From: a virus
IMG/VR virus record: IMGVR_UViG_3300041411_000132
Coordinates: 1 to 48,935 of that record
Length of the DNA: 48,935 nucleotides
Reading direction: 5' to 3' (one strand)
In this document: positions 1 through 48,935 of the stretch, piece after piece
Layout of the letters: every line of letters begins with the position of its first letter
Position numbering within the stretch: position 1 is the first letter of the stretch
The notes under the pieces: generated by a model
What the model was told of the DNA's origin: nothing
Database searches by the model: none
What the model saw: only the letters and a program-made list of their open reading frames with translations
Program-made: the position numbers and the translations under genes

Positions 1-1
1 T

Positions 2-1267
2 GACTGGGCGATCCGTACGGGCTCTCCGGTTGAGACGGTGATGTACCAACTCCACGACTTCTCTATGCGCGGCATGTCCGGCTACGAAGATGCTAGCCGC
101 TCTAGCGCCGGTCCTTTGGCGACTGGTCTGGTTGGTACCGATACCGTAGGCGCGATTGACTACATCGAAGACTATTACGGCCAAGGTCTGGAAGAAGATT
201 ATCTGATTGGTTGCTCTATTCCGGCTACCGAACACGCCGTAACGTCTAGCAATATTCTGACGCGCCTGGCTAAACTTGAAGCTGAATTCGGAACTGAAAC
301 TGGGCGCGACCTTCGTTTCGAAGCTGAAGTTGATTTTATCAAGGAATATATCACCAAAACCGTTCCTACCGGTCTGTGTTCTTACGTTCTCGACACTTAC
401 GCCTATTGGAAAATGTTGTCGGAAGGGTTGACTATCCTGAAGCCTGAGATCATGGCTCGCGACGGTAAGTTTGTCGGTCGTCCTGATTCGGGTGATCCAG
501 TAGATGTAATCTGTGGTATCGATATTGATAACCTCGACGAAGCTGGAAGTTTAGAAGCTGCGGAGTCTTGGGCCGAAGAAACGTTGGTTGATCGCGTTCG
601 TAGCGAAACCGACCACGGCGAATGTGGTAATGGCGAAGCAGAAGGTTATTTCAGCTATAAGGGCGTTGTCTACGAAGCCAAGGTTGAAATCGAATGGAAC
701 CGTCACGACAAGCAATATTACTACATCGACGGCTCTAGTCTTCTGAGCTTCAAAGAGGCGGAATTGACCCCGGAACAAAAAGGCTCCATCCAGGTTCTTT
801 GGGAGATTTTCGGTGGCACCGTTAACGAAGCGGGCTTTAAAGTTCTGGATTCTCACATCGGTTTGATCTACGGTGACTCGATTACTATTGAGCGCGCTGA
901 TAAGATTCTGGAGAAATTGGCGAAAAAAGGCTTCGCGTCTCAGAATGTCGTCTTCGGGATTGGCAGCTATACCTACCAGATGAATAGCCGGGACACCTTC
1001 GGAACGGCCATGAAAGCGACCGCTACGGGCGTGAACGGGGAGCTTTTTGAGATCTACAAAGACCCTGCGACCGGCGATAAATTGAAGAAATCTGCCAAAG
1101 GACTTTTGTACGTTGGTAAGGACGAAACTGGGGAATTTTTCCTTGTAGATCAAGTAGATACAGAAAAGGAAAAAACTGGGGAACTTATTACCCGTTTCAA
1201 GGACGGTGAGTTCTTTAACCTCGACAACATCAAAACCATCCGCGAGCGCCTGCAAATACAGGGGTAG
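2..1267 (+). CDS. nadV: Nicotinamide phosphoribosyltransferase (NAMPT/NadV), 5'-truncated by window edge
   Basis: The frame is open from base 2, so the start lies outside the window; 421 codons are present of a family that is usually about 460-500 residues. NAMPT joins nicotinamide and PRPP to give NMN, the first step of NAD+ salvage. NAMPT signatures are visible: LHDF near the window start, GTDTV, IPATEH (the family's PAAEH segment) and GRPDSGDP, which contacts the phosphoribosyl group. About 75 residues between GRPDSGDP and the later YGDSI segment are expanded relative to the human enzyme. In phages NAMPT usually pairs with an NMN adenylyltransferase in a NAD+ reconstitution route (NARP2) that counters NAD-depleting defences; that partner is not in this window and would be expected to the left. 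Identity is strong; the anti-defence role is inference. Confidence 0.93.
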   Translation, partial: DWAIRTGSPVETVMYQLHDFSMRGMSGYEDASRSSAGPLATGLVGTDTVGAIDYIEDYYGQGLEEDYLIGCSIPATEHAVTSSNILTRLAKLEAEFGTETGRDLRFEAEVDFIKEYITKTVPTGLCSYVLDTYAYWKMLSEGLTILKPEIMARDGKFVGRPDSGDPVDVICGIDIDNLDEAGSLEAAESWAEETLVDRVRSETDHGECGNGEAEGYFSYKGVVYEAKVEIEWNRHDKQYYYIDGSSLLSFKEAELTPEQKGSIQVLWEIFGGTVNEAGFKVLDSHIGLIYGDSITIERADKILEKLAKKGFASQNVVFGIGSYTYQMNSRDTFGTAMKATATGVNGELFEIYKDPATGDKLKKSAKGLLYVGKDETGEFFLVDQVDTEKEKTGELITRFKDGEFFNLDNIKTIRERLQIQG

Positions 1268-1281
1268 TCCGACAAACGGTC

Positions 1282-1310
1282 TTTACTAATGATGAACGGT
1301 ATTCTAGTAT
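1282..1310 (+). promoter_or_regulatory. Predicted sigma70-like promoter
   Basis: TTTACT at 1282-1287, 17-nt spacer, TAGTAT at 1305-1310. It matches the promoter pattern repeated through the window and lies in the gap after the NAMPT gene, upstream of the small gene at 1394. Confidence 0.55.
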
Positions 1311-1393
1311 TGAAAACGTAGGCAGTAAGTGGGGGGAAAGATTGTTTGACCTACACCAACCTTATTTTTCAATTACTAGGATGGCCCTATATT

Positions 1394-1600
1394 ATGAGCG
1401 CAAAATATGCTATTCACTTCGTAGAAGGTAGCGACAAACGTATTGTTATGAAACAGGATCATGGTGTTAGCATTCCTTATGCGTTCATTATGAAAGACCC
1501 TGAAGAGGGCGGTTATATCGTCCACAATATCGTTAACGGTAAGCTCAAAAGAAAGGATACTTATGCCCAAGCACGCCGCAGCGCTTGCAGGCTTAACTGA
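1394..1600 (+). CDS. Hypothetical protein, 68 aa
   Basis: Not recognised. Begins MSAKYAIHFVEG. The frame is open to a TTG at 1346, but the ATG at 1394 with AGGA about 11 nt upstream is preferred. The C-terminus is basic (KLKRKD, then QARRSACRLN). It stands alone between a predicted promoter at 1282-1310 and a strong terminator at 1625, so it is a single-gene transcription unit unless NAMPT transcripts read through. Confidence 0.6.
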   Translation: MSAKYAIHFVEGSDKRIVMKQDHGVSIPYAFIMKDPEEGGYIVHNIVNGKLKRKDTYAQARRSACRLN

Positions 1601-1624
1601 GTTAGAAAGTAACACCAACAATAA

Positions 1625-1654
1625 AAAGCCCGCACTTAAAGCGGGCTTTCTTTT
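1625..1654 (+). terminator. Rho-independent terminator
   Basis: A 9-bp GC-rich stem (1625-1633 with 1641-1649, arm AAAGCCCGC), a 7-nt loop, then CTTTT. It separates the NAMPT region from the hypermodification operon. Confidence 0.88.
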
Positions 1655-1662
1655 GCCTAAAA

Positions 1663-1690
1663 TTTAGTGTAAAATAGTTGCATATATAAT
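1663..1690 (+). promoter_or_regulatory. Predicted promoter of the hypermodification operon
   Basis: TTTAGT at 1663-1668, 16-nt spacer, consensus TATAAT at 1685-1690. It lies directly after a terminator and 34 nt before the dioxygenase ATG. It is the only promoter seen ahead of the six close-packed genes to 6763. Confidence 0.65.
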
Positions 1691-1723
1691 GAAAATCGTT
1701 AGTTAAACGTGTAAGAGGGATTT

Positions 1724-3094
1724 ATGACTGTCGAAGTAATCGTTGCAAAAGAAGTCCATAACTGTGATAAGTTGATCGGCACTTTTCTTGATGAGCGTCA
1801 CTATGATCGCGTTATTGATAGCGACTGTGATTTCTACGCGCCTGCCGAAGTGACGCTGTTTGGTTCCGAAGAACAAACGGAAGAGAAATGTATTTTCAAA
1901 CTCCGTAAAGGCTTCTTCACCATCGAAGAACAACAAGCCGCGTACGAAGGTTTGAAAGATGGGGCAGCGCCTTCCTTTAACCGGGGCATGGCAGCTGGAG
2001 AACGCGGCGCGGGTGGCGGGGCGAGAGATTGGGTAACGGATCGTCAAGTTGATATTCTGGACCTCATGATTAATCCGGTTGATTCGTTGTTTGAAGTTTC
2101 TGACCTCGAACGTTTGGTTAACGAAGAAGATAAGAACGCTAAAGGTTCGGCACGCGGCTTGGCGTGGTTGACTTCAAAGATGACTGACTTCAACTTTGAC
2201 GACTGGGCTAAAGAAGCCTTCAAACTCCCGGATGAAATGCGACGGAAAGAAGCGACTCGGATTCAAGAAGAGTTCATCAGCAAAACGACTTATGCTAACC
2301 AAGTCTATAGCGGCGTAGCAGGTTGGTTTGATCGGTATCCGCGTATTCCTTACGGGCGCGCTACTTCGTATACCCAGCATAACCGGGAGAAGTTTGAGAA
2401 GTCTTATCCGCTCCTTCAGAAGCTCGCTGTTGGGTTTAAAGATCTTTTGCCTCACCGCTACGCAAATCAGATCGCGGCGTGTGCTAAAATTGATCCAGGG
2501 TTTTATATTCCTGAGACTCCATTTACTACGTTGACGATTAATAAGACCTTCCGTACCGCTGCGCATCTTGACGCTGGGGATTTGGCCGAAGGGTTTTCGA
2601 ATCTTTGCGTTCTGACGAATGGCGTTGGCTACGAAGGCGGTTATCTGGTCTTGCCTGAGTTCCGCGTGGCGATTAACATTCGGCCTGGGGATCTTTTGCT
2701 TATCGCTAACCACTCGGGGATTCACGGCAATACCGAGATTAAAGTTGAAGAAGGCGGCGAACGTATCTCGTTGGTGTGTTACTTCCGTGAGAACATGCTT
2801 CTGCTCGGTGAGAAGGTCTATGAAGATTGTCGTTATAACTTCGTTGAGGACTGTCGGAAAAACACCAATCACCCGTCGTGGCGTCCAATGTGGAACGGCG
2901 TCTATACTTCAATGTGGAGTTCGGAAGCGTGGTACGACTTCCTTGCGAATAGCCTGGGGATCGATTACTTGAAGAAGTATCACCCGGAAGCGGGACCGCG
3001 TAATCAATACTCCGATAGCTGTTCGTACATTACCGGAAGTGGCGAGAAGTACGACTGTAGTAAATGTAATCAAGTTTGTACTGGAGCAATCTAA
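1724..3094 (+). CDS. TET/JBP-like 2-oxoglutarate/Fe(II) dioxygenase, predicted thymine or cytosine hydroxylase on DNA
   Basis: 456 aa. The core at about 275-355 reads as a double-stranded beta-helix of the TET/JBP type: HLD (H281, D283) as the proximal iron ligands, EGGYLVLPE at 304-312, RPGDLLLIANH at 320-330 with H330 or H334 as the distal ligand, and R347 in ERISLV as the expected 2-oxoglutarate carboxylate ligand. Family members hydroxylate the methyl group of thymine or 5-methylcytosine in DNA. The N-terminal 200 residues are not recognised and include a Gly-rich linker (about 92-100). The C-terminus is Cys-rich (C433, C445, C448, C452) and may bind metal. First gene of an operon whose later genes fit downstream processing of hydroxymethyl-pyrimidine, so thymine is the likelier target. 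The fold is fairly sure; the substrate is inference. Confidence 0.78.
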   Translation: MTVEVIVAKEVHNCDKLIGTFLDERHYDRVIDSDCDFYAPAEVTLFGSEEQTEEKCIFKLRKGFFTIEEQQAAYEGLKDGAAPSFNRGMAAGERGAGGGARDWVTDRQVDILDLMINPVDSLFEVSDLERLVNEEDKNAKGSARGLAWLTSKMTDFNFDDWAKEAFKLPDEMRRKEATRIQEEFISKTTYANQVYSGVAGWFDRYPRIPYGRATSYTQHNREKFEKSYPLLQKLAVGFKDLLPHRYANQIAACAKIDPGFYIPETPFTTLTINKTFRTAAHLDAGDLAEGFSNLCVLTNGVGYEGGYLVLPEFRVAINIRPGDLLLIANHSGIHGNTEIKVEEGGERISLVCYFRENMLLLGEKVYEDCRYNFVEDCRKNTNHPSWRPMWNGVYTSMWSSEAWYDFLANSLGIDYLKKYHPEAGPRNQYSDSCSYITGSGEKYDCSKCNQVCTGAI

Positions 3095-3781
3095 ATGTGT
3101 GGAGTAATTGGCGTTCATTTAAAAGAGTACACCAGAGAACTCGGAGAACTCGTTAGACGCGTTTTTCGGGAATCTGAAGTTAGAGGGATGCACGCCACCG
3201 GCCTGACCTACTTCCAAAATGGAAAGTTGACGACGATTAAGGAGCCTGTAAAGGCTTCTGACTTTATCAATACCATCAACTTTGAAACGATGCTCCATGA
3301 TGGTGGACTTTTTCTAATCGGGCATTGCCGTTACTCTACTTCAGATTTGGAGTATAATCAGCCTATGGAATCGGAAACGATGTGCCTCGTTCATAATGGC
3401 GTCATTACTCAGGAACCGAAATACAACTGGCGGTACGACGTAGAAGGCGGGAATGACTCAATGTTACTCCTGGCTTCGCTGCTGGAAGATAAACTTCCTC
3501 ATGAGGAATGGCCGGATGCCTCGATGGCGTTTTGTTCGCTGAACGATCAAGGAGAAATGCGCGTCTTTCGAAACGGGAAACGCCCGCTGTACCGTTCGTG
3601 GTTAGACGATGAATCGGTGTTTATTACCTCGACTCAAGATATCGCTAAGCGCGCCGGTCTGTTTAATACGAAGGAAGTAGCTAATCTGGAAGATCAGACG
3701 TATTATACCGGATCAGCTGCGGAGTCCGTTTTTTGGGAACGCAACAACGTAGATTTGCAGGAGAAGAAAATTGTACGATAA
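3095..3781 (+). CDS. Class II glutamine amidotransferase (Ntn-hydrolase)
   Basis: 228 aa. Starts MCGVIG, so Met removal leaves Cys2 as the N-terminal nucleophile of a GATase II domain. RGMHATG (30-36), GHCRYST (76-82), NQP (88-90) and HNG (100-102) are the usual glutamine-binding and oxyanion segments. The protein is little more than the glutaminase domain, so it must pass ammonia to a partner; the obvious candidate is the amidoligase that starts inside its last codons (11-bp overlap). The ATG directly follows the dioxygenase stop codon, suggesting coupled translation. Confidence 0.92.
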   Translation: MCGVIGVHLKEYTRELGELVRRVFRESEVRGMHATGLTYFQNGKLTTIKEPVKASDFINTINFETMLHDGGLFLIGHCRYSTSDLEYNQPMESETMCLVHNGVITQEPKYNWRYDVEGGNDSMLLLASLLEDKLPHEEWPDASMAFCSLNDQGEMRVFRNGKRPLYRSWLDDESVFITSTQDIAKRAGLFNTKEVANLEDQTYYTGSAAESVFWERNNVDLQEKKIVR

Positions 3782-4640
3782 GAAAACGTTTACCTACGGC
3801 GCTGAACTGGAGTTTGGCGATATTGATCGCCGTCTGGTTATCCCAGCAGAGTTGGGGAAGTGGGAATATTCGGAGACGGATGTTATCAACACCGTGGAAC
3901 CTTATAAGAACGTGGCCTGCGATCCGCTCGGGCTGTCTCCGCCGTTTGGTGGGGAAGTTAATACTATGCCGACGAAGACCTACGAAGGCCAGGTAGAAAA
4001 GGTTAAGGACATCATCCAGTTCTTCCGGGATAATGGAAACGAACCAACCCCGTCCTCAGTTTCACATCTACACGTACACGTCCATGTTCCTGGCCTTATG
4101 GAAGACGTTGACGCGTTGAAACGTCTGGTGATGTATATCCGTAACAATCAACAAGCGGTCGTCGATAACTGTCACCAATACCGCGATGTAGCTTCGATGG
4201 CTGGAGTTAAAGGCGTTAAGCAATACATGAAGTTGGACTGTGGTCGCTTGATGCCTGAGTACATGAGCCGAAACATTATCGAGTTGACTTCGAGCTTCGA
4301 ACACTTTATCAAGCTCCACTGCGCTGGAAAAGATGGGGTATCTATGGGACGCCCTTTCAGGTATGCTATCAACACGTACTGCCTGAAACACACGAAAACG
4401 ATTGAGTTCCGTTGCTTCCGCGCTACCGTGAAGGAAGAAGAGGTACGTGATTGTTTCCGTTTCGTTGAAGCCTTTATCGACGCAGCCTTGAACGGCGGTC
4501 CTGACGTTGGAGAAATTTTGTTCGAAGGTGAGTTCAAGTTTCCACCGTTTGTTTGGAACCGCGATGAATTCCTGGGCTGGCAGAATACGAAGTACGATAA
4601 GGAACGCGGGAAGAAGGAAAGGAGTTATGTGCAACTATGA
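3771..4640 (+). CDS. Amidoligase (COOH-NH2 ligase family, glutamine synthetase-like fold)
   Basis: 289 aa, TTG start with AGGAGA about 8 nt upstream, overlapping the glutaminase gene. Motifs of the putative amidoligase family: YGAELEFG (9-16, acidic metal/ATP ligands), GGEVNT (60-65), the His-rich strand HLHVHVHV (99-106) and, late in the protein, EFRCFRATV. The family is predicted to use ATP to join a carboxylate to an amine and is known to sit beside GATase II and GNAT genes in phages, exactly as here. In this operon it could build or extend an amide-linked side chain on a modified base; modification of cell wall or another peptide is an alternative. The assignment rests on motif match. Confidence 0.82.
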   Translation: MYDKKTFTYGAELEFGDIDRRLVIPAELGKWEYSETDVINTVEPYKNVACDPLGLSPPFGGEVNTMPTKTYEGQVEKVKDIIQFFRDNGNEPTPSSVSHLHVHVHVPGLMEDVDALKRLVMYIRNNQQAVVDNCHQYRDVASMAGVKGVKQYMKLDCGRLMPEYMSRNIIELTSSFEHFIKLHCAGKDGVSMGRPFRYAINTYCLKHTKTIEFRCFRATVKEEEVRDCFRFVEAFIDAALNGGPDVGEILFEGEFKFPPFVWNRDEFLGWQNTKYDKERGKKERSYVQL

Positions 4641-5182
4641 ATTATGAAGATGTTCGAGAAGTAACAAGAGAGCGGTTTCTAGCCGCTATGACCGCTGAGA
4701 AGGGCGACCGCTTTGCGAAGACGTTCGTGTCTAAGGCCGATACACAAAGTCTCTGGGATCGCGCTGTGGGTCTGTTTACGGACGACGGCGAATTGATGGG
4801 TTGTATTATTACAACTCATTCGAAGCGCGAACCAGTTGTAACGAATCTTCAACTACTTCATACCTTCGTTAAACATCGCGGCAAGGGCGTTGGGCGAGTT
4901 CTTGTTGATTATGCTTTGTTTGGAAGTCGGGTTTGGGGCGCTGAATACTTCCGGGTTAGCTCGGAGAAGGATGCTATCGACTTTTACAAGAAGTGTGGGT
5001 TTGAGTTCGCTGGTCGCCAAAAGTCCGGTTGCCAACTTTCGATCTTTCGTTGGGAAGGTGCTGGTATTAGAGTTCACGACTACACTGACCCAGTAATTCG
5101 CGCTGCCGTCTTCCGTAAAGGTAAAGGTGGTTGTGTGGAAATTTTCTTTGAAGATCCGGTCCAGACGTTGGAAACCCTCTGA
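4637..5182 (+). CDS. GNAT family N-acetyltransferase
   Basis: 181 aa, overlaps the amidoligase stop by 4 nt. The acetyl-CoA pyrophosphate-binding loop is RGKGVGRVLV (81-90), preceded by the beta-4 strand LQLLHTFV and followed by the FYKKCGFE segment typical of the GNAT C-terminal half. The last 40 residues, past the GNAT core, are not recognised. Its place between the amidoligase and the base-transferase-like protein suggests acetylation of the amine-bearing side chain made by the pathway; a protein substrate cannot be excluded. Confidence 0.87.
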   Translation: MNYEDVREVTRERFLAAMTAEKGDRFAKTFVSKADTQSLWDRAVGLFTDDGELMGCIITTHSKREPVVTNLQLLHTFVKHRGKGVGRVLVDYALFGSRVWGAEYFRVSSEKDAIDFYKKCGFEFAGRQKSGCQLSIFRWEGAGIRVHDYTDPVIRAAVFRKGKGGCVEIFFEDPVQTLETL

Positions 5183-5183
5183 T

Positions 5184-6197
5184 ATGGACTTTAGAGAAAA
5201 GCAAAACAGGCGGGAATCGTTCATTCAATACTTCGCACTTTCCCTGCACTTTAAGGATTGTGACCCAGCGGTTTGGACGACGAACTATCTAAACGAACGC
5301 TTTGAACATAACATAGAACAACGTTATTGGCTCGCGTGGCTCTATGGGAACACCTATCAACTTCCGACTTCCTGGGTTTTGATGAATGAGTTCCCCGACT
5401 TCGAGCTGTGTTCGGTTTCGCGCATTACCGACTGGAGCACCGAGAACTATAAACGACTTCGGTATCAGACGGACACGAAGTGGAACAAAGGTCATCTTCC
5501 GGTGATGTTCGAATCGTACAAAGCGTTTATCGGCGATAAGCTACAACACGAACGCTTCGAGGCGCTGTGTACCGGGGATAAGTTTGAGAACTTCAACCGG
5601 GTCTGGGAAGAGACGATCAACGGGCTTCATAAGTTCGGACGCTATTCGACGTGGTTCTACCTCCAGCACCTTAAGCAAACTTGTGGCCTGAATATCGAGC
5701 CGTCTGACCTGAAGCTCAACGACTACAGCGGTTCGAGAAGCCATCGCAACGGGCTCCTGCTCGCGCTAGGGCGCGATGACGAGTATGACGCTAAGCTTAC
5801 CAAGGTTCAGTACGCAGACCTTGAGAGCGAAGCCAAGAGCATCCTCGATGAGTTTAACTTTCGCTTCCCGGACTTGAAGGCCGATAACTTCTACTTCGAA
5901 ACCTGTCTTTGTGCTTATAAGAAACTCTTCCGTAAGCGCGACGGGCGGTATATTGGTTATTACCTAGACCGCCAGTGCGAAGAGATTCAAAAGGCCATGG
6001 GCGACGGGTGGACTGGGATTCAGTGGAATGTTCTTTGGCAGGCGCGGGACGAAGAACTGCAAAGTCGCGTTTCGAATCGGAGTGGCGTCGATAAACCGAA
6101 GATGGAAATCTTTATGGACTCCGGGATGATTCTTCACGGTGATGAGTTATTCGATTGCCTTCCAGTTCAATCTCGCGTATCATTATTCGACTTTTGA
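5184..6197 (+). CDS. Amino acid:DNA transferase / alpha-glutamyl-putrescinyl-thymine pyrophosphorylase-like protein
   Basis: 337 aa from the ATG at 5184, one base after the GNAT stop; the frame is open further upstream but only inside the GNAT gene. All-helical appearance. The segment EQRYWLAWLYGNTYQLP (about 44-60) followed by MNEFPDFEL resembles, from memory, the aGPT-Pplase/ADDT families predicted by Iyer and colleagues (2013) in phages with hypermodified thymine, where they replace the phosphoryl group on 5-hydroxymethyluracil with an amino acid or polyamine. A second conserved-looking patch is GSRSHRNGLLLALGRDD. Recognition is by pattern, not alignment; the flanking dioxygenase and kinase strengthen it. 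Confidence 0.62.
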   Translation: MDFREKQNRRESFIQYFALSLHFKDCDPAVWTTNYLNERFEHNIEQRYWLAWLYGNTYQLPTSWVLMNEFPDFELCSVSRITDWSTENYKRLRYQTDTKWNKGHLPVMFESYKAFIGDKLQHERFEALCTGDKFENFNRVWEETINGLHKFGRYSTWFYLQHLKQTCGLNIEPSDLKLNDYSGSRSHRNGLLLALGRDDEYDAKLTKVQYADLESEAKSILDEFNFRFPDLKADNFYFETCLCAYKKLFRKRDGRYIGYYLDRQCEEIQKAMGDGWTGIQWNVLWQARDEELQSRVSNRSGVDKPKMEIFMDSGMILHGDELFDCLPVQSRVSLFDF

Positions 6198-6211
6198 TGA
6201 GGATATATGAA

Positions 6212-6763
6212 ATGAAAAAAGTTTTAGCTATTGGTGGTCGCCCAGGTACGGGCAAAAGTACGTTAATGAAAGAGTTCATGACTCAGTTTACCGACTGGGA
6301 ACGTCAGAAACCAGTTCCTCTAGTAGATATCGAGTATTCAGAGGCTGGCGACATAGCGGTCATCGGTAAGTACGACGAAGGTGAAACTTTCAGCGGGACG
6401 GATCGTTTGTCGATGGCCGTTCAGCCGAATGCTCTGGAGTTCGTAAGGGATTGGCGCGCGCCGTCCAAAATCATCTTCGAAGGGGATCGTCTTTTTAACG
6501 GTTCCTTTCTTCGCGACCTGATGGACCTGAAAGACGTTGACCTTCATGTGATTCTTTTGAATGCGCCGCAAGACATCCTTACGGCTCGCTACATCGAACG
6601 CGGTACGGATCAGACGGAAAAGTTTCTCCAAAGCCGGGCAACGAAGTACAGCAACCTGTTGATGTCGTTCGACCTGATGGACGTGATTCACGAACGTCGA
6701 AACATGAATCTGGATGATCAGAAAAAGATTATCGCCGAAATAAAAGATTTCTTAGAAATTTAA
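6212..6763 (+). CDS. P-loop kinase, candidate 5-hydroxymethyluracil DNA kinase
   Basis: 183 aa from the ATG at 6212, which has GAGGAT about 8 nt upstream; an ATG at 6197 in frame overlaps the previous stop and is the alternative. Walker A is GGRPGTGKST (8-17). A Walker-B-like strand is KIIFEGDRLF, and LHVILLNAP followed by RYIERGTD looks like the adenine-binding/lid region of small-molecule kinases. In hypermodifying phages a P-loop kinase phosphorylates 5-hydroxymethyluracil in DNA to activate it for the transferase. This is the last gene of the operon, and a new promoter starts 9 nt after its stop. A nucleotide or polynucleotide kinase is the alternative. Confidence 0.65.
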   Translation: MKKVLAIGGRPGTGKSTLMKEFMTQFTDWERQKPVPLVDIEYSEAGDIAVIGKYDEGETFSGTDRLSMAVQPNALEFVRDWRAPSKIIFEGDRLFNGSFLRDLMDLKDVDLHVILLNAPQDILTARYIERGTDQTEKFLQSRATKYSNLLMSFDLMDVIHERRNMNLDDQKKIIAEIKDFLEI

Positions 6764-6771
6764 AAATCTTC

Positions 6772-6800
6772 TTTACTTTCTTTCTTGTGGGGTCTACAAT
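6772..6800 (+). promoter_or_regulatory. Predicted sigma70-like promoter
   Basis: TTTACT at 6772-6777, 17-nt spacer, TACAAT at 6795-6800. GGTC and GACC flank the -10 box. It starts the unit that runs from 6851 through the nucleotide metabolism genes. Confidence 0.7.
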
Positions 6801-6850
6801 GACCTCCTTGAAACGAATAACCAATCTAACTTGTAGTGAGAAGTAAATTT

Positions 6851-7438
6851 ATGAAATCTGTAGCTCGTGACGCTTTCGGTGTTCTGTCCGCTAAAAATAC
6901 CGTGTCGAAGTACTGGGGTGTATCCAAAGTCAAAAATAAGGACCAGTTTACTGTTCGCTTCTACGATAAAGTCAATCAAGAAATCATCACTTTCAAACCC
7001 GTAAACTATCTGAGCGAAGCTTTGTGCGCTCGTATTGCTGCGCGTTTCTTTGATGAACCTTCTCTCTACGCAACTTCTTCTGAAGCCATCGTCATGCAAT
7101 TTGGCGGCTATCTGGCTAAAGTCAATACCTGTACCAATACCATCGAAGTAAGTTTGGCACCCGAATCTGCACTAATGCAGACGGAAGAAATTGTATCTTA
7201 TCAGGGTGAGTTTACTATTGATAAATCTTACTTCCCACAAACTCTGGACGTTATGAAATCCTCGGTAGCTGTCGGCAAATCGGTAGCATTCTCAACCGCT
7301 GTAGAAATCGCACCGGCCAAAAAGCCAAAGAAAGAAAAAGTTGTCGATCACTTTCGCGACCGCGTTAATCAAATCATGCTCGATGCCTTGAACTCGGCCA
7401 AATCCCTCCTGGCTTCCCGTAACGCCATCTACCTGTAA
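6851..7438 (+). CDS. Hypothetical protein, 195 aa, possible AP2-like N-terminal fold
   Basis: Starts at ATG 6851 with GAGAAG about 8 nt upstream; a GTG at 6836 is in frame but has no better site. Residues 18-66 (from KYWGVSKVK through AARFFDE) have the strand-strand-helix rhythm of AP2/ERF-type DNA-binding domains, but the match is weak. A basic Lys/Pro linker (PAKKPKKEK) precedes a helical tail. First gene after a predicted promoter. No function assigned. Confidence 0.75.
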   Translation: MKSVARDAFGVLSAKNTVSKYWGVSKVKNKDQFTVRFYDKVNQEIITFKPVNYLSEALCARIAARFFDEPSLYATSSEAIVMQFGGYLAKVNTCTNTIEVSLAPESALMQTEEIVSYQGEFTIDKSYFPQTLDVMKSSVAVGKSVAFSTAVEIAPAKKPKKEKVVDHFRDRVNQIMLDALNSAKSLLASRNAIYL

Positions 7439-7446
7439 GGTTTAAA

Positions 7447-7791
7447 ATGAAAGAGTCTGACGCTAAGTCCGTCTTTAGTTTGGCCGGATTTGAAGTAAGT
7501 AGCACCTTTCGTCTTGAGAATGAGTATTGGCCAGAAGCTTATCATGAACTTCGAGCGGCTAACCCTTGGTGGGCGGTTAAGACTCAATTCGGCTGGATTA
7601 AGATTGGCTGGCGTAAGCGAGTAATGAGTATTTCTTGGACTGATCTTAAAGTTCGCGAATTGCTAATTGAATCGACTCATCGAACTCAAGATTTGGATAT
7701 GATACACGTTACTGACTTCGGCGAAGCGGTTACTTTTATGATTCAACTTTATCGATTGTGTAAAAAGGAAGAGGCAGCAGAATGCGTTTAG
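7447..7791 (+). CDS. Hypothetical protein, 114 aa
   Basis: Not recognised. Trp-rich (NPWWAVKTQFGWIKIGWR), probably a small alpha/beta domain. It lies 8 nt after the previous stop and overlaps the nucleotidase start by 10 nt, so it is in the same operon as nucleotide metabolism genes. Confidence 0.7.
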   Translation: MKESDAKSVFSLAGFEVSSTFRLENEYWPEAYHELRAANPWWAVKTQFGWIKIGWRKRVMSISWTDLKVRELLIESTHRTQDLDMIHVTDFGEAVTFMIQLYRLCKKEEAAECV

Positions 7792-8339
7792 GCGTCGATG
7801 TAGATTTGACCGTAGTTGATACCGGTCGCGAGTGGTATAACTTTCTTCGTGGTGTTTCGAAGCTGGAAGTTCCAGAATATGAAGACTTCATGGCGCTTAA
7901 CGGCGTAGCTCCGTACAACATGGCTGATGTCTTTAAAGATATGGACTACCAGAAGTGCCTTGGTTATTGGCGCGATGAGTTCTTGTATGACCGCCTCGAA
8001 CCGCTGAAAGATGCCGTTCAAGTTCTTGAAGACTTGAAAATCTCCAAGGGTTGCGAAATCGTTTTTGTTTCGACGATCAAAGGGAACCACCACAAGAGTA
8101 AATATTATTTCCTGAAGAAAAACTTTCCTTTCCTGGATGGCTTTATTGCTACGAAAGAAAAGAAGTACGCCAAGATAGATATCATGGTCGATGACCGACT
8201 AAACGTCTTGGAACAACTGGATCGTAACGTTGTAACGGTCCAAAAGATTACTCCGTTTGACCAAACTTCAAAGTTCACTCCTGCGTACTCTTTCGAGCAC
8301 TGGGCTGAATTTTCTAAACTTGCTTATAGGAACTTTTAA
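7782..8339 (+). CDS. HAD-superfamily 5'(3')-deoxyribonucleotidase-like protein
   Basis: 185 aa. HAD motif I is DVDLT (6-10: nucleophile D6, acid/base D8). Motif II is the T of FVSTIKGNH, with a His-Lys run after it typical of NT5C-type enzymes, and motif III/IV is IDIMVDDR with paired Asp. Such phage enzymes dephosphorylate deoxyribonucleoside monophosphates and may trim host or unwanted dNMPs. The MazG-like gene follows 3 nt later, which fits nucleotide pool editing. Confidence 0.8.
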   Translation: MRLGVDVDLTVVDTGREWYNFLRGVSKLEVPEYEDFMALNGVAPYNMADVFKDMDYQKCLGYWRDEFLYDRLEPLKDAVQVLEDLKISKGCEIVFVSTIKGNHHKSKYYFLKKNFPFLDGFIATKEKKYAKIDIMVDDRLNVLEQLDRNVVTVQKITPFDQTSKFTPAYSFEHWAEFSKLAYRNF

Positions 8340-8342
8340 AAC

Positions 8343-9032
8343 ATGCTGGATACTTTTGATTTTCTGTCTCAATACAAAAACGTTGTTGAGTGGAACGCGG
8401 TAGCGCGTAACGGCGTACACGTCTTTAGCCATGACGCGATTGTTCGGCAATCGGAATACACCCGCTCCGAAATCCAGGAAACTCTGGACGCTATCGCGGC
8501 TGACGACTCGGTGGAGTTTTTGGACGGCGTGGCAGACATCTTCGTAACCATGACCTACAAACACTTCCTGGCGCAAAACGGCGACGTTGATGATGCGGAA
8601 ATTGTTAAGGCGATTGAGTTCATGTCGTCGGAAGGCGTAATGACCTACGAAAACGATCACGAACTGGCGCGGACCCACCTGAAAGAAATCGCGGATATCG
8701 TGATGATTGAAAACCAAAGTCCGGTGTTTGATACCAGTTCCCTGTGCGCGCTGATCGAACTGATGAACCTGACTGAGTTGTATTACGATGTTAATGTCAT
8801 GGATGTTGTTAAACATATCATGGACTCGAACTGGTCCAAGTTTCCAAAGGTCAGTCAAACTAACGTCGAAAAAGAAGTTGCGTATATCGCCGCGAAGAAC
8901 CCAGACTTCAAAGATTTTGTTGGTACTGTAAACGAAGCCTCGGGCGTAGTTGTATATCGTACCGATAACGGCGTTGGTAAAATCATGAAACCTTCGACCT
9001 TCTGGAACGCTAACTGTCAGGTCTTCTTGTAA
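8343..9032 (+). CDS. MazG-like nucleotide pyrophosphohydrolase
   Basis: 229 aa, helical. The N-terminal half carries the all-alpha NTP-PPase signature: EIQE (43-46) and EFLDGVADI (58-66) supply the E-x-x-E and E-x-x-D metal ligands. The C-terminal part, with SSEGVMTYENDHE and a late SGVVVYRTDNGVGK segment, looks like a further helical repeat ending in a small conserved tail. These enzymes hydrolyse (d)NTPs or alarmone-type nucleotides to monophosphates. A role in excluding canonical or unwanted dNTPs next to the base modification operon is inference. Confidence 0.68.
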   Translation: MLDTFDFLSQYKNVVEWNAVARNGVHVFSHDAIVRQSEYTRSEIQETLDAIAADDSVEFLDGVADIFVTMTYKHFLAQNGDVDDAEIVKAIEFMSSEGVMTYENDHELARTHLKEIADIVMIENQSPVFDTSSLCALIELMNLTELYYDVNVMDVVKHIMDSNWSKFPKVSQTNVEKEVAYIAAKNPDFKDFVGTVNEASGVVVYRTDNGVGKIMKPSTFWNANCQVFL

Positions 9033-9033
9033 T

Positions 9034-9273
9034 ATGGCCGCGATTAAGAGCACTAAGATTCAGGCTATTAATCTTGAATTAACTTTGGACGAAGAAGAGG
9101 CGAACTTTCTGGCGGCCATAGTTCAAAATCCTTCTTACGATGGAGAAACCCAGAAGATTGCGGAGTTTCGTAAGTCCATCTTTGAAGCTATTAAAGGACC
9201 AACACGAACTCCCGGCTTACGTCAAGATGGTATACACGGTAAAGAACCGCGCCCAACTTTGATGGGAATGTAA
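9034..9273 (+). CDS. Hypothetical protein, 79 aa
   Basis: ATG one base after the previous stop. Contains a short strand (INLELTLDEEEANFLAAIV) and a helix (AEFRKSIFEAI), then a Pro/Gly-rich tail. It resembles small phage proteins of unknown role. Last gene before the terminator at 9294. Confidence 0.65.
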   Translation: MAAIKSTKIQAINLELTLDEEEANFLAAIVQNPSYDGETQKIAEFRKSIFEAIKGPTRTPGLRQDGIHGKEPRPTLMGM

Positions 9274-9293
9274 CTTTAAAGGAAAGTCCAACT

Positions 9294-9320
9294 AAAGGCC
9301 TGGGGAAACTCGGGCCTTTT
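9294..9320 (+). terminator. Rho-independent terminator
   Basis: AAAGGCC (9294-9300) pairs with GGCCTTT (9313-9319) around a GAAA-containing loop and ends in TTTT. It closes the nucleotide metabolism operon before the DNA polymerase. Confidence 0.8.
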
Positions 9321-9345
9321 CATTTAAGCCGGAAAGAGTTACACT
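9317..9345 (+). promoter_or_regulatory. Possible promoter of DNA polymerase operon
   Basis: TTTTCA at 9317-9322, 17-nt spacer, TACACT at 9340-9345. Weaker than the other copies; its -35 box is the U-tract of the preceding terminator. Confidence 0.35.
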
Positions 9346-9373
9346 AACAACTTATTCAAAAGAGAAACTTTTA

Positions 9374-10972
9374 ATGAGTCAAGAAATTCTATACACCTTC
9401 TATCAAAACCTCGGTAATAACATCCTCCTGAAGTATCGTAAGAACGGTAAATCTTACACTAAGAAAATCGACTTCTATGAACCTTCACTCTATCTCCCAA
9501 CTGATGGAGAAGGTGACGCTGAAACTATTTTTGGTAAGACGGTTAAGCGTAAGAAGTTTGACAGTATCTCGGATTGTCGAACATTCACTAAGAAGTTCGC
9601 GGACATGGACGCGATGGAGTGGAGCGGGAATTCCAACTACGCGAACCAGTTCATCATCGAACTGTATAAGGGACAAGTTCCAGTCTTCGACCCTAAAAAC
9701 ATCCGCGTTGGCATTCTCGATATCGAAGTGCACACGAAGACTTTCCCGGAAGCCGCAAAGGCTGAGAAACCAATTAACGGCATTACCATCTACGACAACT
9801 TTACCGATAAGTATTATTGTCTTGGAAACGCGGAGTACGTCCGCGAACATCGTTTAAGTTTGGGCCAATCTCAGGAAGAAGTGTTTGCTCCGATGTACGT
9901 CCACGACCCTGAAGATAAGGACGTGGGGACGCTTGATGTTGAGTATCATGAGTTTGCTGATGAAGTGTCGTTTCTTAAGGCGATGGTACGTCACTTCCGT
10001 GACTTCGAATATGATCTGACCTCGGGCTGGAACTCCGAAAGCTTCGACATGGTGTACATCGTAAAGCGCTGCTACCAAGTTATAGGCGAAGAACTGACGA
10101 AGACGTGTCTTAGTCCGTTTAACCGCATATCGTTCCGGGAAGGCGTGGATAAGTTTGGTAAAGAAGAGCTTAAGGTGGATATTGTCGGGCTACCGCACCT
10201 CGACTACATGAACGCTTATAAGAAGCACATGTTTGATCCGCGTGACTCGTACCGTCTGGATAACATCGCCTTCGAAGAGTTGGGTGAGCAGAAGTTAGAT
10301 TATGAAGAAGAAGGTTCGTTGTATAACTTGCACCTTCAGAATCCTCAGAAGTTTATGGCGTACAACGTTAAAGACGTTAAGTTGATTAAACAACTTGATG
10401 ACAAGTTAGGGCTATTTGCCTTGACGTACACTTTAGCGTATTATTGTATGTGTAACTATGAAGACACTCTTGGAACGGTTAAGCCTTGGGAAATGCTGAT
10501 CGCCAAGCAACTGTATAACGATGGGAAAGTTCCACCGTTCTCAGCGCCGCGTAAAGAGAAGCAAGACTTTGAAGGGGCGTTCGTAAAAGAAGTTATTCCC
10601 GGTCTTTGGGAATGGTTGATTGCCTTTGACTATAACTCTCTGTATCCTATGACTGAGATTCAATGTAACATCGGTCAAGAGACTTATGTTCCACGTCACC
10701 AACTTCCAGCGGCACTTCGTAACTACAAATCCAAATACAATGTTGATGATCTTGTAGAGGGTAAAGTTGATCTTTCCGCTCTCTATGATACAGACTTGTC
10801 GATGACGGCTAACTTCGAATTTTATAGAAAGAACACTAAGAGTATCATCGCCTTGATTAAAGATGATTTGTACTCGAAGCGGAAAGTTTATAAGAAGGTA
10901 ATGCAGAAGGCCCAGACGCTTCAGGAAAACATTAAAGAAGAAATGAAACGCAGAGGTTTGGTGGTTGTATGA
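9374..10972 (+). CDS. Family B DNA polymerase, N-terminal part (exonuclease and palm motif A)
   Basis: 532 aa. Holds the 3'-5' exonuclease: ExoI LDIEVH (D116, E118), ExoII SGWNSESFDM near 216-226, ExoIII YNVKDVKL near 330. Palm motif A, FDYNSLYPM, is near 418 (the DxxSLYP signature with its metal-binding Asp). It ends in a charged helix that corresponds to the fingers, just before where motif B should come. Motifs B and C are in a separate gene starting at 11129. The two products must associate to give one polymerase. Split gp43-type polymerases are known in some T4-like phages. Confidence 0.95.
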   Translation: MSQEILYTFYQNLGNNILLKYRKNGKSYTKKIDFYEPSLYLPTDGEGDAETIFGKTVKRKKFDSISDCRTFTKKFADMDAMEWSGNSNYANQFIIELYKGQVPVFDPKNIRVGILDIEVHTKTFPEAAKAEKPINGITIYDNFTDKYYCLGNAEYVREHRLSLGQSQEEVFAPMYVHDPEDKDVGTLDVEYHEFADEVSFLKAMVRHFRDFEYDLTSGWNSESFDMVYIVKRCYQVIGEELTKTCLSPFNRISFREGVDKFGKEELKVDIVGLPHLDYMNAYKKHMFDPRDSYRLDNIAFEELGEQKLDYEEEGSLYNLHLQNPQKFMAYNVKDVKLIKQLDDKLGLFALTYTLAYYCMCNYEDTLGTVKPWEMLIAKQLYNDGKVPPFSAPRKEKQDFEGAFVKEVIPGLWEWLIAFDYNSLYPMTEIQCNIGQETYVPRHQLPAALRNYKSKYNVDDLVEGKVDLSALYDTDLSMTANFEFYRKNTKSIIALIKDDLYSKRKVYKKVMQKAQTLQENIKEEMKRRGLVVV

Positions 10973-11142
10973 GAAAATTTGTGTGTCCGTACTGTGGGGA
11001 GGACCATACTGAAGAGGACATGAGGAAACACTTTCTGTTCTTTCACGAAATGGATTCATCCCCAAGTACCTTCCAAGAGTATATCGAAAGATTTTCGATC
11101 TTAGGTCTAGCCAGAATTGTAGGAGAAGATGACATTGAGTAG
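10969..11142 (+). CDS. Small C2H2 zinc-finger protein, 57 aa, between the two polymerase genes
   Basis: ATG overlaps the stop of the polymerase N-part (ATGA), and its stop lies inside the start of the C-part. The sequence has C6-x2-C9-x11-H21-x4-H26, a C2H2 finger spacing, followed by an acidic helical tail. It is in a different frame from both polymerase pieces. It could be a DNA- or protein-binding accessory protein translated by coupling, or the remnant of an element that split the polymerase. Tight overlaps on both sides argue that it is expressed. Confidence 0.62.
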   Translation: MRKFVCPYCGEDHTEEDMRKHFLFFHEMDSSPSTFQEYIERFSILGLARIVGEDDIE

Positions 11143-12232
11143 TCTGAGTGAGTTGTCCGATGAAGAACTCATCAAAATGTATAAGCAAGCTAAGTTGGAC
11201 GAAGTAATTAACTATAACCTGCAGCTTGCGATGAAGTTGTTGCTGAACGGCGGTTATGGTGCCCTGGCTAACATCTGGTTTCTCTATTACATGTTGGAGA
11301 ACGCCGAAGCGATCACCCTGACCGGCCAGGCGGTTAACCGTTATGTCAATACCCGGCTAGAGAAGTTCCTACAGAAGTTGTCGAAGACCGATAAGCCGCT
11401 TTGGATCATGGCCGACACGGACTCGGGTTACTTCTGTTTCGATTACATCGTTAAGTTGATGTGTCCCGACGAAACTGATAAGCAAGTCATTACCGATAAG
11501 CTCGATACGTTCGTTAAGCAGATCGTTCAGCCGAAGATCGATGAGTTGACCGCCGAGTTTGCTGTTATGATGAACTCGCTGGAAAACCGGATGGTGTACG
11601 AGCGGGAAGTAATCGCTGATACCACTATCGTCTGCGCGAAGAAAAAGTATGTGATGTCGGTGATCGATAACGAAGGCGTGCGTTACAAGTCGCCGAAGTA
11701 CAAGATCACTGGGATGGAGTCGAAGAAGTCTTCAACGCCGGGTTGGGCGCGGGACTTCCTGAAAGAAGCTTATATCTTAGGTCTAAAGGGTGATGAGAAG
11801 GCTCTGCAAGCTCGCGTATTCGAAATTAAAGATGCGTTCAATAAGCTACCTATCTCCACCATTGCGATCCCTAGGGGCGTGAATAACATCAAGGAATACA
11901 CGGACCCAGCGACCGGCCTTTACATCAAAGGAACACCGAAACACGTTAAGGCCGCGATCATCCATAACTGGTTGGTTAAACAGAAAGGTCTGGACGTTGA
12001 CCCGCTTCAATCCGGGAACAAACTGAAGTTCGTTGAGTTGAAGAAACCTAACCCGATTAATCAGGAGGTTATTGGATTCGAAACTCACTTGCCGAAAGAA
12101 TTTGAACTTGATAAGTATGTTGACCGGGAAGTGACGTTCAATAGCGCCTTCCTTAATCCACTTCAAATCTTCCTGAATCCGATTAAATGGAACCACGAAG
12201 AGACGATAAGCCTTGAGGATTTCTTTTCATGA
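11129..12232 (+). CDS. Family B DNA polymerase, C-terminal part (motifs B and C, thumb)
   Basis: 367 aa, ATG at 11129 just after AGGAGA. Motif B is KLLLNGGYGALAN (K36, N40, Y43), where most relatives have NSxYG; here Ser is replaced by Gly. Motif C is ADTDSG (D96, D98). The KKKYVMS segment near 170 is the usual KKRY-like thumb-proximal motif. It starts with about 30 residues of helix ahead of motif B that may form the interface with the N-terminal part. Overlaps the next gene by 4 nt. Confidence 0.95.
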   Translation: MTLSSLSELSDEELIKMYKQAKLDEVINYNLQLAMKLLLNGGYGALANIWFLYYMLENAEAITLTGQAVNRYVNTRLEKFLQKLSKTDKPLWIMADTDSGYFCFDYIVKLMCPDETDKQVITDKLDTFVKQIVQPKIDELTAEFAVMMNSLENRMVYEREVIADTTIVCAKKKYVMSVIDNEGVRYKSPKYKITGMESKKSSTPGWARDFLKEAYILGLKGDEKALQARVFEIKDAFNKLPISTIAIPRGVNNIKEYTDPATGLYIKGTPKHVKAAIIHNWLVKQKGLDVDPLQSGNKLKFVELKKPNPINQEVIGFETHLPKEFELDKYVDREVTFNSAFLNPLQIFLNPIKWNHEETISLEDFFS

Positions 12233-12495
12233 TCAGTAGATATTTGGATACACACGGAACGTTTTATCAACTTGATAACCAAGCCTCCGGGCTTGGGGCC
12301 AGGATGATCGAATTAAACCGATCTGACTGTTACATGATCCATCGGTATATCTCGGAAGAGTTCGACTGCATCTGTGAAGACTTAACTTGGAAAAACGGTT
12401 TGGTCTTCAATACTGAAACCTTCTCTCACAAAGACATGTACGAAAACTTGTTTAAACTAGAATTCAAAGGGGTGCAACTTGGACAACAATATTAA
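12229..12495 (+). CDS. Hypothetical protein, 88 aa
   Basis: Not recognised. Short alpha/beta protein with a Cys pair (FDCIC). It overlaps the polymerase stop (ATGA) and the dNMP kinase start, so it is cotranslated with replication genes. Confidence 0.7.
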   Translation: MISRYLDTHGTFYQLDNQASGLGARMIELNRSDCYMIHRYISEEFDCICEDLTWKNGLVFNTETFSHKDMYENLFKLEFKGVQLGQQY

Positions 12496-13231
12496 TTTTG
12501 GTATTAGTGGTATCGCCGGTTCGGGTAAAGATACTTTTGCGGACATGATGCTTAACGAACTTCATCAGCGCGGCCTTAGCGAATATCACAAGTATTCCTA
12601 CGCCGGTCCGCTGAAGCGTTTCGCCCAAGATGTCTTCGGCTTTAGCGACTTCGACGTATATGACCAAGCCGGTAAGGAAGTTCGCTTTACACGAACTTAT
12701 AATAAAGGTTACTTTCGCGACCGTTTCGAGTTAGCATTGACTGAGTTACTGCTGTTGTCGAAGAAGGATAAAGAAACGTTGGACGATCTGTGGTATCGCT
12801 TCCTAGAGGTGCTACACGATCAGATCGTACCTAACTCGCTCACCGTCGCTATCGTCGGCTGGTTCAACTCTGATAAGGCTCTGATCACGTTTAACACCAG
12901 TCCTCGGATCATCCTCCAACTTCTTGGAACTGAGTTCTTCCGCGATAGTATTTCGGAAAGCTTCTGGACTGATATTGCTCCGGCGAAGAACGTTGTTATT
13001 GCGGACATGCGGTTTGTTAACGAGTTGGATTACATTCTTGAAACGGGTGGTGTTCCAATTGGAATCATCGGTCGCGACGAAGACACTACCAAAGAATCTG
13101 GACATGCTTCGGAAAACGTTGGTCCAGTGATTAACCGTTGTAAGTACATTATCAAGAATGATGGAACTCTCGAAGCTCTTCGAGCTAAAGCTATTGAAAT
13201 TATTGATATCGAATTGGGGAAAGTAGTATGA
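12479..13231 (+). CDS. Deoxynucleoside monophosphate kinase (T4 gp1-like)
   Basis: 250 aa, TTG start with AAAGGGG about 8 nt upstream. Walker A is GIAGSGKDT (8-16), followed by a KYSYAGPLKRFAQDVFG segment typical of phage dNMP kinases and, late, RIILQLLGTEFFRD and VVIADMRFVNE. It phosphorylates dNMPs to dNDPs for phage DNA synthesis, including modified dNMPs in some phages. Lies between polymerase and recombinase genes. Confidence 0.85.
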   Translation: MDNNINFGISGIAGSGKDTFADMMLNELHQRGLSEYHKYSYAGPLKRFAQDVFGFSDFDVYDQAGKEVRFTRTYNKGYFRDRFELALTELLLLSKKDKETLDDLWYRFLEVLHDQIVPNSLTVAIVGWFNSDKALITFNTSPRIILQLLGTEFFRDSISESFWTDIAPAKNVVIADMRFVNELDYILETGGVPIGIIGRDEDTTKESGHASENVGPVINRCKYIIKNDGTLEALRAKAIEIIDIELGKVV

Positions 13232-13773
13232 GCATCATGAAAGAACTGAAAGGTGAGTCGATTTGCTTTAGCCTTCAGGATGTAGATCGCGCTTATGCGT
13301 ATGTTCTAGTCTTGAACGCCCTGGGGATTGAACTGGGTTATCAGATGGAAATCGATGCTCCCGTCATCCGTGAATATGAAGACGAAACCGGTTATTACTT
13401 AATCGCCGAGTTTGACGATAACGTAGCCGCGCTAAACTATATGGATTTGTTCTTGGACGCGCTAAGCGAACCGGAACTAGAGGGTGATCTGGATTTGGGT
13501 CACCTCCAAGCCTTTACCTATAATCCATTCATTCAACAACGTTACGCTAACAACAAACATCAGATGTTGTGTAACTTCGCTTACAACATGTTTAACGATA
13601 TGAACGAAGATGGAAACCTTCCTTCGCGCTTACTTGCTTTAGAACAAGTTGTAGAGTATAATGCAGTTCCTAAGTTGCGAACTATCTTAAATATCATGTC
13701 TCACGCAATGGAGAATAATGGTATTGAAGTAGCACAAAAGATTAATGAAGCTTCCGTTCCAACTATTCACTAA
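13228..13773 (+). CDS. Hypothetical protein, 181 aa
   Basis: Not recognised. Acidic throughout, predicted alpha/beta N-terminal half (LQDVDRAYAYVLVLNALGI) and helical C-terminal half. Overlaps the dNMP kinase stop by 4 nt and ends 18 nt before uvsX, so it belongs to the replication/recombination operon. Confidence 0.72.
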   Translation: MSIMKELKGESICFSLQDVDRAYAYVLVLNALGIELGYQMEIDAPVIREYEDETGYYLIAEFDDNVAALNYMDLFLDALSEPELEGDLDLGHLQAFTYNPFIQQRYANNKHQMLCNFAYNMFNDMNEDGNLPSRLLALEQVVEYNAVPKLRTILNIMSHAMENNGIEVAQKINEASVPTIH

Positions 13774-13791
13774 GAAGGATTACAATAGATT

Positions 13792-14931
13792 ATGTCTTTA
13801 ATGGCCAAAATGAAAAAATCTTCGACTATCGAAAACGCTGCTATGTTGTCGAAGTCGGAACTTTTTAAGAACAAAGAGTTTATTCCACTTCCTGTTCCAA
13901 TGATGAACATCGCGTTCTCTGGTAAGTTCAGCGGTGGTTTCTCTAACGGACTGATCCAACTGGCTGGTCCTTCGAAGCACTTTAAATCGAACATGGGCCT
14001 GGTCCTGGCTCGGGCGTTCCAAGTCAAACACGAAGACGGCATCATTCTGTTCTACGATAGCGAGTTTGGTTCGACTGAAGATTACTTCCTGAGTGCCGGT
14101 ATTGATATTGATCGCGTTCTCCACCTTCCGTTCATGAATATCGAAGAGTTGAAGTTTGACTTGATGAAGAAGTTGGAAGAGCTAGACGTTAAAACTGATA
14201 AGGTTTTCATCTTTGTAGACTCCATCGGTAACTCGGCTTCGAAGAAAGAACTGGAAGATGCGAAGAATGAAAAGTCCGTTTCGGACATGACTCGCGCTAA
14301 GATGATCAAACAGGTTTTCCGTCTCGTTACCCCTTACTTGACGCAAAAGAAAATCCCGATGGTTGTCATTAACCACACTTACCAGACTCAGGAAATGTAT
14401 TCGAAAACGGTAGTGTCGGGCGGTACGGGTATTGAGTATTCTTCGAACACCATCTACACCATCGGTAAGCGCCAAGTTAAAGAAGGTGATCAACTGGCCG
14501 GGTTTGAGTTTGTCCTGAACGCTAACAAGTCCCGTTACATCAAAGAGCGTTCGGCGATCCCGATCACAGTAACGTTCTCGGGTGGTATTGATAAGTGGTC
14601 CGGTCTTCTAGACGTTGCGCTGGCTGCCGGTCATGTAACTAAGCCGAAAGTTGGTTGGTACACCCGTCCGGGGAAAGACTTGGACGCGAAGAACTGGCGG
14701 AAAGCGGCGACTAACTGTGCTGAGTTCTGGGAACCGCTGTTGAACGATCCTAAGTTCTGTACCGACATTGAAAACATGTTCTTGCTGACTTCGAGCCAAA
14801 TGTTTACTCTGGATGACGAAGAAGGCGGTCAAGTTATTAGTGCGGCTCCAGTTGATCCTGAAACTTTGGGACTGTTGGATGATGAAGAACTTGATCCAGA
14901 AACTGGCGAGATTGTTACGCTAGAACAATAA
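13792..14931 (+). CDS. uvsX: UvsX-like RecA-family recombinase
   Basis: 379 aa. Walker A GPSKHFKS (59-66) is the UvsX variant of the RecA P-loop. FYDSEFGS and the Walker B strand FIFVDSIGN follow, then VVINHTYQTQ (motif equivalent to the RecA L1/L2 region) and the GGTGIEYSS loop. The acidic C-terminal tail (DDEELDPETGE) is typical of RecA/UvsX. It catalyses strand exchange in recombination-dependent replication and repair. SD AAGAAGGA lies upstream of the ATG; a second ATG at 13801 is possible. Confidence 0.95.
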   Translation: MSLMAKMKKSSTIENAAMLSKSELFKNKEFIPLPVPMMNIAFSGKFSGGFSNGLIQLAGPSKHFKSNMGLVLARAFQVKHEDGIILFYDSEFGSTEDYFLSAGIDIDRVLHLPFMNIEELKFDLMKKLEELDVKTDKVFIFVDSIGNSASKKELEDAKNEKSVSDMTRAKMIKQVFRLVTPYLTQKKIPMVVINHTYQTQEMYSKTVVSGGTGIEYSSNTIYTIGKRQVKEGDQLAGFEFVLNANKSRYIKERSAIPITVTFSGGIDKWSGLLDVALAAGHVTKPKVGWYTRPGKDLDAKNWRKAATNCAEFWEPLLNDPKFCTDIENMFLLTSSQMFTLDDEEGGQVISAAPVDPETLGLLDDEELDPETGEIVTLEQ

Positions 14932-14933
14932 GA

Positions 14934-14971
14934 TATACTTTGACGGTCATTCGTAGTATAATGACCGTCAA
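14934..14971 (+). promoter_or_regulatory. Promoter within a perfect 12-bp inverted repeat
   Basis: TATACT at 14934-14939, 17-nt spacer, TATAAT at 14957-14962. Bases 14940-14951 (TTGACGGTCATT) pair perfectly with 14960-14971 around an 8-nt loop, so the palindrome covers the spacer and -10 box. No U-tract follows, so this looks more like an operator or RNA hairpin than a terminator. It sits between uvsX and the helicase gene. Confidence 0.65.
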
Positions 14972-14987
14972 TTAACAAGGGGATGTA

Positions 14988-16403
14988 ATGTCAACTATTG
15001 AATCTGCAATTGTAAAAGGCTTGTTGTTTGATGAAGATTATGCGCGTAAGGTTCATCCCTATCTAAAAGAAGAATACTTCGACGGTGCCACTAAAGGCAT
15101 CTTTCAAACTTATACAACTATCTTTGAAAAGTATAACAAGATCCCGACGATGGAGGCGATGTTAGTTGCCATCCAGAAGTCCGGGATGTCCGAAGATGTT
15201 TTTTCCGAAGCGTGTGGAGTTCTAGAAGAGTCTTATAAGTCTAGAGCTGAAATGAATGATACCCAGTGGTTAGTGGACGAAACCGAACAATATTGTTCGG
15301 ACAAGTCCTTGTTTGACGCAATCTATAAGTCCATCAACATTATTGAAGGTAACGACAAGGAGCTTGATAAACACTCTATTCCTGATATGCTGAATGATGC
15401 GTTGAGTGTTAGTTTCGAAACTACCGTTGGTTCTGATTATCTGGAAGACTTCAAAAAACGGTTTGACTATTACACTAACGTAGATTCACGGTTGAGCTTC
15501 CCTCTCAACGCGCTACAGAAGCTTTCGAACGGTGGCCTACCACCTAAGACGCTTAGTTGTTTCCTAGCTGCTACCAACGTCGGGAAGTCTGCGTTGATGT
15601 GTTTCCTGGCCGGGGAATGGCTTAAGGCCGGCAAGAACGTTCTTTACATCACCATGGAAATGTCTGAAGAGGCAGTCCAGGAACGTATCGACGCAAACTT
15701 GTTGGACGTCACGACGGATGAACTGAAGAATCCGAACTTGGATTATGAATGGTTCTCCAGTAAGATCGCGGCGTTAAGAGGTAAAACAGTTGGTCGCTTG
15801 ATGGTGAAGGAATATCCAACTTCGAGCGCTCACGCGGGACACTTCCGTCACTTGTTGAAAGAATACAAGCTGAAGAAGAAGTTTAAGCCGGATGTGGTCT
15901 TCATCGACTACATTAACATCTGCGCTAGTTCTCGTTACAAATCGATGTCAGGAGTAAACAGCTATTCGTACATCAAAGCAATTGCCGAAGAACTTCGCGG
16001 CCTGGCTGTAGAACAAGAGATTCCGTTTATCACGGCAACTCAAACTAACCGTGAAGCGGCGAACTCGATGGCCCCGGATATGACCGCGACTTCTGAATCT
16101 TTCGGGCTTCCGATGAGTTTAGACTTCTTTGTTGCTATTGTTTCGAGTCAGGAACTGATGGAAATGGGGAGACAAGCGTTCATTCTCTTGAAGACCCGGT
16201 TCGGGAGTAAGGCGGGAGTCAAGTCACAAACCGTGGGGATTGACTATAACCATATGCGATACAGCGATATTGAAACCGATGATAATCGGCAAGATAAAGT
16301 GACGCCGGACATGGTAGGTCAAAATAAACCGCTAGGCTTAGTCGAACATAAGATGCAAAAAGTAATGAATGGCGGGATTCCGGCTGATATTTCTTGGGAT
16401 TAA
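14988..16403 (+). CDS. DnaB-family replicative helicase (T4 gp41-like)
   Basis: 471 aa. The N-terminal domain (1-150) is helical, as in DnaB/gp41 proteins. The RecA-like ATPase domain starts at LSFPLNALQKLSNGGLPP; Walker A is AATNVGKSA (194-202), then YITMEMSEE, Walker B VVFIDYINIC and the sensor segment FITATQTNRE. It unwinds the fork as a hexamer and carries the primase. SD is AAGGGGAT. It has its own predicted promoter at 14934. Confidence 0.92.
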   Translation: MSTIESAIVKGLLFDEDYARKVHPYLKEEYFDGATKGIFQTYTTIFEKYNKIPTMEAMLVAIQKSGMSEDVFSEACGVLEESYKSRAEMNDTQWLVDETEQYCSDKSLFDAIYKSINIIEGNDKELDKHSIPDMLNDALSVSFETTVGSDYLEDFKKRFDYYTNVDSRLSFPLNALQKLSNGGLPPKTLSCFLAATNVGKSALMCFLAGEWLKAGKNVLYITMEMSEEAVQERIDANLLDVTTDELKNPNLDYEWFSSKIAALRGKTVGRLMVKEYPTSSAHAGHFRHLLKEYKLKKKFKPDVVFIDYINICASSRYKSMSGVNSYSYIKAIAEELRGLAVEQEIPFITATQTNREAANSMAPDMTATSESFGLPMSLDFFVAIVSSQELMEMGRQAFILLKTRFGSKAGVKSQTVGIDYNHMRYSDIETDDNRQDKVTPDMVGQNKPLGLVEHKMQKVMNGGIPADISWD

Positions 16404-16416
16404 TTGAAATAAACGC

Positions 16417-16456
16417 TTTACTTCGTCGAAAAGAGGCGATAAACTAGGCGCCTCTT
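16417..16456 (+). promoter_or_regulatory. Predicted promoter with hairpin around the -10 box
   Basis: TTTACT at 16417-16422, 17-nt spacer, TAAACT at 16440-16445. AAGAGGCG (16431-16438) pairs perfectly with CGCCTCTT (16449-16456), leaving the -10 in the loop. Confidence 0.6.
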
Positions 16457-16497
16457 GTAAAGAAACACTAATTAATTATATTTTTGGAGATTATGAT

Positions 16498-16710
16498 GTG
16501 AACTCTTATGATTATGAAGAAGGTGACCGCGTTGATTATGTGTATGGATCACTGAAAGGCGTTGGAGCCATTCGTGGTGTAGCGGCTAACGCTGTACCAG
16601 TTCTTGGTAAACATTATATCGTTGAGAATCTTAACGGTATTATTGACGAAGTGCATTATCCATTCTCGTGTATTTCTATTCCAGAAATTCATTTGACTTA
16701 TCTTAAATAA
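16498..16710 (+). CDS. Hypothetical protein, 70 aa, KOW-like
   Basis: GTG start with GGAGA 8 nt upstream; the two ATGs just before it run into stops. EGDRVDYVYGSLKGVGAIRG resembles a short KOW/SH3-like beta barrel. Function unknown. Confidence 0.68.
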   Translation: MNSYDYEEGDRVDYVYGSLKGVGAIRGVAANAVPVLGKHYIVENLNGIIDEVHYPFSCISIPEIHLTYLK

Positions 16711-16725
16711 AAGGGTTGTATCTAA

Positions 16726-17004
16726 ATGTCCGTAGAAAAATCTGTTGAAATCGTTGTTCCTTCGTCTCCTGCTGATCGCGAAGCTATCTTTGCCGTGATC
16801 AAAGAAATGAGTAACTCTCTGACCCGTCAAGAAAGTGAAACTGAATACCGGAAAGACGCTATCAAAGAACTCTCGGAAAAGTACGAAATCGATAAAAAGT
16901 ATTTCCGCAACCTGCTGGTAGATTTCCATAAAGACCGCTTCGAAGAAAAATCGGACGAACAAGCTCAGTACGAAACTCTGTACGAAGCGATTGTTCCGGT
17001 TTAA
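16726..17004 (+). CDS. DsbA-like small DNA-binding protein (T4 late transcription accessory family)
   Basis: 92 aa. The segment SNSLTRQESETEYRKDAIKE followed by IDKKYFRNLL resembles T4 DsbA, a small double-strand-binding protein that enhances late transcription. The match is from memory of the family's helical pattern. Its presence fits the TAAATA late-promoter-like motifs found further on. Confidence 0.62.
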   Translation: MSVEKSVEIVVPSSPADREAIFAVIKEMSNSLTRQESETEYRKDAIKELSEKYEIDKKYFRNLLVDFHKDRFEEKSDEQAQYETLYEAIVPV

Positions 17005-17024
17005 GATTTAAAAGTTTTTCCCAA

Positions 17025-17059
17025 AGCCCCTTTACTTTCGTAGGTAAAGGGGCTATTTT
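17025..17059 (+). promoter_or_regulatory. Promoter overlapping a 10-bp hairpin (possible terminator/promoter composite)
   Basis: TTTACT at 17031-17036, 17-nt spacer, TATTTT at 17054-17059. AGCCCCTTTA (17025-17034) pairs perfectly with TAAAGGGGCT (17045-17054), then ATTTTA. The stem can terminate the upstream DsbA-like transcript while its DNA carries the -35 box of the next unit. Confidence 0.55.
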
Positions 17060-17097
17060 ATGTCTACTGAAACAAAACGTGAAGAAGGACTTAAATC

Positions 17098-17322
17098 ATG
17101 AGCATCTGGACTACTTTCAAACCAAAAGATGAACTGCCCGCCGAAGGCGAACACGTTCTGGTGCAGTATGTTGCGCTAGGCGGATCGATTCTTGTTCATG
17201 GCGCAAAGCGTTTTAAAGCGTTTGATCATATGGACCATCTGTTTTGGTTTAATGATAAAGGTGAAGCTATGCGCGGCGTAGTGACTTCCTGGACGCCGAT
17301 GGCGACAATACTTGAACTCTAA
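17098..17322 (+). CDS. Hypothetical protein, 74 aa, DUF551-like
   Basis: Opens with a Trp, then KDELPAEGEHVLVQY, and ends VTSWTPMATI, the W...LP..G..VLV...W.P layout of DUF551 phage proteins. Role unknown. SD GAAGGA upstream. Confidence 0.65.
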   Translation: MSIWTTFKPKDELPAEGEHVLVQYVALGGSILVHGAKRFKAFDHMDHLFWFNDKGEAMRGVVTSWTPMATILEL

Positions 17323-17335
17323 GAGGACTTGGATC

Positions 17336-17653
17336 ATGAAACGCAAAGTTGAAAAAGTTATTGACGATATTCATTATCGGTTGGAGGGTTCTATTGAAGC
17401 TGCTATCCTGTATCTTCAGGAAATGAAAGCCGAAGCGGACGAAAAGGGCGTCACGTATCACCTTGATTATACAAAGGATTATGGCTCATGGGGCGATCCT
17501 GATCGAGACATTATCAACCTCATTGAAAAACGCGAAGAAACTGACGAAGAGTATCAGGCGCGTTTGGAAAAAGAGCAGGCCGATAAAGCGGCTAGCCTCG
17601 ATAGCAAACGTAAGCAACTCGAACAACTGAAAAAGGAGTTGGGCGAAGAATGA
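17336..17653 (+). CDS. Hypothetical protein, 105 aa, paralogue of the 18216 gene
   Basis: Starts at ATG 17336 after AGAGGA; in-frame codons upstream overlap the previous gene. Helix EAAILYLQEMKAEA, then SWGDPDRDIINL and EETDEEYQARLEKEQ, ending in a Lys/Glu coiled coil. The middle motifs recur in the protein at 18216-18584 (DPGDRDEEKS, DETDEEAKARQ), so the two are diverged copies. Function unknown. Confidence 0.7.
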   Translation: MKRKVEKVIDDIHYRLEGSIEAAILYLQEMKAEADEKGVTYHLDYTKDYGSWGDPDRDIINLIEKREETDEEYQARLEKEQADKAASLDSKRKQLEQLKKELGEE

Positions 17654-17871
17654 CTTATGCAGAATGGAAAGCTGACTTCAAACAAAATCGTCCACACGAG
17701 CGATTGGGTCAGGCATATATCAATGACTTCTACAACGGTCTTTGGACTGAGTTGTTCTATACAAACGACGAAGAGAAGGCCCAACGCTTAATCATGGATC
17801 ATCTGGAAAACATTCAGCATTGGCCGAACGTTCCGCCCGTACTTGACCGCACTCGGTATATCCCAAAATGA
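17650..17871 (+). CDS. Hypothetical protein, 73 aa
   Basis: Not recognised. Overlaps its neighbours by 4 nt on both sides. Helical N-terminus, Pro-rich C-terminus (WPNVPPVLDRTRYIP). Confidence 0.66.
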   Translation: MTYAEWKADFKQNRPHERLGQAYINDFYNGLWTELFYTNDEEKAQRLIMDHLENIQHWPNVPPVLDRTRYIPK

Positions 17872-18206
17872 AAATGAAAATGAAACTTGACGAAGATAAA
17901 ACGCGTTACGAGCTTTTCAAAGAAGATGCTCAGAAGGATATCCGCGCCTATCAGGATAAGCTGATGGGTGATGGTACTTGGTCCTATGTGGCGCAAGTCG
18001 AGCAGCTTGAAAAGCTTTCGATCAACATGAGCGGACGGATGATGATTTACCTCTTCGGCGAACAACTCGGAAATCATCTTGCTGAGAAGTTCGTTGTTGA
18101 ATGTCACCGAAACCTCCTTTACTTCCTCCGTCAACTCACCAGCGAATACAGGTTCTTTATTCTGTATGAACTGAAGAATAACAAAAACCTATTTGCTAAC
18201 GGTTAA
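17868..18206 (+). CDS. Hypothetical protein, 112 aa
   Basis: Not recognised. Starts MKMKMKLDEDKTRYELF and looks wholly helical. SD is not obvious; translation is probably coupled through the ATGA overlap. Confidence 0.66.
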   Translation: MKMKMKLDEDKTRYELFKEDAQKDIRAYQDKLMGDGTWSYVAQVEQLEKLSINMSGRMMIYLFGEQLGNHLAEKFVVECHRNLLYFLRQLTSEYRFFILYELKNNKNLFANG

Positions 18207-18215
18207 GGAACTGAT

Positions 18216-18584
18216 ATGATTATCCCTAAGAAAAAGATCGTCGGCGAACGCACCGATATTTGCCTTTGGACGATTGATGGCTATACTCTCGAAGAGGCGA
18301 TTCAGTACCTTCGCGAGCGCGCTGACGGAATGCCGGAAGGCTCTACGTTCGAATGGTCCAACGATGACCCCGGCGACCGCGACGAAGAGAAGAGCTTGAA
18401 GCTGGTCTATATGCGCGATGAAACGGACGAAGAAGCCAAAGCACGTCAGGATTCGGCTCAGCTTGTCTTCCTAACGCGCCAAAGGATCCAGGAACACGTT
18501 GACCGTCGGGCTTACGACGAACTCCATAAGAGGTTTGGACAAAATGAGAACGTTTATCGACGACATCACCGGGATCGTGTTTGA
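18216..18584 (+). CDS. Hypothetical protein, 122 aa, paralogue of the 17336 gene
   Basis: AAGGAA upstream of ATG. YTLEEAIQYLRERA, NDDPGDRDEEKS and RDETDEEAKARQ repeat the order of motifs in the 17336 protein. The C-terminus is basic and runs over the start of the next gene. Function unknown. Confidence 0.68.
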   Translation: MIIPKKKIVGERTDICLWTIDGYTLEEAIQYLRERADGMPEGSTFEWSNDDPGDRDEEKSLKLVYMRDETDEEAKARQDSAQLVFLTRQRIQEHVDRRAYDELHKRFGQNENVYRRHHRDRV

Positions 18585-18738
18585 CTACGAAATCGGCAAC
18601 GGGGTGATTCAGTTACGGACGCCGCTCGCGACCATTGAAGAACTTACGGCGGTCTGTGAAATCGTGGCCACCTTAGACTTGAACGACATTAAAATGGGCT
18701 CGCTCTTTAGGAAGAATAATGATCTTAGTAGCGATTGA
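18544..18738 (+). CDS. Hypothetical protein, 64 aa
   Basis: ATG at 18544 with AAGAGG upstream is preferred over the in-frame 18499 start, which has none. Overlaps the previous gene by 41 nt and the next by 20 nt. Not recognised. Confidence 0.58.
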   Translation: MRTFIDDITGIVFDYEIGNGVIQLRTPLATIEELTAVCEIVATLDLNDIKMGSLFRKNNDLSSD

Positions 18739-19051
18739 CTTTGACGATGTGATAAGCGACCAACCGTCGCGCTGGCTCCAGATCATGTACCTGATGGAAC
18801 AATTGAACTTTCACGTGATCGTGGTTACTTATCGCTCTCCGACCTGTTACCCCGAGGATCTGGATTTTCTTCGGGAGAAGGGGTATAAGGTCATCATGAC
18901 CGGCCAGAAGGCTAAGCGACCGTTTGTTAAGGCACTCGGCTACGAGCCGAAGATTTGGATTGACGATACTCCAGAATCGATTCTCTTCGACTACAACGTG
19001 TTTCAAGCTTCATTTTTCCAAAACGAAAAACATGACTTTTCGTTAAAATAA
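18719..19051 (+). CDS. HAD-like phosphatase-type protein, 110 aa
   Basis: DFDD (7-10) is HAD motif I, VVTYRSP motif II, and WIDDTPESI the motif IV-like acidic pair. It lacks a cap domain. Similar short HAD proteins are common in phages; they may be nucleotidases or polynucleotide phosphatases. Substrate unknown. Confidence 0.7.
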   Translation: MILVAIDFDDVISDQPSRWLQIMYLMEQLNFHVIVVTYRSPTCYPEDLDFLREKGYKVIMTGQKAKRPFVKALGYEPKIWIDDTPESILFDYNVFQASFFQNEKHDFSLK

Positions 19052-19053
19052 AG

Positions 19054-19082
19054 CTTTACCGATGAGAAAGATGTCGATAAGA
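19054..19082 (+). promoter_or_regulatory. Predicted sigma70-like promoter
   Basis: TTTACC at 19054-19059, 17-nt spacer, TAAGAT at 19077-19082, directly after the HAD gene stop. Confidence 0.65.
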
Positions 19083-19127
19083 TAGGCGCTTCTTTGGAAC
19101 AAAACTAAAAAGGTTCTTTGGTATATT

Positions 19128-19487
19128 ATGAAAGTTAAATTTGAAGATCTGAAAGACGGCGCGATTATCTACAAAGTCACTGTGTGGGGCGACTTTGAAG
19201 TTCGCGCCTTCGCCCAAGCGATGTTGATCATCGGCGAACCTTACGAAAGTAAACTCACCGCGCCCGAGTTGTTCTGTAGGTTCAAAGTAATCGATCAGAA
19301 ACATCATTATATTACAGACTTTTCTCTGCGCGATGCGAACATCGTCCCAAACACCTATAACCTCCATCAAGCGTTTACGACTCGCGAAGAAGCGAACGCC
19401 TACCTGGAACGCATTCTGAATCCTGATTTTCATACGGATTTTGAACGTGAACATTTTCGTAAATCGATTTCTCGGGCTTGTTTTTAA
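19128..19487 (+). CDS. Hypothetical protein, 119 aa
   Basis: First gene after a predicted promoter. Not recognised; mixed alpha/beta, with EEANAYLERIL near the C-terminus. Confidence 0.68.
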   Translation: MKVKFEDLKDGAIIYKVTVWGDFEVRAFAQAMLIIGEPYESKLTAPELFCRFKVIDQKHHYITDFSLRDANIVPNTYNLHQAFTTREEANAYLERILNPDFHTDFEREHFRKSISRACF

Positions 19488-19654
19488 TGCAAATTCTTTT
19501 GGCTGTAAACGTTATCGCGATGGTCGCCATTCTGTGTCTTTTGAACGGAAGCGGCGCGCTTAAATTCTGTATCCAGTTTACTTTATTGATGTTGGTCGGT
19601 ACGAACGTGTTCTTCTTTCTGAAAACCACCGGCTATATTTTCCAACTCTCTTAA
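19487..19654 (+). CDS. Small membrane protein, 55 aa
   Basis: ATG shares a base with the previous stop. Two hydrophobic stretches (ILLAVNVIAMVAILCLL and CIQFTLLMLVGTNVFFFL) joined by a short polar turn predict two transmembrane helices. No known function; small membrane proteins of this kind often act in exclusion or lysis timing, which is not shown here. Confidence 0.62.
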   Translation: MQILLAVNVIAMVAILCLLNGSGALKFCIQFTLLMLVGTNVFFFLKTTGYIFQLS

Positions 19655-19665
19655 GAGAATTAATT

Positions 19666-20076
19666 ATGAACATCCTTACTGAAGCGACAAAAGAAGATTT
19701 CCGTAAGCTCGTGGCTGCTGCATCTGAGCTTCGCGAAGTCCGCGCTATTTGCGTTCATAACGTCGATGACGACGGCGATGTCCAGAACGACTTGGTTGTT
19801 GGGCGCGAATACATTATGCGAGTTGCTGGGGATAATTTTGACTTCTTTGAAGTTGATAGTGACCCAAATTCAGAACCGGTTTGGGAAAGCTTTACTGAAA
19901 ATTACGGGCGCTGGAAGTTCTTCAAACTGAAAGAATATTCCGACGTCGAATTGCTCGCCAAAAAAGAACTTGAAGCCGAATCGACCGACGTTTTGATTGA
20001 GCGCTATAAGACCTATACGTTCCAGGCGGCACTCATGAAAATCATTATTGCCGAACGCGTTAAAGGTATCATCTAA
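19666..20076 (+). CDS. Hypothetical protein, 136 aa
   Basis: Not recognised. Acidic N-terminal half with DDDGDVQNDLVVGREY, resembling a small beta barrel, then a helical C-terminal half. SD AAGAGA. Confidence 0.68.
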   Translation: MNILTEATKEDFRKLVAAASELREVRAICVHNVDDDGDVQNDLVVGREYIMRVAGDNFDFFEVDSDPNSEPVWESFTENYGRWKFFKLKEYSDVELLAKKELEAESTDVLIERYKTYTFQAALMKIIIAERVKGII

Positions 20077-20077
20077 A

Positions 20078-20536
20078 ATGAAAGTTAAACTTATTGATTA
20101 TCCAGCCGGTTATCAGATCCGCGTAACTACCTGGGAAAACGACGGCGATGATTATGAAACTAACATCATCAGCGGTCTGACCTACGAAGACGCTAAGTTC
20201 TATCAGGAACTTTCTAACCTCTTCACTTCCCGTAACAACCCGAAACTGGGTGGAGGGATGGGCAACGAAGACCAAGACGCCGAAGGCTTAAAAATCGCCT
20301 TGGAGGAAGTTCTTGAAAACCATCCAAAGATCAGCGATAATCTGAAGCTGGAAATTGAAGACGCCAAATCGGAAGATGATGCGATTTACGCGTTCTTCTA
20401 CGAATTCCTTAATGATCCAGTACAATATGACTACGGTTTCTGTCGCGTAGCTGAAAGTTTTAAGGTATTCTATCTACCAGACGCTATTCTGATTGAATAC
20501 GACGAACCGGACGAAATCACCAAGGATTTTGTGTAA
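20078..20536 (+). CDS. Hypothetical protein, 152 aa
   Basis: ATG at 20078, one base after the previous stop; the longer in-frame start lies inside the previous gene. Strongly acidic. Not recognised. Confidence 0.67.
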   Translation: MKVKLIDYPAGYQIRVTTWENDGDDYETNIISGLTYEDAKFYQELSNLFTSRNNPKLGGGMGNEDQDAEGLKIALEEVLENHPKISDNLKLEIEDAKSEDDAIYAFFYEFLNDPVQYDYGFCRVAESFKVFYLPDAILIEYDEPDEITKDFV

Positions 20537-20772
20537 TGAAAATGCTACTAGGTCTTATCGTCGTCGTTGTTCTCCTTTCGGGTTGCGTCACTCACCACGA
20601 AAAGGAAATGGCGATGAAGAAAAACCTTTGTGTTCAGTTCGGGATGACCTGGCAAGAATTCCAGTTTCCTGAGCTGGGGGAAACAGATATTATCTGTCTC
20701 GACGAAAAGACCGGTGAACACGTCTATATGGAACTTGTTCCAGAAAAGAATGTTCGGCCTTCCGTTTACTAA
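20536..20772 (+). CDS. Small predicted lipoprotein, 78 aa
   Basis: N-terminal signal MKMLLGLIVVVVLLSGC with the lipobox LSGC; cleavage before the Cys would leave about 62 residues, probably in the periplasm. Two further Cys could pair. Function unknown; superinfection exclusion is one possibility. Confidence 0.68.
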   Translation: MKMLLGLIVVVVLLSGCVTHHEKEMAMKKNLCVQFGMTWQEFQFPELGETDIICLDEKTGEHVYMELVPEKNVRPSVY

Positions 20773-20801
20773 TACCTTTCCAGTTAAAGAAGGATTATAT
20801 C

Positions 20802-21209
20802 ATGAAGATCAAATTCGACATTCGTCAATTCTGTGGTATCGATAACAATGAATACGATGTGTTCAAATTTGTTACCTTTATTAAGGCCGTTCGAGACGAA
20901 CTTAATCTGGGTTTGAAAGACGCAAAGGATCTTTGTGACGTTGCTCGCGACCGCTATAATGAAGGTTGCCGTGATTTTGTTATTGTGGACTTAGACCTTG
21001 AAACTAATTTCAAATATCTGACTGTCAATCCTCGTTTGGCTGATCCTGGATTAGCGTATCTGTTGAAGGTGGTACAAGTTGTTAGCGAACCAATCCAAGA
21101 CGCTTGTGCGTTGCTAAAAGAAGCTACAATGAAACTCTTGGAAGCAGATTCTTATCAAAATGCTCTTGATGTATTAACTGTTCTTATCCGTTTGGAGAAT
21201 AAAGACTAA
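20802..21209 (+). CDS. Ribosomal L7/L12 C-terminal-domain-like protein, 135 aa
   Basis: FIKAVRDELNLGLKDAKDLC (26-45) closely follows the L7/L12 C-terminal pattern KIxVIKxVRExTGLGLKEAKDLV. The rest is helical. Such domains recruit translation factors to the ribosome; whether this protein does so is inference. Confidence 0.65.
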   Translation: MKIKFDIRQFCGIDNNEYDVFKFVTFIKAVRDELNLGLKDAKDLCDVARDRYNEGCRDFVIVDLDLETNFKYLTVNPRLADPGLAYLLKVVQVVSEPIQDACALLKEATMKLLEADSYQNALDVLTVLIRLENKD

Positions 21210-21370
21210 TGCGCTTCCCGATGAATGAAGATTACGAACCGCTGCCGATTGATCCAGAAGAACGCTGGAAGATTGTAGTACAACGCGATGAGAAACTGGC
21301 CGAACTCTTCGAAGCTGAAGAAGATTCTCGTGGCCGCGACGAAGATGACCGCTACGCAGATATGCGCTAA
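21209..21370 (+). CDS. Small acidic hypothetical protein, 53 aa
   Basis: ATG shares a base with the previous stop (TAATG). Over a third of residues are Asp, Glu or Arg, ending EDSRGRDEDDRYADMR. Not recognised. Confidence 0.55.
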   Translation: MRFPMNEDYEPLPIDPEERWKIVVQRDEKLAELFEAEEDSRGRDEDDRYADMR

Positions 21371-21383
21371 AGGGATTTAGATT

Positions 21384-21785
21384 ATGCACTTCTTAGTTTA
21401 CAGAATAAAAAATCTCTTGACTAATGAACAATACGTTGGCGTTCATAAGACCTTGAATAAAAATGATTCTTACATGGGTTCGGGCTCCGAGATTAAGCTT
21501 GCGATCCAGCAACACGGAATCGAAAACTTCAAGAAGTCCATAATCAAAATCTGCTCCACCGAAGACGAAATGTATGCCTACGAAAAGAAACTGGTTACTC
21601 CAGAGTTCGTTTCGCGTAAGGATGTTTTGAATTCAAACTTAGGTGGTCGCGGGAGTTTCTACGCTTCAAACTTCCGCTACAACTCTAACCGTGGTTTTGC
21701 TCGGCTCGCTCGCGATAACCCTGAACTCCATCGTCAAATTTCGTTGAAGGGTTATTACGCTTCGAGTATTTCTAAATGTGCATGA
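21384..21785 (+). CDS. GIY-YIG-like protein, 133 aa (possible homing-endonuclease relative)
   Basis: LVYRIKNLLTNEQYVGVHKT (4-23) with DSYMGSGSEIKLAI and GIENFKKSII is the pattern of phage GIY-YIG/Seg-type proteins, with Y and V-G in place of the canonical GIY and YIG. YAYEKKLV carries the Glu expected late in the nuclease core. No neighbouring gene looks interrupted. Confidence 0.62.
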   Translation: MHFLVYRIKNLLTNEQYVGVHKTLNKNDSYMGSGSEIKLAIQQHGIENFKKSIIKICSTEDEMYAYEKKLVTPEFVSRKDVLNSNLGGRGSFYASNFRYNSNRGFARLARDNPELHRQISLKGYYASSISKCA

Positions 21786-22231
21786 TCGATAGTTTGATTC
21801 AGTACAAAACCTATTCCACCAAAGAAGAAATAGATTGTGCCCTAGACATTATCCGTCTCGGGCGGATCTACACCCCCGGCTGCGGCCTGATCCTTCGGAT
21901 GACGAAAAAACGTTGGAGCGAGTATCAACTTGAGAAAGTTGTTATTGCCTACGCCTTTAACGAAAACAACGAACCGTACGCGGTCGGCTGTATTGTCGTA
22001 GACCGCAAGACCGCACTCCCTTCCTGGTCTACCTTCAGCATAGACCAAAACATGCCAAACGATTATCTGCGTATCAATGTATGGGTTAAACCTAAGTTCA
22101 GACGCTGCGGAATTGGTGCCAGGTTGATGACGAACGCTGAGGTCAATACCTTACCGGGCGTAGAGTGTTACGACACCGGGGCAGCCGCTCGCAAGCTCTA
22201 CGGCACGCTAAAATATTCTCGCTTAACGTGA
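21776..22231 (+). CDS. GNAT-like acetyltransferase, 151 aa
   Basis: INVWVKPKFRRCGIGARLM is the beta-4/acetyl-CoA loop of GNAT enzymes (R-x-x-G-I-G-x-x-L). ARKLYGTLKY near the end matches the C-terminal helix and strand. Substrate unknown. Overlaps the GIY-YIG-like gene by 10 nt; ATG at 21776 or 21782. Confidence 0.68.
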   Translation: MCMIDSLIQYKTYSTKEEIDCALDIIRLGRIYTPGCGLILRMTKKRWSEYQLEKVVIAYAFNENNEPYAVGCIVVDRKTALPSWSTFSIDQNMPNDYLRINVWVKPKFRRCGIGARLMTNAEVNTLPGVECYDTGAAARKLYGTLKYSRLT

Positions 22232-22239
22232 AATAACTC

Positions 22240-22268
22240 TTTACCTCTAGAATCTTTCTCTATATCAT
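22240..22268 (+). promoter_or_regulatory. Predicted sigma70-like promoter
   Basis: TTTACC at 22240-22245, 17-nt spacer, TATCAT at 22263-22268, in the gap before the 22313 gene. Confidence 0.65.
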
Positions 22269-22312
22269 CGCGTCTACTTTGTTACTACTTCCCTTTAAAA
22301 GAGAATTAAATC

Positions 22313-22690
22313 ATGGATAAGCAAGAAGTTTTTGAACTGGCTGTAATCCGCGCAAATAAGATGACCAAACAAGCCTTGAATAGTGATGGTAATTGCGCTT
22401 ATCGTTCCCCAAGCGGTCCATGTCTTATTGGCGCGATGATCAAAGATGAGTTTTACAGCGAAGATATGGAAAACTTAGGCGCCGATGAACTTATCGTTGT
22501 AAATGCTTTGATCGCGAGCGGCATTGAAGTTAACAATTCGAATGACGAACAATTTCTTTTGGAACTCCAAGAACTCCACGATGGTCTCAGCGACAACAAC
22601 TTGTATGAGGCTGCGTTCAAGTCTTCTTTGTTAAAAGGACTTCGCGAATTTGCCGTGGAGTATGAGTTGGAGTTTCCAAAATATGAATGA
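22313..22690 (+). CDS. Conserved-looking phage hypothetical protein, 125 aa
   Basis: CAYRSPSGPCLIGAMIKDEFY resembles a Cys-x-Tyr-Arg-x-Pro motif seen in uncharacterised phage proteins. Mostly helical. Function unknown. Confidence 0.7.
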   Translation: MDKQEVFELAVIRANKMTKQALNSDGNCAYRSPSGPCLIGAMIKDEFYSEDMENLGADELIVVNALIASGIEVNNSNDEQFLLELQELHDGLSDNNLYEAAFKSSLLKGLREFAVEYELEFPKYE

Positions 22691-22841
22691 GCACGATATC
22701 CGCGACTTCGTAGAATGGGATGATGAAATCTCTACCGGTGAACATGCCGTTCTCGTTTGGTCCGTCAAAACTGGCTACTACTTTACTCAGTATGGGTTTG
22801 TCCTCGGCGACGAACTTAAGATTGTTGCAAGGAAGAAGTAA
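22683..22841 (+). CDS. Hypothetical protein, 52 aa
   Basis: Starts at ATG 22683, overlapping the previous gene by 8 nt. Small beta-rich protein (HAVLVWSVKTGYYFTQYGFV). Not recognised. Confidence 0.55.
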   Translation: MNEHDIRDFVEWDDEISTGEHAVLVWSVKTGYYFTQYGFVLGDELKIVARKK

Positions 22842-22842
22842 G

Positions 22843-23010
22843 ATGAAATTTTTCACTCCGAAGGCTCCAGAGAATAAGTATATCCCAACTCACAAATGGT
22901 TCGCGTGGTATCCGATCCGAACGCTTCGGGGCGAAATTGTTTGGTTGGAAACGGTCTATCGTAAACGCTGGGGCGATTCGCGTCTGAGCTACTGGGAATA
23001 TTCTGTATGA
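22843..23010 (+). CDS. Hypothetical protein, 55 aa, paralogue of the next gene
   Basis: ATG at 22843 with AGGAAGAAG upstream. HKWFAWYPIRTLRGEIVWLE matches the next gene's VWYAWFPVLTQQREIVWFE position by position, so the two are a tandem duplication. Function unknown. Confidence 0.62.
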   Translation: MKFFTPKAPENKYIPTHKWFAWYPIRTLRGEIVWLETVYRKRWGDSRLSYWEYSV

Positions 23011-23216
23011 TATTTCAACTTCCTTCGAAGTCGGTCAATAAAACTAAACCAGTTAGTGATGTCTGGTATGCCTGGTTTCCGGTTTTAACCCAACAACGCG
23101 AAATCGTTTGGTTTGAACTTGTCCTTCGCACTCGCGTTAAGAAGTGGGTTTGTGCGGACCACGGCTGGATCGAAAGCGGTTTCAAGTACAAATATGAACG
23201 GTGGCTATCGAAATGA
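23007..23216 (+). CDS. Hypothetical protein, 69 aa, paralogue of the previous gene
   Basis: Overlaps the previous stop by 4 nt. Shares the aromatic W-Y/F-A-W-Y/F-P...REIVW core with it and has an extra basic C-terminal extension (KYKYERW). Confidence 0.62.
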   Translation: MIFQLPSKSVNKTKPVSDVWYAWFPVLTQQREIVWFELVLRTRVKKWVCADHGWIESGFKYKYERWLSK

Positions 23217-23455
23217 TAACTGTAATAAAATGGCCATCAACCGGACATACAGCCCCAGGTTACATGGGGTTTCCGAGTGAATATATTACCTATGACGCAG
23301 ACGATTATCTGTGTTGGGTCAGACCTATCGTTAATGGTGCTATCGAAAAACTCGAAAGTAGAATTGAAACTCTAGAGAAAGAAAATAACGCTTTAAAAGC
23401 GAATAAGCTTAAAGTAAAATTCAACGCAAAATTGGGCGCGTGGGTGGTGGTATGA
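23213..23455 (+). CDS. Hypothetical coiled-coil protein, 80 aa
   Basis: ATG at 23213 overlaps the previous stop; an in-frame GTG at 23201 is less likely. The stretch EKLESRIETLEKENNALKA is a leucine-heptad coiled coil, probably a dimer. Not recognised. Confidence 0.62.
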   Translation: MITVIKWPSTGHTAPGYMGFPSEYITYDADDYLCWVRPIVNGAIEKLESRIETLEKENNALKANKLKVKFNAKLGAWVVV

Positions 23456-23901
23456 TCATCAACGGCTTCTCTGGAGAACATCGGTTCCTTTCGAACTTCT
23501 GGCCGTCGCCGATTACCTATAAAGGTCACAAATGGCCTTGCGTAGAAAACGCTTATCAGTGGGCGAAAGGTGGTTGTCTGGAAGGGTTGGTCGAAGACTA
23601 CCAAACTCTTGCTCCGGGTAAGGCCAAGCGCTTCGGTAAGAAATTGGCGGTTTGCGAAAATTGGGATACGAAGAAGGTTTGGGTAATGCTTGCCCTTTCT
23701 TTCGCAAAATATCAACAAAATCCAGATTTGGCTGAAAAACTTCTTGCTACCGGGAACGATGATATAGTAGAATTTAATTCATGGGGCGACGTGTACTGGG
23801 GCCAGGTCTTACGAAATGGTAAGCAGGTCGGGGAAAATCGCCTAGGAAGAATTCTAATGACCGTAAGGTCGAATTTACGCGGCGAAGGACTTATACTATG
23901 A
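23452..23901 (+). CDS. NADAR-domain protein (YbiA-like, DUF1768)
   Basis: 149 aa from ATG 23452. FSGEHRFLSNFWPSPI, VENAYQWAK, APGKAKRFGKKL, MLALSFAKYQQNP and the late ENRLGRILMTVRSNL segment are the standard NADAR order. NADAR proteins are N-glycosidases; some remove ADP-ribose from guanine bases placed by DarT-type toxins, others act in riboflavin intermediate turnover. In a phage an anti-DarT role is attractive, more so with DUF4326 and NAMPT genes in the same genome, but it is inference. Overlaps the denV gene by 4 nt. Confidence 0.85.
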   Translation: MIINGFSGEHRFLSNFWPSPITYKGHKWPCVENAYQWAKGGCLEGLVEDYQTLAPGKAKRFGKKLAVCENWDTKKVWVMLALSFAKYQQNPDLAEKLLATGNDDIVEFNSWGDVYWGQVLRNGKQVGENRLGRILMTVRSNLRGEGLIL

Positions 23902-24311
23902 CTCGTATAAATGTTGTTCCAGTTTCTGAATTGATGGATCAACACCTTCTCGCAGAATTGCGCGAATTACCTCGGATGTTTACCTATATCGAGAAGCATA
24001 TGGTGAATAAGTCCTATTCTGGTCCTAGCGAATACACGATGGGTGCGGGCCATATGAAGTTCTTTTCGGATAAAGGTCAATTTCTTTACTCGCGAATGTC
24101 TGACCTTTATCACGAATCGGTTAAACGCGGATTCAATTTCAAATTCGACGCGGACGATTGGGCTTCGCGTTATATGTGCCTCCCTCTTTGTTTTAGCAAA
24201 GACTACGTTCCAACCGAGGACGCGCTAAAGGTTAACCGCGAACGCCTTTCTAGCAAGCTCCTAGAGCGTCCTGACTTCTATCGCTATTACGGCGTAAAAA
24301 TACAAAAATAA
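23898..24311 (+). CDS. denV: Pyrimidine dimer DNA glycosylase (T4 endonuclease V-like)
   Basis: 137 aa, the size of T4 DenV (138). MTRINVVPVSELMDQHLLAE and RELPR match T4 DenV almost residue for residue: Thr2 is the N-terminal nucleophile after Met removal and Glu23 the catalytic acid. GAGHMKFF, KRGFNFK and the C-terminal YRYYG also match. It excises UV-induced cyclobutane dimers from DNA. Confidence 0.95.
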   Translation: MTRINVVPVSELMDQHLLAELRELPRMFTYIEKHMVNKSYSGPSEYTMGAGHMKFFSDKGQFLYSRMSDLYHESVKRGFNFKFDADDWASRYMCLPLCFSKDYVPTEDALKVNRERLSSKLLERPDFYRYYGVKIQK

Positions 24312-24314
24312 ATC

Positions 24315-24342
24315 TTTACCTTCTAAGAAAAACGCGTAGAAT
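24315..24342 (+). promoter_or_regulatory. Predicted promoter, GCG-TAGAAT subfamily
   Basis: TTTACC at 24315-24320, 16-nt spacer ending AAAAACGCG, TAGAAT at 24337-24342, then GTTACTGAAGCGG. It shares this extended sequence with promoters at 27799, 29640 and 37070. Confidence 0.68.
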
Positions 24343-24388
24343 GGGTGTTACTGAAGCGGTACTTACTCCCTAAAAGGAAAATCTGAAA

Positions 24389-24862
24389 ATGACTACTAAC
24401 GTAAACTTCTCCGTCGCGAAGCTTCTGGATCCAGCGAACCGCTCGATAGCCGAAAACTTTAACGTGGACGTGAATAACGTTTTTGATAATCGGACCGGCC
24501 TTTTCTCCTTCGAAAATACCTATAACAGTATTCAACTTGCCGCAATGTTCGCCTCGGAAGTAAAAGAAGACGAACCGGGCGGAATCTGGGACGCCGTTTG
24601 TCGGATCGACCTGGAACGTAACCTCTTCGTCGTCGTTGGTAACGAAGGTTGCTCGGGCTTCGGCGCGACGGTTGAAGCGTTCTTTAACGCTAAAGGGTTG
24701 ATCGTGGACTACAAAATCTCGGGCGAAGTTCGTACTGAAGGTCTGGAAGCGAAGGTTCGGACGCTCTACGTCGATGAGTTTATGGTAGAACCGCGAACCG
24801 AAGAGACGGAAGCCGCGATTCGTAAAGCTTACGCGCCGGTCCTCGACGAAGATAAAGAGTAA
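24389..24862 (+). CDS. Hypothetical protein, 157 aa
   Basis: Single-gene unit between a promoter and a terminator, directly left of the tRNA cluster. SD AAAAGGAAA. Acidic, alpha/beta. Not recognised. Confidence 0.7.
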   Translation: MTTNVNFSVAKLLDPANRSIAENFNVDVNNVFDNRTGLFSFENTYNSIQLAAMFASEVKEDEPGGIWDAVCRIDLERNLFVVVGNEGCSGFGATVEAFFNAKGLIVDYKISGEVRTEGLEAKVRTLYVDEFMVEPRTEETEAAIRKAYAPVLDEDKE

Positions 24863-24869
24863 AGAACTC

Positions 24870-24900
24870 CGAAGGAAGGGAAAACTCCCTTCCTTCGTTA
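24870..24900 (+). terminator. Rho-independent terminator
   Basis: A 12-bp perfect stem (24870-24881 with 24886-24897) and a 4-nt AAAC loop, followed by TTA. It stands 3 nt ahead of the first tRNA. Confidence 0.82.
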
Positions 24901-24902
24901 CC

Positions 24903-24979
24903 GGGCCTTTAGCTCAATTGGTTAGAGCAGCGACCTCATAAGTCGTTGGTTGCGGGTTCAAGTCCCGTGAGGCCCACCA
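24903..24979 (+). tRNA. tRNA with CAU anticodon (Met or modified Ile)
   Basis: Acceptor GGGCCTT/GAGGCCC, D-arm, anticodon arm GCGAC-CTCATAA-GTCGT with CAT at 24937-24939, T-arm with GGTTCAAGTCC, encoded CCA. CAU may be elongator Met or an Ile2 (lysidine) tRNA; not resolved here. Confidence 0.93.
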
Positions 24980-25094
24980 TTTGTATTACGAAGAGGCTCT
25001 TAAGTGTAAAATGTTAGGACACAAAAAACCTTCGCGGGTTGGTAGTGACAGTAACCTAACGTCAAAATGCTTAAGAACCTCTTCGAATATAAAT

Positions 25095-25180
25095 GCGCGA
25101 TTGGTGAAATTGGTAGTACACAGGAGACTTAAAATCTCCCGCCGAAGGGCGTGCCGGTTCGAGTCCGGCATCGCGTACCA
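25095..25180 (+). tRNA. tRNA-Leu (UAA)
   Basis: Acceptor GCGCGAT/ATCGCGT, anticodon loop CTTAAAA with TAA at 25140-25142, long class II variable arm (CCGCCGAAGGGCGT), T-arm GCCGGTTCGAGTCCGGC, encoded CCA. Confidence 0.92.
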
Positions 25181-25203
25181 AATTTAAAACGGAAGGTTAG
25201 GTT

Positions 25204-25503
25204 ATGAGACTTGTAGGGATTTCGTTAGAGAGTCACGCTAAACTAAACGACGCTCTTCTAGACGTGGCGAGAGCTATTCGCGACAACTATGGCGCCGGGA
25301 CGGTTACTAATCCTAATAAGGATCGTGATTTCTACGACGAAGACTATCTGGGTTCTTGGACTTCGTATCCTTCCGAAGAATGGAAAGCTTTATCCCCGGA
25401 CGATAAAATCTACATTATCGACGCGGGTAAAGAGGTTAACGAATACGAAATGGCGTTTCTCATAGAAACATTTATTCCTAAAGGCGAAGTATATCATGAG
25501 TAA
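25204..25503 (+). CDS. Hypothetical protein, 99 aa
   Basis: Follows tRNA-Leu. Not recognised; helix AKLNDALLDVARAIRDN then an Asp/Tyr-rich middle. SD GAAGGT. Confidence 0.66.
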   Translation: MRLVGISLESHAKLNDALLDVARAIRDNYGAGTVTNPNKDRDFYDEDYLGSWTSYPSEEWKALSPDDKIYIIDAGKEVNEYEMAFLIETFIPKGEVYHE

Positions 25504-25675
25504 GTTTGTAGCTAATATCATCGAATCGGAGCGCGGCTGGGGTTCTAAGATTGACTCAACTCACTCCTTCGATACCGTCGAAGAGCGCGATAAGTTCGTG
25601 GCCGACTATAACGAAAAGTACAATCCTCCAAGCGATTTTGTGCCGGATTGGTACATGGTAGCGAGAGCCGTCTAA
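25496..25675 (+). CDS. Hypothetical protein, 59 aa, paralogue of the next gene
   Basis: ATG overlaps the end of the previous gene. FVANIIESERG, HSFDTVEERDKFVADYNE align with FYARVIRSTRH and HEFKTEEDREAFIHEYNS of the next protein, so the pair is a tandem duplication. Function unknown. Confidence 0.62.
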   Translation: MSKFVANIIESERGWGSKIDSTHSFDTVEERDKFVADYNEKYNPPSDFVPDWYMVARAV

Positions 25676-25676
25676 A

Positions 25677-25889
25677 ATGGAAATATTCTACGCTCGTGTT
25701 ATACGTTCTACTCGACACAAAGGCACCGAAGATCTTTCGTATCATGAGTTTAAAACGGAAGAAGACCGCGAAGCATTTATTCATGAGTACAATTCAATCC
25801 ACCTCGGCCTGGAAGATGGGCGCGTTCCCGAAGTCTACACCATCGCCGAAAAAGATCATTATGCAAAGTACAGGAAGATCCTAAAATGA
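25677..25889 (+). CDS. Hypothetical protein, 70 aa, paralogue of the previous gene
   Basis: Starts one base after the previous stop. Same strand-helix layout (YARVIRS, then EEDREAFIHEYN) with a longer charged tail. Confidence 0.64.
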   Translation: MEIFYARVIRSTRHKGTEDLSYHEFKTEEDREAFIHEYNSIHLGLEDGRVPEVYTIAEKDHYAKYRKILK

Positions 25890-26071
25890 AAAATGTAATT
25901 ATGTTGGTTGTGATTCTCTCCCTGGCCGGTTGTGGGTGGAGTGATCGCGTAGCGGCCAACCTATCGGGTACGGCGGTTTCCTGTTTCGACGGCGTTAAGT
26001 ACATCCAGTTCGCTTCCGGGGTTACGGTTAAGTACACTCGCGAAGGCAAAATTGATACCTGTGTAAAATAA
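25886..26071 (+). CDS. Small predicted lipoprotein, 61 aa
   Basis: MKNVIMLVVILSLAGC is a lipoprotein signal with lipobox LAGC; about 45 residues would remain, with two more Cys (CFDG, DTCVK) that may form a disulfide in the periplasm. Overlaps the previous stop by 4 nt. Function unknown. Confidence 0.68.
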   Translation: MKNVIMLVVILSLAGCGWSDRVAANLSGTAVSCFDGVKYIQFASGVTVKYTREGKIDTCVK

Positions 26072-26080
26072 GGAGTTGTA

Positions 26081-26485
26081 ATGAGCAAGTTTGAAACCTT
26101 TCAAGAAACCCGCCGTGAGCTTCGCGGGAACGTGTCTAAGGTCGTAGAATATAATATCCTGACCCTGCTTATCGGTGAGTTGGAAACGGCTGCTAGTCGC
26201 GACCGTAGCGAGATTACCAGCGATAAAGTGATTGCTGGAGTTCGGAAGTTGATTAAGTCAAATACCGAAACGCTGAAGCTCGTTGCAAATCCGAAGTTAG
26301 TTCGTGAAAACGCTTATCTGGAAACCTTTCTTCCGCTTGGGATGACCGCTGAACAAATTAGCGATGCGATCAAAGATTCAGGCGCTACAAATATGGGCGC
26401 GGCGATGAAAGCGTTAAAGGCTAACCCGGACGCGGTTTATGATCCAAGTCTGGCTTCGCAAGTTGCTAAAGCGTTGTTCCAATAA
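26081..26485 (+). CDS. GatB/YqeY-domain protein, 134 aa
   Basis: The layout matches YqeY: TLLIGELETAA, DKVIAGVRKLIKSNTET, YLETFLPLGMTAEQISDAI, then TNMGAAMKALKANP and LASQVAKAL. YqeY relates to the tail domain of the GatB amidotransferase and binds tRNA-related substrates. Its position among tRNA genes is suggestive, but no activity can be stated. Confidence 0.78.
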   Translation: MSKFETFQETRRELRGNVSKVVEYNILTLLIGELETAASRDRSEITSDKVIAGVRKLIKSNTETLKLVANPKLVRENAYLETFLPLGMTAEQISDAIKDSGATNMGAAMKALKANPDAVYDPSLASQVAKALFQ

Positions 26486-26652
26486 TGACGCGCCTAGAAC
26501 AAATCTCTATCGAAACGCTGAAGCTCGTCACCGAGTTGAATAAGCATCTTGAGAATGGGACCTATAAGAACGATGTTGACTTAATCGAAGATTCAATCAG
26601 ACATCTAGGGAAAGCTTCCGCGATTCTTAAGATGGCTTCGTTGAAGAATTGA
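26485..26652 (+). CDS. Hypothetical protein, 55 aa
   Basis: ATG shares a base with the YqeY stop. Two helices (LEQISIETLKLVTELNKHL and DLIEDSIRHLGKASAILKM). Overlaps the next gene by 4 nt. Not recognised. Confidence 0.55.
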   Translation: MTRLEQISIETLKLVTELNKHLENGTYKNDVDLIEDSIRHLGKASAILKMASLKN

Positions 26653-26924
26653 AATTCCTCGTTCATCACAAGCGCGAACGCTATGACGTTTACATCGGGC
26701 GCCCAGGTATCTGGGGAAATCCTTTTGAGACTGGAAGGGATGGAACACGCGAAGAAGTTATAGCAAAGTATAGGGTCTGGATTAAAACTCAACCTGAGCT
26801 TCTAGCGCAACTCGAAAGTCTCCGTGGTAAGGTCTTAGGATGTTGGTGTAGTCCTAAATCTTGTCACGGAGACGTTTTGATTGAGTTTCTTTATCCTCCG
26901 AACACCCTCGAAAACTTTTTCTAA
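26649..26924 (+). CDS. DUF4326-domain protein, 91 aa
   Basis: TTG start coupled to the previous stop. YDVYIGRPGIWGNPF (12-26), TREEVIAKYRVWI and LRGKVLGCWCSPKSCHGDVL are the hallmark segments of DUF4326, with a probable C-x-C-x4-C-H metal site. The family co-occurs with NADAR in nucleotide-based conflict systems (established by comparative genomics, from memory); activity unknown. Confidence 0.82.
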   Translation: MKFLVHHKRERYDVYIGRPGIWGNPFETGRDGTREEVIAKYRVWIKTQPELLAQLESLRGKVLGCWCSPKSCHGDVLIEFLYPPNTLENFF

Positions 26925-26925
26925 A

Positions 26926-26959
26926 AACCCTTTCCTTTCTGGTTAGGGTTCAGTACAAT
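26926..26959 (+). promoter_or_regulatory. Predicted promoter with a 6-bp inverted repeat
   Basis: TTTCCT at 26931-26936, 17-nt spacer, TACAAT at 26954-26959. AACCCT (26926-26931) pairs with AGGGTT (26945-26950) across the -35 and spacer. Confidence 0.6.
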
Positions 26960-27000
26960 CAACGCATTGATGAGTTAAACCTATTTTGAGGTAGCTGAAT

Positions 27001-27840
27001 ATGTGCGGTATGAATTACGAAAGAAAAGGAATCGTCAGTATCGATGAATTCTTGTCTACGACGATCAATAAAAAGGAAGCTACATTTCTTGGCGAAACTG
27101 TAAAAGTTTCTAGCCATCGGATGAAAGTGTTCAAAAGATCGACCGTTTGTTCTTCCTGTGCCCTCAAAGGTTCGTTTTTCGCTTTGGAGCGTCATACGTT
27201 CGAAGACGCCCCGGCATCCTACCATTTGAACCTTTATGGAGTTAAGGACGACGGCGAAGAAGTAATTTTCACCCGCGACCATACTAAGCCTTTGGCTAGA
27301 GGCGGCGCGAACACTATGTTGAACTCTACCACGATGTGTGGACCTTGTAATTGGGGTAAGGCTGATACTTACACCAAACCCACGCACGCCCCTACGCCTA
27401 AAAAGCCGAAGAAAGAAAAAGTAAAGTCTCCGGTCCAAGTTCAGATTAAAAATGTTGTTCCGATGTTGATGGTTGATATGGTTATCGAAACCACTAAAGC
27501 CGTAGATAACGTTAACAATAGAATAAACATTTCTCCAAGCGAAAAGAAAATCACCATACGGTATGTAAACGAAGAGCAGCTGCCTTTGTTGATCGCGGCT
27601 GTGGAAAATATGCAGAGGACCATTCGCTTGAATCTGGCGATTTCTTTTACTGGACAAATTACAGTTTTCCACGATGACTCTGTTAGAATTTTGGTCCGGT
27701 CGAATAAGCATACCTCCAAGATCGTTTCCTGGCATAACAAGCCGGAAGAGACGCAGAGAAGCTGGGTTTCCTCTATCAAAAATATTTTCAAAAAGCTATT
27801 CCCTTTCTCGAAAAACCGCGTAGAATCGTCTGTATTGTGA
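27001..27840 (+). CDS. HNH-type nuclease-like protein with C-terminal extension, 279 aa
   Basis: Cys pair CSSC (about 45-48), then VIFTRDHTKPLARGG, NSTTMCGPCN and a final Lys: the H-N-H/CxxC zinc-finger nuclease pattern around 90-120. A Lys/Pro linker (PTPKKPKKEKVK) leads to a C-terminal 130-residue domain that is not recognised, ending in a basic KNIFKKLFPFSKNR tail. It has its own promoter and may be a free-standing homing or host-directed nuclease. The last 40 bases carry the promoter of the next unit. Confidence 0.75.
   Translation: MCGMNYERKGIVSIDEFLSTTINKKEATFLGETVKVSSHRMKVFKRSTVCSSCALKGSFFALERHTFEDAPASYHLNLYGVKDDGEEVIFTRDHTKPLARGGANTMLNSTTMCGPCNWGKADTYTKPTHAPTPKKPKKEKVKSPVQVQIKNVVPMLMVDMVIETTKAVDNVNNRINISPSEKKITIRYVNEEQLPLLIAAVENMQRTIRLNLAISFTGQITVFHDDSVRILVRSNKHTSKIVSWHNKPEETQRSWVSSIKNIFKKLFPFSKNRVESSVL
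27799..27826 (+). promoter_or_regulatory. Predicted promoter inside the HNH gene end, GCG-TAGAAT subfamily
   Basis: TTCCCT at 27799-27804, 16-nt spacer ending AAAAACCGCG, TAGAAT at 27821-27826. The -35 is weak but the -10 region matches the copies at 24315, 29640 and 37070. Confidence 0.5.
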
Positions 27841-27872
27841 AGCGAAACCTAAATCATGAAAGGACTACGGAA

Positions 27873-28094
27873 ATGAAAGGCGATATGATAAAAATCAAAG
27901 GCGAAGATGCCCAAATAATTGCCGAAGCGTTGGTATCGACAATTGGCCGGAAGATCAACGTTCGCGTTTGCCAGCTCATTCCTTCGGGTATCCTGGTCGT
28001 CATTCGTAACGGCTTTATCCAAGGCACCTTCGCCGATAAAGATCAAGCTAAGCAACTTTTCCTGATTATCGTTGGAGAAGAGGCATTCTTATGA
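27873..28094 (+). CDS. Hypothetical protein, 73 aa
   Basis: ATG at 27873 with AAAGGA about 9 nt upstream; the in-frame GTG at 27837 overlaps the HNH stop and is less likely. KH-like rhythm (KGEDAQIIAEALV, then VRVCQLIPSGILVVI) but not assigned. Confidence 0.62.
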   Translation: MKGDMIKIKGEDAQIIAEALVSTIGRKINVRVCQLIPSGILVVIRNGFIQGTFADKDQAKQLFLIIVGEEAFL

Positions 28095-28270
28095 AAACTC
28101 CAACTATTCGTCTCGGCGACCGGAAGAACGCTAAGCATCTTTACGATGTTGAAGTAGAGGGTCCGAACGGACCTTTTACTATCGAAGTTGACGCAAATAC
28201 TTCGTCCCAGGCTAGCGCGGTTGCGACCAAAGCTGGTTATGTCGTTCGCTCCGTTAATATGGTGGGCTGA
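28091..28270 (+). CDS. Hypothetical protein, 59 aa
   Basis: Overlaps the previous stop (ATGA). KHLYDVEVEGPNGPFTIEVD suggests a small beta sheet followed by a helix. Not recognised. Confidence 0.57.
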   Translation: MKTPTIRLGDRKNAKHLYDVEVEGPNGPFTIEVDANTSSQASAVATKAGYVVRSVNMVG

Positions 28271-28272
28271 AA

Positions 28273-28398
28273 ATGAAGAAGTCTAAGCGTTTCAAACAGT
28301 CTTACCGCGATATCTCGATGAAAGTTTTAGAAACGGATCTCTGGTGGATACACATTTTCGCCAAAAAGAAACCTATTCTTAAGTGGGCTATATCATGA
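28273..28398 (+). CDS. Hypothetical basic protein, 41 aa
   Basis: ATG two bases after the previous stop; its own stop overlaps the next ATG. Ten Lys in 41 residues and three Trp (WWIHIF, LKW). Supported by its place in an unbroken chain of overlaps; no SD of note. Confidence 0.45.
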   Translation: MKKSKRFKQSYRDISMKVLETDLWWIHIFAKKKPILKWAIS

Positions 28399-28706
28399 AT
28401 GCTAAACACGAAGCGGTAAAGATTTCCGATATGACTTTGAAAACTCAAATCGTTCCCGGAAAAAACTTCAAGCTAACGCTTTCAAACGCCGAAAGTGAAA
28501 TTCGTTGTAAGATTCCCGAAACATCGACAATTGGTTTAAGCGCGGAAGTTGGTAACGCCGTTAGAGCGTTCACCAACTTATATAAAGATTATCCGGTTGA
28601 GTTTAGCCTACGCGGAACAATACTGGTTAGCGATGCCTCGATCAAAATCGTCGTTTCGTCTAAATCTGGCCCTGATGTATTGACCTTAGAAGTTCCAAAA
28701 TCTTGA
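28395..28706 (+). CDS. Hypothetical protein, 103 aa
   Basis: ATG at 28395 (ATGA overlap) chosen over an in-frame GTG at 28383. Beta-rich. Not recognised. Confidence 0.66.
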   Translation: MNAKHEAVKISDMTLKTQIVPGKNFKLTLSNAESEIRCKIPETSTIGLSAEVGNAVRAFTNLYKDYPVEFSLRGTILVSDASIKIVVSSKSGPDVLTLEVPKS

Positions 28707-29143
28707 AGCCTTTTGATCCTGAAGATATGCCGATTCTTGATATCGACACTTCTAATATGAAACTCTACCGACCTACAGGATATGATCCAATGAAAGAATT
28801 TCTTAAAGATGTCGTCGGCGTAGTCGAGGCAAGTTCGTACGAAACATCTTGCCTGTGGAAGCGTAACCAAGAAGGTCGCGAATACAGCTGGGTTCAAGGT
28901 CTTGGCGGACGCGGGGCGGTCGTCGGTTTCCTCTACGAGCGTCCGGTTTGTATTTCGCTCTTCATCAATATTATCAACGGTCACCAGATTCTCTTTCTGG
29001 ATCCAACTAGCGCTTTAGTCGATTGGGACATGATCGAAAAGTGGTTGGAAGAAAATCTTCCGAAGTCCGCTTTCCGCGAAGGCACCGACTACGTTAACAA
29101 AGTTAACGCGCAAAACTTCTATAACGTTTTTCCTCGGGCGTGA
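28703..29143 (+). CDS. Hypothetical protein, 146 aa
   Basis: TTG start overlapping the previous stop by 4 nt; the frame has no other early start. Contains a hydrophobic strand pair (VVGFLYERPVCISLFINII). Not recognised. Confidence 0.66.
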   Translation: MKPFDPEDMPILDIDTSNMKLYRPTGYDPMKEFLKDVVGVVEASSYETSCLWKRNQEGREYSWVQGLGGRGAVVGFLYERPVCISLFINIINGHQILFLDPTSALVDWDMIEKWLEENLPKSAFREGTDYVNKVNAQNFYNVFPRA

Positions 29144-29148
29144 TTGAA

Positions 29149-29358
29149 ATGTATAATCAAACCCCCGATCTTTCGAAGATGCCCGAAGGGGCAAGCCATT
29201 GGGCCGCCGAAACTGACGACCACATGGAAGCTTGGTACAAGCACGACGGACAATCTTGGTCTTGTCTTAATACGTATTGGGCTGCCGAAAACCCAAATAG
29301 TTGGTACGGTCTTGGGACTTCGCTTAAACGCCCGATGACCGATTTGATCAAAATTTAA
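29149..29358 (+). CDS. Hypothetical protein, 69 aa
   Basis: ATG at 29149; a GTG at 29140 that overlaps the previous stop is the alternative (72 aa). Trp/Tyr-rich (ASHWAAETDDHMEAWYKHDG), a pattern of small phage proteins that recall DUF551-type sequences. Function unknown. Confidence 0.58.
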   Translation: MYNQTPDLSKMPEGASHWAAETDDHMEAWYKHDGQSWSCLNTYWAAENPNSWYGLGTSLKRPMTDLIKI

Positions 29359-29374
29359 TTTAGGAAGATAGTAG

Positions 29375-29635
29375 ATGAACGTTCAAAGTGTTTTTGATAA
29401 AGTTATCCAGGCCGGAATTTACAAAGAAGAATTTCCGTTGATGTGTAACGCATTGAATTGTGCTTCGATAAAAGATGTGATAACCCCCGAAGAATTTCAT
29501 TTAGCAAGGGCTGAAATTCGTAGTTATCTTGGTGGGTTCGGTTCCCTCGGTGGTTTCTTGTATCATAAAGATCAACCCTGGCATTTCACTGCTCGGTTGG
29601 CTATCTACGAAAACTGGGCGAACAAACCAAAATAA
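29375..29635 (+). CDS. Hypothetical protein, 86 aa
   Basis: TAGGAAGATAGTAG precedes the ATG. Helical N-terminus, Gly-rich turn (YLGGFGSLGGFLY). Not recognised. Confidence 0.65.
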   Translation: MNVQSVFDKVIQAGIYKEEFPLMCNALNCASIKDVITPEEFHLARAEIRSYLGGFGSLGGFLYHKDQPWHFTARLAIYENWANKPK

Positions 29636-29638
29636 AAG

Positions 29639-29702
29639 CTTTACTCCTAGTAAGAACCGCGTATAATGATTGTTATTGAAGCGGTTCTTACTAGGAGTAA
29701 AG
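29639..29702 (+). promoter_or_regulatory. Promoter inside a perfect 22-bp inverted repeat that sequesters the next RBS
   Basis: TTTACT at 29640-29645, 16-nt spacer, consensus TATAAT at 29662-29667. Bases 29639-29660 are the exact reverse complement of 29681-29702, with a 20-nt loop holding the -10 box. The right arm contains AGGAG, the SD for the ATG at 29706. Transcripts entering from upstream would fold and hide the SD; transcripts from this promoter start after the left arm and leave the SD free. Confidence 0.85.
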
Positions 29703-29705
29703 AAG

Positions 29706-29972
29706 ATGACTACTAAATCCGAAGCGCGTTTTGCCCGTAACCTGCGTAAGTCGATTGAAAAAGTTCAGGCTCCGGCCTTTGCGAATTTCAAGCCTTACGA
29801 AGCCGGCGCCGTTGTCGAGTTCGAAGATCGGGTTATCAAAATCACCGGTTTGAATGGTCGTCTTTATAGCTACGAAAACGTAAGCGGCTTGACTATGTTT
29901 GGTCGTCCGGTTGTTCCGGGTTCGGTCGGTACTGTAAACGTTCAGCATCTTCATCCGGAATTGGTGGTTTGA
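29706..29972 (+). CDS. Hypothetical protein, 88 aa, translation predicted to be hairpin-gated
   Basis: ATG at 29706 follows AGGAGTAAAGAAG, which is the right arm of the inverted repeat at 29639-29702. N-terminus basic and helical (SEARFARNLRKSIEKV), then a beta-rich part (GAVVEFEDRVIKITGLNGRL). Function unknown. The unusual leader suggests its expression must be tied to one specific promoter. Confidence 0.7.
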   Translation: MTTKSEARFARNLRKSIEKVQAPAFANFKPYEAGAVVEFEDRVIKITGLNGRLYSYENVSGLTMFGRPVVPGSVGTVNVQHLHPELVV

Positions 29973-30155
29973 ATGAGTCTTAAGAAGATTGAGTTTACCA
30001 AGCGAGTCGTTTTCTCCGACCGCGACGGGAACGTTTTGAAGGTTTACGAAGTCGGCGATAAAGTTGACTACACCACGAAAAGTGATAATTATTGGATTAC
30101 GTCTATGGGCGGAATCTACTTCGACGAAGCAAAGGAACTTGAAAATGACGTTTAA
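29973..30155 (+). CDS. Hypothetical protein, 60 aa
   Basis: ATG directly after the previous stop. Beta-rich (KRVVFSDRDGNVLKVYEVGD). Not recognised. Confidence 0.6.
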   Translation: MSLKKIEFTKRVVFSDRDGNVLKVYEVGDKVDYTTKSDNYWITSMGGIYFDEAKELENDV

Positions 30156-30402
30156 ACTGAAAGAAGTTGTAATTACTGGTTATCGCGTTTTGATGTCGGA
30201 TCAGGTTGATGGAAAGCAGTTTAACTTTGCTATTAATGTTGAAGCCAAAAATCAAACTGGTTCGGAAACTCTGGCTCAATATGGGATGAACGAAGACGAT
30301 GGTGCGCGTTGGGAAGCTGGTAACAAAGCTTTAGCGGAATTTCCAGAAGCTTTACTTGTCGAAGTTACGCCGAATATCAGCTTTCAAGAAATTTCCGTTT
30401 AA
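30145..30402 (+). CDS. Hypothetical protein, 85 aa
   Basis: ATG at 30145, overlapping the previous gene by 11 nt; SD AAGGAA. Not recognised. Last gene before the tRNA-Asn. Confidence 0.62.
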   Translation: MTFKLKEVVITGYRVLMSDQVDGKQFNFAINVEAKNQTGSETLAQYGMNEDDGARWEAGNKALAEFPEALLVEVTPNISFQEISV

Positions 30403-30450
30403 AATCAGCGTATATATAGTTACCTGAGATTCGAGAAGAAAAGATTTAAT

Positions 30451-30526
30451 TCCATGATAGCTCAGTTGGTAGAGCAATTGACTGTTAATCAATTGGTCCC
30501 TGGTTCGAGTCCAGGTCATGGAGCCA
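30451..30526 (+). tRNA. tRNA-Asn (GUU)
   Basis: Acceptor TCCATGA/TCATGGA, D-arm AGCTCAGTTGGTAGAGC, anticodon GTT at 30484-30486 in ATTGA-CTGTTAA-TCAAT, T-arm CCTGGTTCGAGTCCAGG, encoded CCA. Confidence 0.94.
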
Positions 30527-30664
30527 CTTTTGACGTTAAGTCAAAACGCTAGCGGCGCGTAGACCGTATCCTTATGAGTTGGAAGGTATAACTCTTAGTC
30601 TGAGAACGGACTATATCTAAGAAGTGCTGTTGTATATGCCGAATGCTTAGTAGTTCAAGAATTT

Positions 30665-30749
30665 GGTTGGGTTCCCGAGCGGTCAAAGGGAAGGGACTGT
30701 AAATCCCTCGCCGTGTGCTTCGAAGGTTCGAATCCTTCTCCAACCACCA
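30665..30749 (+). tRNA. tRNA-Tyr (GUA)
   Basis: Acceptor GGTTGGG/TCCAACC, class II long variable arm, anticodon GTA at 30698-30700 in GGGA-CTGTAAA-TCCC, T-arm GAAGGTTCGAATCCTTC, encoded CCA. Confidence 0.92.
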
Positions 30750-30836
30750 TTTTTGTTAAGATGGATTTACTCTGCGAGCCAATGTGGCCTTCTTAACAGA
30801 TTTATTTAAAGTGAACGCATTTAGGTGCTATATATT

Positions 30837-31022
30837 ATGGATATCGTCGTTGAAATTGGCAAACAAGTTAAGAAACATTCCGGCAAACCTTTTAAATCAG
30901 GAGAAGTTATTGGTACAGTAGAAAGTTATTGTACCAATCTTTCCGATCCTAAAAAGCGAATTGCTTATGTGATTAAAGAAGATCAAAGTATCGTTAGCGC
31001 GTGGGTTTGCTATCAATACTAA
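30837..31022 (+). CDS. Hypothetical protein, 61 aa
   Basis: ATG at 30837 (an in-frame GTG at 30825 is possible). SH3/KOW-like start (VVEIGKQVKKHSGKPFKSGE). Lies between tRNA genes. Not recognised. Confidence 0.58.
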   Translation: MDIVVEIGKQVKKHSGKPFKSGEVIGTVESYCTNLSDPKKRIAYVIKEDQSIVSAWVCYQY

Positions 31023-31032
31023 TAGTTTTATG

Positions 31033-31107
31033 CAGATAGTAGCTCAGTTGGTAGAGCAAGAGTGACGGCACTCTAGGCCATCGGTTCAAATCCGATCTAT
31101 CCGCCCT
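31033..31107 (+). tRNA. tRNA-like element with abnormal anticodon arm
   Basis: D-arm GCTCAGTTGGTAGAGC and T-arm ATCGGTTCAAATCCGAT are perfect and the total length is right. The acceptor CAGATAG/CTATCCG has an A-C clash at pair 2-71, there is no encoded CCA (CCCTT follows), and the anticodon stem AGAGT/ACTCT encloses only 6 nt (GACGGC) with no U33. Identity cannot be assigned. Possible pseudo-tRNA or a deliberately odd tRNA. Confidence 0.5.
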
Positions 31108-31122
31108 TGATTAAGGAAAGTA

Positions 31123-31227
31123 ATGAAAATTCATACGTTAGTTTGCGAAATGGGCGGCGAATGTACTCCACACTTTCTAGCTCGCGTTTGGTTATGTTCC
31201 AAATGTGGAATTTTGATGAGTAAATAA
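31123..31227 (+). CDS. Very small Cys-rich protein, 34 aa
   Basis: ATG with AAGGAAAG 8 nt upstream, placed between two tRNAs. Cys8, Cys14, His17 and the C25-x2-C28 knuckle suggest a minimal zinc-binding fold. The good SD and the Cys spacing support it; its size leaves doubt. Confidence 0.45.
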   Translation: MKIHTLVCEMGGECTPHFLARVWLCSKCGILMSK

Positions 31228-31235
31228 AGTTTTAT

Positions 31236-31320
31236 GCGGCCGTGGCGGAAATGGCAGACGCACCGGATTTAGGTTCCGGCGCCGAAAGGCGTGAGAGTTC
31301 GACCCTCTCCGGCCGCACCA
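31236..31320 (+). tRNA. tRNA-Leu (UAG)
   Basis: Acceptor GCGGCCG/CGGCCGC, anticodon TAG at 31270-31272, class II variable arm, T-arm GAGAGTTCGACCCTCTC, encoded CCA. Confidence 0.93.
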
Positions 31321-31918
31321 TACATCGAGGTAGTTCTGTATAGGGTTCGATTCCCAGCCCTTAACTGTGTGTCCGTTGGTGGTACAGAACGAAGGCGATT
31401 AGGGAAGGAACGACGGATGGCCATCCTTAGAACTTTCCCGGTACTAAATGTGAGTGAATGGAAGTGGGGTTCAATTCCCCGGCTATGCGAGCGCGTAGTT
31501 CAATCGGAATGACTTTTAATAACTCAACAGGGGAGTCTGTTGCCATGTTGGCTAAGTACACGCCATCTATGCCTAACTCCCCGGATCTATTTTCAAGTTA
31601 AACTATCGGGGTTCAATTCCTCGGGTGCCCGAACGGTCATCAATCGAGAAGGGATTTTGTTTAACTTTTTTGAATCTGTAGTGATGCAGACCGGTTCTTA
31701 CGTTCATACGCGGCGTAAGACGTTGACGAGTAGACCAGCCTATTCAACTAGGAATCTAGATTTAAGGGCCAACTAAGTGAGTGGTACAAGTCTAGATGCG
31801 CTACGAAAGAGTAAGTTAATGTCCCTTCCTTATAGCGGCATTATCGTCCATCTGGAGAGATCAGCGGATGGGTTTAACAAGTCGGGTAACAAGAAACCGA
31901 TACTGAAATCCATGTTTC
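31321..31918 (+). other. 600-bp stretch without a convincing gene; tRNA-like T-arms and inverted repeats
   Basis: The only ORFs lack ribosome sites and run over tRNA sequence. T-arm-like motifs occur near 31343 (GGGTTCGATTCCC), 31465-31481 (TGGGGTTCAATTCCCCG) and 31607-31623 (CGGGGTTCAATTCCTCG), none with a clear 5' half. Other structure: a palindrome GGATGGCCATCC near 31415 enclosed by GGGAA/TTCCC, CAACAG/CTGTTG around 31526-31543, and GGGGAGT pairing with ACTCCCC (about 31530/31576). It may be eroded tRNA genes or one or more structured RNAs. From about 31640 to 31918 nothing specific is seen. Confidence 0.5.
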
Positions 31919-31995
31919 GGAGGGTTGGTGAAGCGGTCCAACACATCAGGTTTTGATCCTGACATTCGAAGGTTCGAATCCTTCACCCTCTTCCA
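31919..31995 (+). tRNA. tRNA-Gln (UUG)
   Basis: Acceptor GGAGGGT/ACCCTCT, D-arm of the Gln type (GAAGCGGTCCAACAC), anticodon TTG at 31953-31955 in TCAGG-TTTTGAT-CCTGA, T-arm GAAGGTTCGAATCCTTC, encoded CCA. Confidence 0.9.
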
Positions 31996-32016
31996 TTTTA
32001 AAGGAAACTCTACATC

Positions 32017-32247
32017 ATGAACGTCGAAAATCGTTTTACTTGGCAAATTAAAGATTTTGAAGCTGAGGTTGGAGATACTGTTAAATGCTGGTATCAAAAG
32101 TATAACGATAACCAAAAATTCAAAGATCGTTCGTGTTATAGCGTCACATTTGTGGTTGGTGATGGTGTTGAACTTGATGGACTTTTGTTTGAAGAAGAGA
32201 TTAACTTTCAAGATATCATGATCCCTCGTTTTAAAGAAATAGTTTAA
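32017..32247 (+). CDS. Hypothetical protein, 76 aa
   Basis: SD AAGGAAAC before the ATG. Not recognised; single Cys residues flank a charged middle (WYQKYNDNQKFKDR). Lies between tRNA genes. Confidence 0.62.
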   Translation: MNVENRFTWQIKDFEAEVGDTVKCWYQKYNDNQKFKDRSCYSVTFVVGDGVELDGLLFEEEINFQDIMIPRFKEIV

Positions 32248-32255
32248 AGAATTAT

Positions 32256-32333
32256 GGGTTACATGTTTGGCTAGTCTATCGCGAACCGGAAAACGATAGC
32301 ATTGGTCGGTGGTTCGATTCCACTAATAACCCG
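32256..32333 (+). tRNA. tRNA-like element, acceptor and T-arm only
   Basis: GGGTTA (32256-32261) pairs with TAACCC (32327-32332), and the T-arm GGTGG-TTCGATT-CCACT is good. No standard D-arm, and the central stem CTATCG/CGATAG closes a 12-nt loop instead of 7. No CCA. Possibly a pseudo-tRNA or a tRNA mimic. Confidence 0.42.
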
Positions 32334-32343
32334 CTCGCTTTAT

Positions 32344-32419
<76 letters not shown>

Positions 32420-32429
32420 AACGCTGGTG

Positions 32430-32454
32430 GAGTAACGCTAAATAAAGGTTACTC
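32430..32454 (+). promoter_or_regulatory. TAAATA late-promoter-like motif in a hairpin loop
   Basis: GAGTAAC (32430-32436) pairs with GTTACTC (32448-32454); the 11-nt loop GCTAAATAAAG is identical to the loop upstream of the gene at 34044. The TAAATA core matches T4-type late promoters (TATAAATA). It lies 23 nt before the SGNH gene ATG. Confidence 0.55.
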
Positions 32455-32476
32455 TCACTAAAGTGTTGAAACTAAT

Positions 32477-33970
32477 ATGAAATATCCTTCCTGGTCTTAT
32501 AAGCCAAATATCCGCAAACGCCAAGTCGTTCTAACCTCCCGAGGCTGGGTTGTTAGCGAAACAGGTGAACTTCTCGTTTCAAACGTTATGCTACCAAAAA
32601 GCATTCAGCGGTACTTCGATTTAATCTCACCTCCTACTATCGACAACGATTCCGTTAATATCAATTACGAAGGAACAATCATCGAACTTGATTTCGAAGA
32701 CCTTCAAAAGTTTATTGATAATCCAGAAGATTTCATGGAAGCTGAATTGATTGTTCTGTCGAATAATCGTATTGCAATCCTCGGCGACAGTATTACGAAT
32801 CAATGTTCGACTACAACTAACGGCACCGAAAACTACGGGTACATCAGTAACGCCCTACGGCGCGCCAAGCAACGTTTTGTCTTTAAACTAACCGACAACT
32901 ACGGAGTTGGTGGAGACACTACCGCTATGATTAAGGTACGCGTTCCTAACGTTATTGCGTCGGGCGTGGGTACTTGCGTTATTATGGGCGGCACTAACGA
33001 CCGTGGTACAGCGGCTATGACTGCTGAACAAACAATCAATAACTTGCGCGACATGCGGAACGAATTAAACGCGGCTGGAATCTTCGTTGTTATTATGACC
33101 CCGATGCCACGTGGTGATTCGCTGTTTCCTGAGAAGTTTTTGACTGGTACACAACTTGCTTACCATCTTGAAGTTCGTGACCGTATTCTTTCGGAACTTC
33201 CAAGTAACAATTGTAAAGTAGTTGATAACTGGCCGTTGCTGCTAGATGAAGCGACTGGCGCGGCGAAAGGAATTAAACAAGGTTACACGCACGACGGTCT
33301 ACACCCAAGAACTGTTGGTGCTTACTATGTTGGATATCAACTCGGCGATGTACTAAACACTATGACACCAGCAGAGATTGTTATGCCTGTCGCAGATAAC
33401 GTTTATGTTGCAGTGACTAACGTTACCGGTGATGCTTCGGTTAACCCGTTGTTCCTCGGAACGGCTGGTGTCCCAGGTACGGGTGGAAGTGGAGTTCTGG
33501 CCGATGGTTGGGGTGGAACGAACGCGACCGGAACGACTGGTGTAACACGAACTTATTCGAAAGTTGGTTCTTGGCAACAAATCGTTATCGGTGGGATCGC
33601 TGCTACTTCGGCGGCTGCTCTTGACTTGTTACGTCAAATCAGTCTTCACACTAAATGCGTTCCGGGTGCTACTTACGAAGCCGTTTGCGAATATGAACTT
33701 GATGCTGGAGCAACTAACGTTCTCTCCCTACAACTTGGAGCAACGGTAACAGCGGTGTCGGGCGCTATCGCACTTTGGGATGGAGATCGTTACGATAACG
33801 CCAGTCCGCTTCAGCCGGTAGCAACTACTGGCTTTATTCGGTCACCTCGGTTCGTAATGCCGGCTGATGCTACAGATGTTCGTCTGAGACTCTCTAGTTA
33901 CCTCTCGACTTCGGGTGCACCTTCCGCGACCATCCGTGTTAGGAAGATGACTCTTCGCCAAGTGCTTTAA
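32477..33970 (+). CDS. SGNH-hydrolase protein with shared N-terminal virion-type domain, 497 aa
   Basis: Residues 1-86 (MKYPSWSYKP..., RGWVVSETGELLVSN, NYEGTIIELDFEDLQKF) are nearly identical to the start of the 34044 protein and recur more distantly at 45512 and 45820. Residues 97-300 are an SGNH/GDSL esterase: block I GDS (S105), block II G145, block III GGTND (N174), block V DGLH (D273, H276). The rest is a beta-rich, Gly/Thr-rich C-terminal domain, like carbohydrate-binding parts of tail proteins. A likely role is de-O-acetylation of surface polysaccharide by a virion-bound enzyme; the virion location is inferred from the domain layout. Confidence 0.82.
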   Translation: MKYPSWSYKPNIRKRQVVLTSRGWVVSETGELLVSNVMLPKSIQRYFDLISPPTIDNDSVNINYEGTIIELDFEDLQKFIDNPEDFMEAELIVLSNNRIAILGDSITNQCSTTTNGTENYGYISNALRRAKQRFVFKLTDNYGVGGDTTAMIKVRVPNVIASGVGTCVIMGGTNDRGTAAMTAEQTINNLRDMRNELNAAGIFVVIMTPMPRGDSLFPEKFLTGTQLAYHLEVRDRILSELPSNNCKVVDNWPLLLDEATGAAKGIKQGYTHDGLHPRTVGAYYVGYQLGDVLNTMTPAEIVMPVADNVYVAVTNVTGDASVNPLFLGTAGVPGTGGSGVLADGWGGTNATGTTGVTRTYSKVGSWQQIVIGGIAATSAAALDLLRQISLHTKCVPGATYEAVCEYELDAGATNVLSLQLGATVTAVSGAIALWDGDRYDNASPLQPVATTGFIRSPRFVMPADATDVRLRLSSYLSTSGAPSATIRVRKMTLRQVL

Positions 33971-33986
33971 ATTTATCCCCTGTACA

Positions 33987-34025
33987 TAGTGATAGTAAAC
34001 GCTAAATAAAGGTTTACTATCACTA
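33987..34025 (+). promoter_or_regulatory. TAAATA late-promoter-like motif in a perfect 14-bp hairpin
   Basis: Bases 33987-34000 pair perfectly with 34012-34025 around the loop GCTAAATAAAG, the same loop as at 32437. The arms differ in sequence from the first copy yet stay complementary, which argues for a selected hairpin. It lies 18 nt before the ATG at 34044. Confidence 0.62.
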
Positions 34026-34043
34026 AGTGTTGGAATAATAAAA

Positions 34044-35627
34044 ATGAAATACCCTTCTTGGTCATACAAACCACGCATTCGTAAGCGGCAAGTAGTTCTC
34101 ACTGCGAGAGGTTGGGTTGTTGTTGAGACCGGTGAACTTCTAGTCTCCAACGTCAAACTCCCAAAAAGTATTCAGCGTTACTTCAAATTAAATACAGTCC
34201 CTTCTATTGATAACGATTCCGTCAATATCAACTACGAAGGCACAGTTGTTGAATTAGATTTTGCAGACATTCAAAAGTTTATCGATAATCCAGATGACTT
34301 CTTGATAGTTCCAATTCCTGACCCAACTACTCTGAACTTCGCCTCGTCACAGTTTGTTTCTGGGTTTACGGGTTCAATTAGTACGACTAAGAACGTTGCG
34401 CGCATCTATGCACGCGGCGCGGTGACATTATGGTCTGGTTTTATTAGTGGCACCGAAGCTAAAATGACCGCACCGTCTGACTTCGGAGATAACGCCGGGT
34501 CTTTACAAGTTGCTATTGATGGCGGAGCTTTCACTAATGCTCCAAATACTGCTTCTGTATATACGCTATTCTCGGGTCTTGCGCACGCGAAACGATTCGT
34601 AGAAGTTCGTTGGGTAATCCAGATGGCAGATGCGCCATATATCCCAGCATCTGGAAATGTCCTAGAAGTTACGGGCCAACCACCAACTTTACAAACTTTA
34701 TCTAACAAGGTAGAGAACGGCGCCAATTCGGCTACTGGGTTCTACTCTGGCGCGTTGATTCCGAACAACGCTACCTATACACCAGCTCTTCAGGCAACGT
34801 CTGGGACCGTCTATGGGTCTAACGTCGGTTCGATCAAAATCAAAGGCGCCTTCTCTAAACTGGTTGTAACAGTTAGCGGAATTCGCAAAATCGGTGTAAG
34901 TAAGAACGGCGGCGCGCCAGTATTCTATTCGATTGCTGATGAGAATGATTCGCCTGTCCGTGCTATCGTAGTTCCATGCGACGGATCAACTTCTACTTAC
35001 AACGTCTGGGACAGCGGCAACATCCGTAACAGTGGCGGACACTTTTCAGTAGCAGGCGATTCAACCTTATTAGACGTTGGTGTTCGTCGGCGCCTACATC
35101 AGTTCGGCGATTCGATCACCGCAGGATCTGGACCGGGTGCCTCGGGCGTTGACGTTGAAACGATGTCTGTTGCGGCAGCTCTAGGTTTCACCGGTACTAC
35201 CATTGGAGTTGCCGGTCAAACTATCGCCGGTTGTAAGACGATGCTTGATACCACGCTACCGCTGTTGACGGTAGAGTCTACCGACGTAGCGATTTTGGCT
35301 ATCGGCGGAAACAGCGCGGCTGGAGGAATTGACGCCGCTAAGAAAGCTGATTACCTGGCTTGTATTAACAAGTTGCTGGCGAAGGGATATAGCAAAGTTA
35401 TTTGTCGCGGCATCTTACCAACGCCGGACGGGTCTGACACGCGCTCCATCTATAACGTCGAGCTTCAATCGGTCGTGACGGCTTTGGGTAACCCTAACGT
35501 GGTCTGGATGGATACCGCTACTTGGATCGGCTACAACACCCTCGATAATACTCACCCAACCTCAGTTGGATACGTTACAATCTACGGATACGCCTTAGCA
35601 GCCGTCAGAGCTATTCTAGGTCTTTAA
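34044..35627 (+). CDS. SGNH-hydrolase protein with shared N-terminal virion-type domain, 527 aa
   Basis: N-terminal 86 residues nearly match the 32477 protein. A middle beta-rich part (90-350) is new and has no match in its neighbour. The SGNH domain is C-terminal here: GDS at 355-357 (S357), G391 in AGQT, GGN at 421-423 (N423), DNTH at 501-504 (D501, H504). The anchor is the same, but the enzyme domain comes from a different branch and position. Probably a second virion esterase acting on host glycans. Codons and base composition resemble those of its neighbours. Confidence 0.82.
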   Translation: MKYPSWSYKPRIRKRQVVLTARGWVVVETGELLVSNVKLPKSIQRYFKLNTVPSIDNDSVNINYEGTVVELDFADIQKFIDNPDDFLIVPIPDPTTLNFASSQFVSGFTGSISTTKNVARIYARGAVTLWSGFISGTEAKMTAPSDFGDNAGSLQVAIDGGAFTNAPNTASVYTLFSGLAHAKRFVEVRWVIQMADAPYIPASGNVLEVTGQPPTLQTLSNKVENGANSATGFYSGALIPNNATYTPALQATSGTVYGSNVGSIKIKGAFSKLVVTVSGIRKIGVSKNGGAPVFYSIADENDSPVRAIVVPCDGSTSTYNVWDSGNIRNSGGHFSVAGDSTLLDVGVRRRLHQFGDSITAGSGPGASGVDVETMSVAAALGFTGTTIGVAGQTIAGCKTMLDTTLPLLTVESTDVAILAIGGNSAAGGIDAAKKADYLACINKLLAKGYSKVICRGILPTPDGSDTRSIYNVELQSVVTALGNPNVVWMDTATWIGYNTLDNTHPTSVGYVTIYGYALAAVRAILGL

Positions 35628-35636
35628 TTAAAAGAC

Positions 35637-35665
35637 TAGACTTATGGTAAAGCTTCCGATACAAT
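35637..35665 (+). promoter_or_regulatory. Possible promoter for the second tRNA block
   Basis: TAGACT at 35637-35642, 17-nt spacer, TACAAT at 35660-35665, right after the SGNH gene. Confidence 0.42.
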
Positions 35666-35691
35666 ACGTTCTTTGAAGAGAAACAAACAGT

Positions 35692-35746
35692 GCGTTAAGC
35701 TCTAATTATTGCGATCTATATAGTTACCTTAACGCCTTTTATTTTT
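35692..35746 (+). terminator. Long-loop inverted repeat followed by a T-rich run, possible terminator
   Basis: GCGTTAAG (35692-35699) pairs with CTTAACGC (35728-35735), then CTTTTATTTTT. The loop is 28 nt, so termination is uncertain. The loop contains TATATAGTTACCT, also found just before tRNA-Asn near 30410. Bases 35628-35753 otherwise hold no gene. Confidence 0.4.
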
Positions 35747-35753
35747 AATAATG

Positions 35754-35830
35754 GTAACAGTAAGCTCAGTCTGGTAGAGCTGGGAAGCCGAAACTTCCCG
35801 TGCGTCGGTTCAAATCCGATCTGCGACCCA
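35754..35830 (+). tRNA. tRNA-like element with abnormal acceptor and anticodon arm
   Basis: D-arm AGCTCAGTCTGGTAGAGCT and T-arm GTCGGTTCAAATCCGAT are good, and CCA is present without a discriminator base. The acceptor GTAACAG/CTGCGAC has two clashes, and GGGAAG/CTTCCC encloses only 6 nt (CCGAAA). GAA could be a Phe anticodon, but U33 is missing. Bases 35831-35943 show no feature. Confidence 0.45.
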
Positions 35831-35943
35831 CTCTTTTATACTCTAAGCCGTCCAGGTCGCTGAATTCAGATTTTGAACACCGTCTTGGTTAATGTGGTCC
35901 CAATATTTGTTTCTATTGACGCAGCGGGTAGAGTTTTTATTAC

Positions 35944-36018
35944 GCGAGCATAGTTTAGTTGGTAAAACTTCAGCCTTCCAAGCTGACTTCCCGAGTTCGA
36001 ACCTCGGTGCCCGCTCCA
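35944..36018 (+). tRNA. tRNA-Gly (UCC)
   Basis: Acceptor GCGAGCA/TGCCCGC with one A-C clash (4-69), D-arm GTTTAGTTGGTAAAAC, anticodon TCC in TCAGC-CTTCCAA-GCTGA, T-arm CCGAGTTCGAACCTCGG, encoded CCA. Confidence 0.85.
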
Positions 36019-36025
36019 GTTTTAT

Positions 36026-36101
36026 GGGATCTATCTTCTAAAGGTAGGAAAGTTGGGCGTTTATGTCTGGCGGAACGTGAGTTCGACTCTCACTAGATCC
36101 C
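36026..36101 (+). tRNA. tRNA-like element, 8-bp acceptor and T-arm with unclear D and anticodon arms
   Basis: GGGATCTA (36026-36033) pairs perfectly with TAGATCCC (36094-36101), directly stacked on T-arm GTGAG-TTCGACT-CTCAC, giving an 8+5 minihelix. The 40 nt between cannot be folded into standard arms by eye. No CCA encoded. Confidence 0.42.
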
Positions 36102-36110
36102 CCGTTTTAA

Positions 36111-36198
36111 GGAAACATGGCCGAGTGGTTTAAGGCAGCGGTCTTGAAAACCGCCGACTGTAACAGGTCCTAGAGTTCGAATCTCTATGTTTCCGCCA
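36111..36198 (+). tRNA. tRNA-Ser (UGA)
   Basis: Acceptor GGAAACA/TGTTTCC, D-arm GGCCGAGTGGTTTAAGGC, anticodon TGA at 36145-36147 in GCGGT-CTTGAAA-ACCGC, long variable arm, T-arm TAGAGTTCGAATCTCTA, encoded CCA. Confidence 0.93.
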
Positions 36199-36343
36199 TA
36201 TAAGAAGACCGAACTGCAGCGGTTAAAGTCGTCGGAATGCAGAGCTAGTAAGTAATTGTATCAGCCTTAAGTGGCCCGCAATTATCCTGCTCTGTTACGG
36301 TGCACCCCAATTTAATATATCAAAAGTTCGATGAGGTCCAAGA

Positions 36344-36601
36344 ATGGCTATTGGTAGTCGTAAAATCGTAAGTATTACAACAAAAGTTAAAGAAATGGTT
36401 GCGTATCAACTCGGGATTAAAGAATCTAATGTTACTCTTAACGCCGATCTAGTTGAAGATCTTGGCGCTGATTCTTTGGACCTTATCGAACTTTTGATGG
36501 ATGTTGAATATCAATTTGAAACCGAAATTGAAGACGACGTTGCCGAGAAGTTCCGTACCGTTCAAGACATTATCAATTATCTCGAAGTAGAGAGTAAATA
36601 A
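36344..36601 (+). CDS. Acyl carrier protein
   Basis: 85 aa. DLGADSLDLIELLM (39-52) contains the DSL site whose Ser44 takes the 4'-phosphopantetheine arm; the helix pattern and acidic character fit an ACP. It may substitute for host AcpP or feed acyl groups to a phage enzyme. Followed one base later by a small membrane protein. SD is weak (GATGAGG). Confidence 0.92.
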   Translation: MAIGSRKIVSITTKVKEMVAYQLGIKESNVTLNADLVEDLGADSLDLIELLMDVEYQFETEIEDDVAEKFRTVQDIINYLEVESK

Positions 36602-36602
36602 A

Positions 36603-36794
36603 ATGGATGACGCTATTAGTCGTTGGACTTCCAGGAAACTCTGGGTGATGGTTGGGTTTGAATTGATTTTCGTCGCGCTATTGTGGTACAGTAAGTTGCC
36701 GGTCGAAGCGTTCGTGTCTCTGAGCTATCTGCTACTTGGTTCCTACTTCGTCAGCAACGTAACCCAAAAATATATTCTGTCACAGGTGAAATAA
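36603..36794 (+). CDS. Small membrane protein, 63 aa
   Basis: Two predicted transmembrane helices (LWVMVGFELIFVALLWY and AFVSLSYLLLGSYFVS) after a short polar N-terminus. It could be a holin-like or ACP-linked membrane protein; neither is shown. Confidence 0.7.
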   Translation: MDDAISRWTSRKLWVMVGFELIFVALLWYSKLPVEAFVSLSYLLLGSYFVSNVTQKYILSQVK

Positions 36795-36940
36795 TGGCTA
36801 CAAAGAACGACGTTACTGGAGATTCCATCCAATCTAAAATGCCTTCGAAGGCGTACACGGATAACTGGGATGCGATCTTTGGTAAGAATAAGAAAGAAGC
36901 TACCGAAGAAAAAGATTCAAAAAAGAAAGATACTAAATAG
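36794..36940 (+). CDS. Small charged protein, 48 aa
   Basis: ATG shares a base with the previous stop. KMPSKAYTDNWDAIFGK followed by a Lys/Glu tail (about half charged). From memory, the PSKAYxDNxDxIFG motif occurs in short proteins of many tailed phages, role unknown. Confidence 0.65.
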   Translation: MATKNDVTGDSIQSKMPSKAYTDNWDAIFGKNKKEATEEKDSKKKDTK

Positions 36941-36946
36941 ATTTAT

Positions 36947-37022
36947 CTCCTCGTAGCTCAGTTGGTAGAGTGCTCGTTTTGGAAATGAGAAGTCGCTGGT
37001 TCAAGTCCAGCCGGGGTGACCA
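36947..37022 (+). tRNA. tRNA-Pro (UGG)
   Basis: D-arm GCTCAGTTGGTAGAGT, anticodon TGG at 36980-36982 in CTCGT-TTTGGAA-ATGAG, T-arm GCTGGTTCAAGTCCAGC, encoded CCA. The acceptor CTCCTCG/CGGGGTG has one T-T clash at 2-71. Confidence 0.87.
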
Positions 37023-37029
37023 ACAAAAA

Positions 37030-37058
37030 GAAAGCCGCTAAAATTTAGCGGCTTTCTT
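37030..37058 (+). terminator. Rho-independent terminator
   Basis: GAAAGCCGCTA (37030-37040) pairs with TAGCGGCTTTC (37046-37056), ending in CTT. It ends the ACP/tRNA-Pro unit. Confidence 0.85.
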
Positions 37059-37069
37059 GCATCTAGGGC

Positions 37070-37097
37070 TTTACTTTCTAGAAAAACCGCGTAAGAT
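37070..37097 (+). promoter_or_regulatory. Predicted promoter, GCG-TAAGAT subfamily
   Basis: TTTACT at 37070-37075, 16-nt spacer ending AAAAACCGCG, TAAGAT at 37092-37097, then GTTACTGAAACAG. Confidence 0.68.
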
Positions 37098-37139
37098 TGC
37101 TGTTACTGAAACAGAACCTCCTTTATACGAGACTATATC

Positions 37140-37355
37140 ATGAACTCCGACGAAACTATTCTCCAAGCTCCGAAACTCTTCCAAGTCCTGAAAACCGATA
37201 AGGAAGGTCAAGACGACGATGAATTCTGCTGGAATGAAAATAATCGATCTCAAGTGATGGACCTTCTCGAAGCGACTGAAATTCAGCTCAGGTTGAGCGA
37301 CATTTACGGTGGGCGCTATAACTATGAAGTCATTCTTTACGTGGAGCGTTTCTGA
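37140..37355 (+). CDS. Hypothetical protein, 71 aa
   Basis: First gene after a predicted promoter. Acidic middle (DKEGQDDDEF). Not recognised. Confidence 0.64.
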   Translation: MNSDETILQAPKLFQVLKTDKEGQDDDEFCWNENNRSQVMDLLEATEIQLRLSDIYGGRYNYEVILYVERF

Positions 37356-37538
37356 ATGACTCCGAAAACAAAACTCATTTGGGAATTCCTCGGAGCTAAA
37401 ACGCGATTTGTTCAGGAAATGCACGAACTCGGCGAAACTAAAGAAGAGATTTTGCGGTGCCTTACAACATCCCCACAATCTCTTAAAAATATGTTGGACC
37501 TTTTCAATATTGCTTCACCAAAGGGAAAAGACAAATGA
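37356..37538 (+). CDS. Hypothetical protein, 60 aa, helix-turn-helix-like
   Basis: ATG directly follows the previous stop. FVQEMHELGETKEEILRCL followed by TSPQSLKNML has the spacing of a small HTH but lacks strong DNA-binding signature. Overlaps the next gene by 4 nt. Confidence 0.6.
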   Translation: MTPKTKLIWEFLGAKTRFVQEMHELGETKEEILRCLTTSPQSLKNMLDLFNIASPKGKDK

Positions 37539-38125
37539 AACTCGGTGAACTGATCCGTCTCGTTGACAAATCCAAAAACAACACAACCGCTGGCGATATT
37601 GAAGACTTTGCTCGTGAGTTGATCGATAGCCCGAGTTACGGTTATTCTCAGGAATTCTCCGACCGCATTAAGGGTTATTGGATCCAGAAGTGGCTTTGTA
37701 CCGATAGCTGGGTTGGTTTGACGGCTTGGTTTTGGGACGATGAGCCGCTGGCTACTTCCTGGCAACCCGCTCGTAAATCGACCGAAGTGTTTCAATTCGT
37801 CAATAAAGATATCGCTGACCGTCTTCGCGTCTATATCAAAGAAATTTTGGGTACGCATGACCCAGAACCTGATTTTGTCAACCTAGAAGAAGATCTTGGT
37901 GAAAGCTATACCGTTAACTGGGCGTCTGAACTTCTGGTTGATGAAGCCTTCTACGAAGGTCAGAAAGTTAAAATCATCGGCTCGCGTCGTAGCGATTACA
38001 GCAGGCCTTCTGCTGAATGGAAGTTGATTGATGTAGAATTCCCGAACGGTGACGTTTTCAAAGCGAGTGTTGAAAACTTGCATATCCCTTACCATATTGT
38101 TAAACCCGAAGAAGAGAGTATTTAA
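37535..38125 (+). CDS. Hypothetical protein, 196 aa
   Basis: Not recognised. Trp-rich middle (CTDSWVGLTAWFWDDE), and a C-terminal beta region (GQKVKIIGSRRS) that looks SH3/KOW-like. Its stop shares a base with the RNA ligase ATG. Confidence 0.66.
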   Translation: MKLGELIRLVDKSKNNTTAGDIEDFARELIDSPSYGYSQEFSDRIKGYWIQKWLCTDSWVGLTAWFWDDEPLATSWQPARKSTEVFQFVNKDIADRLRVYIKEILGTHDPEPDFVNLEEDLGESYTVNWASELLVDEAFYEGQKVKIIGSRRSDYSRPSAEWKLIDVEFPNGDVFKASVENLHIPYHIVKPEEESI

Positions 38126-39231
38126 TGTCTGAACGTAAACTCGCATCTGTTAGGCGCATCCTGAGTCTTGATCCAATCCCCGAAGCTGATCTTATTGAAA
38201 CTGCGACTGTCGATGGTTGGCAAGTTGTAGTTCAAAAGGCGATTGGACATAAAGTTGGCGATCTGGTTTGTTACTTCGAAATCGATTCCTTCCTTCCAGT
38301 CTGTGAACAATTCGAATTCCTTCGTAAGTCGTCGTATCGGAATGTTCCGGGGCTCGGTGAAGGTTTCCGTCTGCGAACAATTAAACTGAAGAAACAAGTT
38401 TCCCAGGGTTTGATTATTCCTCTTCGTGAACTAACTTACGAAGGTAAAGCAGCTCGACACGAAGAAGGCGATGACCTTACCGAAGCTCTCGGTGTTATTA
38501 AGTACGATCCACCGCTGCCAGCGTGTCTACAAGGCCGTGCGCGGGGCAACTTCCCAATGTTCATCCCTAAGTCTGACCAGGATCGCATTCAGAACGTATA
38601 TCGCCGCGTAGACTTGGATCAAATTTGGGAAGCTTCGTTGAAACTCGACGGTTCTTCGATGACGGCTTACATTAAGGCCGAAAAGTCTGAACCGTTTGAT
38701 AATGGCGATGCTTGGGTACAAGTTGAAGAATATCGCACCGGTGTTTGCTCGCGTAACCTTGAACTGAAGATCGACGAAGAAAACGCCGGCAACTCTTTTG
38801 TTGCGATGTTTAATAAGTTGGATCTTGATCGTCGGATGCGCGCCCTTCGCGAGCAAATCACTTTTGACTTTGCGATTCAAGGCGAGCTGATGGGTCCAGG
38901 AATTCAGGGCAACCGGGAGAAGTTTGAAGACTTCCAATTCTTCTTGTTCGAAGTCTATGATATCACCAACAAGAAGAAATTAAGTTCTGCTTGGAGGAAT
39001 GACTTTGCGGGCGTTCTTGGTCTTAAACAAGCTCCAATTCTCGGCTACATGAATCTGAAAGGAATGACGGTTAACGAAATTCTGGAATATGCGGACGGCG
39101 TTACCGCCGAACCAATCGACGGCCATCAGTGGAACAAAATCCCGGAAGGCGTTGTGTTTAAGTCAGAAAACGATCCAAACGTTTCTTTTAAAGGTATCAG
39201 CAATAGATTTTTGATGAAATGTGAAGAATAA
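38125..39231 (+). CDS. RNA ligase (Rnl, DraRnl/DRB0094-like)
   Basis: 368 aa. Nucleotidyltransferase motif I is KLDGSS (173-178, K173 the adenylated Lys), then CSRN, AIQGELMGPGIQ (motif III region), FFLFEVYDI and EGVVFKS (motif IV) and a final Lys in FKGISNRFLMK (motif V). The N-terminal 150 residues form a separate OB-like part (LIETATVDGWQVVVQ, GDLVCYFEIDSFLP) as in D. radiodurans Rnl. Such ligases seal nicked RNA; with the phage tRNAs, repair of tRNAs cut by host anticodon nucleases is a reasonable inference. Confidence 0.88.
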   Translation: MSERKLASVRRILSLDPIPEADLIETATVDGWQVVVQKAIGHKVGDLVCYFEIDSFLPVCEQFEFLRKSSYRNVPGLGEGFRLRTIKLKKQVSQGLIIPLRELTYEGKAARHEEGDDLTEALGVIKYDPPLPACLQGRARGNFPMFIPKSDQDRIQNVYRRVDLDQIWEASLKLDGSSMTAYIKAEKSEPFDNGDAWVQVEEYRTGVCSRNLELKIDEENAGNSFVAMFNKLDLDRRMRALREQITFDFAIQGELMGPGIQGNREKFEDFQFFLFEVYDITNKKKLSSAWRNDFAGVLGLKQAPILGYMNLKGMTVNEILEYADGVTAEPIDGHQWNKIPEGVVFKSENDPNVSFKGISNRFLMKCEE

Positions 39232-39238
39232 ATGACTA

Positions 39239-39274
39239 AAAGCCCTTTACTTTGACGAGTGAGGGCTTTATCAT
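39239..39274 (+). promoter_or_regulatory. Predicted promoter with an 8-bp inverted repeat
   Basis: TTTACT at 39246-39251, 17-nt spacer, TATCAT at 39269-39274. AAAGCCCT (39239-39246) pairs with AGGGCTTT (39262-39269) across the -35 and spacer. Followed by TGCTGCA as at 39731. Confidence 0.65.
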
Positions 39275-39315
39275 TGCTGCACGTTATGAAATTAACCCTT
39301 GTGAGGAATACCGTT

Positions 39316-39687
39316 ATGTCGCTTTCGACTCTTAATGCTAAAATCTTGACAGCTCTCCTTGAAATCCGCGACGAAGGTCCATCTTCAAACGCTAGCGGCA
39401 TTTGTCATAATCTTGATAAAAATGTGTTCATCGCAAATGATAAGCGAACTGATTTAAAAGAATGTGGCGAAGTTTCGAACTGGCTTGAATTTAATTTTGT
39501 AAAGTGGCCGAAGTTTAGCGGGGAGATTGCTTATCCGGTTCCGACGCCCGAAGGTGTAAACTTCACTCCAGAAACCATGTACTTCGCCCAAGAAGATCAA
39601 TGGGTTGGTGAGTACGGTGAACTCCGCTACGAATTGCTTGACTTCCTGATCGCTCAACTTGTTGAAGAAGATCGTCGCGCTGCCTAA
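39316..39687 (+). CDS. Hypothetical protein, 123 aa
   Basis: ATG at 39316 with GAGGA 9 nt upstream; the longer in-frame start begins inside the promoter. N-terminal helix, then DEGPSSNASGICHNL. Not recognised. Confidence 0.67.
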   Translation: MSLSTLNAKILTALLEIRDEGPSSNASGICHNLDKNVFIANDKRTDLKECGEVSNWLEFNFVKWPKFSGEIAYPVPTPEGVNFTPETMYFAQEDQWVGEYGELRYELLDFLIAQLVEEDRRAA

Positions 39688-39695
39688 AATTCGAA

Positions 39696-39755
39696 AAAGT
39701 CCTTTACTTTAAGGAGTTGGGACTTTATCCTTGCTGCAACTTTATCCTTGCTGCA
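39696..39755 (+). promoter_or_regulatory. Predicted promoter with hairpin and duplicated -10 region
   Basis: TTTACT at 39703-39708, 17-nt spacer, TATCCT at 39726-39731. AAAGTCC (39696-39702) pairs with GGACTTT (39720-39726). A 17-bp unit, ACTTTATCCTTGCTGCA, is repeated exactly at 39722-39738 and 39739-39755, giving a second -10-like box. Confidence 0.62.
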
Positions 39756-39793
39756 ACTTAAAACATTAACCCCTCGAAAGGTTTTTCTTTATC

Positions 39794-40192
39794 ATGAATG
39801 ATTTCGTTTATCGCGTAGAAAACTCCAACGGCGAAGGCATGTATACTGGTAAGAAGTTCAACCTGAACTCTTGCCCCGAGTATCAAAATTACCGCGATTT
39901 TGATGATATAGATGAAGACCACCATCCGCTGCCGAGTTGGGATTTGCTTTACGAAAGTAATGCCGGCGGTAAGTTTGGCTTTGAATCTATCACCGCCGTG
40001 TATACCTGGCTCTACGACGAAGTTTGGATCAAGTACCTACGCGAAAACGGCTATCATATTAAGAAGTATCTCGCTACCGACATCTTTCGGGACGATGAAC
40101 GTCAACTTGTTTTTTATGTTGAGGATGGCGCAGCTCCTGCGGCGCAATACGCGCTTTCGATTTATGGTCCAGCAGCGGTTATGGTTGCTTAA
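39794..40192 (+). CDS. Hypothetical protein, 132 aa
   Basis: CTCGAAAGG upstream. Not recognised; acidic, Tyr-rich N-terminal half. First gene of a four-gene overlapping run to 41386. Confidence 0.67.
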   Translation: MNDFVYRVENSNGEGMYTGKKFNLNSCPEYQNYRDFDDIDEDHHPLPSWDLLYESNAGGKFGFESITAVYTWLYDEVWIKYLRENGYHIKKYLATDIFRDDERQLVFYVEDGAAPAAQYALSIYGPAAVMVA

Positions 40193-40219
40193 ATGTACGA
40201 TGGCGATGAGGAATATTAC

Positions 40220-40444
40220 ATGAAAGATGATAACGATACTTGGTTTTGCTTCTGCCTTGGCATTATTTTGATGGGGATTATTTCTGGCTGCTTTATGTCG
40301 GATGATGTTGCCGCCGAAGAATGGACCAAAGGCGAAGAGTTTTGCGCCTCTAACGGTGGATTAACAAAAGTTAAAGGTTATTTCATGAGCCAAGACTTCA
40401 TTTGTAAGAATGGCGCCGTATTCAACCTTAAAGCGAAATTTTAA
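40220..40444 (+). CDS. Small predicted membrane or lipoprotein, 74 aa
   Basis: ATG at 40220 with GAGGA 8 nt upstream is preferred to the in-frame ATG at 40193. FCLGIILMGIISGC is a hydrophobic segment ending in a lipobox-like ISGC, and two more Cys lie downstream. Function unknown. Confidence 0.62.
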   Translation: MKDDNDTWFCFCLGIILMGIISGCFMSDDVAAEEWTKGEEFCASNGGLTKVKGYFMSQDFICKNGAVFNLKAKF

Positions 40445-40445
40445 T

Positions 40446-40760
40446 ATGTCCATTTTCTTCTTTTCTCGCGAAAAATATCAAAACCTTATCGATGAACTCA
40501 AATTTAAAGTCGAAGCTCTTGAGGATACAATTGTTTCCCTCAAAGCTGAAGTTGTTAAGCATGCACCCGTCCCACCTGCTCCGCCACCGCCAAAAGAATG
40601 GAAGCGTGGGGATCGGGTAAAGGGTAGCGCAACTTGCGGCTTTAACGCGTCTATGGTCGGAACCGTCCAATATGTTGAACCTAGCGGAAAGGTTTGGGTT
40701 CGGCGCGATGGAAGTTCGAGTGATGTCTATTATTTTCCAAATGAATTGGTAGAAGCATAA
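40446..40760 (+). CDS. Hypothetical protein with coiled coil, Pro-rich hinge and KOW-like domain, 104 aa
   Basis: ATG at 40446, one base after the previous stop. Coiled coil (DELKFKVEALEDTIVSLKAE), hinge PVPPAPPPPKE, then KRGDRVKGSA...GTVQYVEPSGKVWVR, a KOW/SH3-type barrel that could bind RNA or protein. No function assigned. Confidence 0.68.
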   Translation: MSIFFFSREKYQNLIDELKFKVEALEDTIVSLKAEVVKHAPVPPAPPPPKEWKRGDRVKGSATCGFNASMVGTVQYVEPSGKVWVRRDGSSSDVYYFPNELVEA

Positions 40761-41386
40761 TGACAACTGACGGTTATGTTAAAGTAGATGGCGACCAACT
40801 CGCTGCCGACCTGGCCCCGAACTTTGAGGAACTCAAGTTCTTGCGGGCGTGGGAAGCTGCCGACGTTGCAAATAAGAAGTTTGATCTTGATCGCGAAACT
40901 TTAGCCAAACAGGAGAAAGCGATTTCGCTTCGTTGGTATTTGCGCGATGGTTCGGCGAAACTCCACTTTGATCTGGCGAAAGTGTTCGCCACCGAAGTTG
41001 TTCAAAAAGTAAACAAGATCCTCTGGATGGAATATCGTCAAACCGTATCCGAGCGCATTTCGGAAGAGAAGTTGATTGAAGCTTTGAAAGCGTATAATCC
41101 AAACTTTTGGAGCAAAGATACCTGTTTAGTTTTATCTAAAATGTTTAAATTTAACTTCAAAGAGTTTTCGGAAAGTTATGAGATTAGCTTATCCAAAGCG
41201 TCCACTGAAGATAAAACTCGTCATTACTACTATCGCCATCGTTTACACAAATCCAAATATGATTATTTGATTGAACGGGTTGCTCCTTTTACCAAACTAA
41301 GCGGCGAAGTTCTTGTTAACATCGATGATTATAATTTGTTGAAACGTTTCATCGTTGATATCAAGAGTTCCTATAACTGGTTCTAG
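40760..41386 (+). CDS. Hypothetical protein, 208 aa
   Basis: ATG shares a base with the previous stop. Helical and basic towards the C-terminus (HYYYRHRLHKSKYDYL). Not recognised. Confidence 0.68.
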   Translation: MTTDGYVKVDGDQLAADLAPNFEELKFLRAWEAADVANKKFDLDRETLAKQEKAISLRWYLRDGSAKLHFDLAKVFATEVVQKVNKILWMEYRQTVSERISEEKLIEALKAYNPNFWSKDTCLVLSKMFKFNFKEFSESYEISLSKASTEDKTRHYYYRHRLHKSKYDYLIERVAPFTKLSGEVLVNIDDYNLLKRFIVDIKSSYNWF

Positions 41387-41388
41387 AT

Positions 41389-41417
41389 TTTACTTTTTCC
41401 GAAATTTAAGGCAGAAT
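41389..41417 (+). promoter_or_regulatory. Predicted promoter of the rIIA operon
   Basis: TTTACT at 41389-41394, 17-nt spacer, CAGAAT at 41412-41417, directly after the previous stop codon. Confidence 0.58.
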
Positions 41418-41459
41418 AGTTTCTCTCCTTTGAAACAAACAACCTAAAGGGTTTATATT

Positions 41460-41699
41460 ATGATTAGTCGCGAAGCTGCGAATGTAATTTACGGCGACAC
41501 GTGGTGCAGAGATTTCGTTGATCTTGAAGACTTGTCAGTTCGGATCGACACGATGTCGAAGGCCGGGAACTACGACTTGTACTTGCGGTTTGATTCTCTT
41601 TCTCAACTGGATAGCGTTCGCGCCCTTTTGGTTGGCTTAAAATATGACGTTGAACTTTACAACGGCTATCCTGACATTCTTGAAATCTCGTGGGGCTAA
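41460..41699 (+). CDS. Hypothetical protein, 79 aa
   Basis: First gene after the promoter, 9 nt before rIIA. Alpha/beta (YDLYLRFDSLSQLDSVRALL). Not recognised. Confidence 0.66.
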   Translation: MISREAANVIYGDTWCRDFVDLEDLSVRIDTMSKAGNYDLYLRFDSLSQLDSVRALLVGLKYDVELYNGYPDILEISWG

Positions 41700-41708
41700 G
41701 ATACAACT

Positions 41709-44102
41709 ATGATTCCTAAGCAAGAAAACGTTAAAGTTTTTTCCAATTCGAAAAATGAAAAGGCTTTCACCATTAATGCTTCACGAGAAGCATTCCGTAT
41801 CCTTAGTTCGGGCTTGTACTCGAACAAACCCCAGGCGATTATTCGCGAGCTGAGTTGTAACGCGTACGACGCTCACGTTATGGCCGGTTGCACGGATCGT
41901 CCGTTTAAAGTCCATCTTCCCGATTCCTGGGAACCGTTCCTGTCGATTGAAGACTTCGGGGTTGGTCTAGATGATGACGATATCAATAACATCTACACGA
42001 CCTACTTCGCCTCCACTAAGACCCAATCTAACGACGTTATAGGCGGTTTGGGGCTTGGATCGAAGACGCCCTTTAGCTATACCGATACTTTTACGATTCG
42101 CTCCCGTAAGGACGCTGTAGAGCGTATCTACAACGCTTACATCAGTGACGCGGGCTCGCCTACGGTTTCGATGGTTAGCGAGTCGGATACTGATGAGCCG
42201 AACGGCGTATTGATTACGGTTCCAATCCGGTCGGCTGACTTTGATATCTTCGAGCGCGAAGCGGTTAACGTGTTCAAATACTTTAAAGTTCTCCCAGAGA
42301 TTAACTTTGGTGACCTCGATAACCGAGTTGTGACTGAACTGGACGAAGCTGAAGGTTTGATCATTAACTCCAACACCTACAACGCCGGGAACGTCACGGT
42401 TATTATGGGGAACGTTGGGTATAACGTGAAGGTGACCGACACTATCGTTCCGCGTGATAAGACTCGGGCGTGGTCGTTCCTGGCTAAAGCCTCGATGACG
42501 ATTCGGTTTGATATTGGCGACTTGAGCGTTGCAGCGTCCCGCGAAACCATTTCGTTCGATGATGAAAGTAAAGAAGTCTTCATTAACAAACTGGAAAGCA
42601 TCGTAGATGATTATTACAATGCGTTTCAGGAAAAGATTGACAGCGAGTGCTCCGATAAAGCTTCGGCGTTGGTATTTGTAGAAGGGAAGTTGGGTGAATG
42701 GGGTTGGGGTCTTCTGAACTACGAAGGCGAATCGCTTTTTGATATTGCCAATAAGAACATCGTTGAAGGGATTATTGAGATTATCGATCCTGAAGACGAA
42801 CATCCTGCCGCAATTACCCTGTTGGAGAAGAAGTACAACTACAGCGATTCGCTGAGTAAAAATGTTCTAAACGACAAGTATGGAAGTCATCGAATTACCT
42901 ATAAAGGTTTCCGTACCAAGAAGATGTCGTTTATTATGGACGACACCGAACACCATCGTGGGTTTGATACTAACTCACGTTCGTTTATCCGTAACCGTTC
43001 GGTTCAATACTTGGTACAAGTTCCGTTCGTTCTGACTGACGAACAACAAGAACTGTTGATCGGACATCTAGGCGAAAACCTAATTGAGTTTGTAACTCTG
43101 TCTGAAGTTAAGGAAATGTTTAAGGTTGTTCGCGAAAAACAACTGGGTCCTAAAGCTGATCGGGCTACTCCAGTGGACCGGGCGAAGAAAAACGAAATCC
43201 GCGTAGACTATTGGAGAAACAACGATCCTCGTGCCGTAACTCACTTTAACGAGTACACCCAACGCGGTCTGTTGGATATCGATGAACTCAGTACCCAGAA
43301 AGTGGCGATTGTTGAGATTTCTCGTGGCTACTTTGAACACGCAATTCTCGGGGTTGGGATGCGCGAAGTTAACGTGACCAACTTGATTTACTTTTCGAAA
43401 GTGTTGAATCTGGATTACATTATCCTGGTTCGCCCTTCGCAGATGGGGCGTATTCAGGAAAAGATGCCATTCGCGAAACTTCTGGATGAGTTTGAAGATA
43501 AAGATATTGTCAATAACGACGTAGTGTTTTTGCACCAGTGCATTAAACAGTTCGCTGCTTTGACGCTGAAGAGTTTTGTTGAGTTGACGAAGAAGGATAA
43601 CTACAACTCCACTATCGACTCCATGGTGTTTAACGATCTTTACCGTGGGTATCAATATCGGAACGATAGCGTTGTTGAAATGACGAAAAGCTTGGGTGGT
43701 CTGGATATTCCTGAGATTAGCGGCGATCCTGAAGCTATTATTCTGGCGGATAAACTGAAGACTTGTTTCGCTAGTTACACCGACGCCGAAATTGCTTCTT
43801 GTCATGGAAGCGTTGAAATGAATAGCAGTAGTAGCAGTAGCGCTCACCTACAGATTTACAGCGGATACACCAAGGCGCTCGGCGCTAAGATGTATGATCG
43901 AACTAAGGATATCTTGGCAAAGTATCCGTTGCTTGAGTTCTTGGATCTTTACGAGTCGCGAACCAAGTACATCAACCACTATATCAAAATGGTTAACGTT
44001 ATGCCTCATCCGGTCCCGCTTGAGTTAGTTGTTGATAATACCGAAGTGGATGATGGTGAGTTATTTGAAGAAGAAGATTCTCTTTACTCTGACGCAGCTT
44101 GA
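41709..44102 (+). CDS. rIIA: rIIA-like protein with GHKL ATPase fold
   Basis: 797 aa, close to T4 rIIA (725). GHKL motifs at the N-terminus: RELSCNAYDA (46-55, with E47 and N51), EDFGVGL (81-87) and GGLGLGSKTP (112-121). T4 rIIA/rIIB act at the membrane and prevent lysis under lambda RexAB exclusion. A Ser run (NSSSSSSAH) lies near residue 705. The last codons contain the -35 box of the rIIB promoter. Confidence 0.93.
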   Translation: MIPKQENVKVFSNSKNEKAFTINASREAFRILSSGLYSNKPQAIIRELSCNAYDAHVMAGCTDRPFKVHLPDSWEPFLSIEDFGVGLDDDDINNIYTTYFASTKTQSNDVIGGLGLGSKTPFSYTDTFTIRSRKDAVERIYNAYISDAGSPTVSMVSESDTDEPNGVLITVPIRSADFDIFEREAVNVFKYFKVLPEINFGDLDNRVVTELDEAEGLIINSNTYNAGNVTVIMGNVGYNVKVTDTIVPRDKTRAWSFLAKASMTIRFDIGDLSVAASRETISFDDESKEVFINKLESIVDDYYNAFQEKIDSECSDKASALVFVEGKLGEWGWGLLNYEGESLFDIANKNIVEGIIEIIDPEDEHPAAITLLEKKYNYSDSLSKNVLNDKYGSHRITYKGFRTKKMSFIMDDTEHHRGFDTNSRSFIRNRSVQYLVQVPFVLTDEQQELLIGHLGENLIEFVTLSEVKEMFKVVREKQLGPKADRATPVDRAKKNEIRVDYWRNNDPRAVTHFNEYTQRGLLDIDELSTQKVAIVEISRGYFEHAILGVGMREVNVTNLIYFSKVLNLDYIILVRPSQMGRIQEKMPFAKLLDEFEDKDIVNNDVVFLHQCIKQFAALTLKSFVELTKKDNYNSTIDSMVFNDLYRGYQYRNDSVVEMTKSLGGLDIPEISGDPEAIILADKLKTCFASYTDAEIASCHGSVEMNSSSSSSAHLQIYSGYTKALGAKMYDRTKDILAKYPLLEFLDLYESRTKYINHYIKMVNVMPHPVPLELVVDNTEVDDGELFEEEDSLYSDAA

Positions 44103-44117
44103 GGCTACAATAGCCTC
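44083..44117 (+). promoter_or_regulatory. Predicted rIIB promoter with a hairpin at the -10
   Basis: TTTACT at 44083-44088, 17-nt spacer, TACAAT at 44106-44111. GAGGCT and AGCCTC (44101-44106, 44112-44117) flank the -10 box. The TACAATnnCCTCCTTG stretch is shared with the promoter at 6772. Confidence 0.68.
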
Positions 44118-44168
44118 CTTGCTGTACTAAAACTTTTTATATGAAAGAAACCCCGGAGCTACAAACTA

Positions 44169-45386
44169 ATGACTGATGCAAATAAAATCGCAGTGTACGA
44201 AGCGTGGAAGAACGGCCAATCGAAAGCTAGCCTGGCTCTCCAAAACGATGTTTCTTCGCGCACTATCTCCCGCTGGATTGACGCTGTAGAAGAAAGTGGC
44301 TACGAAACTCCGAAGCCAGTTGTAAACTTTAATGCTGAAATCGACGATTCCGCTAAAGTTAAAGATGTTCGTTACTTGGACGCATATCGTATTAAACAAC
44401 GCGACGGTGTAACTACCGGTGAACTTGCTGATGAGTTTGGTGTTTCTGAATCAACTATCCGCCGTTGGGTTAAGCGCGCCGCTGATGAATGGGCTGTAGA
44501 CGTTAGCGTTCTTGGTGAAGCCGGTCTTACCCGTGGAAGTGTGGTATATCAAGAAATTGATCTGACTAAAGATGCGGTTGAATACAACTACGTGGCTTCG
44601 TCTAAGTCGATTTCGATTACTGAAGTAACCAACGGCAAATCGACCGGTAGCGTCTCGGCTGATCGTACAACTCCCGGCTTCGATGAACTTCTGGATTCGC
44701 TGATTGATAGCAGCTTCTCTCAAGAAGCGCTGGAATCGGTTTATGTTGCTCTTCAGCCGGTTCTTTCGCTGGAACGCTTTACCCAAGGCAAGATTCAGAT
44801 CGATCCGAAAGAACGTAAGATTTACTACGTGGCTGACGAAGACACCGTTCCTTACTTGGTTGATAACAGTTTGTCGAAACGCGTTATTGATATGGTTCGC
44901 GAAGGCAATACCGGCGTTGCGACTCTTCTGAACTTCATGGAAAAACTGATGGAGAACCCAAGTCGTCGGGCGGTTAACGAACTGTACGGGTTCCTTCAGG
45001 CGAACGATATTGTTATTGCTGAAGACGGCGATTTCTACGCTTGGAAGAAAGTGCGTAACGATTACTTCGATATCCACTCGGGTACTATGGATAACTCGCC
45101 AGGCAATCGTCTGCGTGTAGCGCGTAACATGGTCGATGAAGATTCAAATCGTACTTGTTCTTATGGTCTTCATGTTTGCTCGAAGTCGTACCTGCCTTGT
45201 TTCGGTGGCGGCTCGGATAGTGCTCGTGTCTTGAAAGTTAAAGTTAACCCGGCTGACGTTGTTGCTGTTCCAGCCGATTATCATAATGCCAAGATGCGGA
45301 CTGCTGGCTACACCGTTCTGGAAGATGTAACTAACGCGCATTACGGTAGCGAAGTCACTACCGATAGCGATGATGATTGGAGCTGA
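44169..45386 (+). CDS. rIIB: rIIB-like protein
   Basis: 405 aa against 312 in T4. The C-terminal domain matches rIIB: ELYGFLQANDIVIAEDGDF, YAWKKVRNDYFDIHSGTMDN, CSYGLHVCSKSYLP and KVNPADVVAVPADYHNAKMR. The extra length is N-terminal, where two helix-turn-helix segments appear (SKASLALQNDVSSRTISRWI and GELADEFGVSESTIRRWVKR), suggesting DNA or RNA contact. Works with rIIA. Confidence 0.93.
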   Translation: MTDANKIAVYEAWKNGQSKASLALQNDVSSRTISRWIDAVEESGYETPKPVVNFNAEIDDSAKVKDVRYLDAYRIKQRDGVTTGELADEFGVSESTIRRWVKRAADEWAVDVSVLGEAGLTRGSVVYQEIDLTKDAVEYNYVASSKSISITEVTNGKSTGSVSADRTTPGFDELLDSLIDSSFSQEALESVYVALQPVLSLERFTQGKIQIDPKERKIYYVADEDTVPYLVDNSLSKRVIDMVREGNTGVATLLNFMEKLMENPSRRAVNELYGFLQANDIVIAEDGDFYAWKKVRNDYFDIHSGTMDNSPGNRLRVARNMVDEDSNRTCSYGLHVCSKSYLPCFGGGSDSARVLKVKVNPADVVAVPADYHNAKMRTAGYTVLEDVTNAHYGSEVTTDSDDDWS

Positions 45387-45404
45387 TATACAAAGCTGTA
45401 AACT

Positions 45405-45430
45405 AAAAGGAGCCCTCGGGCTCCTTTTTT
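45405..45430 (+). terminator. Rho-independent terminator
   Basis: AAAAGGAGCCC (45405-45415) pairs with GGGCTCCTTTT (45418-45428) and runs into TT. It ends the rII unit. Confidence 0.92.
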
Positions 45431-45438
45431 CATTCTAT

Positions 45439-45460
45439 TAAACAAGGTAAATAGAGTTTA
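45439..45460 (+). promoter_or_regulatory. TAAATA late-promoter-like motif, third copy
   Basis: TAAAC (45439-45443) pairs with GTTTA (45456-45460), and GGTAAATAGA lies in the loop. A weaker version of the hairpin-looped TAAATA ahead of 32477 and 34044, and again upstream of a gene with the shared N-terminal domain. Confidence 0.42.
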
Positions 45461-45511
45461 CGAAGGAAAACTTATTTCTAACATTCAAATTTACAAAGAA
45501 GGTAAAATAAC

Positions 45512-45802
45512 ATGACTCAGCGTTTACCATTTTGGGCGGTTAAGCCTAAACATAAAAAGACTGTTATCGTCACGCCTAAAGGTTGGGCTGTAGAAGAAAC
45601 AGGTGAATTGCTTGTGCGCGTTCGCGACCTTGATCAGAAACTGGCTGAGTATGGGATTCAAGTAGACTTTGATGAAGTTGAACTGACCGACGAAGTTGTT
45701 GAAACTCCAGAAGAAGTAAAGGAAGTTGCTGAGGAAAAGAAAGAAGAAGTTGTTGCCCCGGTAAAGAAAAAGGCTGGCCGTCCAAAGAAAGTCAAAGCAT
45801 AA
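45512..45802 (+). CDS. Probable virion-associated protein with shared N-terminal motif, 96 aa
   Basis: PFWAVKPKHKKTVIVTPKGW and AVEETGELLVR match the first 35 residues of the SGNH proteins (PSWSYKP, RGWVV-ETGELLVS). The rest is a Glu/Lys/Val-rich tail ending KKKAGRPKKVKA, an AT-hook-like basic end that could touch DNA. SD GAAGGT. Head or tail location is inferred. Confidence 0.68.
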   Translation: MTQRLPFWAVKPKHKKTVIVTPKGWAVEETGELLVRVRDLDQKLAEYGIQVDFDEVELTDEVVETPEEVKEVAEEKKEEVVAPVKKKAGRPKKVKA

Positions 45803-45819
45803 TAAAGGATTAATTTAAA

Positions 45820-46362
45820 ATGGCAGCTATTCGAATTGAGATGTTTAAGGATCGGGGTTGGATTCTCAGCGACACAACCCAACTTCTTAACCCCAACTAT
45901 CTTCCTCTGAGCATCGTTAACACCGTTGAAACTACCTTTACGGCTAGCTATCGCGGGACTGACTATACGTTCCCTATCGCGGCTCTGCGGCGGTTCCTGG
46001 ACGACTCAGATTTATACATTCCATATCCGAAATACATTCTTTTCGAATCGTTTCCGGCGACCATGAAGGTTGATGATACGAAGATCCTAAACGTTTCCGT
46101 TAAGTGTACCAACGGCCAAACCTTTCCAGCGGAGGTGGATGGCCTAATAGTACAAAGTTCTGACCCAAGCGTCACGACGATTACCACGAACGAACTTGGT
46201 GCGAATATTTTAACGGCGATTAAAGCGGGCGAAGCGATTATCAAAGTTTCATATTGGGACGATGAGCTTCGCATTAGTAAACCGGTAATAGTTGTTGATA
46301 TCGACAAAGAACTGTTTCCTCAGAGTATCTTGACAGGACAGTTCCCAAATGGAATTAACTAA
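45820..46362 (+). CDS. Probable virion protein with Ig-like (Big-2 type) domain, 180 aa
   Basis: Residues 11-66 (DRGWILSDTTQLLN, then YRGTDYTFPIAALRRFLDD) parallel the shared N-terminal domain of the SGNH proteins. Residues 75-165 have the Big-2 Ig-like pattern: MKVDDTKILNVSVKCTNGQT, IVQSSDPSVTTI, ILTAIKAGEAIIKVSYW. Such domains decorate capsids and tails and bind cell-surface sugars weakly. Overlaps the next gene by 14 nt. Confidence 0.72.
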   Translation: MAAIRIEMFKDRGWILSDTTQLLNPNYLPLSIVNTVETTFTASYRGTDYTFPIAALRRFLDDSDLYIPYPKYILFESFPATMKVDDTKILNVSVKCTNGQTFPAEVDGLIVQSSDPSVTTITTNELGANILTAIKAGEAIIKVSYWDDELRISKPVIVVDIDKELFPQSILTGQFPNGIN

Positions 46363-46699
46363 GCATAATTTTAAAGTCTATGCGATGCAAGCCTATGACA
46401 ATCCCTATTGCTTAACGGAAGATGAATTCTATTCGGATTTGTTTAAATCTTCGGTAATCAAAAAGATTCTGTCTAAATTCGTGTTGACCGGGGAAGTTAA
46501 TACCAAGCTACTGATTAACACGGTGATCTGTTTCTACAACGTGTTTAAAAAACCAGAAGCAACTAGCATCCTTGCTTGTAAATTATCAGTTGAGAATCAA
46601 ATCGCGTTAAACTCAGTTCTACTCTATTTGAATCTGCCCATGGTTGTAGATCAAACGTTTGATGAAACACTACTCAGGATTATACACGATGAACTTTGA
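46349..46699 (+). CDS. Hypothetical protein, 116 aa, in the virion-type gene block
   Basis: Helical. YCLTEDEFYSDLFKSS and LLINTVICFYNVFKKP recall short proteins next to head or tail genes in myoviruses, but I cannot name the family. Overlaps both neighbours. Confidence 0.68.
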   Translation: MELTKHNFKVYAMQAYDNPYCLTEDEFYSDLFKSSVIKKILSKFVLTGEVNTKLLINTVICFYNVFKKPEATSILACKLSVENQIALNSVLLYLNLPMVVDQTFDETLLRIIHDEL

Positions 46700-47024
46700 A
46701 GTAATGAGCTGGCAAGAATATTTTAAAAGTACGATTGTTATTAAGGAAGATGCGGAGCCGACCAACGTAACCACTGGGGTTGAAAACACCGATTCGCCTC
46801 CACTCTTTAAAGTGACGAAGTTCGCCGGAACGGATTGTATTGAAGTTGATGACGACACGTACCACAAGTGTAAGTTCGGCAAGAAGCCGTATGCACGTTG
46901 GGCGGGCGTTATCGAAGACGAAGCCTTACGCGGGTTTGTCCAAAAACACTATCAAAAGAATTCTAAGTTGATGATCCAAAACTCCAAATCTGGATCCATG
47001 ATCTATATGAAACGCGGTGATTAA
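46689..47024 (+). CDS. Hypothetical protein, 111 aa, in the virion-type gene block
   Basis: ATG at 46689 overlaps the previous gene; the earlier in-frame start lies deeper inside that gene. MSWQEYFKSTI at the N-terminus and a C-terminal basic part (MIYMKRGD). Not recognised. Ends 2 nt before the i-spanin. Confidence 0.66.
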   Translation: MNFEVMSWQEYFKSTIVIKEDAEPTNVTTGVENTDSPPLFKVTKFAGTDCIEVDDDTYHKCKFGKKPYARWAGVIEDEALRGFVQKHYQKNSKLMIQNSKSGSMIYMKRGD

Positions 47025-47026
47025 AA

Positions 47027-47467
47027 ATGTTTACCATCATCAAAGGTTGGTTCGGAAGCAAAATGATTCTGATCGCTATCTTGACCGGTTCTATCCTAGT
47101 GGCTTCGCTAGGCACCATGACGATTCTTTATAAGTTAAAAGATAAAGATTATCAAATCGCAACCGGGCAAGTCAGTGAGTTAGTCGTCCAGAAGAAAGCC
47201 ATCAGCGATGAGTTGGAAGGACTTAATCAACAACTTAAAGATGAACGGGCGCGACACGCGCAACTTGAATCTGACTTGAAGCAGACGCAGCTTGATTACA
47301 TCCTGCGTCAGAAAGAATTAGAAGAGAAGAAAAGGAATCAAGCGACGAAAGGTGATGCGAAAAAGAATCCAAAGGCGTATGAACTTGAATCTCAAAAAGC
47401 CCTTGATAATTATATCAATAGAATGAATTGTATTTCGGGAAATGTGACATCATGCTCAAAATCTTAA
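47027..47467 (+). CDS. i-spanin (inner-membrane spanin subunit, Rz-like)
   Basis: 146 aa. One N-terminal transmembrane helix (MILIAILTGSILVASLGTMT) then a long charged coiled coil (about 50-115), the type II inner-membrane topology of i-spanins. An o-spanin lipoprotein gene starts inside its last 16 bases in another frame, the classic overlapping Rz/Rz1 layout. Together they fuse inner and outer membranes in the last step of lysis. Confidence 0.83.
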   Translation: MFTIIKGWFGSKMILIAILTGSILVASLGTMTILYKLKDKDYQIATGQVSELVVQKKAISDELEGLNQQLKDERARHAQLESDLKQTQLDYILRQKELEEKKRNQATKGDAKKNPKAYELESQKALDNYINRMNCISGNVTSCSKS

Positions 47468-47799
47468 TCGGCGCACTCCTTCTGATCTCGTTGTCGGGGT
47501 GTAACTTAACTCCAGTTATCGAAGAGCACTTTACGAACCGCGCAACCATCAGTCACCCGAACATGCCAAGGCCGGTAGAATACCGAGCAATCAAAACGAA
47601 GGTTCTGGTAGTTAACGGCGAACTCTACGTGGCGAAGACTTACGAAGACGATATTGAGTCTCAACAATTTAACGAAGATGTTCTGCGGTATATCGGCGAA
47701 TTGAAGTCCACGCTGTGCTTCTACCGGACGAAGTTAGAAGAGCCGGAATGTAAAGCGTTGGAAGCCACGAAACCAGTGGTTGTGAAAAAGGAGCCTTAA
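47452..47799 (+). CDS. o-spanin (outer-membrane lipoprotein, Rz1-like)
   Basis: 115 aa from ATG 47452. MLKILIGALLLISLSGCN has lipobox LSGC. A Pro-containing periplasmic part (HPNMPRPVEYR) follows, longer than lambda Rz1. The overlap with the i-spanin supports the pairing. Confidence 0.82.
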   Translation: MLKILIGALLLISLSGCNLTPVIEEHFTNRATISHPNMPRPVEYRAIKTKVLVVNGELYVAKTYEDDIESQQFNEDVLRYIGELKSTLCFYRTKLEEPECKALEATKPVVVKKEP

Positions 47800-47811
47800 T
47801 TGGCTCCTTTT
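47786..47811. terminator. Bidirectional terminator between convergent genes
   Basis: AAAAGGAGCC (47786-47795) pairs with GGCTCCTTTT (47802-47811). T-runs on both strands serve the o-spanin on + and the structural gene on -. Confidence 0.9.
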
Positions 47812-47815
47812 CATT

Positions 47816-48935
47816 TTACGGCGTAACGATAATAATCGTGTCTTGGATGTTGTAGTGATGTCTGGTTCGGTCCCTAACTACGTCGCTAACCTTAACATCT
47901 TTCAAGTAGAACGTCTTCCAAACTGTTTCCTCGTAAGCGAACCGGTATTTCTCAATAGAACCAAACGTTGAGAACAATCCAGCTTCCGACAATTCAATAA
48001 CCACGCTTCGTTCAGGAATACTGATAATCTCCGAGATATCCAGAATGAAGAGCTTTACAATCTCTAGGATATCCACCTTACCAAACATTTTCATGCCGGC
48101 TGGATGGAGAAGTTTAAGCACGATATCACGGTATTTCTCAACGTCCAGGCTCGAACGAATCACATAACTAAACTCTTGGTAATAGTTACTGTCCTGGATC
48201 ACTTTCGAAGAGTCTAGGTGGCCCTTGTCGTCGATGTAGTAGCCTTCCACTTCGCGAGTCAGGTCCGGGTTAACCGTCGCCGTAAAGCCGGTGCCCGGAG
48301 AGCCTACGACGCCCAAAGTGTGATTCTCTAGAATCCCGATAGGCGAGTCATACACCCGAATCTTTTCAATCCCACCTGCAGCGTTAATTTCTTTAACGGC
48401 CAAATACCCACCGAACGTCGGAAAGGTAATTTCAATAACGCTATCCACCACAATTGACGCGTGGGTTAAGTTGCGTCCATCGTAATTGAAGTTCGTTACG
48501 GTTACCCCATCGATCTTTACGATCAATTCCGAGTTGGTAAACACACCAGAAATCTGAGTGTCAACTTTTGTATTGCCTGTCGCTGTAACCACTTTTTGGA
48601 AGGTCGAAGGACCGCCAATCAAAATCTTGTCGTCCAGATAATAGCCAGACCCCGGTGCAGCAATTTCAATCGCGTTGCCGGTTGGAACGATCCACTCAGA
48701 ACGACCTTCTACCGTGACTGGATATCCAGTTTCGAATTCCCCAGTAACGTTTCGTAGGTAAAGCTCCGTGACCTTAAACTTCCCCGCGTAACGGTCGGAG
48801 ACGCGCTGTACGATTGCGTACGCGTACCTAAACACGCCGGGGTACACTTCCCGAGTCTGCTTAAGAACGCGATACAGGAAGTCTGCAGAGTGCCCCGAGT
48901 CGGTAATATACAGAACGCTCTGGGCGGCGGTCCAA
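47816..48935 (-). CDS. Virion structural protein (probable baseplate or neck component), 5'-truncated by window edge
   Basis: The frame is open to the right edge (372 codons here plus stop), so the start lies outside; the internal GTG at 48847 is not taken as the start. DFLYRVLKQTREVYPGVFRY and, near the C-terminus, YYQEFSYVIRSSLDVEKYRD and LLHPAGMKMFGKV are segments of a protein family found in baseplates or necks of large myoviruses, from memory. Middle part is Gly/Asp-rich beta structure. Opposite orientation marks the start of a late structural operon. Confidence 0.72.
   Translation of the reverse strand, partial: WTAAQSVLYITDSGHSADFLYRVLKQTREVYPGVFRYAYAIVQRVSDRYAGKFKVTELYLRNVTGEFETGYPVTVEGRSEWIVPTGNAIEIAAPGSGYYLDDKILIGGPSTFQKVVTATGNTKVDTQISGVFTNSELIVKIDGVTVTNFNYDGRNLTHASIVVDSVIEITFPTFGGYLAVKEINAAGGIEKIRVYDSPIGILENHTLGVVGSPGTGFTATVNPDLTREVEGYYIDDKGHLDSSKVIQDSNYYQEFSYVIRSSLDVEKYRDIVLKLLHPAGMKMFGKVDILEIVKLFILDISEIISIPERSVVIELSEAGLFSTFGSIEKYRFAYEETVWKTFYLKDVKVSDVVRDRTRHHYNIQDTIIIVTP

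Follow-up and report, generated by a model that had tools for sequence, protein, structure and literature searches.

The window analysed here is the whole of a 48,935-base fragment of a T4-like phage (IMG/VR virus record IMGVR_UViG_3300041411_000132), which carries T4-like phage genes for a DNA polymerase, a UvsX/RecA-like protein, a DnaB-like helicase and rIIA/rIIB. The phage collection searched holds neither a near-identical phage nor a near relative of it. Between positions 1724 and 6763, six open reading frames lie on the same strand, adjacent or overlapping. They form the cassette described below, listed with the features that flank it.

1625–1649, + strand: hairpin terminator closing the upstream unit (nine-pair stem, T-rich tail; consensus match only)
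1724–3094, + strand: TET/JBP oxygenase (Pfam Tet_JBP, 83 bits, cut-off 34.9)
3095–3781, + strand: class II glutaminase (Pfam GATase_6, 33 bits, cut-off 27)
3771–4640, + strand: amidoligase, TTG start behind GGAG (Amidoligase_2, 21.3 bits, just below the cut-off of 22)
4637–5182, + strand: GNAT acyltransferase (Acetyltransf_7, 38 bits)
5184–6197, + strand: ADDT-type amino acid:DNA transferase (Pfam ADDT, PF18724, 79.4 bits, cut-off 26.2)
6212–6763, + strand: P-loop kinase, proposed 5-hydroxymethyluracil DNA kinase (Ploopntkinase3, PF18751, 36 bits, cut-off 27)
6772–6800, + strand: promoter-like site following the cassette (agrees with the consensus at 9 of 12 positions; such sites are no commoner than in shuffled sequence)

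By Pfam, every gene falls in the family that the initial annotation of this DNA had named for it, or in a close one. The same annotation had placed the six genes behind one promoter, and this found no support: the promoter scan gave no site at the start of the cassette and no excess of sites over shuffled sequence. The terminator lies just upstream of the cassette and the promoter-like site just downstream.

The first gene product belongs to the TET/JBP family by its Tet_JBP domain, its HxD...H iron site and its 2-oxoglutarate-binding arginine. Across 87 relatives, the residues concerned (H281-x-D283, H334 and R347) are conserved at 97% or more; the nearest relative, from the related phage L006, is 57% identical. 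Characterised phage TETs reportedly act on 5-methylcytosine (an observation attributed to Burke, 2021).

The glutaminase begins with MCG, and its membership of class II is borne out by C2, R79, N101-G102 and D121, invariant in 23 relatives; it is proposed as an ammonia source. Nine of the 13 members of the amidoligase family match Amidoligase_2, with a best E value of 1.3e-6, and the AlphaFold2 model (mean pLDDT 86.9) finds as best fold hits glutathione/glutamine synthetase, glutamate-cysteine ligase and YbdK, with Z scores of about 10–11. Domain match (21.3 bits for the window protein against a cut-off of 22) and fold together place the amidoligase in the Amidoligase_2 / GS-GCL superfamily, and E12, E14, H101, H103, E212 and R214 are invariant. 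The proposed roles of the amidoligase and the GNAT are amide bond formation on a side chain and side-chain acylation, respectively.

Membership of the 5184 product in the ADDT family was found in two ways, through a PF18724 match above the cut-off and through the fold of a 5-phosphomethyl-dU (5-PmdU) glycinyltransferase of solved structure. Its AlphaFold2 model (mean pLDDT 89.8) matches that enzyme, PaMx11 gp46/PUGT (8z2m), with Z 19.1 and an rmsd of 3.6 over 256 residues; later fold hits are a queuine salvage enzyme (Z 10.4) and then 8-oxoguanine DNA glycosylases (near 9), and among the viral hits are some that bear the name amino acid:DNA transferase. The ADDT family profile finds the ADDT of ViI at 1e-51. 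The fold search that had been suggested as a check on the hypermodification reading thus puts this protein inside the hypermodification families. M6 gp55, considered as an ADDT homologue, was rejected, being a Pfam HMUDK_hel protein with no sequence similarity to the cassette ADDT, even though PaMx11 gp46 is reached by fold. Solved relatives were also sought by sequence for the ADDT, the amidoligase and the glutaminase, and none was found.

All 23 members of the kinase family match Ploopntkinase3, establishing membership of PF18751, and the Walker A motif of the 6212 product reads G-x-P-x-T-G-K-S. Ploopntkinase3 is its best match and it falls outside the Pfam 5-hmdU DNA kinase families PF18748 and PF18747, which the M6 and ViI kinases match. 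Comparison of its profile with M6 gp54, a Pfam 5-hmdU DNA kinase, gives an hhalign probability of 95%, indicative of remote homology. The suggested check of this protein against the HMUDK families did not refute the hypermodification reading: it lies beyond PF18748 and PF18747, but its sequence suggests a sister family related to M6 gp54. It also matches PHROG phrog_800, which is named terminase small subunit; M6 gp54 bears that label too, and it looks like a misannotation. The kinase of Rhodococcus phage Tonitrus is likewise a Ploopntkinase3 protein, and a 5-hmU DNA kinase is among the members given for that cluster by those who described the phage system (PMC11955845).

Conservation of the cassette was assessed in 76 TET loci and 80 ADDT loci obtained from two scans of viral contigs. 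The core is kept in one order in about 100 related loci, and the cassette is therefore a real module. Genes are usually arranged as DNA polymerase, RecA, DnaB, TET, glutaminase, tailoring slot, ADDT, kinase. Of the ADDT relatives, 29 have 6 kb or more of upstream sequence; a TET lies upstream on the same strand in 26 of these and a glutaminase in all 29, while the kinase is found downstream at every one of the 55 ADDT loci with enough downstream sequence. This exceeds chance; the loci are not independent of one another, but the cassette turns up in more than one part of the TET tree. Where the glutaminase is missing, the ADDT is more distant (24–31% identical). Seen from the oxygenase, an ADDT was present in the fetched stretch at only 24 of 76 loci, and TET must therefore serve other settings too. 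Cassette-bearing loci are scattered over several branches of the TET tree, some of whose joins are long branches, and this scatter suggests that TET, or the module, may have been exchanged. In the scan of genome contigs only two distant actinobacterial MAG contigs matched. Subsets of loci also contain a ParB-like protein (u6), a low-molecular-weight phosphatase (u17) or a second 2-oxoglutarate oxygenase (u7), and DLP6 is a further TET-bearing relative.

The position between glutaminase and ADDT, the tailoring slot, is occupied either by the amidoligase and the small GNAT or by one larger protein, u2, whose similarity to GNAT is weak (20.7 bits, right at the cut-off). Glutaminase, ADDT and kinase occur together at 72 loci; u2 is present and the window-type amidoligase absent at 53 of them, and the other 19 carry that amidoligase but lack u2. 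Amidoligase and small GNAT are thus an exchangeable unit and the glutaminase is constant; since the slot swaps its content while the glutaminase stays, the latter must have some use beyond this amidoligase. The exclusion is limited to the window-type amidoligase: u2 is found at loci L142, L145 and L149, where it is accompanied, in full at L142 and L149, by a divergent Amidoligase_2 protein (u16) behind the kinase.

Taken together, the cassette probably encodes a post-replicative thymine hypermodification pathway. The TET enzyme would convert thymine in phage DNA to 5-hydroxymethyluracil, and the P-loop kinase would place a phosphate on the hydroxymethyl group, giving 5-phosphomethyluracil. An amino acid would then displace the phosphate through its amino group in a reaction catalysed by the ADDT enzyme, and the resulting adduct would have its side chain acylated and amidated, or extended, by the GNAT and the glutaminase/amidoligase pair. 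The finished base would shield the phage DNA from host nucleases. Phosphorylation of hmU followed by substitution is a known route (PMC6449724). The direct basis for the pathway is gene content, gene order, conservation, catalytic residues, the ADDT fold match and the missing hydroxymethylpyrimidine sources in the larger relatives; I infer the thymine substrate, the order of steps, the attached amine, the targets of amidoligase and GNAT, the protective role and the final base. The hypermodification first suggested for this locus is supported by the ADDT fold match, the kinase related to M6 gp54 and a gene content favouring thymine. Against a thymine pathway it may be said that Melnitz-3 too has a Ploopntkinase3-like kinase, there in the company of a C5 methyltransferase and TET, that the glutaminase, the amidoligase and the GNAT could belong to a different pathway co-transcribed with the core, and that most records, including the window, are fragments whose missing genes may lie elsewhere.

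A constant glutaminase beside an optional amidoligase implies that the glutaminase must have some further partner. One candidate is the ADDT itself, to which the glutaminase could hand ammonia, yielding 5-aminomethyluracil, on which the amidoligase or the GNAT would then form an amide. GNAT-type proteins are present in both cassette types and the ADDT is more distant at loci lacking the glutaminase, as such a route would have it; however, the known enzymes of the ADDT fold use amino acids (the PaMx11 glycinyltransferase), and another ligase may be encoded elsewhere, so that I regard this route as unlikely. It is similarly doubtful that the exchangeable amidoligase/GNAT slot adds amino acids or acyl groups to 5-aminomethyluracil made with ammonia from the glutaminase. 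Were ammonia indeed the attacking group, the cassettes would define a hitherto undescribed family of amide-linked bases.

A second possibility is that DNA modification involves TET, ADDT and kinase alone, while the other three enzymes, glutaminase, amidoligase and GNAT, have the cell wall or a metabolite as their target and share nothing but an operon with them. GNATs are versatile, and a proposal quoted in PMC10580990 has phage amidoligase/GATase pairs modifying the cell wall. However, practically every cassette has its glutaminase placed after TET and before ADDT, and in either type of cassette the slot holds a GNAT-type protein. Moreover, the two amidoligase relatives in the phage collection come from unrelated phages, Simon and Vibrio phage 2.275.O, and both lie in base-modification clusters, that of 2.275.O beside 7-deazaguanine genes and an Ntn hydrolase (glutaminase profile, 1.6e-6). 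A cell-wall or metabolic role for these three genes is accordingly improbable.

The nature of the oxidised base was approached through gene content, which makes thymine the likelier substrate. A dUMP hydroxymethylase of the thymidylate-synthase family is found neither in the window, itself a fragment, nor in 12 of 13 ADDT-bearing records; the exception is Cr30, whose 373-bit thymidylate-synthase match is at the level of an ordinary synthase. ViI, M6 and PhiW-14 each have a divergent thymidylate-synthase-family protein (51–66 bits), and TET is absent from all three. The five ADDT contigs of 126–171 kb all carry ThyX (four at 132–159 bits, one marginal). This content fits a phage in which thymidylate is synthesised normally and thymine is oxidised afterwards, within the DNA. 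The alternative, in which TET converts 5-methylcytosine in DNA to 5-hydroxymethylcytosine for kinase and ADDT to build on, can point to Melnitz-3, where an HhaI-like C5 methyltransferase, TET and a related Ploopntkinase3-like kinase lie side by side, and to the substrate said to be used by the characterised phage TETs. It is nevertheless very improbable, because no C5-cytosine methyltransferase was found in the window or in 52 ADDT-bearing records, most of them fragments, Melnitz-3 has no ADDT, and the substrates of known ADDT enzymes and 5-hmdU kinases are uracil derivatives (PMC6449724, PMC6457204), the published 5-HMUDK phosphorylating hmU in DNA and not hmC (PMC6457204).

A large set of T4-like phages seems to make 5-hydroxymethyluracil in place by TET, not as a nucleotide, and seems to complete the base by forming amides. 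If this is true, the action of a phage TET on thymine becomes directly testable, new enzymes for DNA labelling become available, and the exchangeable tailoring slot would represent a natural library of base chemistries deployed against host nucleases. Hypermodification started by TET/JBP enzymes was reportedly predicted by Iyer et al. in 2013, and Lee et al. are said to have mentioned many gene permutations in viral metagenomes in 2022. The combination of TET, ADDT and kinase is already published, for Tonitrus (PMC11955845), and the version with amidoligase and glutaminase may have been noted before by others; the core is an established kind of DNA camouflage, and what looks new is the pairing of a TET start with a finish by amide-forming enzymes.

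The five-gene system of Tonitrus has a TET-like protein, an ADDT (aGPT-Pplase2) and a Ploopntkinase3 kinase in a row, as does the cassette, but its sequences are remote, it includes a ParB-like gene, and glutaminase and amidoligase were not detected in it (PMC11955845). Caulobacter phage Cr30 has homologues of TET, ADDT and kinase within 9 kb; there, however, the genes are scattered, the 373-bit thymidylate synthase is present, and neither glutaminase nor amidoligase was detected nearby. The phages represented by L006, source of the nearest TET relative, follow TET with a TET-associated glycosyltransferase (TAGT), and the 145 kb contig of L006 contains no ADDT. In the thymidine-hypermodification cluster of phage Simon an amidoligase stands beside a 5-hmdU-kinase-like gene and an HMUDK_hel protein, but a thymidylate-synthase-family gene takes the place of TET and there are an additional FAD oxidoreductase and a phosphatase. 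The pathways of ViI, M6, PaMx11 and PhiW-14 share with the cassette the ADDT/glycinyltransferase fold, a 5-hmU kinase relative and an amino group that displaces the phosphomethyl group (PMC6449724). In ViI, M6 and PhiW-14, however, 5-hmdU is made as a nucleotide by a thymidylate-synthase-family enzyme and there is no TET, whereas the cassette has TET and that enzyme was not found with it. Finally, CmoA/CmoX/CmoY of phage S-B43 differ in acting by cytosine carboxymethylation and with an asparagine-synthetase-like ligase, while no gene of the C5 methyltransferase type was found in the cassette records; what they share with the proposed pathway is that an amide is ligated to a DNA base already modified, which in the case of CmoY, with its different ligase, is known experimentally (PMC12783734).

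The closest relative of the TET/JBP oxygenase (TET) of the window cassette is that of the related phage L006, in which the oxidised base would have a different fate than in the window cassette: there (8980-12709), the genes behind TET encode a TET-associated glycosyltransferase (PF20691) and a cytidylyltransferase-like protein. In Melnitz-3 (L165), a C5-cytosine methyltransferase, TET, a 427-residue protein without a family assignment and a kinase are all adjacent (2451-6531), and no amino acid:DNA transferase (ADDT) was found with this methyltransferase-TET-kinase set. Melnitz-3 may thus represent a cytosine branch that employs a related kinase. In the public records of the phages DLP6 (L001), Cr30 (L002) and S-CBWM1 (L004), the TET/JBP proteins go under the name SNF2 DNA repair protein. 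Kinases of the cassette family are labelled terminase small subunit.

In some of the cassettes, a second 2OG-Fe(II) oxygenase, u7 (PF13759), sits between TET and the glutaminase:

TET-glutaminase interval of L007, L010, L072, L109, L117 and L124: u7 insertion

Elsewhere in the window, the DNA polymerase (9374-12232) is split into two ORFs lying 156 bases apart, in contrast to the single ORF of about 840 codons present in most relatives. Two further features were recorded:

31033-31106: tRNA-like gene; ARAGORN assigns it no amino acid and an anticodon of just two bases
32477-35627: two large adjoining lipase-like genes (lipase PHROG 6102; GDSL lipase domain)

Relatives of the amidoligase occur in other phage clusters. 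In Vibrio phage 2.275.O (L167; 6887-12095), one lies beside genes for 7-cyano-7-deazaguanine reductase, a queuosine protein, an Ntn hydrolase and GTP cyclohydrolase I; an amide-decorated deazaguanine is a possible product of this cluster. The M6-like thymidine-hypermodification cluster of phage Simon (PQ683277, L168; 5474-11540) contains both an amidoligase and a low-molecular-weight phosphatase, a pair also found in the TET cassettes of L157, L158 and L009.
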